Shown: positions 1 through 36,001, counted from the first letter of the stretch. The stretch is 36,001 bases of DNA from Nitrospinota bacterium (GCA_016212275.1 JACRGR010000004.1:1-36001); one strand, 5' to 3'. The notes: generated by a model from the sequence alone, not told the origin. A program made the numbers and translations.

Positions 1-136
1 CCAAACAGACCACCGCCAGCGTGATGAGGAACATCGGCGGCTTGCCGCTCTGTGTCGTTCCGGCATCCGCCGCCGGGTTTTTATTCTCCCCCACGCCACT
101 GCTTTTAACGCAAATCCCCCGCCGTGTAAACAGCAT
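1..136 (-). CDS. small membrane protein, 5' part only (possibly FliL-like)
   Basis: The minus strand opens with an ATG whose complement lies at 134-136, preceded by a good Shine-Dalgarno (AAGGAAG, about 4 bases upstream). The reading frame runs off the left edge after 45 codons. The visible part has a polar, flexible N-terminus followed by the start of a hydrophobic segment (PPMFLITLAVVCL). A short cytoplasmic tail leading into a single membrane helix is seen in FliL-type flagellar proteins and many other small membrane proteins, so the FliL suggestion is only a guess. A GTG at about codon 16 could also start it but has no ribosome site. A second minus-strand frame stays open from 249 to the left edge and has an acidic, protein-like beginning, so a frameshift or a different start cannot be excluded. 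The gene is divergent from the nuo operon. Confidence 0.4.
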   Translation of the reverse strand, partial: MLFTRRGICVKSSGVGENKNPAADAGTTQSGKPPMFLITLAVVCL

Positions 137-193
137 TTTACTTCCTTGCGCGGAGTCAGCGCCGGTTCCTCCGATTTTTCAGTGGACGAAGGC

Positions 194-222
194 TTGATTT
201 TTATTTCCGCATCGTCTATAAA
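194..222 (+). promoter_or_regulatory. sigma-70-type promoter for the nuo operon
   Basis: A -35 element TTGATT (194-199) and a -10 element TATAAA (217-222) are separated by exactly 17 bases. Transcription would start near 229-230, leaving a leader of about 80 bases before the first well-placed ribosome site at about 296-305. It lies in the divergent gap between the minus-strand membrane protein and the nuo genes and is the only convincing promoter seen ahead of the operon. Not tested. Confidence 0.55.
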
Positions 223-310
223 TGGCGGGCGCTCTGGGTAGGGCGTCATGTGCATACTTGGGGGGACTGCCAAAGCGGTCCTGTTTGCATAACGCGGGAG
301 AGAGGAACAG

Positions 311-433
311 ATGCGGATAGGGGGATTAGTGGCGGATACTGTTTCCGTCTATGGTGCGCCCGCGGTTTCTCTGGCATTCCTTACGATGGTGCGCGCGCCC
401 CGCTTCACCAGCCATTCCGTGGACGTGGCATGA
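311..433 (+). CDS. 40-residue small ORF translationally coupled to the NuoF-like gene
   Basis: I do not recognise this product. An ATG at 311 follows a strong purine-rich ribosome site (GGGAGAGAGG, 5 bases upstream). The frame is closed by a TAA just upstream at 290-292, so 311 is the natural start. The 40-codon ORF ends in a TGA that overlaps the ATG of the next gene as ATGA (430-433), the arrangement used repeatedly in this operon. The next gene has only a weak ribosome site of its own, so it may depend on re-initiation from this ORF. The peptide is mildly hydrophobic in the middle (VYGAPAVSLAFLTMV) and has no cysteines. It could be a true small protein, a leader peptide that sets translation of the operon, or the remnant of a lost upstream subunit gene such as nuoE. 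Confidence 0.45.
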   Translation: MRIGGLVADTVSVYGAPAVSLAFLTMVRAPRFTSHSVDVA

Positions 434-2433
434 AAGTCCTGTTCAGTACCTGGAAAGACAAGGTTATAGACAACCGCGGCAAACCGCAGGATGCCTGGAC
501 CGATTGTCCGGTAAAACTTCCCGCCGCGTTCGACGCCAACCGCAAGCTCACCGCATTTATGGGGTGGGGCGGCATCGTGGTTACGGAAGGGCAGTTCGAC
601 ATGGTGGAACTGGCCGCCAATTACACCCGGGCGTTGCAAAAAAGCTCGTGCGGCAAGTGCTTCCCCTGCCGAGTGGGCACCCGCGTGATGCAGGATATTT
701 TCGGAAAGATAATGGACGGCAAGGGAACGCCCGCCGACATCAAGCAACTGGAAGAGCTGTGCGATAGCATCTCGAAAAACTCAAAGTGCGGCATCGGCCA
801 GCTTGGGCCGGAGCCGGTGGTGCAGGCGGTCCAGTATTTCAAGGACGACTTCATCGCTTATAGCGAAGGGCGGAAAAAGGCGTCCGGCCTTTCCTATCCA
901 TATAAGATGACCGCCCCGTGCACTTCGGCCTGCCCGACGGGCATGGACATCCCCCTGTATATCGAAGGTATAAAGGAAGGGAACCACGCCGGGTCGCTGG
1001 CCACCATCCGGCAGGCAAGCCCGATGGCCAGCACGCTTGGGCGCGCCTGTTTCCATCCGTGCGAAAACAACTGCCGAAGGGACAATGTGGACAAGTCCCT
1101 TTCCATCTGTAAACTCAAGCGGTTCGCGTGGGACTACGAGGATCAGCATGTGGTGGACAAACCCGGCAATCCGTTGAAGCATACCCGCCCCGAAAAGGTG
1201 GCGGTCATCGGCGCGGGACCCTCCGGTCTTTCCTGCGCCTACTACCTGATATTGCAAGGGTTCCATGTCACCGTCTTCGAGAAACTGCCGACGGTCGGCG
1301 GCGCGGCGTGGACCGGCATCCCGCACTACCGCATCCCGAAGCACATCATGACGCGCGAGGTGCAGTACCTGAAGGACCTCGGCGTGGAGATAAAGTTCAA
1401 CGTGAATTTCGGCAAGGACGCGACGTTCGCCTCGCTCCGTGGCAAGGGGTACAAGGCGTTTTTCCTGGCGACCGGCGGCGACATCTCGAAGGAGATGGGC
1501 GTGGAAGGGGAGAAAGACAACATCCCCGGCGTGTACGGCGGCATCGGGATACTGAAGGACATTACCGACAACGTGACCAAAGACGTGGTGCCGGTGCCCG
1601 GCTTGAAGCCGAACGCCGTGCCGATGCCCAAGACCGTGTTGGTGGTGGGGGCGGGGAACACCGCGATGGACTGCGTGCGCTCCTACATCCGGCTGGGGTG
1701 CGAGGACGTGAACATCGTCTATCGCCGGACGAAAAAGGAAATGCCCGCCGACCCGCACGAGGTGCATGAGTCGGAGGACGAAGGGGTGAAGTACAACTTC
1801 CTGTTGGCCCCCACCAAGCTGGTGACGGAAAACGGCAAACTGGCCGGGCTGGAATGCCAGAAGATGGAACTGGGGCCGCCGGACGAAAGCGGACGGCGCA
1901 AGCCGATGGCCGTGAAAGGCTCCGAACATGTTATCAAGGCGGACATGATCATCTCCGCCATCGGGCAGGACTGCGACATCGCCTACCTGAAAGAGGAGCC
2001 GACGGTTCAGACCACCAAGTGGAAGACCATCGTGACGAACGAGGAAACGTTCCAAACGGCGGTGCCGGATGTGTTCGCCGGGGGCGACGTGGTTTCCGGC
2101 CCGCTGAACCTGGTGACGGCAGTGGGGCACGCGCGCCGCGCGGGGCAGAGCATCGGCCAGTTTTTGCGCGGCGAGCAGGTGGGGCCGTCCGACGAGCAGA
2201 GGATGGAAAAAGTGATCGCCGGTATCGGCGCGTACGACAAGGATGAAGCGGTCCCGCAGGCCAAGGGCTGGGAACGCAAGGCGATGCCGATATGCAGTCG
2301 GCACGACAAGGTCGGCTCCTTCAACGAAGTGGAGCTTGGCTACCCGATGGAAGACGCGATGGAAGAGGCGGCGCGGTGCATGCGCTGTTATATCGTGGGC
2401 ATGGCGTGCGTGGCGCCGGGAGGGGCACAGTGA
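430..2433 (+). CDS. NuoF-like Fe-S / GltD-type FAD-NAD(P)H oxidoreductase fusion (SfrB-like), electron-input subunit of complex I
   Basis: Predicted electron-entry subunit: oxidises NAD(P)H at a GltD-type FAD domain and passes electrons through Fe-S clusters to NuoG. The protein has 667 residues. Residues 1-150 match only the C-terminal part of NuoF, with the cluster motif CGKCFPC (Cys74, 77, 80) and a fourth Cys at 120. Residues about 160-235 form the cysteine-rich domain seen in GltD (PCTSACPTG, then further Cys). An FAD-binding GAGPSG follows at 261-266, a second dinucleotide fold (GAGNTAMD) then YRR, and the final GGD motif. The C-terminus carries RCMRC. The Rossmann/FMN-binding half of normal NuoF is absent and no nuoE exists nearby. 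I placed the start at 430 because family-like sequence begins there; the frame stays open upstream to 250 but that part looks non-coding. The architecture resembles SfrB of Geobacter from memory. Whether NADH or NADPH is used is not settled; YRR is compatible with NADPH. Confidence 0.85.
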   Translation: MKVLFSTWKDKVIDNRGKPQDAWTDCPVKLPAAFDANRKLTAFMGWGGIVVTEGQFDMVELAANYTRALQKSSCGKCFPCRVGTRVMQDIFGKIMDGKGTPADIKQLEELCDSISKNSKCGIGQLGPEPVVQAVQYFKDDFIAYSEGRKKASGLSYPYKMTAPCTSACPTGMDIPLYIEGIKEGNHAGSLATIRQASPMASTLGRACFHPCENNCRRDNVDKSLSICKLKRFAWDYEDQHVVDKPGNPLKHTRPEKVAVIGAGPSGLSCAYYLILQGFHVTVFEKLPTVGGAAWTGIPHYRIPKHIMTREVQYLKDLGVEIKFNVNFGKDATFASLRGKGYKAFFLATGGDISKEMGVEGEKDNIPGVYGGIGILKDITDNVTKDVVPVPGLKPNAVPMPKTVLVVGAGNTAMDCVRSYIRLGCEDVNIVYRRTKKEMPADPHEVHESEDEGVKYNFLLAPTKLVTENGKLAGLECQKMELGPPDESGRRKPMAVKGSEHVIKADMIISAIGQDCDIAYLKEEPTVQTTKWKTIVTNEETFQTAVPDVFAGGDVVSGPLNLVTAVGHARRAGQSIGQFLRGEQVGPSDEQRMEKVIAGIGAYDKDEAVPQAKGWERKAMPICSRHDKVGSFNEVELGYPMEDAMEEAARCMRCYIVGMACVAPGGAQ

Positions 2434-5000
2434 GCCAGGATACGGCGACGGAACAAAAGGCCACGGTCAGCCTTTCCATCAACGGACGCGCGGTGGAAGT
2501 GCCGCGCGGCGCCACGTTGCTGAAGGCGGCGCGCATGAACGGCTTCAAGATTCCCACGCTGTGCTATTTGGATAAAATCCATTCCATCGGCTCCTGCCGG
2601 GTATGCTCCGTGGAAGTGGAAGGGGTGGCATCCCCCGTGATGTCCTGCGTCACGCCGGTGTCCGACGGCATGGTGGTGACCACCGACAACGAGCGGATAA
2701 AGGAATACCGCCGGAACATGATCCAGTTCATCCTCGTCAACCACCCGCTGGACTGCCCGGTGTGCGAACGCTCCGGGGAGTGCCAGCTACAGAACCTCAC
2801 CTACGAATTGGGGATCACCAAGCACCCGTGGGAGACCGAAGGGCACAAGAAGGTTCCGGTGGTGGACTGGGGCCTCATCCGGTATGACCGGAACCTGTGC
2901 ATCATGTGCGAACGGTGCATAGACATCTGCCGCGAGGTGCAGGGGCTGGCCGCGCTGAAGATAGACGGCACCGGCTATTACAGCAAGGTGAACACCGTCA
3001 CGGGCGAAAAGCTGGACTGCGATTTCTGCGGCCAATGCTGGTCCGTGTGCCCCGTTGGGGCGATCTCCAGCGGCATCACGTTCTCCGCCCGCTCGTGGGA
3101 AATGGAAAAGACCGAGACGATCTGCTACCACTGCGGCGTGGGATGCTCGTTCCACGTCAATACCAAGCAGGGGAAGATCGTCCGCATCACCTCGCGCGAT
3201 ACGGTGGGGGCCAACCGCGGGAACCTGTGCTCGCGCGGACGGTTCGGCTTCGAGTTCGTGCAAAGCCAGGACCGTCTGACCGCGCCGCTCATCCGCAAGG
3301 GGCACGGGTTCGAGACGACCGACTGGGACACCGCCTTGGGCTACATCGCCGACAAACTGAAGCAACTCGCCGGTCAACACGGGGCGGTGGCGGGCATCGG
3401 TTCCGAGCGCGCCACGAACGAAGACAACTACGCATTCCAGAAATTCTTCCGCGAAGTGCTGGGGAGTGGCAACATAGACAATCTGGCGAACATGGCCGCT
3501 CCGGCGACAGGGGCGGGCATTTTCGAGGCGATAAGCGACATCCCGGCGACCTGCTCGTTCGACGAATTGAAACAGGGGAACCTCTTTGTGTTCATCGGGC
3601 TGGACGGGAGCAACGAAAACCCGGTGGTGAGCAACCACCTGCGCGAGGCGATAGTGGGGCACGGCGCGGAGGCGGCCCTGCTGTACAGCAAGGAAGCGTT
3701 CTTCTTCCCGGCGCCGAAAATGAACCTGATGTACGGTTACGCCACCATGCACCACACGGTGCTGGCCCTGCTGGGCCGCGTGGCGAAGGATGTCAAGGCG
3801 AACGGCTCGATGGGGTCGGATATTCCCCAATCGTTCGCGCAGACGCTTGAACTGGCCGCCCAAAACGCGGAAACAATGCTGGACGCCGCGCTGAACGCGC
3901 AACTCGGCGAACTGGCCGGACTGATACGGAAAAAGAAGGACCCCGTGTTCATCGTGGGGCAGGAGGCGCAACGCCACCCGCAAGCGGCGGCCATCGTGCA
4001 GAACATCGCCAACCTCGCCCGCGCCACGGGCGGACGGCTGATGGTACTGCGCGAATATTGCAATACGCTCGGCGTGAACGACATGGGCGTCACCCCGAAT
4101 GTCCTGCCGGGATACGCGAAGGAAACCCGGCCGGAATTGAAGTCGCACAAAAACGTGTGCGACCAGCTCCACAGCCACGATGCCAAGGCGCTCATCATCG
4201 CGGACGAAGATGTCCTGCGGCGGAGCGCGGACTTCTTGAAATTCCGCGACGCGATGGACAAGGCCGAGTTCACGGTGGTGATAGACCACTTCTACACGCC
4301 GACGGCGATGGCGGCGGACGTGATACTTCCCTCGTGCACCGCGGCGGAGAAGGATGGCACGTTCACCAACATCGAAGGGCGCATCCAGCGCGTGCGGCGC
4401 GCGGTGGCCCCGGTGGGCCAATCGCGCCCGCTGTGGCAGATCATGGCCGACCTGGCGAAAAAAATGGGCACGGACTTTGGCTACAAAAACGCGGTGAATG
4501 TTTCGATGGAGATAGCCACCAAGGTGCCGCTGTACCGCGACATGCTGAAAGGCGGATTGGCGCCCTACAAGGAACTTCTCGCGGATGCCTCCCGGATGAA
4601 GTGGGTGGATCCCGTCCCGATGAAGGAAACCCCCGGCGCGATGACCGTTTTGCCGGAGCACTCGCTGTTCGTGATGGGGCTGTACACCGATTACTGCCCG
4701 TCGCTCCGCACGCTGGTCGGCAAGCACTTTGCCGATTTCCATGTGGAAGGGAAACCGTATGTGGACATCAGCCCGAAAGACGCGGAACTGCTCGGCGTGG
4801 GGGAAGAAGACACCCTGCTCTTCAAGACCCCCCGCAAGGAATGGAAGGGCCGCGCGCGCATCAACGCGCAGGTGGCGTCCGGAAGTATTCGTATCCCGGA
4901 CGAGATGGATCAGTTCCCGAAGGTGACGATGGTGGCTGGCGGCAAGGAAATTCCCTGCTACAATAGCCGCGGTTTGGAAAGCGGGGAGGGAAAATGTTGA
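2430..5000 (+). CDS. nuoG: NADH-quinone oxidoreductase subunit G (SfrA/formate-dehydrogenase-like, non-catalytic Mo domain)
   Basis: Large Fe-S subunit that relays electrons from the input flavoprotein to NuoI/NuoB. The 856-residue protein starts at a GTG overlapping the previous stop, behind GGGAGGGGC. It has an N-terminal [2Fe-2S] ferredoxin domain (Cys45, 56, 59, 73), a His-Cys3 cluster (His105, Cys109, 112, 118) and two CxxCxxCxxxC clusters (157-167 and 197-207). A further [4Fe-4S] site of formate-dehydrogenase type follows (Cys232, 235, 239, 267), then a long molybdopterin-oxidoreductase fold. At the place where formate dehydrogenases have the Mo-binding Cys/Sec, this protein reads NLANMAAPATG (351-361) with no Cys, so the domain is probably not a formate dehydrogenase. 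The order right after the GltD-type gene mirrors an SfrB-SfrA pair. Confidence 0.9.
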   Translation: MSQDTATEQKATVSLSINGRAVEVPRGATLLKAARMNGFKIPTLCYLDKIHSIGSCRVCSVEVEGVASPVMSCVTPVSDGMVVTTDNERIKEYRRNMIQFILVNHPLDCPVCERSGECQLQNLTYELGITKHPWETEGHKKVPVVDWGLIRYDRNLCIMCERCIDICREVQGLAALKIDGTGYYSKVNTVTGEKLDCDFCGQCWSVCPVGAISSGITFSARSWEMEKTETICYHCGVGCSFHVNTKQGKIVRITSRDTVGANRGNLCSRGRFGFEFVQSQDRLTAPLIRKGHGFETTDWDTALGYIADKLKQLAGQHGAVAGIGSERATNEDNYAFQKFFREVLGSGNIDNLANMAAPATGAGIFEAISDIPATCSFDELKQGNLFVFIGLDGSNENPVVSNHLREAIVGHGAEAALLYSKEAFFFPAPKMNLMYGYATMHHTVLALLGRVAKDVKANGSMGSDIPQSFAQTLELAAQNAETMLDAALNAQLGELAGLIRKKKDPVFIVGQEAQRHPQAAAIVQNIANLARATGGRLMVLREYCNTLGVNDMGVTPNVLPGYAKETRPELKSHKNVCDQLHSHDAKALIIADEDVLRRSADFLKFRDAMDKAEFTVVIDHFYTPTAMAADVILPSCTAAEKDGTFTNIEGRIQRVRRAVAPVGQSRPLWQIMADLAKKMGTDFGYKNAVNVSMEIATKVPLYRDMLKGGLAPYKELLADASRMKWVDPVPMKETPGAMTVLPEHSLFVMGLYTDYCPSLRTLVGKHFADFHVEGKPYVDISPKDAELLGVGEEDTLLFKTPRKEWKGRARINAQVASGSIRIPDEMDQFPKVTMVAGGKEIPCYNSRGLESGEGKC

Positions 5001-5350
5001 ACCAGTATGTTCCGGTGTTTGTGATGACGCTCGCGGCCTGCGGCACCGCCGTGGCCATGATCGTCCTCACTTCGCTCATCGGCCCGAAAAAAGAGTTCGA
5101 CGACAAAATGGAGCCGTTCGAGTGCGGCGTTTCGCCGGTGGCCGACCCCAAGGCGCGCTTTTCGGTGCGGTTTTACATCATCGCCATGCTGTTCATCCTG
5201 TTCGACATCGAAGCGGTGTTCCTCTTCCCGTGGGCCGTGGTGTTCCGCGAGTTGGGGATGTTCGGGTTCGTTGAGATGATGGTGTTTTTGGGCGTGCTCG
5301 GCGTGGGGCTTGTCTATGTCTGGAAGAAAGGGGCTCTGGAATGGGAGTAG
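4994..5350 (+). CDS. nuoA: NADH-quinone oxidoreductase subunit A
   Basis: Small membrane-arm subunit at the junction with the quinone site. The 118 residues form three membrane helices and contain the family hallmarks FECGVSP and RFYIIAMLFILFDIEAVFL-type sequence, with the conserved acidic residues in the second helix. The ATG lies behind GGGGAGGG and overlaps the nuoG end by seven bases, indicating coupled translation. Length is normal for the family. Confidence 0.95.
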   Translation: MLNQYVPVFVMTLAACGTAVAMIVLTSLIGPKKEFDDKMEPFECGVSPVADPKARFSVRFYIIAMLFILFDIEAVFLFPWAVVFRELGMFGFVEMMVFLGVLGVGLVYVWKKGALEWE

Positions 5351-5877
5351 AAGTGACCGAACGTAACATCGAATCGGCGCTTGGCGACAGCGTTATCCTC
5401 ACGCAGGTGGACAAAGTCATCGGGTGGGGCCGGAAGTACTCGTTCTTCCTTTACCCGTTCATCACCGCCTGTTGTGGCATGGAGTTCATGTCCGTGGCCG
5501 GTCCCCGGTACGACTTGGACCGCTTCGGCGCGGCGCTCCCGCGCTTTTCGCCTCGGCAGGCCGACCTTTTGTTCGTGGTGGGCACCATCAGCCACAAGCA
5601 GGCGCCCATCCTCGTGAAAGTGTATAACCAGATGGCGGAGCCGAAGTGGGTGTTCGCCTACGGCGCGTGCGTGTGTTCCGGCGGCATGTACAACAATTAC
5701 TCCACCGTGCAGGGGATAGACACCATCCTCCCGGTGGACATTTATGTGCCGGGATGCCCGCCCCGCCCGGAAATGGTGTACGACGGGCTTATCAAATTGC
5801 AGGAACTCGTGCAGAACGAGCGCTCCTCCAAGTGGCCGCGCGGCAAGGCGCAGTACGAACCGAAGGTGAAAAGGTAA
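5341..5877 (+). CDS. nuoB: NADH-quinone oxidoreductase subunit B
   Basis: Carries cluster N2, the last Fe-S centre before quinone. The 178 residues show the vicinal cysteines of TACCGMEF (Cys44, Cys45), GACVCSGGMY (Cys110) and VPGCPPRP (Cys139), which together supply the four ligands of the family. The start overlaps the nuoA stop by ten bases. Length and motifs are typical; no oddity seen. Confidence 0.96.
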   Translation: MGVEVTERNIESALGDSVILTQVDKVIGWGRKYSFFLYPFITACCGMEFMSVAGPRYDLDRFGAALPRFSPRQADLLFVVGTISHKQAPILVKVYNQMAEPKWVFAYGACVCSGGMYNNYSTVQGIDTILPVDIYVPGCPPRPEMVYDGLIKLQELVQNERSSKWPRGKAQYEPKVKR

Positions 5878-5883
5878 CGGACG

Positions 5884-6369
5884 ATGGCGGAATTAAGGGA
5901 CCTGGTCAAGCGCAAGTTCGGCGCGTCGGTGCTGGACACGCACGCCGATTTCGGCGACCAGACGGTGGTTATCGCCCGCGAAGGGGTGATTGAAGTGATG
6001 CGCTGGCTGAAGGAAGATCCCGCGATGGGTTTCGACTTCATGATGGACCTCACCGCGGTTGACTACCTGGGGAAAAAGCCGCGCGACTTGCGGTTCGAGG
6101 TGGTGTACCACCTGTACTCGCTCAAGCACAACCACCGCATCCGCGTGAAAGCGCCGGTGGGCGAGGACGATGCTTCGCTGGATTCCATCGTGTCGCTGTG
6201 GAAAGCGGCCGACTGGTTCGAGCGCGAAGTGTGGGATCTGTACGGCATCGTGTTCAAGGGGCATCCGAACCTCAAGCGGATACTGCTGTATGAGGAATTC
6301 GTGGGGCACCCCCTGCGCAAGGATTACAACATACGCCAGCGCCAGCCGCTGATAGGGCCGGAGAACTGA
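5884..6369 (+). CDS. nuoC: NADH-quinone oxidoreductase subunit C
   Basis: Peripheral-arm subunit packing against NuoD. The 161-residue protein contains the 30-kDa subunit signature around FEREVWDLYGIVFKGHPNL and ends in a normal LRKDYN tail. It begins six bases after the nuoB stop with AAGGT upstream. NuoC and NuoD are separate here, unlike the fused NuoCD of enterobacteria. Confidence 0.95.
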   Translation: MAELRDLVKRKFGASVLDTHADFGDQTVVIAREGVIEVMRWLKEDPAMGFDFMMDLTAVDYLGKKPRDLRFEVVYHLYSLKHNHRIRVKAPVGEDDASLDSIVSLWKAADWFEREVWDLYGIVFKGHPNLKRILLYEEFVGHPLRKDYNIRQRQPLIGPEN

Positions 6370-6370
6370 C

Positions 6371-7567
6371 ATGCAAGACAACCGGATGGACCTGCATACC
6401 GAGCCGCTGATACTCAACATGGGGCCCTCGCACCCCGCCACCCACGGCACCGTGCGCTTCCTTCTCAAGATGGACGGCGAACGGATACTCCACTGCGAAA
6501 CGGAGATCGGCTACCTGCACCGCGGGTTCGAGAAACATTGCGAAAACGGCACATGGACGCAGGCGTTCCCGTACACCGACCGCTTGAACTACAACTCCGC
6601 CATACAGAACAACGTGGCCTACGCGCTGGCGGCGGAAAAACTGCTGGGCATCACGGACAAAATGCCCGACCGGTGCACCGCCGTTCGCACCATCATGTGC
6701 GAACTGGCCCGGCTGGCCGACCACTACACGAACCTCGGCGCGGCAACGCTGGAACTGGGGGCGCTCACCGCGTTCCTGTACTTCGTCGAAGCGCGCGAAC
6801 TGGTGTGGGACCTTATCGAATCCGTGTGCGGCGCGCGGCTGACCTCCAACTACGTCCGCATTGGCGGCTTGGCCACCGACCTGCCGGAGGGGTTCGACGC
6901 GCATGTGAAGCAAGTGTTCGCCAAGAACCGCGAACTGTGGGTGGAGTTCGACAAACTTTTGACCAAGAACCGCATCTTCCTCGACCGGATGCGCGACACC
7001 GGGGCCATTAGCAAAGAAGATGCTATCGCCTACGGCTTCACCGGCCCGTGCCTGCGCGCCGCCGGGGTGGAGTACGATGTGCGCAAGGCGAATCCGTACC
7101 TGCTGTACGCCGACCTGGATTTCGACGTGCCCGTGGGCTTCACCGGCGACAACTTCGACCGGTACCTCATCCGTATGGAAGAGATCAACCAGAGCATCCG
7201 CATCATCGAACAACTGCTGACGAAACTGCCCAAAGGGCCGATCAACGTGGATAACCCCGCCGTGCGCAACCCCTCGAAAGAGGCGGTGAAGTCGGTGATG
7301 GAGAGCATGATCCATCACTTCAAGAACACCATCGAAGGGATAAAGATACCCGCGGGCGAGGCGTATGTGCCCACCGAGGGGAGCAACGGAGAAGTGGGCT
7401 TCTACCTCGTGAGCACCGGCGGCGGCAAGCCGTGGAAGTGCCGCGTACGGCCCCCCTGCTTCGCGCTGACGCAGGCGATGGGGCAGATGGTGCAAGGCGC
7501 GTTCCTTTCGGACATCATCCCGACGTTCGACATGATCAACCTCATTGGCGGGGAGTGCGACCGGTAA
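6371..7567 (+). CDS. nuoD: NADH-quinone oxidoreductase subunit D
   Basis: The 49-kDa subunit, which forms the quinone-binding pocket together with NuoB. The 398 residues begin a few codons ahead of the family hallmark NMGPSHPATHGT, include the GYLHRGFEKH region, and end in the conserved IGGECDR. The ribosome site GGAGAAC lies just ahead of the ATG, one base past the nuoC stop. Its TAA overlaps the nuoH ATG by one base. Full length. Confidence 0.96.
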   Translation: MQDNRMDLHTEPLILNMGPSHPATHGTVRFLLKMDGERILHCETEIGYLHRGFEKHCENGTWTQAFPYTDRLNYNSAIQNNVAYALAAEKLLGITDKMPDRCTAVRTIMCELARLADHYTNLGAATLELGALTAFLYFVEARELVWDLIESVCGARLTSNYVRIGGLATDLPEGFDAHVKQVFAKNRELWVEFDKLLTKNRIFLDRMRDTGAISKEDAIAYGFTGPCLRAAGVEYDVRKANPYLLYADLDFDVPVGFTGDNFDRYLIRMEEINQSIRIIEQLLTKLPKGPINVDNPAVRNPSKEAVKSVMESMIHHFKNTIEGIKIPAGEAYVPTEGSNGEVGFYLVSTGGGKPWKCRVRPPCFALTQAMGQMVQGAFLSDIIPTFDMINLIGGECDR

Positions 7568-8676
7568 TGTTCGACTATACCTATTTGCCCGAAATGAACC
7601 TCATCCCCTACCTGGCGGAGATGATGGTGAAGATCGTGTTCATCTTTTCCATGAACATGGGGGTGTTCGCCCCCCTGCTCGGATGGGTGGAGCGCAAGCA
7701 GTCCGCGCTGATGCAGGACCGCATCGGCGCCAACCGCGCCGACATCTTCGGCTTCACCGTGTTCGGCCTTTTGCACACGCTTACCGACGCGATAAAGCTC
7801 CTGACGAAAGAGGACTTCATCCCGCGCGGCGCCGACCGCACCTTGCACTACCTCGCGCCGTTCATCGCCGTGGTGCCCGCGCTGGTGGCGTTCGCCGTCA
7901 TCCCGTTCGGCGGGCAGTACGAGCTGTGGGGCCACAAAGCCAACCTCGTGATAGCGGACCTGGACGTGGGGATGCTGTACATCTTCGCGGTGGCTTCGGT
8001 GGGCACCTACGGCGCGGTCATCGCGGGCTGGGCCTCGAACAACAACTGGTCGTTGCTCGGCGGTATCCGCGTGGGCGCGCAGATGCTTTCCTACGAAGTG
8101 GCGATGGGGCTTACCCTCGTCGGCATATTCATGGTGTACGGCACGCTCCGCATGACGGAGATCGGCGCGGCGCAGGAAAACTTCTTCCACTGGGGCATCT
8201 TCCTCCAGCCGGTCGGGTTCTTCCTCTTCATCGCCTGCGCGCTGGCCGAGAACAAGCGCACCCCGTTCGACATCCCGGAAGCGGAATCGGAACTGATCGC
8301 CGGGTATTTTACCGAATACTCCGGCCTGAAATTCGCCATGTTCTGGATGGCGGAGTTCCTCGAGATGGTGACGATCTCCGCGGTGCTGGTGGCGCTGTTC
8401 TTCGGCGGCTGGCAGATTCCGTTCGTCTCGCACCAGATGCTGGCGGACTTCTTCGGGTTCCTGGGGCCGAATCTCGCGCAGGTGGTCACGATGCTGATCC
8501 ACGTGGGCGTGTTCTGGGCCAAGGTCTGCCTGTGGATATTCATCCTGATGCTTATCCGGTGGACGCTCCCCCGGTTCCGCTACGACCAGGTGATGAAACT
8601 CGGCTGGAAGATCATCCTGCCGCTGGCGCTTATTAACATCGCCGTTACCGGCGCGGTCATCCTGTTGGTGCGGTGA
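7567..8676 (+). CDS. nuoH: NADH-quinone oxidoreductase subunit H
   Basis: Membrane subunit that links the quinone chamber to the proton-pumping arm. The 369 residues hold about eight to nine hydrophobic helices. Family motifs include LGWVERKQSALMQDRIGANR in the first loop, KEDFIPRGAD, and the acidic loop NKRTPFDIPEAESELIAGY. I start at 7567, where ATG overlaps the nuoD stop (TAATG); sequence before this is a frame shadow of nuoD. Its end overlaps nuoI by one base. Confidence 0.96.
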   Translation: MFDYTYLPEMNLIPYLAEMMVKIVFIFSMNMGVFAPLLGWVERKQSALMQDRIGANRADIFGFTVFGLLHTLTDAIKLLTKEDFIPRGADRTLHYLAPFIAVVPALVAFAVIPFGGQYELWGHKANLVIADLDVGMLYIFAVASVGTYGAVIAGWASNNNWSLLGGIRVGAQMLSYEVAMGLTLVGIFMVYGTLRMTEIGAAQENFFHWGIFLQPVGFFLFIACALAENKRTPFDIPEAESELIAGYFTEYSGLKFAMFWMAEFLEMVTISAVLVALFFGGWQIPFVSHQMLADFFGFLGPNLAQVVTMLIHVGVFWAKVCLWIFILMLIRWTLPRFRYDQVMKLGWKIILPLALINIAVTGAVILLVR

Positions 8677-9251
8677 TGGCGGGACAATATAAGAAGGTCA
8701 ATAGGGGCGTGACGCTGACGCTGTGGGAGCGCCTGTACATTCCGGAGGTCCTGCGCGGCATCATGATCACCGCGGGGCATTTCTTCCCGAACCTCATCAG
8801 CACGGCCAAGGCGTACATCACGGGCAAGCCGGAGCAGAGGAAGATAATGACCATCTACTATCCGGAAGAACTGCCCACGATACCCGAAGCGTACCGCGGC
8901 AGGCCGGTGCTGGTGCGCGGCGCGGACGGCAAGGAAAAATGCGTGGCCTGTGGCCTGTGCGAAGTGGCCTGCCCCCCCAAGTGCATCAGCCTCACTGGCG
9001 GCATGAGGGACGACGGCACCCGCTACCCCACCACCTACACGCTCAACGGCGCGGTCTGCATCTTCTGCGGCCTGTGCGAAGAGGCCTGCCCCGAAGAGGC
9101 CATCGTGATGAGCCACGACTACCAGAACCTGTGCGAGTACGACCGCTCGCTGATGGTCTATGACAAGGAGGCGCTCCTCATCCCGCAGGAAAAGCTCACG
9201 CGGCGCCTGGACTACATTCGACGGAGGATGTACAGCAAATGCAATTATTGA
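8676..9251 (+). CDS. nuoI: NADH-quinone oxidoreductase subunit I
   Basis: Peripheral subunit with two [4Fe-4S] clusters (N6a/N6b) of ferredoxin type. The 191-residue protein shows CVACGLCEVACP (Cys89, 92, 95, 99) and CIFCGLCEEACPEEAI (Cys128, 131, 134, 138). The N-terminus has the amphipathic stretch typical of NuoI. The ATG at 8676 overlaps the nuoH stop as TGATG; a GTG one codon upstream is possible. Confidence 0.95.
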   Translation: MAGQYKKVNRGVTLTLWERLYIPEVLRGIMITAGHFFPNLISTAKAYITGKPEQRKIMTIYYPEELPTIPEAYRGRPVLVRGADGKEKCVACGLCEVACPPKCISLTGGMRDDGTRYPTTYTLNGAVCIFCGLCEEACPEEAIVMSHDYQNLCEYDRSLMVYDKEALLIPQEKLTRRLDYIRRRMYSKCNY

Positions 9252-9736
9252 TGTTCTACGGGTTCGGCTTTTTCGCGCTGTTCGGCGCGATAGGCATGGT
9301 GATGAGCCGCCAGCCGGTGATGAGCGCCCTGTTGCTCATCGTGAACATGTTCTGCCTGGCCGGGCTGTACGCCCAACTGGACGCGCACGTCATCGCGGCG
9401 CTTCAGCTTATCGTGTACGCCGGCGCCGTGATGGTGCTGGTGTTGTTCGTCATCATGCTGTTGAACCTGCGCGAAAAGCAGGGGATCGTTTCCAAGCACC
9501 AAGTGGCCCTGCAGGCCGTGGGCATCTCCGCGCTCGGCTTCTTCGTCACCGCCATCATCGCCCGGCTGGAGCCGGGAAAACTTCCCGCGGCCAAGGAACC
9601 CGCCGAAGGGTTCGGCACCATGGCCGCCGTGGGGAAACTGCTGTTCACCGACTACCTCCTGCCGTTTGAGATCGCCTCGGTGCTTTTGCTGGCGGCCATG
9701 GTGGGGGCGGTCATTTTGGCAAAGAGCAAGGTGTGA
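9239..9736 (+). CDS. nuoJ: NADH-quinone oxidoreductase subunit J
   Basis: Membrane-arm subunit with five predicted helices in 165 residues, including the conserved [17 protein letters not shown] stretch of helix 3. The ATG at 9239 overlaps the nuoI end by 13 bases and has GGAGG about ten bases upstream; an ATG at 9251 would also be in frame. Full length. Confidence 0.94.
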
Positions 9737-9737
9737 T

Positions 9738-10043
9738 ATGCCGGTACCGTTGAACCATTACCTGATACTCTCCGGCCTGCTGTTCGCCATCGGCGTGGTG
9801 GGCGTGATCACGCGGCGCAACGCGCTTATCGTATACATGAGCATCGAGCTGATGCTCAACGCGGTGAACCTCACGTTCATCGCGTTCTCGCGCCACTTGG
9901 GGGATATGGGCGGCCACATGTTCACCTTCATGGTGATGGCCGTCGCCGCCGCCGAGGCGGCCGTGGGTCTTGCTATCGTTATTTCGCTGTTCCGCACCCG
10001 CCAGACGGTGGACGTGGACGACGTGAACCTGCTGAAAGGATGA
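9738..10043 (+). CDS. nuoK: NADH-quinone oxidoreductase subunit K
   Basis: Small antiporter-like (MrpC-type) membrane subunit of 101 residues with three helices. The conserved glutamates are visible in [13 protein letters not shown] and in [13 protein letters not shown]. The ATG lies one base after the nuoJ stop, behind AAGGTG. Sequence before 9738 in this frame is a shadow of nuoJ. Confidence 0.95.
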
Positions 10044-10048
10044 ACTGA

Positions 10049-11977
10049 ATGGGCGGCATGCTTTGGCTTATCGTTCTGCTCCCTCTCATGGGGGCGGCGG
10101 TTAACGGATTTTTCGGGAAGAACCTGCCGAAACCGGCGGTGTACGCCGTGGCGCTCGGCTCCACCGGGCTTTCATTCGCGCTGGCCGTGCTGGCGTTCAT
10201 GGAGCTTGTCGCCATGCCCGCCGACGCGCGTGTGGTGAACAACGTGATCTACGACTGGATAACGGCGGGCGACCTGAACGTGGCCGTGAACTTCCTGCTC
10301 GATCCGCTTTCCGGCCTGTGGATGCTGGTGGTGACGGGCGTCGGCTTCCTGATCCACGTTTATTCCGTGGGCTACATGAGCCACGACCGGACGTTCTGGA
10401 AATTCTTCAGCTACCTGAACCTGTTCATGTTCTCCATGCTCATGCTGGTGCTGGGCGGGAACTTCCTGCTGATGTTCATCGGCTGGGAAGGGGTGGGGTT
10501 GTGCTCCTATCTGCTCATCGGGTACGACTACCACCGCACCGCCGCCGCGGTCGCGGGCAAAAAGGCGTTCGTGATGAACCGCATCGGCGACTTCGGCTTC
10601 ATCCTCGCCATCATGCTCATCTTCGTGGTGTTCGGCACGCTCGATTACCACGGCGTGTTTTCGCAGGCGCATGAAAAGCTGGTGGCGGGCGGCACGGTGG
10701 TCACGGCCATCACGCTCCTGCTCTTTTTGGGCGCCACCGGAAAATCGGCGCAGATACCGCTGTACACCTGGCTTCCGGACGCGATGGAAGGCCCCACCCC
10801 CGTGTCGGCCCTCATCCACGCGGCCACCATGGTCACGGCGGGCGTGTACATGCTCTGCCGGACCTCCATATTGTTCAACATGGCCCCATTCACCATGACG
10901 GTGGTGGCCGTCATCGGGTGCGCCACGGCGGTGTTCGCGGCGACCATCGGCCTTTTCCAAAAGGACATCAAGCGGGTGCTGGCGTACTCCACCGTTTCGC
11001 AACTGGGCTACATGTTCATGGCGTGCGGCGTGGGCGCGTATGTGGCGGCGGCGTTCCATGTGATGACGCACGCGTTCTTCAAGGCCTGCCTGTTCCTCGG
11101 TTCCGGCTCCGTCATCCACTCGATGGGCGGCGAACAGAACATGGAGAAGATGGGAGCATTGAAAAAGCACATGCCCCAGACCTACTGGACGTTTTTGATC
11201 TCCACGCTGGCGATAGCGGGCATCTTCCCGTTCGCCGGTTTTTTCTCAAAGGACGAAATACTGGCCGAAACATTCGGCTCCGGCCACACCGCCTTGTGGG
11301 TCATCGCCACGGTGGCGGCGGGCGTGACCGCCTTTTACATGTTCCGCGCGGTGTTCCTCACATTCCACGGCAAAAGCCGTGTGGATCACGAAGTGGAGCA
11401 CCACCTGCATGAATCGCCGTATGTGATGACGCTCCCGCTCATCATTTTGGCGTTCCTCGCCACAGTGGGCGGCTTTTTGGGCATCCCGATCATCGAGGGG
11501 GCCAACGTGCTTCACAATTTCCTTGGCCCGGTGTTCGCGCAGGGCGCGGAACATGCCGCCGAGCATGGCGGCGGGCACTCGCTGGAGCTTGAGCTTGGCC
11601 TGATGGGGCTTTCGCTGGGCGTGGCCATCACCGGCATCGCGCTGGCCTACTACTTCTTCCTGAAAAATCCGGCGGCGGCGGAACGGATGCAAAAGAGCTA
11701 TCAGGGCATCCATACCCTCGTCTTCAACAAGTACTACATTGACGAACTGTACGACTGGCTGTTCACCCGCCCCATCGTGCGGGCCAGCCGCGAAATATTG
11801 CACAAGATCGTGGACGTACAGATAATTGACGGCCTTGTGAACGGCGTGGCCTCGTTCTTCATGGGGCTTAGCTCCGTGGCGCGGCGGCTCCAGTCGGGCC
11901 TTATCCGCGACTACGCCCTGACCATGGCGGTGGCGTTCGTCCTGCTGGCCGGGTTCTACCTGTGGGGAGGCCGCTGA
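10049..11977 (+). CDS. nuoL: NADH-quinone oxidoreductase subunit L
   Basis: Distal proton-pumping subunit (MrpA-type antiporter homologue). The 642-residue protein includes the GWEGVGLCSYLLIGY motif, GKSAQIPLYTWLPDAMEGP and the conserved lysine-bearing loop FQKDIKRVLAYSTVSQLGYM. A long C-terminal part after about residue 500 corresponds to the lateral helix region typical of NuoL. Ribosome site AAGGATG precedes the ATG, five bases after nuoK. Full length. Confidence 0.95.
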   Translation: MGGMLWLIVLLPLMGAAVNGFFGKNLPKPAVYAVALGSTGLSFALAVLAFMELVAMPADARVVNNVIYDWITAGDLNVAVNFLLDPLSGLWMLVVTGVGFLIHVYSVGYMSHDRTFWKFFSYLNLFMFSMLMLVLGGNFLLMFIGWEGVGLCSYLLIGYDYHRTAAAVAGKKAFVMNRIGDFGFILAIMLIFVVFGTLDYHGVFSQAHEKLVAGGTVVTAITLLLFLGATGKSAQIPLYTWLPDAMEGPTPVSALIHAATMVTAGVYMLCRTSILFNMAPFTMTVVAVIGCATAVFAATIGLFQKDIKRVLAYSTVSQLGYMFMACGVGAYVAAAFHVMTHAFFKACLFLGSGSVIHSMGGEQNMEKMGALKKHMPQTYWTFLISTLAIAGIFPFAGFFSKDEILAETFGSGHTALWVIATVAAGVTAFYMFRAVFLTFHGKSRVDHEVEHHLHESPYVMTLPLIILAFLATVGGFLGIPIIEGANVLHNFLGPVFAQGAEHAAEHGGGHSLELELGLMGLSLGVAITGIALAYYFFLKNPAAAERMQKSYQGIHTLVFNKYYIDELYDWLFTRPIVRASREILHKIVDVQIIDGLVNGVASFFMGLSSVARRLQSGLIRDYALTMAVAFVLLAGFYLWGGR

Positions 11978-13602
11978 TGTTGCTGTCCGCCGTAACTTTC
12001 ATTCCGTTGGCCGGCGTACTGGCCATTCTGTTCGTCGGCGCGAAGAATGAGAACCTCATCCGCATCATCACGCTGGTCACCGGACTGGCGGACTTGGCCG
12101 CCTCCCTGTTGCTGTGGACCGGGTTCAACGACGCCACGGCGGAAATGCAGTTCGTGGAGCGCATTCCGTGGATTTCCGGCTGGGGCGCGGAATACTACAT
12201 GGGGATAGACGGCATATCGCTCCTGATGGTCATTTTGACTACCGTCACCTGCGTTATCTGCTACCTCGCCACCTGGACCGCCATCGAGCGGAACGTGAAG
12301 GAGTTCAACATCGCCATGCTGGTGCTCCAGACGGCGATGATCGGCGTGTTCTGCGCGCTGGACTTCCTCCTCTTCTATGTGTTCTGGGAAATGATGCTCA
12401 TTCCGATGTACCTCCTTATTGGCGTGTGGGGCGGCAAGCGGCGCATTTACGCCACCGTGAAGTTCTTCATTTACACGATGGCGGGTTCGGTGCTGATGCT
12501 CCTGGCGATACTGGTACTGTACTTCGAGTATCACTCCAGGACCGGGGTTTATACATTCGACATCCTGAAATATTACGGGCTGGGCTTGGATCCGGTGCTG
12601 GCCTACGGGCTTTTCCTGTGCTTCTTTATCGCGTTCGCCATCAAGGTGCCGGTGTTCCCGTTCCACACCTGGTTGCCGGACGCGCACGTCGAGGCCCCCA
12701 CGGCCGGCTCGGTCATTCTGGCCGGCGTGTTGCTGAAAATGGGCACATACGGCTTTTTGAGGTTTTCTCTCCCGCTCTTCCCGGAGGCCGCGCAGGCCGC
12801 CGCGTGGTGGATCAGCTGGCTGGCGCTCATCGGGATTGTGTACGGCGCGCTGGTGGCGATGGTACAGGAAGACATCAAGAAGCTGGTGGCATACTCCTCC
12901 GTCAGCCACCTCGGGTTCGTGGTGCTGGGCACATTCGCCTTCAACCTTCGGGGCATCGAGGGGGGCGTCATGCAGATGATAAACCACGGCATCTCCACCG
13001 GGGCGCTGTTCCTCATCGTCGGCATCCTGTACGAACGGCGGCACACGCGCGAGATCGGGGAATACGGCGGCATCACCCGCATTATGCCCAAGTTCGCCGT
13101 GGTGTTCATGATCGTCACGCTGTCGTCCATCGGACTGCCGCTGACCAACGGGTTCGTTGGCGAGTTCATGATCCTGCTCGGCGTGTTCGAGGCGAACAAG
13201 ATATACGCGGCGGTGGCCGCCACTGGCGTGATCTTCGGCGCGGTGTACATGCTGTGGATGTTCCAGCGCGTGATGTTCGGCGAAGTGACGAACGAGAAGA
13301 ACAAAAACCTCCCGGACCTCACCACACGCGAGTTCGTATACATGACGCCGCTCATCGTCCTCATCTTCGTGCTGGGGGTATATCCGAACCCGGTGATCAA
13401 GAAGATGGAGGCATCGGTGAAGCATCTGGTGACGGTGGTGGAGAAAAAGGGGGCCTGTTGCCCGCCGTCCGCGCACGCGGCGGAGAATGCGCCCGCGCCG
13501 GGAGTGCCCGCCACCGATGGGCATGAACACCACGCGATGGAATCCGTACCGCACACCGACGGCCATGCCGACCATACCGCAACTGAAGAGAAGAGGGACT
13601 GA
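11977..13602 (+). CDS. nuoM: NADH-quinone oxidoreductase subunit M with His/Cys-rich C-terminal tail
   Basis: Proton-pumping antiporter-like subunit. The 541 residues contain FYVFWEMMLIPMYLLIGVWG, FPFHTWLPDAHVEAPTAGSV and EDIKKLVAYSSVSHLGFV, all standard for NuoM. The ATG at 11977 sits on the nuoL stop (TGATG) and follows GGGGAGG. After the last membrane helix the protein continues with a tail of about 53 residues holding seven histidines and a Cys-Cys pair (for example DGHEHHAME), which is not part of the usual NuoM fold. The tail could bind metal or may simply be a species-specific extension. Confidence 0.95.
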   Translation: MLLSAVTFIPLAGVLAILFVGAKNENLIRIITLVTGLADLAASLLLWTGFNDATAEMQFVERIPWISGWGAEYYMGIDGISLLMVILTTVTCVICYLATWTAIERNVKEFNIAMLVLQTAMIGVFCALDFLLFYVFWEMMLIPMYLLIGVWGGKRRIYATVKFFIYTMAGSVLMLLAILVLYFEYHSRTGVYTFDILKYYGLGLDPVLAYGLFLCFFIAFAIKVPVFPFHTWLPDAHVEAPTAGSVILAGVLLKMGTYGFLRFSLPLFPEAAQAAAWWISWLALIGIVYGALVAMVQEDIKKLVAYSSVSHLGFVVLGTFAFNLRGIEGGVMQMINHGISTGALFLIVGILYERRHTREIGEYGGITRIMPKFAVVFMIVTLSSIGLPLTNGFVGEFMILLGVFEANKIYAAVAATGVIFGAVYMLWMFQRVMFGEVTNEKNKNLPDLTTREFVYMTPLIVLIFVLGVYPNPVIKKMEASVKHLVTVVEKKGACCPPSAHAAENAPAPGVPATDGHEHHAMESVPHTDGHADHTATEEKRD

Positions 13603-15041
13603 TGGTTCTGCCGATAGTTGATTTTGGGGCCGTGGCGCCGGAGCTGGCGCTTACCGTATTCGCCTGTCTGCTCCTGTTCGCGGGGGTCTTTCTAAAGGAA
13701 AACGGCAGGGCCGTGAACCCGTGGCTGGCGCTGGCCGGCGTATTGGTGGCTTCGGCATACGCCGCTTGTCCGGCGGAGCCGCATGTGTCGTTCTCCGGCA
13801 TGTACGCCGCCGATCGGTTCACCCAGTTCTTCAAGCTGATGTTCCTGCTCGGCACGGGACTCACGATCCTTATTTCGGCGAAATATTCCGACGACGAACG
13901 GATAAACCACGGCGAATATTACGCGCTCCTGCTGTTCGCCACGGTGGGCATGATGATCATGGCGGCGGGGTCCGACATGATAGTCATCTTCCTCGGCCTG
14001 GAACTGCTCTCCATCTCGCTGTACGCGCTTGCCGGGTACACGCGCATGCGGGCGGAGTCGAACGAGGCGGCGCTCAAGTATTTCCTTCTGGGCGGCTTCG
14101 CCGCGGGCTTTTTGTTGTACGGCATGGCGCTCATTTACGGCTCCACGGGACATACCGGTCTTTTCGGGATCGCGAAGGCGGTTTCGCACGGGTCGCCCAA
14201 CTACACCCTGCTGACCATCGGCTCCATCCTCCTGTTGGTGGGCTTGGGGTTCAAGGTGGCGGCGGTGCCATTCCACCAGTGGACGCCGGACGTTTACCAG
14301 GGATCCCCGGTGCCGGTTACGGCGTTCATGTCCGCCGGGCCGAAAGCGGCCGTGCTGGCCGTGATGATTCGGGTATTCGAGCAGTCGGTGGCATTCATGA
14401 ACGTGGACTGGACCGCGTGGATAACCGTGCTGGCGGTGATGACAATGACCGTGGGGAACATCGCGGCGCTGGTGCAAACCGACGCCAAGCGGATGCTGGC
14501 GTTCTCCTCCATATCGCATGCGGGGTACGCGATGGTCGGCCTTGCCGCGGCGAACAAAGGGGGCATTTCCGCCGTCCTTTTGTACATGCTTGTTTACACG
14601 TTCATGAACATCGGCGCGTTCGGCATACTGGCGCTGGTGGCGCGCAAAGGGGAGCAACGCACGCGAATGGCGGACTTCACCGGCTTCGCTTACACCAACC
14701 CCGGACTGGCGGTGGTGATGACGATACTGGTGTTCTCGCTGGCGGGCATTCCGCCGATGGCCGGGTTCATCGCGAAGTTCTACATCTTCATGTCGGCGGT
14801 TGAAGCGGGGCAGTACTTCCTGGTGTTCGCGGCGGTGGTGAACTCCGCCATCGGCATCTATTACTACCTGCGGTTCACCGTGTACATGTACATGAAGGAT
14901 CCGGCGGAGCAACTGCCGCCGCTGAAAGCCTCCGTGGGGCTTTTGTTGGCCCTTGTCATCTCGCTGTACGGCGTATTGCGGCTGGGCGTGGCCCCCGGCC
15001 CGTACCTCGAAATGGCGGCCAAGGCGCTCCTTTCGTTCTAG
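13602..15041 (+). CDS. nuoN: NADH-quinone oxidoreductase subunit N
   Basis: Third antiporter-like pumping subunit and last gene of the operon. The 479 residues include FLGLELLSISLYALAGY, FHQWTPDVYQGSPVPVTAF and QTDAKRMLAFSSISHAGYAM. The ATG overlaps the nuoM stop by one base. No strong hairpin terminator is visible in the 70-base gap that follows. Confidence 0.95.
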   Translation: MVLPIVDFGAVAPELALTVFACLLLFAGVFLKENGRAVNPWLALAGVLVASAYAACPAEPHVSFSGMYAADRFTQFFKLMFLLGTGLTILISAKYSDDERINHGEYYALLLFATVGMMIMAAGSDMIVIFLGLELLSISLYALAGYTRMRAESNEAALKYFLLGGFAAGFLLYGMALIYGSTGHTGLFGIAKAVSHGSPNYTLLTIGSILLLVGLGFKVAAVPFHQWTPDVYQGSPVPVTAFMSAGPKAAVLAVMIRVFEQSVAFMNVDWTAWITVLAVMTMTVGNIAALVQTDAKRMLAFSSISHAGYAMVGLAAANKGGISAVLLYMLVYTFMNIGAFGILALVARKGEQRTRMADFTGFAYTNPGLAVVMTILVFSLAGIPPMAGFIAKFYIFMSAVEAGQYFLVFAAVVNSAIGIYYYLRFTVYMYMKDPAEQLPPLKASVGLLLALVISLYGVLRLGVAPGPYLEMAAKALLSF

Positions 15042-15077
15042 CCTTTCCCCTATTTTTACAGCGGCGTTCTCATCGCT

Positions 15078-15105
15078 TTGAGGATGCCATGCGCGGGGAT
15101 ACAAT
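15078..15105 (+). promoter_or_regulatory. promoter of holB, possibly giving a leaderless mRNA
   Basis: TTGAGG (15078-15083) and TACAAT (15100-15105) are 16 bases apart. Only six bases separate the -10 element from the holB ATG at 15112, so the transcript would be expected to start at or next to the start codon. No proper Shine-Dalgarno is present, in agreement with leaderless translation. Based on sequence only. Confidence 0.45.
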
Positions 15106-15111
15106 AGCCGG

Positions 15112-16113
15112 ATGCAAATAAAGTTCGACGATATTTGGGGCCAACCGGCGGCGCTGGGGGTCCTTTCGCAAAACGTGGCGCGGGACAAAGTGGCGTCCGC
15201 CTACTTGTTCAGCGGCCCGCAAGGAACTGGAAAGACAAAAGCCGCCATGGCCTTCGCCAACGCATTGCTATGCCCATCGGATGGCGATAGGCCGTGCGGC
15301 CACTGCCGGGCCTGCACGATGTTCGCGGCGGGGAGCCACCCGGATTCTTTCAGCGTTTCTCCCGATGGCGTGATGATAAAGATAGAGCAGGTGCGCGACC
15401 TTATCGCCGCGATCGGTTTGAAGTCCTATATGGGGGGGCGGAAAGTGTGCCTGATGTTGGAAGCGGAGGCGATGAACCGCACCACGGCGAACGCGTTTTT
15501 AAAGACGCTGGAGGAACCACCGGGGGATACGGTGCTTATCCTCGTTTCGTCCAACCCCGCCGGGCTTTTGCCCACCATCGTGTCCCGGTGCCGGATGGTG
15601 CGGTTCGTGCCGATGGAGCCAGAGGCGCTGGCCCCGTTGTTGGAAGAAAGGTTGTCGGTGGACCATGGCGATGCGCTTCGGCTTGCCTGGCTGGCGCAGG
15701 GGTGCCCCGGCAGGGCGCTGGGCGGCGGTGTGGAGCAGGTTCGTCAAGTGGACGACGCGGCCCAAAGCCTTTTGGCCGCGCTTCCCCGGATGACTCCGGA
15801 TGAGGTAGTGCAATTCGCCGGGGAGTGGAAAAACAGGCGGGAGGACCTTCCGGCGCTCCTTGAGCGGCTGGCGGAAGCCCTGCGGCTGGCCCAAACACGG
15901 CATTTGACTGGCGCATCTGGTACAATAGATAAAGGAAGGAATGCGCTCGAGGAGATACCGGATGAGCGGCTGATGGACTGCTTTGACCTGATAATGGAGT
16001 CCCGCCCCGCTTTGGTGTTCAACCCAAATGTTCAGCTTTTCCTTGAAGCGTTAGTGTTTAATTTACAGTCCATAGTGACGAAAGGATACCCCGTTGGAAC
16101 GGAATCTTATTGA
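15112..16113 (+). CDS. holB: DNA polymerase III delta' subunit
   Basis: Clamp-loader subunit of the replicative polymerase. The 333-residue protein has a P-loop GPQGTGKT (35-42), a zinc-binding set of four cysteines (54, 62, 65, 68), the LKTLEEPP region and a SRC motif (IVSRCRMVRF). The start at 15112 gives the usual KFDDIWGQ opening. The 3' end overlaps the next gene by 20 bases. A holB-ricT pair is also found in Bacillus, which supports both names. Confidence 0.88.
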   Translation: MQIKFDDIWGQPAALGVLSQNVARDKVASAYLFSGPQGTGKTKAAMAFANALLCPSDGDRPCGHCRACTMFAAGSHPDSFSVSPDGVMIKIEQVRDLIAAIGLKSYMGGRKVCLMLEAEAMNRTTANAFLKTLEEPPGDTVLILVSSNPAGLLPTIVSRCRMVRFVPMEPEALAPLLEERLSVDHGDALRLAWLAQGCPGRALGGGVEQVRQVDDAAQSLLAALPRMTPDEVVQFAGEWKNRREDLPALLERLAEALRLAQTRHLTGASGTIDKGRNALEEIPDERLMDCFDLIMESRPALVFNPNVQLFLEALVFNLQSIVTKGYPVGTESY

Positions 16114-17071
16114 GAACGATTTTACGGTGGCGGTCACGTTCCGCCACAACATGCGCCCGGTGGAATACCGGTGCAACCACTTGGAATTGCGGGTGGGAGA
16201 CACGGTGGTGGTGGATAGCGAACGCGGCGCCGCCATAGCCACGGTGGAGCGTTCGCGGATGAAGGCCAAGGGGCGTTGTTGCACCCGCCAGATCCGCAAT
16301 GTGATCCGCAAGGCCACCCCGCATGATCTGGAGGTGGACAAGCGGAACAGCGAAAAGGAACAGGCGATTTACCGCGCCGCGCGCCAGAAGATATCCGACG
16401 GCGAACTGCGGATGAAGCTCAGCCACGCGGAAATGAGCTTCGACGAAAAGCGCGCCATCCTCTACTTCACCTCGGAGGATAGGGTGGATTTCCGCGACAT
16501 GGTGAAAAGCCTGGCGGCCGAAATGAACGTGCGGATAGAGATGCGCCAGGTGGGCGTGCGCGATGAAGCGCGGATATTGGGCGGGTGCGGCATCTGCGGG
16601 TTCAAGCTGTGCTGTTCCTCGTTCCTTCCGGATTTCATGCCGGTCTCCATCCGCATGGCGAAGGACCAGAACCTCTCACTCAACCCCACGAAAATTTCCG
16701 GCGTGTGCGGGCGGCTGATGTGTTGCCTGATGTACGAGCAGGATTTTTACAAGGAAATGCAAAAAACCGTGCCGCGCACCGGCAAAACGGTCATCACCCC
16801 CGAAGGGCGCGGCAAGGTGCTGGTGGCGGATTTCCTGCGCTCCCGCGTCACCGTCATGGTGGAGGGGGACAAGGGGATAATGACGTTCGAGGCCGCGCAG
16901 GTGCAACCCGCGTATCCCACGCAACCGCAGGGCAAGCCGCGGCAAGGCGGCCAACGGCAGAGGCAGGAAAGGCCGCGCCCGGACGACAGGCCGGTGGATA
17001 AACCGGTGGATCAGGCCGTGCAAGAGGCGTTGGAAGAGAACGGCAACGGCGACGACGAACCGGCGGAATAG
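16094..17071 (+). CDS. ricT: PSP1-domain protein, RicT/YaaT family
   Basis: Cytoplasmic protein of the PSP1 family; in Bacillus the homologue RicT (YaaT) works with RicA and RicF and binds Fe-S, affecting RNA processing. The 325-residue protein shows the diagnostic cysteine motifs GGCGICGFKLCCSSFL and SGVCGRLMCCLMYEQ with PVSIRMAKDQNLSLNP between them. The C-terminus is a charged Gln/Arg/Pro-rich tail of about 50 residues. The start is TTG at 16094 with AAAGGA upstream; it lies inside the holB end. Confidence 0.85.
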   Translation: MERNLIENDFTVAVTFRHNMRPVEYRCNHLELRVGDTVVVDSERGAAIATVERSRMKAKGRCCTRQIRNVIRKATPHDLEVDKRNSEKEQAIYRAARQKISDGELRMKLSHAEMSFDEKRAILYFTSEDRVDFRDMVKSLAAEMNVRIEMRQVGVRDEARILGGCGICGFKLCCSSFLPDFMPVSIRMAKDQNLSLNPTKISGVCGRLMCCLMYEQDFYKEMQKTVPRTGKTVITPEGRGKVLVADFLRSRVTVMVEGDKGIMTFEAAQVQPAYPTQPQGKPRQGGQRQRQERPRPDDRPVDKPVDQAVQEALEENGNGDDEPAE

Positions 17072-17080
17072 CCCCCGGCG

Positions 17081-18964
17081 ATGAAGAAGTTTTACGTCAC
17101 CACCCCCATCTACTATGTGAACGACGTGCCCCACTTGGGGCACGCATACACCACCATAGCCGCCGACGTGCTGGCGCGCTATCACCGGCTCAACGGCCAT
17201 CCGGCGTTTTTCCTTACCGGAACCGACGAGCACGGGCAAAAGGCGGAACAGGCCGCGAAAAAAAGCGGCATCCCCATGCAAGAGTATGTGGACAAGTATG
17301 CCGTCGTTTTCAAGGAACTGTGGAAAAAGCTGAATAGCACGAACGACGATTTCATCCGCACCACTGAAGAGCGGCACAAAGCGGCGGTGCAACGCGCCCT
17401 GCAAATGCTTCACGAAAAGGGGGAGATATACGCCGACAGCTACGAAGGCTGGTACTGCGTGCCGTGCGAACGGTTCTGGATGGAAAAGGACCTGAAGGAA
17501 GGGAACTGCCCCGATTGCGGCCGCAAGGTGGAGCAGATAAAGGAAAAAAATTATTTCTTCAGGATGGGTTCTTACCAGCAACGGCTGAAGGATCATATCA
17601 ACGCCAACGCCGGTTTCATCCTTCCGCAATCGCGGCGAAACGAGGTGCTGGGGTTTTTGGAAAAACCGCTGGGCGACCTGTGCATCAGCAGGCCCAAGGC
17701 GCGCCTTTCGTGGGGCATAGAGCTTCCGTTCGACAAGGATTACGTTACCTACGTCTGGTTCGACGCGCTGATGAACTATGTTTCCGCCACCGGCTGGCCG
17801 GACGAGCGGTTCAATAAGGCTTGGCCCGCCTCCGTTCATCTAATTGGCAAAGACATCCTGACAACCCACGCGGTCTATTGGTCAACCATGCTGATGGCGC
17901 TGGGTCTTGACCTGCCGAAAACGATTTTCGCGCACGGCTGGTGGACGGTCGAGGGAAAGAAGATGTCCAAGTCGCTCGGCAACGTGGTGGAGCCGGGCAA
18001 GGCGGCGGACGTGGTGGGAGTGGACCAGTTCCGTTACTTCCTCATGCGCGAGGTGCCGTTCGGTCTGGACGGCGACTTTTCCGTGGACGCGCTGATAAGT
18101 AGAGTGAACGTGGACTTGGCGAACAACCTCGGCAACCTCGTCTCGCGCGCATTGAAGATGGTGGAGAAGTATTGTGATTCAACAGTTCCTTCCCGCCCCG
18201 CTGATATTGACGCGCACTGGATAACCTTGAACGGGGATGCGATTGCCAGATACGCTGAAAGCATCGAACGACTTGAGTTCAGCAGGGCGCTTGAGGAAAT
18301 GATCCGGCTTTGCGACACGGTAAACCGGTTTATCGTTGAAAGCGAACCGTGGGCATTGGCGAAGGAACCGGCAAAAAAAGGGAAGCTCGACAATGTGCTT
18401 TATGCCTGCGCCGAGTCGGCTCGTTTAATCGGGAAGATGTTGGAACCATTCATGCCGCAAGCGGCTGAGAGGCTAAAGAAACAATTGGGGCTGGTGGAAT
18501 TTGGCGCGCCGGAATGGGGCGGATTGAAAGGCGGCGAGAAAATAACCGCCGGGGAGGCATTGTTTCCGCGTATGGATGAAAAGAAGATAGCTGAAATAAA
18601 GGCGGCGCTCGCGCCCGCCGTGCCGCGGAAAGAAGAAACCGCGCTGATAACTTTCGATGAGTTCATGAAGGTGGACTTGCGCACCGGCATTGTCGTATCC
18701 GCCGAGCCGGTGCCGAAATCTAAAAAACTCCTCAAACTTCAGGTGGACCTTGGAACGGAAACGCGGCAAGTGGTTGCTGGCATCGCCGAGCACTATACGC
18801 CCGAAGCCGTAGTGGGCAAACAGGTGTTGGTCGTGGCAAACTTGAAGCCGGCCAAGCTTATGGGAGTGGAGTCGCACGGGATGTTGCTCGCGGCGGGCGA
18901 TGGGGGTAAACTGGTGCTTGCCGGTACGTGGGAACCTGTTAAGGGGGGATTGAAAGTAAAATGA
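17081..18964 (+). CDS. metG: methionyl-tRNA synthetase
   Basis: Charges tRNA-Met. The 627 residues contain the class I signature HLGH (18-21), a zinc knuckle (CVPC and CPDC), the WFDALMNY region and KMSKS (294-298). From about residue 524 the protein carries the C-terminal tRNA-binding OB domain (KVDLRTGIV, GIAEHYTPE, KLMGVESHGMLLAA). It starts nine bases after ricT and its TGA overlaps the next ATG. From about 18165 onward the bases are visibly more AT-rich than in the first part of the gene. Confidence 0.96.
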   Translation: MKKFYVTTPIYYVNDVPHLGHAYTTIAADVLARYHRLNGHPAFFLTGTDEHGQKAEQAAKKSGIPMQEYVDKYAVVFKELWKKLNSTNDDFIRTTEERHKAAVQRALQMLHEKGEIYADSYEGWYCVPCERFWMEKDLKEGNCPDCGRKVEQIKEKNYFFRMGSYQQRLKDHINANAGFILPQSRRNEVLGFLEKPLGDLCISRPKARLSWGIELPFDKDYVTYVWFDALMNYVSATGWPDERFNKAWPASVHLIGKDILTTHAVYWSTMLMALGLDLPKTIFAHGWWTVEGKKMSKSLGNVVEPGKAADVVGVDQFRYFLMREVPFGLDGDFSVDALISRVNVDLANNLGNLVSRALKMVEKYCDSTVPSRPADIDAHWITLNGDAIARYAESIERLEFSRALEEMIRLCDTVNRFIVESEPWALAKEPAKKGKLDNVLYACAESARLIGKMLEPFMPQAAERLKKQLGLVEFGAPEWGGLKGGEKITAGEALFPRMDEKKIAEIKAALAPAVPRKEETALITFDEFMKVDLRTGIVVSAEPVPKSKKLLKLQVDLGTETRQVVAGIAEHYTPEAVVGKQVLVVANLKPAKLMGVESHGMLLAAGDGGKLVLAGTWEPVKGGLKVK

Positions 18965-19488
18965 AAACGGCCCGACTGCTCACCGCTTTCCTTGTGCTCA
19001 TGCTCGTTGCCGCCAGTGTCCGCGCTGATGAAGTGATGGTCAACAACAAAGAGGCGAAGATACGCAACGGCCCCGGCACCAATTACACCGTGCTGTGGAA
19101 GCCGCGCCTGTACACGCCCCTCGAAGTGCTGGCGAAGCACGCCGACTGGTATGCCGTGCGCGACGTGGAAGGGGACGTGGGCTGGTTGCATGAAAGCGTG
19201 GGGGCAAAGGACCCGGCGGCCATCGTCACCGCCAACATGGCGGACGTACACGCCTCGCCCGACGCCGATTCGCCCGTGAAGTACCAGGCGCCCAAGAACT
19301 ACACGTTCAAGGTGGTGGAAACGAAGGGATCCTGGCTGAAAGTGGTGGATCCGGAAGGGGACGAGGGCTGGGTCGCGCAAAAAGCGGTCTGGATCGGCGG
19401 CGGGGCCGCCCAACCCAAGGCCAAGGAAGAGAAAAAGGAACCGAAGAAGGAATCCAAAAAAGAGGCGAAGAAATCCAAAAAGAAATAA
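18961..19488 (+). CDS. secreted SH3b-domain protein with lysine-rich tail
   Basis: Exported protein, 175 residues, with a signal peptide (probable cleavage after Ala22, SVRA). Two bacterial SH3-like repeats follow: one around KIRNGPGTNYTVLW and GDVGWLHE, the second around ADVHASPDADSPV and DEGWVAQ. Such domains bind cell-wall peptides in the envelope. The last 30 residues are almost only Lys/Glu with some Ala and Pro. The ATG overlaps the metG stop as ATGA. Specific function unknown. Confidence 0.75.
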   Translation: MKTARLLTAFLVLMLVAASVRADEVMVNNKEAKIRNGPGTNYTVLWKPRLYTPLEVLAKHADWYAVRDVEGDVGWLHESVGAKDPAAIVTANMADVHASPDADSPVKYQAPKNYTFKVVETKGSWLKVVDPEGDEGWVAQKAVWIGGGAAQPKAKEEKKEPKKESKKEAKKSKKK

Positions 19489-19507
19489 GGGGCCGTATTC
19501 GTTCGTG

Positions 19508-20044
19508 ATGTTTGGGGGGCAAGATTATGGGGTGCCCGCAAGGGTATGCGGGATTGTTTTGCCCTTTTTTCTTGCCGCCGGTTTGCCCGCATGCGGTACG
19601 GTAAAAACCGAGTCGACGTCGAAACTGTCCGCCCCCGCGGTGAACCAAGCGACCGTGCAGATAGCCGGCAATCCTGAAAGAGCTTATTCCTTCACCCCTT
19701 CCGTGGCGCTGGGGACGGATTTTTCCGACCCCGCCAATGCGGCCATTTCATACGTTGAGTCCTTGCTGAATTCCAATAGTCCAGCGCTTACGCTGAAGCT
19801 GAATGCGGCGTCGGGGGGAACCCAAAATACCAATGGCCTCGCGGCGAACATATTATATAGCGATGCGTTGGGGAACACCTACCAGCCCAGACTTGTATGC
19901 GCGATCGTTGTTACTTCCCCCTACAGCGGGAAACCGGGCACCACCTTTTCCGCCGAGGTAAATGATTGCCTCCTGCATTCCAGGGACGCGCTCACGGGGT
20001 TCGATCTCACGCTTTCCGTGCGGCTGAACAAGACGGAAGGCTAG
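19508..20044 (+). CDS. predicted lipoprotein of unknown function
   Basis: No family recognised. From 19508 the protein has 178 residues with a lipobox LPAC (Cys29) after a hydrophobic stretch, so it is likely lipid-anchored. An in-frame GTG at 19532 would give a more classic signal peptide (MPARVCGIVLPFFLAAGLPAC-type, 20 residues before the Cys) and may be the real start; a GTG at 19505 is also possible. The mature part is Ser/Thr/Asn-rich with two further cysteines (in VCAIVV and NDCLLH) that might pair. The gap to the SH3 gene is short, so cotranscription is likely. Confidence 0.6.
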   Translation: MFGGQDYGVPARVCGIVLPFFLAAGLPACGTVKTESTSKLSAPAVNQATVQIAGNPERAYSFTPSVALGTDFSDPANAAISYVESLLNSNSPALTLKLNAASGGTQNTNGLAANILYSDALGNTYQPRLVCAIVVTSPYSGKPGTTFSAEVNDCLLHSRDALTGFDLTLSVRLNKTEG

Positions 20045-20056
20045 AAGCCAACGGTT

Positions 20057-21538
20057 GTGCCGGTAAGCAGAAAGCTCCTCTTTTTCCTTTTGGCGTTCAC
20101 CGCCCTTCGTCTTGGGGTAAGCGGTTCATTCGAATTGGCGCTGGACGAGGGATATTATTGGCTCTGGTCGCGCCACTTAAGCCTGGGCTATTACGACCAT
20201 CCCCCGATGGTGGCGTTGGTGATCGCATTTACCACGCTTGTGGGCGAATCGGAGCTGTTCGTCCGCTTGGGCGCTGTGATCGGTTCTGTTGCCGCTTCAT
20301 TGCTTGTGTTCCGGCTGGCGGACAACCTGTTTGAGAACATGGCGGCGGGTTGGCACGCTGTTTGGCTATTGAACATTTCGCTGATATTTTCCGTGGGGGC
20401 GCTTGTCGTCTCGCCCGACACCCCGCTTGTCCCTATTTACCTCGCCGCACTGCTCCTGTTCCGGGAGGCGGCGGAGAAAGGGGGAGCGGGACGGTGGTTA
20501 TTGGCGGGCGCCGTGGCGGGGTTGGCTCTGTTGAGCAAATATACCGCCGCGTTCTTTTTTCCGTGCGCCTTTATGTACCTCCTTCTTTCGCCCGGCAAAA
20601 GACGCTGGCTGGCGACGCCCATGCCCTATCTGGCAACGCTTGTTTCCGCGGCGGTGTTCAGCCCGGTGATCATCTGGAACTGGCAACATGGCTGGATGTC
20701 GTTCGCATTCCAGTCCGCGCACGGATTGGCGCGCGCGGTGGAAAACCCGGCGGGCCACCTGCTGGAGTTCGTCGGGTTCCAGGCGGTGCTGTATTCGGTG
20801 GGGATATTCTTTTTCCTCATGGCGGCGGGGGTGGCATTGGTGCGCGGCTCATTTTTTAACGGCGCGGATGAAAGCCGGCGCGACGTTTCCCTTTTCCTCT
20901 TCTCCTTTTCGGTGCCGGTGCTGGCATTTTTCGCCTTGAACTCATTGCGAGCCACGGTGGAGGGGAACTGGCCGGTGCTTGGGTTTTTGCCGCTCATCGT
21001 GCAGGCGGGGGGGATGGCCGAAGGCTGGCTGGCCTCGGCCCGCGCCCGCACGGCGCTGATAGCGAGCGCGGCGGCCGCTTTCCTATTCCTTGTCTTCCTG
21101 CATGTGCAGGTGGTCGATCCCGTCATTCCGCATCCCAAGCGGTTCGAGATAAGCCGGAGGATCTATGGATGGCGCCTTCTTGCGACCGCGGTTGATGTGG
21201 AACGGAAATCGTTTCCCGCCGCCTTTTTGATCGCCGACCGCTTCCAGACCGGCACGCTGATGACGTACTACACCGCGCCGCACATTCCCGCGTACCAGAT
21301 AGGGGGCGACAACCCCCGCCGGTACAGCTTTCTGCCACCGGTGGACTCCTACGCGGGGAGCGGCGCGATCTATCTTGCCGAGGAATCGCGCGATGCGTCG
21401 CAAGCATTGGCGCCAGTCTTCGAGCGCGTGGAAAAAGTCCGGACGGTGGAGATAACGCGCAAAGGCGAGCTGATACGCCGTTTCGTGCTGTACCGGTGCT
21501 ACAATTACCGTGGCGGATTGGATTTGATACATGAATGA
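20057..21538 (+). CDS. GT39-type membrane glycosyltransferase (PMT_2/ArnT-like)
   Basis: Polytopic inner-membrane enzyme, 493 residues with about ten or more hydrophobic helices, expected to move a sugar from a polyprenyl-phosphate donor to an envelope acceptor. The first periplasmic loop has the family acidic motif LDEGYYWLWSRHLSLGYYD (Asp30, Glu31, Asp47), followed by HPP. A soluble C-terminal part (about 370-493) ends the protein. Start is GTG at 20057. The acceptor cannot be predicted from sequence. Its TGA overlaps the next gene. Confidence 0.75.
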   Translation: MPVSRKLLFFLLAFTALRLGVSGSFELALDEGYYWLWSRHLSLGYYDHPPMVALVIAFTTLVGESELFVRLGAVIGSVAASLLVFRLADNLFENMAAGWHAVWLLNISLIFSVGALVVSPDTPLVPIYLAALLLFREAAEKGGAGRWLLAGAVAGLALLSKYTAAFFFPCAFMYLLLSPGKRRWLATPMPYLATLVSAAVFSPVIIWNWQHGWMSFAFQSAHGLARAVENPAGHLLEFVGFQAVLYSVGIFFFLMAAGVALVRGSFFNGADESRRDVSLFLFSFSVPVLAFFALNSLRATVEGNWPVLGFLPLIVQAGGMAEGWLASARARTALIASAAAAFLFLVFLHVQVVDPVIPHPKRFEISRRIYGWRLLATAVDVERKSFPAAFLIADRFQTGTLMTYYTAPHIPAYQIGGDNPRRYSFLPPVDSYAGSGAIYLAEESRDASQALAPVFERVEKVRTVEITRKGELIRRFVLYRCYNYRGGLDLIHE

Positions 21539-22082
21539 AAAAATGCCGTACCGGCGCATCGTCCTCATCGGCTTCAAGGGGAGCGGGAAGACCACGGTGG
21601 GAAAACTGCTCGCGCGGGAGGCGGGGTTTTCGTTCATGGACATAGACGTCCTCATCGAAAAAGAATACACGGCGCGGCGCGGCGCGCGGATGAACGTGCG
21701 CGGCATCTACAAGAAATTCGGGCGGGAATATTTTTTGAAACTGGAAGCGGGCGCCCTGCGCCGCGCGGCGAAGGCGCAAAGCGTTGTGATCTCGCTGGGG
21801 GGCGGATCGCCGATGAACGCGGGGTTCGGCAAACAAGCGTTCGGCAAGGCCGCGTTCGTATATCTGGACGTGAAGCCCGGCACGCTGTACCGGCGCATCG
21901 TGCGCATGGGCATCCCGCCGTTCTTCGATAAAAAGGCCCCCCGCAAGAGCTTCAAGGCGTTATATGATGAAAGGGCGCCGGTTTATGCGCGCATCGCGGA
22001 TGTGCGCGCGGACAATACCCGCAAAAAACCGGAGCGGACGTGCCGGGAAATTATGGACCGGCTGGGAGGGAGCGATGAGTAA
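21531..22082 (+). CDS. shikimate kinase-like protein (divergent)
   Basis: Likely phosphorylates shikimate, as it lies directly before aroC. The 183-residue protein has the P-loop GFKGSGKTT (14-22), the Asp motif MDIDVLIEKEY and the glycine turn SLGGGSP (88-94). Two usual substrate/lid features differ. The FR-x-x-E shikimate-binding motif reads FLKLE (68-72), with Leu for Arg, and the lid region reads MGIPPFFDKKAPRK rather than an RPLL-type lid. Arg148 in DERAPVY is retained. It may be a shikimate kinase of a divergent subfamily or a kinase with another substrate. It overlaps both neighbours by eight bases. Confidence 0.7.
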   Translation: MNEKMPYRRIVLIGFKGSGKTTVGKLLAREAGFSFMDIDVLIEKEYTARRGARMNVRGIYKKFGREYFLKLEAGALRRAAKAQSVVISLGGGSPMNAGFGKQAFGKAAFVYLDVKPGTLYRRIVRMGIPPFFDKKAPRKSFKALYDERAPVYARIADVRADNTRKKPERTCREIMDRLGGSDE

Positions 22083-23133
22083 CACATTCGGAAGGTTGTT
22101 GCGGCTGACCAGTTGGGGCGAATCGCACGGTCCCGCCATCGGCGGCGTGCTGGACGGATGCCCCGCGGGCATCGCGCTGGCCGAGGCGGACATGCAAAAA
22201 GACCTCGACCGCCGCAGGCCGGGCCAAAGCGCCATCACCACGCAACGAAAGGAGCCGGACGCGGTGCAGATACTCTCCGGCGTGTTCCGGGGGAAGACCA
22301 CCGGCGCGCCCGTCGCGTTCCTCATCGAAAACCGGGACAAAAATTCCTCCCACTACGACGCGATTAAGGATATTTGGCGGCCCGGCCATTCCGACTACAC
22401 GCTGGACGCGAAATACGGCCTGCGCGACTGGCGCGGTGGCGGCAGATCCAGCGCGCGGGAAACGGCGGTGCGCGTGGCGGCCGGGGCGGTGGCGAAAAAG
22501 ATATTGAAGAACGTGGCGATCACCGGCTACACCGCGCAGGTGGGCGACATCGCCATGAAACGGTTTTCCGCCACGCAGATAGAAAAAAACCCCGTGCGTT
22601 GCCCCGATGCGGCGGCGGCGGAGAAAATGCGCCGCCTGATAGAGAAGGTCCGCAAGGCGGGCGACTCGGTGGGCGGCATGGTGGAAGTTACGGCCCAAAA
22701 CGTGCCGCCGGGCCTGGGCGTTCCCGTGTACGCGAAGCTGAACGCGGACCTGGCCGGAGCGATGATGGGGATAAATGCCGTGAAGGGGGTGGAGATCGGC
22801 TCCGGCTTTGCCTGCGCCTCCATGCGGGGAAGCAGGCATAACGACCAAATGCGCGCCCTACGCGGCAAGCTGGTGTTCAAGACCAACCACGCCGGCGGGA
22901 TATTGGGCGGCATCTCGAACGGCAACGACATTGTGGTGCGCATCGCGGTAAAGCCCACGCCGTCCATCCTCAAGCCTCAGGAGGCTGTGGACAAAAAAAT
23001 GAAAAACGTGGGTTTGCGCGTCATCGGGCGGCACGACCCCTGCCTGTGCCCGCGCGTGGTGCCCGTGGCCGAGGCGATGATGGCGCTGGTGCTTGCCGAC
23101 CATCTTCTGCTCCACCGCGGTTCCCGCATCTAG
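22075..23133 (+). CDS. aroC: chorismate synthase
   Basis: Converts EPSP to chorismate using reduced FMN, the last shared step of aromatic amino-acid synthesis. The 352-residue protein has the typical opening TFGRLLRLTSWGESHGPAIG, the RRRPGQSAITTQRKEPD segment, SDYTLDAKYGLRDWRGGGRSSARET and the late RHDPCLCPRVVPVAEAM motif. ATG at 22075 follows GGAGGGAG; sequence upstream in this frame is a shadow of the kinase gene. Full length. Confidence 0.95.
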   Translation: MSNTFGRLLRLTSWGESHGPAIGGVLDGCPAGIALAEADMQKDLDRRRPGQSAITTQRKEPDAVQILSGVFRGKTTGAPVAFLIENRDKNSSHYDAIKDIWRPGHSDYTLDAKYGLRDWRGGGRSSARETAVRVAAGAVAKKILKNVAITGYTAQVGDIAMKRFSATQIEKNPVRCPDAAAAEKMRRLIEKVRKAGDSVGGMVEVTAQNVPPGLGVPVYAKLNADLAGAMMGINAVKGVEIGSGFACASMRGSRHNDQMRALRGKLVFKTNHAGGILGGISNGNDIVVRIAVKPTPSILKPQEAVDKKMKNVGLRVIGRHDPCLCPRVVPVAEAMMALVLADHLLLHRGSRI

Positions 23134-23137
23134 CGCG

Positions 23138-23734
23138 ATGCCCGTTCCGCTGGTGCTCGCCTCCTCCTCCCCGCGGCGGCGCGAGATACTGTCGTCGCTG
23201 GGGTTGGTGTTCACCATCGCCCACGCAGACCTGGACGAAACCCCATTCCCCGGCGAAAGCGCGCACGACGCCGCCTTGCGACTGGCGCGGGAAAAGGCGG
23301 ATAAGGTCTCGGCCCAATACCCCGCCGCGCTGGTGGTGGGGGCCGACACGCTGGTAACGTTGGACGGAAATATCCTCGGCAAGCCGGACGACGCGGCGCA
23401 CGCGGAGGAAATGCTGGTCCAGCTGGCGGGCCGGGCGCACGAGGTGGTCACTGGCGTGGCGGTGAAAAAGGCGGACGAGGGATTTGGGGATTCGGGCATC
23501 GGACGTTCCACGGTGGTGTTCAAGGCTCTCTCGCGGGAGGAGATCGCCCGGTATGCCGCCTCCGGCGAGCCGGTGGGCAAGGCGGGCGCGTACGCCATTC
23601 AGGGATTGGGCGGCGCGCTGATCGAGCGGTACGACGGCTCGTATTCAAATATCGTCGGTCTGCCGGTTACGGAACTGCTCCGGCTCCTGATGGGGTTCGG
23701 CGTGGACCGGCTGGAGTGGGCGGATCCCGCATGA
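23138..23734 (+). CDS. maf: Maf-family nucleotide pyrophosphatase
   Basis: House-cleaning nucleotide pyrophosphatase that hydrolyses non-canonical or excess NTPs to monophosphates. The 198-residue protein has the N-terminal ASSSPRRREIL motif, the catalytic GADTLV region and the C-terminal KAGAYAIQGLGGALIERYDG motif, which fits the YhdE (dTTP/UTP) subgroup. ATG at 23138 is four bases after the aroC stop. The stop overlaps the coaE ATG as ATGA. Confidence 0.9.
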   Translation: MPVPLVLASSSPRRREILSSLGLVFTIAHADLDETPFPGESAHDAALRLAREKADKVSAQYPAALVVGADTLVTLDGNILGKPDDAAHAEEMLVQLAGRAHEVVTGVAVKKADEGFGDSGIGRSTVVFKALSREEIARYAASGEPVGKAGAYAIQGLGGALIERYDGSYSNIVGLPVTELLRLLMGFGVDRLEWADPA

Positions 23735-24339
23735 TCCTCGTCGGCCTTACCGGCGGCATCGGCTCCGGCAAATCCACCGTCCTGCGCGTGTTCAAAAAAC
23801 TGGGGGCGGAAGTGATAGATGCCGACCGCGTGGCGCGCATGGCGGTGGCCCCCGGCGCGCCCGCCTGGCGGAGGATACGGGAGCGTTTCGGCCTCGGCGT
23901 TTTTCACAAGAATGGACGGCTGAACCGCAAAAAACTGGCGGGCGTGGTGTTCTGCGATAAAAAGGCGCTTGCCGACCTGAACGCCATCGTCCATCCCCCC
24001 GTGTTCGCCATCGAAAAGCAAATGCTGGCCGACATCGCGCGGCGGCGCAAAAACGCCGTGGTGGTCATCGCCGTGCCGTTGCTCATCGAGACCGGCTCCC
24101 ACAAGTGGAAAGACGTGGTGGTGGTCGTCGCCAGCACGGAGGAGGAACAATTGGAGCGGTTGTGCAAAAGCGGGAAGTTCACGCGGGCCGAGGCGCTGGC
24201 GCGGATACGGGCGCAAATGCCGCTGTCGAAAAAACTCCGGCACGCCGACCATGTGATCGAGAACCACGGCACGCTGGCGGAACTGCGCCGCGCCACCGCC
24301 GAAGTGTACCGCGCCATTGTCCGGCAAGGGCGGAAATGA
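23731..24339 (+). CDS. coaE: dephospho-CoA kinase
   Basis: Last step of coenzyme A synthesis. The 202 residues start with the P-loop GLTGGIGSGKSTV, then VIDADRVAR, the LNAIVHPPVF region, VPLLIETG and a final DHVIENHG. The ATG at 23731 overlaps the maf stop. Full length and typical. Confidence 0.93.
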   Translation: MILVGLTGGIGSGKSTVLRVFKKLGAEVIDADRVARMAVAPGAPAWRRIRERFGLGVFHKNGRLNRKKLAGVVFCDKKALADLNAIVHPPVFAIEKQMLADIARRRKNAVVVIAVPLLIETGSHKWKDVVVVVASTEEEQLERLCKSGKFTRAEALARIRAQMPLSKKLRHADHVIENHGTLAELRRATAEVYRAIVRQGRK

Positions 24340-24365
24340 CGGTGGAATGCAAAAACGGGTAGAAT
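24336..24365 (+). promoter_or_regulatory. weak candidate promoter of the HD-GYP gene
   Basis: ATGACG (24336-24341) and TAGAAT (24360-24365) are separated by 18 bases, ending 16 bases before the preferred ATG at 24382, whose TTGGAG ribosome site lies between. It would allow the signalling gene to be expressed apart from coaE. Weak match, listed as a candidate only. Confidence 0.3.
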
Positions 24366-24381
24366 GACCATTGGAGCACAG

Positions 24382-26385
24382 ATGACATTTGAGGTTAGCA
24401 AACTGAACGACGATCCCGCCATACAGGATTTCCTCGCCCGCGTGGGAGCGGTGTTCAAGGTGGGCCTCGAGATAGAGGCGAACGGGAGCGGCGCGGTGTA
24501 CCGCAGTTTCACCGACGAGAAGACGGGCAAACTGCCGGTGTTTTCCGCCACCCTTTCGCAGGGCGGCCCCGTGCCGGTGCGCCTGAATATCTATCACCAC
24601 AACGCGGGGCAGGATATCCTCTCAGCGGTGGAGAAGCTTATCCGTGAAAAGCTGGAAGACTACGGCGATGTGCAAAACCTCACCCAGGAACTTTTGGTGA
24701 ACTACGACAAGCTGAACATGTACCGCTCCCTCGCCGAACAGATACTCCAACCGGAACATTCAGCCGAATCGTACGATACGCTCCTTGCCGGTCTGGAATT
24801 GTTGATCCATGCCGGAAAGTGCGGAATCATCGCGGTGGGGGATAACCCGGCGGTCGGCGAAATGGTGGCCTGCAGAAAAGAGGGGAAGACCCAGCCGCCC
24901 GTTCCCACGAAGTATGCTCTGATGGGGACGCCGTTCGAACGCGCCGCGCGTGAGATGCGGTCGCTCATGCTCATGGAGACCGTGGCGGAAACCGTGCATG
25001 CCTCCGCCGGCGGAGTGGACATTGTGCTCAAGGGGCCTCTGCTGGTGGCGCCACTGCTGTACCGCAAGCCGCCCGCCTCCCCGCGCGTAGTGGGCTTTTT
25101 GTTCGCCCTTTCGCCCACGGAGGGGAGTTTCAACGAGGTGGATCAGCACGCCATCGCCACCATCTCCTCGCTCGCCTCCATCGCCATGAAGCACTTCGAG
25201 GCGCTGGAAACGGCGCGCCGCGCCACGTTCGAGATGGACACCATGCTCAAGGACCTCATGTCCACCTTCGAATCGTTGCAACTCCAGTCCGCGCTGGTGG
25301 AGCAGGTGAACCGGATAAGCATCCGCATCAATTCCACGCTGGACCTGGACATGATCTTCAATTCCATTGCCGATTACACCCGGAGCCTGTTGAACGGCGA
25401 ATGCTCGCTCGTGGCCGTGATGAGCGGCGCGGGGCGGGTTACGTTTCCCGGCGCGGCGGGCATCGAGCGCGACACGCTCCCGCGCGCCGTGGTGCCGGAG
25501 CAGGAGTGCATCCTTTCGCTCTGCTTTGCCAGCGAGAAGCCCATCATCGAGAACCATTACGATCCATCCAAGTGCCTTTTGGGATTCAATATTCCCCTCG
25601 CCATCCGGAATTTCGTCACCTACCCGATACAAAGCCTCGGCAAGACCGCCGCTGTGATCATGGTCTTCAACAAGGGGGAAGGCCAGCCGTTCACCGTGGC
25701 CGACTCGGACTTTTTAAAGGCGCTGGCGTATCAGGCCACCACCGCCATCGAGAACGCCCGCCTGCTCAACGACCTGAAGCAGACCCAGTTCACGATGATG
25801 GCGAAGCTCTCGGAATTGGCGGAAAAGCGCGACCCCGAGACCGGCGAACACCTTTTGCGGATGCAAAAATATTCGCGCATCATCGCGCAGGAGTTGTCCA
25901 AGACCCCGAAGCACGCGCACCAGATAGACGAGCATTTCATCAACCAGTTGTACGCCGCCGCGCCTTTGCACGACATCGGCAAAGTGGCGATCACCGACGG
26001 GGTGCTTTTGAAACGCGGCAAGCTCACCCCGGAAGAGTGGGATGTGATGAAGACCCACGCCGAAGTGGGGGAGATGATCCTGCGCGGCCCGGACTACCTG
26101 AAGGTCGCCGCCGAGATAGCGGGCTACCACCATGAGAAGTACGATGGCTCCGGCTACCCCCACGGCGCGAAGGGGGAGGATATCCCCCTCGTGGCGCGCA
26201 TCGTGGCGGTGGCGGACGTTTACGACGCACTTACCTCCCGCCGCGTGTATAAAGAGGATATGAGCCACGAAGTGGCGATGGACATCATCAACCGGGACAC
26301 CGGCAAGCATTTCGACCCGGAAGTGGTGAACGCCCTGAAAGCCGGCATGAGGGAGATACTGACGATCAAGAACCTCATCCGCTAA
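24382..26385 (+). CDS. GAF-GAF-HD-GYP cyclic-di-GMP phosphodiesterase-type protein
   Basis: Cytoplasmic signalling protein of 667 residues with no membrane segment. Two GAF-like regions are visible at about 110-275 and 305-460, separated by a helical linker. The C-terminal HD-GYP domain has EKRDPETGEH, LHDIGK (His530-Asp531) and the full HHEKYDGSGYP (583-593), so catalytic residues are present. The family degrades cyclic-di-GMP. The start at 24382 has GGAG five bases upstream; an in-frame ATG at 24364 lacks this. It converges with cobA-hemD, only eight bases between stops. The ligand of the GAF domains is unknown. Confidence 0.88.
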   Translation: MTFEVSKLNDDPAIQDFLARVGAVFKVGLEIEANGSGAVYRSFTDEKTGKLPVFSATLSQGGPVPVRLNIYHHNAGQDILSAVEKLIREKLEDYGDVQNLTQELLVNYDKLNMYRSLAEQILQPEHSAESYDTLLAGLELLIHAGKCGIIAVGDNPAVGEMVACRKEGKTQPPVPTKYALMGTPFERAAREMRSLMLMETVAETVHASAGGVDIVLKGPLLVAPLLYRKPPASPRVVGFLFALSPTEGSFNEVDQHAIATISSLASIAMKHFEALETARRATFEMDTMLKDLMSTFESLQLQSALVEQVNRISIRINSTLDLDMIFNSIADYTRSLLNGECSLVAVMSGAGRVTFPGAAGIERDTLPRAVVPEQECILSLCFASEKPIIENHYDPSKCLLGFNIPLAIRNFVTYPIQSLGKTAAVIMVFNKGEGQPFTVADSDFLKALAYQATTAIENARLLNDLKQTQFTMMAKLSELAEKRDPETGEHLLRMQKYSRIIAQELSKTPKHAHQIDEHFINQLYAAAPLHDIGKVAITDGVLLKRGKLTPEEWDVMKTHAEVGEMILRGPDYLKVAAEIAGYHHEKYDGSGYPHGAKGEDIPLVARIVAVADVYDALTSRRVYKEDMSHEVAMDIINRDTGKHFDPEVVNALKAGMREILTIKNLIR

Positions 26386-26393
26386 CGGACGAG

Positions 26394-27917
26394 TTACGCT
26401 GAGGGTTTTGCGAAATGTTCCGTGATGCTTTGCGTGAGAGCCTCAATCGTGTATTCGGCCGGTTCGCAGGCAAGGGTGAACCCGAACTTCTTCGCCGTCT
26501 CGGTGGTGACCGGCCCGATGGACGCGGCCTTCACCTTCGCGATGACCTCTTTCAGTTCATCATCCGCGAACATCCCCGCGAAGTTCGATACGGTGGATGA
26601 CGAGGTGAACGTCACCATGTCCACTTTGCCGTCGCGCACCGCTTCCATCACCGCGTCTTTTTTCGCTTGCGGTCGCACGGTGCGGTAAGCCGTCACCACA
26701 TCCACTTGCGCGCCGCGTTTCGCCAGTTCTTCCGGCAGTACCTCGCGCGCTTCTTCGGCGCGGGGGATGAGAACCTTTTTCCCTTTCACGTCGCCGATGG
26801 TTGCCAAGATGCCTTCGGCGCGGAATTCATCCGGCACCAGCACTACACGCATCCCGGTGGCCTCCACCGCCTCGGCGGTCTTTTTGCCGATGGCGCAGAT
26901 CTTCGGCCCGGCCAGCTCGCGTATGTCGCGCCCCGTTTCGCGGAGCCTTTGCAAAAGATAGCCCACGCCGTTCACCGAGGTGAAGATGAGCCAGTCATAA
27001 TTCCCGGCGCTTGAGATCGCCTTGTCGAGCGCGTCCCAGCTTTCCGGCGCGGTCGTTTCGATGGTGGGGAACTCGATGACGGACGCGCCAAGCTCTTCCA
27101 GCTTTTGCGAAAAGCCGCTGGCCTGCGCCCGCGCGCGGGTAACGATGATGCGCCGCCCGAACAGCGGTTTTTTTTCGAACCAGTTGAGCTTTCCGCGCAG
27201 GTTCACCACTTCCCCCACCACGATGAGCGTGGGGGGCGCCACCTTTTCGCGCTCGGCGATGGCGGCTATGGTCTCCAGCGTGCCGATCCACGTTTGTTGG
27301 TTGGGCATGGTGCCCCAGCGCACCAGCGCCACCGGGGTCTTTGGCGAGCGCCCGTGCTTCATCAGGTTTTTGGTGATGTCCGGCAGGTTTTTCACCCCCA
27401 TGTAAAACACCAGCGTCCCGATGCCGGTTGCTATCTTGTCCCACTGGATGGCGGTATCGTCTTTGGTCGGGTCTTCGTGGCCGGTGATGAACGCCATGGT
27501 GGATGTGCAGGAGCGGTGCGTGATCGGGATGCCCGCGTACGCCGGACCCGCCACGCCGGAAGTCACGCCCGGCACCACTTCGAACGCCGCGCCGGCCTCG
27601 ATCAATTCTTCCGCTTCTTCGCCGCCGCGCCCGAAGACGTAGGGATCGCCCCCTTTCAGGCGCGCGATGGTTTTGCCTTCTTTCACGCGCTTGACGAGGA
27701 GCTTGTTTATCTCTTCCTGCGGGAGTGTGTGGTCGCCCCCTTTTTTGCCGACGTAGATGATCTCCGCGTCCGGCCTGGCCGATTCCAATAGGCGCGGGTT
27801 GGCCAGATAGTCGTACACGATGATGTCGCACGTTTTGATCAGTTCCATGCCGCGCACGGTGATGAGGCCGAGGTCGCCCGGCCCGGCCCCGATGAGGTAC
27901 ACTTTTCCCTGTTTCAT
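26394..27917 (-). CDS. cobA-hemD: fused uroporphyrinogen-III C-methyltransferase / uroporphyrinogen-III synthase
   Basis: Bifunctional tetrapyrrole enzyme of 507 residues. The N-terminal half (to about 240) is the SAM-dependent methyltransferase, with YLIGAGPGDLGLIT, GGDPYVFGRGGEE and the GVTSGVAGPAYAGIPITHR segment. The C-terminal half (about 255-500) is HemD, beginning at GRRIIVTRARAQASGF. Together they make uroporphyrinogen III and methylate it to precorrin-2 for siroheme, cobalamin or heme d1. I start at the ATG complementary to 27915-27917; a TTG three codons earlier is possible. No Shine-Dalgarno is seen, and a -10-like TATACT ends eight bases before the ATG, so a leaderless mRNA is possible. 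Confidence 0.93.
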   Translation of the reverse strand: MKQGKVYLIGAGPGDLGLITVRGMELIKTCDIIVYDYLANPRLLESARPDAEIIYVGKKGGDHTLPQEEINKLLVKRVKEGKTIARLKGGDPYVFGRGGEEAEELIEAGAAFEVVPGVTSGVAGPAYAGIPITHRSCTSTMAFITGHEDPTKDDTAIQWDKIATGIGTLVFYMGVKNLPDITKNLMKHGRSPKTPVALVRWGTMPNQQTWIGTLETIAAIAEREKVAPPTLIVVGEVVNLRGKLNWFEKKPLFGRRIIVTRARAQASGFSQKLEELGASVIEFPTIETTAPESWDALDKAISSAGNYDWLIFTSVNGVGYLLQRLRETGRDIRELAGPKICAIGKKTAEAVEATGMRVVLVPDEFRAEGILATIGDVKGKKVLIPRAEEAREVLPEELAKRGAQVDVVTAYRTVRPQAKKDAVMEAVRDGKVDMVTFTSSSTVSNFAGMFADDELKEVIAKVKAASIGPVTTETAKKFGFTLACEPAEYTIEALTQSITEHFAKPSA

Positions 27918-28026
27918 GAATTGCAAGTATACAATAGAGAAGCTAGGGCCACAGAGGAAAAAAGGGAGAATTCAACCCTGTACCCCAAGATGGGCACGGG
28001 ACGAGGGAAGTGTGAGAGACGAATTC

Positions 28027-28102
28027 AACCACGGATACACACGGATGGACACGGATGGGTTGTTTAAAATTCATCGGTGTTTATCCGTGTTCATCAGTGG
28101 TT
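28027..28102. repeat. long imperfect inverted repeat (two 31-base arms)
   Basis: Arms 28027-28057 and 28072-28102 pair at 25 of 31 positions around a 14-base loop. Each arm is itself built of repeated ACACGGAT-type units. This unit (CACGGATN2ACACGGAT) is a widespread intergenic repeat in many bacterial genomes, from general knowledge. A 10-base direct repeat GAATTCAACC also occurs at 27968-27977 and 28021-28030, next to it. It lies between the divergent starts of cobA-hemD and the membrane protein gene, in a 216-base gap with no other feature. Confidence 0.8.
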
Positions 28103-28133
28103 CATTCCTCTCCCTAACTTGAAGGAGCGGTAA

Positions 28134-28688
28134 ATGATAGGGAAACTATATGGGTTCGTGAGCCGGTTCGCGGGGTGGTGGACGCTCGTGCCGTTCGGCG
28201 CGCTGTCCGTGGCGTTCATCCTGCTCACGGGGGTGGTGGATAGCCCCATCAATCATTCGCGCCTGATGGCGATGTCCGGCGGGGTGGACCTTCTCGACCA
28301 GCGTTGGTACTACACGGCGGATGAGGCATTCCGCGCGCTGGAGGCGTATGGCGAAAAGGGACGGCGGTTTTACCAGTTCTTTTTGCTGGGTGATTTTCTG
28401 TTCCTCATCGCGTATTCCGTTGCCCTGTGCTCGGTCCTCGCGCTCATCTTGCGGAAGGCATTGCCGCCGGAAAGCGCCATGAACCGGTTGATACTTCTCC
28501 CCTTTTTGGCGGGCGGCTTGGACTACCTGGAAAACTTCTCCCTGTTGGCTATGCTCAACCGGTATCCGGCCCATGCGGAGATCGCGTCCATGACCGCCGG
28601 GATATTCACTCTGGGCAAATGGCTTGCCGCGTCGGCCACCCTGTTGACGCTGGCGTGGGGACTCGCGCTGGCGGTGCGGAAACGCTGA
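28134..28688 (+). CDS. conserved-looking membrane protein of unknown function
   Basis: Not recognised. The 184 residues contain about four hydrophobic helices (around 18-36, 80-105, 118-140 and 155-180) linked by a polar periplasmic or cytoplasmic loop with YYTADEAFRALEAYGEKGRRFY. No catalytic motif is seen. The ATG has GGAGCGG upstream. It is followed by a GC-rich palindrome, so it may be a single-gene unit. Confidence 0.7.
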   Translation: MIGKLYGFVSRFAGWWTLVPFGALSVAFILLTGVVDSPINHSRLMAMSGGVDLLDQRWYYTADEAFRALEAYGEKGRRFYQFFLLGDFLFLIAYSVALCSVLALILRKALPPESAMNRLILLPFLAGGLDYLENFSLLAMLNRYPAHAEIASMTAGIFTLGKWLAASATLLTLAWGLALAVRKR

Positions 28689-28705
28689 CCCCCGGTTTGA
28701 CGGAG

Positions 28706-28756
28706 AACCTCCCCCCGCCCCCTCCTTTTTCCAAAGGAGGGGATGAAGGGGTGGTT
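28706..28756. repeat. GC-rich palindromic repeat, REP-like, possible terminator
   Basis: A perfect 10-base-pair stem (28719-28728 CCCCTCCTTT with 28733-28742 AAAGGAGGGG, loop TTCC) is nested in an outer pairing of AACCTCCCC (28706-28714) with GGGGTGGTT (28748-28756). Similar C-rich/G-rich palindromes occur as intergenic repeats in many genomes. It sits just after the membrane protein gene and may stop its transcript, though no T-run follows the hairpin. Confidence 0.6.
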
Positions 28757-28858
28757 GCCCCCTGACCGTCATCAATCCGCGATGCGGAAGCGGAAACGGT
28801 TGACTTGAACCGTCCCCCCTTTTATCCTAAACCAGACCAACCAAGAAAGCGGGGGCAG

Positions 28859-29092
28859 ATGGGCGGCGAAACCGAAAAAGAGATCCTGAAACTCCTCGAA
28901 GAGGCCATGCAACGCGAGCGGACAGCGGAAGACCTGTACCGCACCGGCGCGGAGCTTGCCAAGCGTCCGGCGATGCGCGAGATGTTCCTGAAACTGGCGG
29001 TGGAGGAAATGCGGCACGAGGAGACCCTGCGCAAGGAATACCACGCCATAAAGAAACGGCTGGGGCTGAAGATCCTGCGCGATGAGAAGTAG
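28859..29092 (+). CDS. half-size ferritin-like (rubrerythrin-type) protein
   Basis: A 77-residue, almost wholly helical protein that resembles one helix pair of the rubrerythrin/ferritin fold. Likely metal ligands are Glu20 in QRERTAEDLY and the pair Glu50/His53 in EEMRHEE (the ExxH motif). A full four-helix diiron site would need two copies, so a dimer is expected if it binds iron. The ATG at 28859 follows a G-rich tract; an upstream TTG at 28805 would add 18 residues of low-complexity sequence and seems less likely. Its end overlaps the next gene, suggesting coupling. Ferritin-like is a family-level call; the substrate is unknown. Confidence 0.6.
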   Translation: MGGETEKEILKLLEEAMQRERTAEDLYRTGAELAKRPAMREMFLKLAVEEMRHEETLRKEYHAIKKRLGLKILRDEK

Positions 29093-29540
29093 GAACATCG
29101 CCGTTATCGGCGCATCCTCCGCCACGGCGGGGGAAGAGGCGCTGGCGGAAGAGGCTGGCCGCGCCATAGCCGCCGAAGGGTGGGCGCTGGTCTGCGGCGG
29201 GCTGGGGGGCGTGATGTCCGCCGCGTCCAAAGGGGCGCGGTCGGCGGGTGGCCTTGTCATCGGCATCCTTCCCGGCTATCGGCACGACGAGGGGAATCCG
29301 CACCTTTCCGTGGCGCTACCCACCGGGCTGGGCCACGCGCGCAACGCGGTGATAGCCGCCAGCGCCGAGGGAGTGGTGGCGGTGGGTGGCGAACACGGAA
29401 CGCTTTCGGAGATCGCATTGGCATTGAAGATGGGGAAACCGGTGGCCGCGTTGCAGTCACAGTGGAGCTCGGTGCCCGGCGTGGAAACAGTTGCCTCGGC
29501 GGAAGAGGCGGTCGCATTCCTGAAAAAGCGCCTTGCGTAA
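29082..29540 (+). CDS. TIGR00725/LOG-like Rossmann-fold protein
   Basis: Cytoplasmic 152-residue protein with the nucleotide-binding pattern of the LOG/TIGR00725 group: an N-terminal IAVIGASSAT, the glycine loop CGGLGGVMSAASKGA, GILPGYRHDEGN, and the GGEHGTLSEIA motif that matches the GGxGTxxE signature. LOG enzymes cleave nucleotide-linked cytokinin or purine nucleotides; the TIGR00725 members are largely uncharacterised. It overlaps the previous gene by 11 bases and the next by 8. Confidence 0.75.
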   Translation: MRSRNIAVIGASSATAGEEALAEEAGRAIAAEGWALVCGGLGGVMSAASKGARSAGGLVIGILPGYRHDEGNPHLSVALPTGLGHARNAVIAASAEGVVAVGGEHGTLSEIALALKMGKPVAALQSQWSSVPGVETVASAEEAVAFLKKRLA

Positions 29541-30267
29541 GAAATTATTGATTCCCCTGCTCGTGTTGTGCGTGGCGGCTTGCGCTTCCACCCCACCGGG
29601 CAAAACGCTCCGGCGCGCGCCACGGGCCGAGGCGAAGAATATGTATGTGGCGGGGCGTGGGGAAACGCTGGAATCGGTCGCGAAGAAGTTCGACATTTCC
29701 GTAGCCGCCCTCAAAAAAGCGAACAACCTCTCGCGGGACGAAGTGACGGAGGGGCAACGGCTTACGATTCCCGCCGCCCAGTCCGGTTCGTTTCTGCCGC
29801 CCAACGGCAAGGGGGAAGAGCCGGTGGCGGGCAAGATGCGGTCAAGGCCGCGGGTGAAGGCGTTGGCGCCATCCGGCCCCGCGCCCCGCATTGCGGAAAA
29901 CCTTGTCTGGCCGGTATCGGGCGGGTCGGTCAGTTCGGGGTTTGGCATCCGGCGCAACGGCAAACACGACGGCATAGACATAACGGCGCGGGAAGGGACA
30001 AAGATCGGCGCGGCCAGCGCGGGTACGGTGATCTTCAGCGGGTGGGGGCCATCTGGTTATGGGTTCATAGTGGTCATCAAACATTCCGAGGAACTGGTGA
30101 CGGTGTATGCACACAACCAGAAGAACCTGGTGGAGCGGGGCCAAGCGGTCACGCAGGGTCAGCCTATCGCATTGGTCGGGCACAGCGGGCGGGCGGAAGC
30201 ATCGCACTGTCATTTCGAGGTGCGGGTGAGCCGTGTGGCCTACGATCCGATGGAATATCTCAAATAG
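29533..30267 (+). CDS. LysM and M23 peptidase lipoprotein (NlpD/EnvC-like)
   Basis: Envelope lipoprotein of 244 residues. Start is TTG at 29533, giving MRKKLLIP and a lipobox VAAC (Cys17). A LysM domain spans about 37-80 (VAGRGETLESVAKKF to GQRLTIP). The M23 domain at about 125-244 retains the zinc and catalytic residues: HDGID (His145, Asp149), YAH (His194) and HCH (His225, His227). It could cut peptidoglycan cross-links, or regulate an amidase as NlpD does. Last gene before the AT-rich region. Confidence 0.85.
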   Translation: MRKKLLIPLLVLCVAACASTPPGKTLRRAPRAEAKNMYVAGRGETLESVAKKFDISVAALKKANNLSRDEVTEGQRLTIPAAQSGSFLPPNGKGEEPVAGKMRSRPRVKALAPSGPAPRIAENLVWPVSGGSVSSGFGIRRNGKHDGIDITAREGTKIGAASAGTVIFSGWGPSGYGFIVVIKHSEELVTVYAHNQKNLVERGQAVTQGQPIALVGHSGRAEASHCHFEVRVSRVAYDPMEYLK

Positions 30268-30452
30268 AAAATCATCGGTCGGTATGGAATGGTACGATTT
30301 TTATTTTGAAGGGGAATATCCGCAACGGATTCGTATTTTGTAACTCTTTCAATTCAATCCGTTAATTTTTTCCGCACAGCAACGATGTAATTCTTCTGAC
30401 ATTGCGGTCAAAAACCGCCCGCCGATTTTTCCTATATTCCGCGCGAAAAACA

Positions 30453-30486
30453 TTATCCACATGTTTTGTGGAAAACCTGTGGATAA
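30453..30486. promoter_or_regulatory. cluster of three DnaA boxes
   Basis: Three 9-base boxes in 34 bases: TTATCCACA on plus (30453-30461), then TTTTCCACA (30467-30475) and TTATCCACA (30478-30486) read on minus. Two are exact matches to the consensus; the first and last face each other, making an inverted pair. Such dense spacing is unlikely by chance and suggests DnaA binding, either for initiation or for DnaA titration. Confidence 0.7.
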
Positions 30487-30824
30487 CTTAAAAAATTACC
30501 CGGGTTCCCGCGAAAAAGCGGGGATTTTTACAAAATGGTTAATGTTTAACCAGTGAATTATCCATTTGTTTTCAGTGCGTTGCATTGAACCATCGCTTTT
30601 TAAAAGGGTTATGGTTTTGTGTCGCAAATTGCCTCAAAAGTTATCAACATAAAAACCAAAAAACCTGTTTTTCCCTTTAAATACGATGAAATTCTCCCCC
30701 CAAAAAACCGCTCAATTTTCATTTTTTCCGGTATTTTTCTTTCCACGGATGCAAATGCGGGAATGCTATCTCTCTACAGTTTTGCTCGAGCGCTATTCGG
30801 GTGTGGCATTTGCCGGGGCGATCA

Positions 30825-30840
30825 TGAATTCGCGAATTCA
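30825..30840. promoter_or_regulatory. perfect 16-base palindrome
   Basis: TGAATTCGCGAATTCA reads the same on both strands and lies 122 bases ahead of the acidic zinc-ribbon gene. A dimeric regulator could bind it, but nothing else supports a role. Confidence 0.35.
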
Positions 30841-30962
30841 GAGCCACCTTTTTTAGTTAGCTTCCACGATTTAGATTCTTTATTCCCTTTGGCTTGGGTG
30901 GTTGGATTGCGCAAGGCATTAATTTTTTGTATTTGAAAAAGTGTGATAAGTTATTGAACAAG

Positions 30963-31976
30963 ATGAAATGCCCGAAATGCGCCTATAGCAGTTTCGAATA
31001 TTTGAACACCTGCAAAAAATGCGGTAACGACCTTACCGTTCACAAGACGGAACTGGGAATTGATTTTCCGCGCGCGGAGAGCTTGGGGATCATGGCGGTC
31101 ATCCGGCAGGAGACTGCGGGCATTTCCGCCGAGACGGCGGTTGCCGTTGCGGAAGAGGCCGAAGGCGGGGAAGTGCTTTCCGGCACGTCCGGCATCGAGG
31201 CGGCTATTACCGCCGATACCGATTTCAAGGACTTGGGCGCCGGCATTGACCTTGAAGAGCATGGGGACCTCGATCTTTCGGGAATCGGCGAATCCGCCGA
31301 TGAGACCGCCTCCATCAGCCTTCCTTCGATAGAAGAAGAGGAAATATCGCTCGGAGGCGAGGAAACCGCTCCCGTAGGTGATAAAGAGGAAGAGTTTTCG
31401 CTCGATTTGAGCGGATTGGAAGAAGCCGTTCCGGCTTCCGCCGCGGTGGAAGAGACGAAAGCGGAAGAAATGGATCTTGGCGAATTTGATTTGAGCGAAC
31501 CGGAGGCTGGCCCCGCTTCCGCCGCCGTGAGCGAGGAAATACCCGACATCGAGGAAAACGAACCCCATGTTGCCGATGAATCAACCGGTTCGCAGTTGGA
31601 AGGCGCTTTAGGCTTGGGCGAAGAAGACGAAACGGTGGTTCCGTCCGCCGAGCCTGCCGGTCTCGAAGATATTTCCTTGGATCTTGGCGGTGAAATAATT
31701 CCCGGAGAACCCGCCGAAGCTGAAAAGGTGGAGGATGCGGGGCTTGATCTGGGGGACTTGGACTTCGATGCGCATATGGAAGTGGCCGCGGAAGCGGCCA
31801 AAGAGGAACCCGCCCCTTCAGCCGATCTGGACGGGCTGGATCTCGATCTGGATCTCTCGGACATTGATCTTGACCATGTTGGCGGGGAACCGGAGAAGAA
31901 AGAGGGCAAGGAAAAGAAAAAAGAGGAAGATCTTGGCGACCTCGATATAAACCTCGACGCTCTGAAACTTGAATAG
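30963..31976 (+). CDS. zinc-ribbon protein with long acidic low-complexity tail
   Basis: Not a recognised family. The N-terminus is a compact zinc ribbon (Cys3, Cys6, Cys17, Cys20; MKCPKCAY then CKKCGNDL). The remaining 300 or so residues of the 337 are dominated by Glu, Asp, Ala, Ser and Leu, with loosely repeated units such as LDLSG, DLDLSDIDLD and EEEEISL, and no predicted membrane segment. Such a tail is likely disordered or forms short hydrophobic-acidic repeats. Start 30963 is set by the ribbon; an earlier in-frame start at 30894 would add an unlikely 23 residues. The RDD gene follows directly. Confidence 0.65.
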   Translation: MKCPKCAYSSFEYLNTCKKCGNDLTVHKTELGIDFPRAESLGIMAVIRQETAGISAETAVAVAEEAEGGEVLSGTSGIEAAITADTDFKDLGAGIDLEEHGDLDLSGIGESADETASISLPSIEEEEISLGGEETAPVGDKEEEFSLDLSGLEEAVPASAAVEETKAEEMDLGEFDLSEPEAGPASAAVSEEIPDIEENEPHVADESTGSQLEGALGLGEEDETVVPSAEPAGLEDISLDLGGEIIPGEPAEAEKVEDAGLDLGDLDFDAHMEVAAEAAKEEPAPSADLDGLDLDLDLSDIDLDHVGGEPEKKEGKEKKKEEDLGDLDINLDALKLE

Positions 31977-32442
31977 TCAAACTTCCACCGCCGTTTCCGG
32001 CGATATGCTTTTTGAAAGATCTCCGTCCTACGCCGGATTTATCCGCCGGTCTTTGGCGTTCGCCATAGATTTCCTCATCATTGCCTCTTTCATTTACCTC
32101 ACCGGGCACGGCGCGGTGTCAGTGGCTGGCCCGGAAGGGGCCGATGATTGGCGTCTATTCCGTTTGGCGGCGCTCATCGGATTTTTTTCCGCTGTTTTCC
32201 CCTTTGTATACTTCGTGTGGTTTCACGCCACCGGGGGCCAAACGCCGGGGAAGAAAGCGGTAGGCATCAAGGTGGCGGGGTACGGCGGCGGGGAGGTAAG
32301 TCCGGCGCGGAGCGTGTTCCGCACGCTTGGCTATCTGGTGTCGGCCCTGTTCTTTTTTCTCGGATTTTTGTGGCCCGTTTTCGACCGGCGCGGCCAAGCA
32401 TGGCACGACAAGATCGCCGGTACGGTAGTGGTGGAAATTTGA
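31969..32442 (+). CDS. RDD-family membrane protein
   Basis: Small inner-membrane protein of 157 residues with three hydrophobic helices and the RDD hallmarks FIRRSLAFAIDFLI, TPGKKAVGIKV and DRRGQAWHDKIAGT. Members are mostly of unknown function; some affect ion homeostasis. The start is either TTG at 31969, overlapping the previous stop, or ATG at 32005, which would still keep the first Arg-Asp motif. Bases 32269-32387 recur exactly at the right end of the window. Confidence 0.8.
   Translation: MNSQTSTAVSGDMLFERSPSYAGFIRRSLAFAIDFLIIASFIYLTGHGAVSVAGPEGADDWRLFRLAALIGFFSAVFPFVYFVWFHATGGQTPGKKAVGIKVAGYGGGEVSPARSVFRTLGYLVSALFFFLGFLWPVFDRRGQAWHDKIAGTVVVEI
32269..32387 (+). repeat. 119-base exact repeat, copy 1 (inside the RDD gene)
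   Basis: Identical base for base to 35883-36001 at an offset of 3614. This copy is in its natural context: the encoded stretch completes a normal RDD domain and the gene continues to its stop at 32442. Confidence 0.97.
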
Positions 32443-32489
32443 CCGGCGATACCCGTCTCCCCCGCCAGCCAGAACGGTACGCATTTTCA

Positions 32490-32507
32490 TTATTGCGCGC
32501 GTAATAA
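32490..32507. promoter_or_regulatory. 18-base near-perfect palindrome upstream of the histidine kinase
   Basis: TTATTGCGCGCGTAATAA pairs at eight of nine positions. It lies in the 121-base gap between the RDD and kinase genes, about 57-70 bases before the likely kinase start. It may be an operator or a hairpin ending the upstream transcript; no T-run follows. Confidence 0.3.
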
Positions 32508-32563
32508 ATTCGCGCTTGGCACCACTAACCATGTTAGGGATAGTGGGTAGCCTGATAGGGAGA

Positions 32564-34438
32564 ATGGAAAAACGAATGGATATCCGGGCGGTCGTTCATT
32601 ATGCGTTCGCGGCGGCGATGATCTCATTATACGGCGGACGGGTCTGCTACCTCGTCGATACCCTGAACATCCTTACTTGGACCAAGTTTTTAGCACTGGT
32701 GTTCATCGGTGCGTTCATCGCGCGAAGCCTCCTATGGCAGCGCTTTGTGGGAAAGGCCCCTCCCGATGCCAAGCCGATGCACGGGTTCCTTGTTGACTTC
32801 AGCATGTCGCTGGCGATTTCGGCGTTCATCACCATCTATAACAGTTCCATGTACGGATTCGGCGCACACAGCGGCATGAAGGTGATGGTGGGCGTGGTCG
32901 CGTTCGGTTTTTTCATCGCTGTGGATAGCGCGTTGGATGAGGAAAGGAAACTGTTGCGGGAAAGCGCCGCCACGGGCAAGGAGCTTGGCGCCGCCAATAA
33001 ATTCATCTCATTGCCGGTCCGGTTCGCCATCGTCGGCACCACCACCATCGTGCTGGTCGTCACCATCGTATACCTGTTCTTCGCTCGGGACCTGTTGTTG
33101 GTCGGGGAAGGGCCATTCGACGATTACAATGCGATGACCGGCAGGATGTCGTCGGGGCTGATGCTACTTTGCGCCGTCGTTTTGGCCGAGGTCGTCAACA
33201 TGGTCATTTCCTATTCCCGCACCATGAGAATGCACTTCCGGCACCACACGGCGGTGTTGCTGGCGGTGGCGGAAGGGGATTTTGATCAGCGGGTCCCGGT
33301 GGCGACAAAGGACGAGTTCGGGCTGATGGCGAGATATACCAACCTCATGATAGACACCTTGCGTAGCCGGACCTCCGAAAAACAAACGGCGGAAGACGCG
33401 ACGAAATTGAAAGACCAGTTCGTTTCGCTGGTCGCCCACGACTTGCGGTCGCCGTTCAACGCCATACTCGGATTCCTGAAATTGGCCGCGCGCGACGAGC
33501 AAACCCCGCTATCCCCCAAGCACAAGGAGCTTGTCGGCAGGGCGATTACCAACAGCGAAATGCTGGTGAAGACCATCGACCACCTGCTGGACATCTCGCG
33601 GTTGCAGACCGGCAAAATGCAGGTGGAGCCCCGCTTTGTTTCTCCCCGCGACCTCGCCCAAACGGGTATGGACCAACTTGCCGGGCTTGCCGAGAAAAAG
33701 GGTATCGCCTTTATCAACTCGATCCCCGCGTCAACGAGGCTGTTTGCAGATCCGGTGCTGATCGGTGAGATATTCATCAACCTGTTCTCCAATAGCGTCA
33801 AGTTCTGCAAAACGGGGGACACCATTACGGCGTACGCCCCGCCGGACGCGCCCCTCGCCTTCGCGGTGCGCGATACCGGCATCGGCATCCCCAACGAGGT
33901 GTTGCCGGACCTGTTCAAACCGGAAGTGAAGACCACCTCGTCCGGCACCGCCGGGGAACAGGGGACCGGGCTTGGCTTGCCTTTCTGCGCCGATATCATG
34001 CGCGCCCACAACGGGGAAATATCCGTCAGTTCCGAGCCGGGATGGGGAACCGTTTTCATGCTCCGCTTTCCCGTGGTGGAGCCGGTGGTACTCCTTTGCC
34101 TTAACGGGCACCCGCCACGGCAGGCCCTCGTTGAATCCCTGCGCGCGTCGGGCATCCGCGCCGTCGAGGCGGCGTCACCGGACGAGGCGCGGTGGCTGGC
34201 GGTGGAGCATACGCCCCATCTGGCGGTCATTGATACGGACAACGCGGCATTCGGCGGGCTGGAGCTATTGCGCTCTTTGCGGTCGGACGGCCGGACCGCC
34301 CCGCTACGGGTGCTGGCCGTTACCGTTTCGGATAGCTTGCAGACCAAAATGGCGGTGTTGTCGTTGAAGGTTGTTGGTATCGTGGATGGCCGGGGCGGGG
34401 CGGATGAAATGCTGAAAAAGATCATCCGGCTCATATAG
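32564..34438 (+). CDS. membrane sensor histidine kinase with degenerate C-terminal receiver
   Basis: Inner-membrane sensor kinase, 624 residues from 32564. About six N-terminal membrane helices lead to a HAMP-like segment (VAEGDFDQRVPVATKDEFGL). The HisKA box SLVAHDLRSPFN has the phosphorylated His292. The ATPase domain shows NLFSNSVKF, DTGIGIP and GTGLGLPF. The last 120 residues look like a response-regulator receiver with an Asp in AVIDTDN, but the acidic pair near its start (reads LCLNGHPP) and the usual Lys-Pro are missing, so phospho-acceptance is doubtful. Start codon is unsure: ATGs at 32531, 32564 and 32576 are all in frame. No response-regulator gene is adjacent; the next genes are a sigma factor and its anti-sigma. 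Confidence 0.85.
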   Translation: MEKRMDIRAVVHYAFAAAMISLYGGRVCYLVDTLNILTWTKFLALVFIGAFIARSLLWQRFVGKAPPDAKPMHGFLVDFSMSLAISAFITIYNSSMYGFGAHSGMKVMVGVVAFGFFIAVDSALDEERKLLRESAATGKELGAANKFISLPVRFAIVGTTTIVLVVTIVYLFFARDLLLVGEGPFDDYNAMTGRMSSGLMLLCAVVLAEVVNMVISYSRTMRMHFRHHTAVLLAVAEGDFDQRVPVATKDEFGLMARYTNLMIDTLRSRTSEKQTAEDATKLKDQFVSLVAHDLRSPFNAILGFLKLAARDEQTPLSPKHKELVGRAITNSEMLVKTIDHLLDISRLQTGKMQVEPRFVSPRDLAQTGMDQLAGLAEKKGIAFINSIPASTRLFADPVLIGEIFINLFSNSVKFCKTGDTITAYAPPDAPLAFAVRDTGIGIPNEVLPDLFKPEVKTTSSGTAGEQGTGLGLPFCADIMRAHNGEISVSSEPGWGTVFMLRFPVVEPVVLLCLNGHPPRQALVESLRASGIRAVEAASPDEARWLAVEHTPHLAVIDTDNAAFGGLELLRSLRSDGRTAPLRVLAVTVSDSLQTKMAVLSLKVVGIVDGRGGADEMLKKIIRLI

Positions 34439-34456
34439 AGGGAGGCGGGGGAACGG

Positions 34457-34753
34457 GTGACGGAGGATATATCCTCGGCGCATTTCCTCGCAAAGGTCCG
34501 CGCGCGCGATGCCGCCGCCATCGAACGGCTGGTGCGCGCCTACACCGGGCATTTGCACAACGCGGCGCTGGGCATGGGGTTCGACGCGGAAGCGGCGGAG
34601 GAACTGACGCAAGACACGTTCATCACTTTATACGACAAGGCGCCCGGCTTTGAAGGACGTTCGTCGTTCTCGACCTACCTGTACGCGATCCTCTACCGCA
34701 AAGGGATGGAGAAGCGCCGCGAATACGCCAGGATGCGCAACACGACCCAATAG
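34457..34753 (+). CDS. ECF sigma factor, region 2 fragment (gene interrupted)
   Basis: Sigma-70 region 2 of an extracytoplasmic-function sigma factor: LVRAYTGHLHNAALGMGF, EELTQDTFITLYDKA (the -10 recognition helix) and FSTYLYAILYRKGMEKR. It starts at GTG 34457 behind a G-rich ribosome site, 18 bases past the kinase stop, and ends at a TAG (34751-34753) after 98 residues. The stop falls exactly in the linker between regions 2 and 4. One extra C in the CCC run at 34746-34748 would join it to the next frame as one protein of about 195 residues, the usual ECF size. So this is a frameshifted gene, a sequence error, or a split sigma factor. Confidence 0.75.
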   Translation: MTEDISSAHFLAKVRARDAAAIERLVRAYTGHLHNAALGMGFDAEAAEELTQDTFITLYDKAPGFEGRSSFSTYLYAILYRKGMEKRREYARMRNTTQ

Positions 34754-34761
34754 ACGATGTG

Positions 34762-35043
34762 ATGGCGGACCGGTTCGACGCGGCGGGTCATTGGGTTAAA
34801 CCGCCGCTCGGCCCCGAAGCATTCGTGCTTGCCGCCGAGACCGGGGCTATTCTTCGGCAATGCCTGGATACACTCACCCTTTCCCAACGGGCCGCGTTCG
34901 TGCTCAAGGAAGTGGAAGGGGAGGCGAGCACGGACATCTGTAATATTTTGGAGGTGAGTGTCAGCAATTTGGGAGTGCTGTTATACCGGGCGCGCAACCG
35001 GTTGCGTGAGTGCATTGAAAGCAAATATGCGGAGCAAAAATAG
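34762..35043 (+). CDS. ECF sigma factor, region 4 fragment (gene interrupted)
   Basis: Encodes the C-terminal half: a short linker (DRFDAAGHWVKPPLGPEAF) then region 4 with LDTLTLSQRAAFVLKEVEG and the helix-turn-helix ILEVSVSNLGVLLYRARNRL that binds the -35 element. It is in another frame from the region 2 fragment and begins nine bases after that stop, at ATG 34762 (or GTG 34759), without a ribosome site. Both halves look conserved and undecayed, so the break is recent, artificial, or tolerated. The anti-sigma gene follows without a gap. Confidence 0.7.
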   Translation: MADRFDAAGHWVKPPLGPEAFVLAAETGAILRQCLDTLTLSQRAAFVLKEVEGEASTDICNILEVSVSNLGVLLYRARNRLRECIESKYAEQK

Positions 35044-35310
35044 ATGGCGATGATGATGACGTGCAAGGAGGCGGTGGAAACGCTTGCGTCCAGCCGCGAG
35101 GTTTCCCTGTACGGGAAAATGAAACTGCGGTTCCATCTGCTGGTGTGCGGCCCATGCGCATGGTACAACCGGCAGCTGAAAGTGCTTAAAGCCGCAATCC
35201 GCACTCTATTCACCGTCTATTCGTCCCTTGCCGAAGCGGAACGCAAGCGGCTGGAGGACAGCATCATCGTGCGGCTCAAGGAAAAGGGGGCGGGAGATGA
35301 AGGGAAGTAA
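35044..35310 (+). CDS. zinc-type anti-sigma factor
   Basis: An 88-residue soluble protein with the anti-sigma zinc motif His31-x3-Cys35-x2-Cys38 (FHLLVCGPCAW) and an earlier Cys7 in MTCKEAVE. This pattern is that of ZAS-domain anti-sigma factors, which hold an ECF sigma inactive and release it under stress. It lacks a membrane segment, suggesting a cytoplasmic sensor. It starts directly after the sigma stop (TAGATG), the standard sigma/anti-sigma arrangement. Confidence 0.75.
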   Translation: MAMMMTCKEAVETLASSREVSLYGKMKLRFHLLVCGPCAWYNRQLKVLKAAIRTLFTVYSSLAEAERKRLEDSIIVRLKEKGAGDEGK

Positions 35311-35338
35311 TGTCGGTGCATGGTGCGCCGGTACTATC

Positions 35339-35344
35339 TATAAT
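35339..35344 (+). promoter_or_regulatory. consensus -10 element before the repeat-peptide gene
   Basis: A perfect TATAAT lies 20 bases before the ATG at 35365. No good -35 hexamer is visible at 16-18 bases upstream, so either an activator helps or this is chance. It suggests that the peptide gene can be transcribed apart from the sigma/anti-sigma genes. Confidence 0.3.
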
Positions 35345-35364
35345 CGTGGAAAGGGAAGAATAAG

Positions 35365-35673
35365 ATGAAACAGGCATCACGGTTCGTTCTGGCGGTGGTC
35401 ATTGCCTCTGCGGTGGCGTTTGCGGGATCAGCGTGGGCGGGGGAGAAAAACCCCTGCGGCATGGCGGGGGACAAGATGGAGCACCAAGGCATGAAGAAAA
35501 TGGGTGGCAAGAACCCCTGCGGCATGGCGGGGGACAAGATGGAGCACCAAGGCATGAAGAAAATGGGTGGCAAGAACCCCTGCGGCATGGCGGGGGACAA
35601 GATGGAACACAAAGGCATGAAGAAAATGGGTAACATGAACCCGTGCGGGAAAAATCCTTGCGGGGGCAAGTAA
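35365..35673 (+). CDS. secreted Cys/Met/His-rich repeat peptide, putative metal-binding
   Basis: A 102-residue exported protein: signal peptide ending at AWA (Ala25), then three tandem 21-residue repeats starting at residues 29, 50 and 71, each NPCGMAGDKMEHxGMKKM plus three residues, and a tail with two further NPCG units. Each repeat offers one Cys, four Met and one His, ligands favoured by copper and other soft metals. No database family recognised. It follows an ECF sigma/anti-sigma pair and precedes a cytochrome start, which fits a periplasmic metal buffer or cofactor-delivery role, by inference. Its 3' end overlaps the cytochrome start. Confidence 0.75.
   Translation: MKQASRFVLAVVIASAVAFAGSAWAGEKNPCGMAGDKMEHQGMKKMGGKNPCGMAGDKMEHQGMKKMGGKNPCGMAGDKMEHKGMKKMGNMNPCGKNPCGGK
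35449..35637 (+). repeat. three tandem 63-base coding repeats
   Basis: Units 35449-35511, 35512-35574 and 35575-35637 are nearly identical at the base level; the third differs at a few positions (gaacacaaa, and gtaacatg at its end). Near identity in third-codon positions means recent duplication or ongoing homogenisation, and copy number could vary between strains. Confidence 0.93.
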
Positions 35674-36001
35674 GCTTCATCCTACCCACCCTTTTTCTGG
35701 GGATCGCGCTCTCCTTCCCGTTACTCGCGGCGGGAGGGGAGCCGTCCCTCCTGGATCACTGGAAACGCCCCGCAAAGGCTGATGGCGGCCACTTTTCCTT
35801 GCATCCTGAAAAGTTCGGCTCGTGCCACGCGACGCAATATGAATCGTGGCGCGGCTCGCGCCATGCCCAAGCGGTGGGCATAAAGGTGGCGGGGTACGGC
35901 GGCGGGGAGGTAAGTCCGGCGCGGAGCGTGTTCCGCACGCTTGGCTATCTGGTGTCGGCCCTGTTCTTTTTTCTCGGATTTTTGTGGCCCGTTTTCGACC
36001 G
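35643..36001 (+). CDS. c-type cytochrome, 5' part, fused in frame to a copied RDD segment
   Basis: Begins at GTG 35643 or TTG 35658, overlapping the repeat-peptide gene. A signal peptide (FILPTLFLGIALSFPLLAAGG) is followed by HPEKFGSCHATQYESWRGSR and HAQAVG, a pattern typical of periplasmic multiheme cytochromes (gsCHaxqyesWrgSrHa). The heme motif reads FGSCH, with Phe where the first Cys of CxxCH belongs. From 35883 on the frame reads the RDD membrane-protein segment instead of cytochrome, and the frame leaves the window. The junction is likely artificial, so only the part up to about 35870 should be trusted. Confidence 0.5.
   Translation, partial: MREKSLRGQVSFILPTLFLGIALSFPLLAAGGEPSLLDHWKRPAKADGGHFSLHPEKFGSCHATQYESWRGSRHAQAVGIKVAGYGGGEVSPARSVFRTLGYLVSALFFFLGFLWPVFD
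35883..36001 (+). repeat. 119-base exact repeat, copy 2 (right edge of window)
   Basis: Identical to 32269-32387; the 12 bases before it also match except at two positions (35876, 35882). It interrupts a cytochrome reading frame and runs to the last base of the window, so its true length is unknown. An assembly join through short similarity (GCGGT-GGCAT-AAGG) is the simplest explanation; real segmental duplication is the alternative. Confidence 0.97.

Follow-up and report, generated by a model that had tools for sequence, protein, structure and literature searches.

In the Nitrospinota, an ECF sigma factor and a soluble anti-sigma factor with a CHCC motif are encoded beside genes for secreted NPC-repeat (Asn-Pro-Cys) proteins, which are in turn linked to a multihaem cytochrome. 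The copy of this arrangement in the window, by which we mean the whole contig analyzed here (36,001 bases, one of 81 contigs of a genome that is 83% complete), lies at the right end of that contig, where an RDD gene, a sensor kinase gene, an ECF sigma gene split in two, an anti-sigma gene, a repeat-peptide gene and the start of a cytochrome gene follow one another, all on the + strand. The host is a groundwater Nitrospinota bacterium, and the Nitrospinota relatives with named records are likewise groundwater MAGs. The first-pass annotation had described a five-gene row running from the kinase to the cytochrome. That order is present and the row is real, yet it is incomplete: a frameshift interrupts the sigma gene, the cytochrome gene is damaged and cut off, and relatives are therefore the best place to study the row. 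The split sigma gene, a broken haem motif and a chimeric contig end had all been overlooked in that annotation.

Running a profile of the anti-sigma factor against 24 Nitrospinota genomes, we obtained matches in seven, and in six of these (the window genome and five relatives) a secreted NPC-repeat protein is encoded within about 2 kb of the anti-sigma gene. The proposed association of the sigma/anti-sigma pair with a secreted Cys-repeat protein thus persists in six Nitrospinota genomes; in G007, G011 and G002, the NPC peptide gene follows the anti-sigma gene. With NPC doublets present at about one locus in each 2-3 Mb genome, this adjacency is far beyond chance, and we estimate that random placement would produce it in about 0.002 cases per genome. 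The cytochrome gene is a less constant neighbour, directly adjacent in four of the six genomes (the window, G007, G011 and G002), and in G007 and G011 it is followed downstream by genes for a thioredoxin and a DsbD/CcdA-like transporter. In the seventh genome, G001, which is devoid of NPC doublets, region 4 is all that is left of the sigma gene, behind a transposase-like ORF. NPC repeats are also found on SoxA/TsdA-type monohaem cytochromes and on YceI-like proteins, and several such NPC-decorated genes have a pentahaem cytochrome gene behind them, both inside the phylum and in two genomes from elsewhere. As the sigma pair is missing from several NPC/cytochrome modules (in G008, G012, G013 and G019, and also outside the phylum), we consider it an accessory of the module.

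The anti-sigma gene (35044..35310, 88 aa) abuts the sigma stop codon, and its product carries the zinc motif C7-x23-H31-x3-C35-x2-C38, the four ligand positions of which are invariant across six homologues. It matches the NCBIfam model antisigmaE with E=4e-10, which is under the cut-off of that model. In the predicted structure, which consists of three helices (pLDDT 84), C7 opens helix 1, and helices 2 and 3 carry H31 and C38, respectively. A fold search of this model against the PDB returned no solved anti-sigma factor and nothing significant, and the sequence likewise has no significant match to solved anti-sigma factors. The closest parallel is the RsrA/sigma-R pair of Streptomyces: RsrA is also a small soluble anti-sigma factor that combines an N-terminal Cys with H-x3-C-x2-C, and the predicted model would place the ligands on the same helices. 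RsrA binds zinc through its CHCC residues and needs the N-terminal Cys to sense disulfide and to release its sigma factor on oxidation (PMC4960319). Judged from its sequence, the CHCC motif of the window anti-sigma factor predicts disulfide or soft-metal sensing. Unlike RsrA/sigma-R, the window pair adjoins a periplasmic Cys-repeat/cytochrome module, where its function is putative. Homologous pairs elsewhere have neighbourhoods that would fit soft-metal or thiol stress: in G367, a sigma homologue (45% identical) and an anti-sigma homologue (E=1e-15) adjoin genes for a Cys-repeat peptide, MNIO, DUF2063 and DoxX; in Acidimangrovimonas, MNIO and DUF2063 genes are found close to a similar pair; and other pairs occur near methyltransferase and DUF3641 radical-SAM genes, which we take to be of an arsenic-related type.

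The sigma gene opens with a GTG at 34457, 18 bases after the end of the kinase gene at 34438, as the first-pass annotation had placed it. Both domains of an ECF sigma factor, Sigma70_r2 and Sigma70_r4_2, are encoded and score above cut-off, but they lie on two ORFs in different frames. The region 2 fragment (34457..34753; Sigma70_r2 E=1.5e-11) aligns at 67% identity with the first half of its G007 counterpart, and the region 4 fragment (34759..35043; Sigma70_r4_2 E=1.6e-10; frame open from 34654) at 64% with the second half. In all five relatives (G007, G011, G002, G017 and G006), the sigma factor is continuous in a single reading frame, with a length of 196-206 aa. At the join, the window reads ATGCGCAACACGACC and G007 reads ATGCAAAAACACGACC, which is one base longer, indicating a one-base frameshift in the window. 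The two halves are equally conserved (pN/pS of 0.28 for the first and 0.27 for the second), and the break is therefore recent, an assembly error, or bypassed. A programmed frameshift was rejected: inspection of the window sigma sequence revealed no phased slippery heptamer, and an AAAGGGA at 34700 is out of phase.

Of the cytochrome gene, about 230 bases of the 5' end are present (35643..35870), and these are 49% identical to the first 85 residues of the pentahaem cytochrome of G007. The frame opens inside the peptide gene, the two genes sharing 31 bases in different reading frames. The beginning of the cytochrome gene and NPC-coding DNA are likewise read in two frames in G007 (over 31 bases) and G011 (43 bases), a pattern that suggests translational coupling. 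This 5' end is less intact than had been described. The one haem motif visible in the cut-off window gene reads FGSCH, with Cys replaced by Phe, where the first motif is CGFCH or CGSCH in G007, G011 and G008, and relatives have five CxxCH motifs. Moreover, the last 119 bp of the contig (35883..36001) repeat 32269-32387 exactly, a stretch within a gene for an RDD-family membrane protein (31969..32442; PF06271 E=2e-25) that lies outside the unit. This copy is preceded by 14 near-identical bases, with near-identity beginning at about 35869. Since the sequence switches to the RDD copy at around 35870, the cytochrome frame beyond this point encodes RDD rather than cytochrome, and the gene as it stands is both chimeric and truncated. 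The copy is probably an assembly junction, and the simplest reading of its length is that it was set by the assembler k-mer. A genome search for the remaining cytochrome sequence matched nothing beyond the window copy and remote paralogues (<=34% identity). The G007 cytochrome matches cytochrome c554 (PF13435; 1BVB) in the PDB (E=7e-7, residues 57-190) and, below cut-off, the ExtKL-like multihaem cytochromes of NCBIfam. Unlike either, the cytochrome of the relatives is about 380 aa long with five CxxCH motifs and has its start codon inside NPC-coding DNA, while that of the window is cut off and has lost one haem Cys.

The peptide gene (35365..35673) bears out the earlier description of a secreted Cys/Met/His repeat peptide. 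Its product of 102 aa has a signal peptide, three 21-aa copies of KNPCGMAGDKMEHQGMKKMGG and five NPC motifs, and contains 5 Cys, 13 Met and 3 His; the repeat has a 63-nt spacing (family D1), with copies that are 95% and 88% identical to the reference copy, and the array is intact. Among six NPC peptides compared, a signal sequence is present in all six, and every Cys falls within an NPC motif in five. The 21-aa unit is specific to the window, the peptides of relatives sharing only the signal peptide and the NPC motifs with it, and this Met/His-rich unit is a recent local triplication. The peptide resembles the pentapeptide MXKDX repeat proteins (TIGR02953) in being small and secreted with Met/Lys-rich repeats, yet it scores 17.7 bits against that NCBIfam model, where the cut-off is 41, and stays outside the family. 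To our knowledge, the TIGR02953 family lacks NPC cysteines, unlike the window peptide. A literature search with combined terms for an NPC/ECF unit returned no description, which is a weak test of absence. A TATAAT hexamer, a consensus match to a -10 box and a candidate for one, lies at 35339..35344, 26 bases ahead of the peptide start. This hexamer occurs in 5 of 12 upstream regions against 0.79 expected, a count that none of 2000 shuffles reached, whereas no shared ECF two-block promoter rose above shuffles. The one motif to recur resembles a housekeeping rather than an ECF-type promoter element. A direct action of the sigma factor on the peptide gene is putative, and a direct link is unproven even in the analogous rpoQ-gig pair of Cupriavidus (PMC10304878).

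As an explanation of the whole, we tentatively favour, at a little short of even confidence, a redox- or soft-metal-responsive ECF switch that adjoins a periplasmic module of Cys-repeat proteins and cytochromes. In the reducing cytoplasm, the zinc-loaded anti-sigma factor would hold the sigma factor; a thiol oxidant or a soft metal (copper, arsenic or the like) would attack the zinc site formed by C7, H31, C35 and C38, the anti-sigma factor would let go, and the freed sigma factor would activate both the operon that encodes it and the neighbouring periplasmic module. In the periplasm, the NPC proteins, which are Cys-rich and in some lineages Met/His-rich, may then bind the soft metal or act as thiols. 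The thioredoxin and DsbD-like transporter encoded nearby in some relatives would keep them reduced there, and they would act next to cytochromes that carry periplasmic electrons. The order of the genes, their conservation, the invariant motif and the damage to the window copy are observed; it is the sensing, the sigma release, the transcriptional control and the metal binding that we infer here. The metal- or redox-sensing role proposed earlier accordingly stands in part: the CHCC motif, the thioredoxin and DsbD neighbours in G007 and G011, and the occurrence of homologous pairs beside MNIO loci speak for it. That such a unit would protect periplasmic cytochromes, as was also proposed, is a conjecture. 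The unit is best called one of the ECF/soluble-zinc-anti-sigma stress type that is new in having a secreted NPC-repeat/cytochrome module as its neighbour. The missing common promoter, the NPC/cytochrome modules that do without a sigma pair, the split sigma gene of the window and the fold search that matched no solved anti-sigma factor all weigh against the favoured explanation. As the cassette is locally damaged or mis-assembled in the window genome, it may not work there as drawn. A more specific version, which we regard as unlikely, is that the NPC proteins, unmodified and independent of MNIO, serve in the periplasm as soft-metal or thiol buffers together with a pentahaem cytochrome of their own, and that in Nitrospinota they are switched by a disulfide-sensing ECF pair of the bufferin-adjoining kind.

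That the window copy is simply damaged or decaying is a serious possibility, to which we assign appreciable but less than even probability: either the sigma gene would have become a pseudogene, or thin coverage would have led to a mis-assembled contig end, and expression of the peptide would depend on a housekeeping promoter of its own, with no working circuit in this organism. The one-base frameshift, the haem Cys-to-Phe change and the chimeric end all fall within the last 1.3 kb, a TATAAT stands close ahead of the peptide, and an interrupted sigma gene is also found in G001; against this, the second half of the sigma gene is as constrained as the first, so that any decay must be very recent, and the peptide array is intact. 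Decay of the window copy is compatible with the favoured explanation holding for relatives. The same constraint on both halves could also reflect a two-piece sigma factor, with regions 2 and 4 made as separate polypeptides by reinitiation at the GTG at 34759 or the ATG at 34762, only six bases past the stop; SigO/RsoA of Bacillus is a precedent. We consider this highly improbable, as the gene is continuous in all five usable relatives the second start has no visible Shine-Dalgarno sequence ahead of it, and there is no phased slippery heptamer for a frameshift. Scarcely better are the prospects of a switch driven by the sensor kinase (32564..34438, 624 aa, with a longer start possible at TTG 32516), in which its pseudoreceiver would bind the anti-sigma factor and free the sigma factor, a partner switch that does without a response regulator. 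The kinase has MASE10, HAMP, HisKA, HATPase_c and degenerate receiver domains (Pfam), and alignment of the latter to solved receivers confirmed that the acidic pair and the Lys of a functional receiver are missing; the phospho-Asp position holds Asp in the window and Glu in the closest relative, G007, whose kinase is 62% identical. Such a receiver and the short gap to the sigma gene (18 bases, about 30 in G007) would fit the switch, but the kinase adjoins the sigma pair only in these two genomes, the other four cassettes lacking it, and the G007 kinase has no MASE10 sensor domain. The kinase was therefore rejected as a constant member of the row and is better seen as accessory to the sigma pair, a lineage-specific addition with a putative link to the switch.

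Two further readings concern the NPC proteins themselves. To a bufferin system, in which the peptide would be an MNIO-modified copper-binding RiPP, we give almost no credence. The peptide does have the signal peptide and conserved Cys of a bufferin precursor, features that are not specific to bufferins, and Buf1 clusters combine a secreted Cys precursor with ECF and anti-sigma genes (PMC12452194). The bufferin clusters and the copper- and gold-induced GIG operon of Cupriavidus (gigPABT-rpoQ-rsqA) resemble the window unit in that an ECF sigma/anti-sigma pair adjoins a small secreted protein, and in G367 and Acidimangrovimonas homologues of the window-type pair have MNIO loci as neighbours. The comparison drawn earlier holds only as an analogy: the window unit lacks MNIO, DUF2063 and DoxX, has a different peptide and cytochromes instead, and its anti-sigma factor is soluble, where theirs is membrane-bound (RsqA) or NrsF-type. 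No bufferin-type Pfam family matched, and MNIO (PF05114) was found in none of the 24 Nitrospinota genomes (the host genome being 83% complete), with a positive Caulobacter control; a standard bufferin was thus rejected at the genome level. More weight, if still well below an even chance, goes to the cytochrome-centred possibility that NPC is the tail of a SoxA/TsdA-type and pentahaem electron-transfer module for sulfur or other respiration, detached in some lineages, with the sigma pair merely tuning it and metals beside the point. NPC tails fused to SoxA/TsdA-type cytochromes within and outside Nitrospinota, several of them followed by a pentahaem cytochrome, argue for it, as do the modules without a sigma pair and the overlap of the cytochrome start with NPC-coding DNA in several genomes. 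It leaves unexplained the free NPC peptides with Met/His patches (the window, G002 and G006) and the NPC motifs on YceI-like proteins, and the homologous pairs beside MNIO loci indicate metal stress.

With its sigma and cytochrome genes damaged or mis-assembled, the window copy is unfit as a model. Across its relatives, in a phylum that is uncultivated, recurring secreted NPC proteins, of which we found no description in the literature searched, are tied to specific cytochromes as well as to a defined regulator, and the arrangement offers a concrete prediction, namely that the CHCC switch would sense disulfide or soft metal.

At the right end of the window, positions 35883-36001 exactly duplicate the 119 bp at 32269-32387, fusing the cytochrome gene to the RDD gene; any protein predicted at the contig end is a chimera. 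In the related Nitrospinota genome G007, the kinase (L039:3480-4769) lacks the MASE10 sensor domain and retains the HAMP, HisKA, HATPase and pseudoreceiver domains, the last with Glu at the phospho-Asp position.

NPC repeats are also fused to YceI-like proteins (L041:5793-6632 and L141:1360-2361), once C-terminally and once N-terminally. At two loci outside Nitrospinota (L140:1399-3023 and L142:46-1919), a five-haem cytochrome gene is overlapped by a preceding gene for an NPC-bearing SoxA/TsdA-like cytochrome, and no sigma pair was seen beside these genes.

Near related sigma/anti-sigma pairs lie methyltransferase and DUF3641 radical-SAM genes (L043:5043-9872, L118:485-2324, L110:251-2318 and L044:5766-6836), which we take to resemble arsenic methylation/arsenosugar genes. 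In G367, a genome of another lineage, a homologous sigma/anti-sigma pair is divergent from genes for a Cys-repeat peptide (KNSCAGKDGCGQK), MNIO, DUF2063 and DoxX (L128:1313-4761), a gene set that is a complete bufferin-type cluster.
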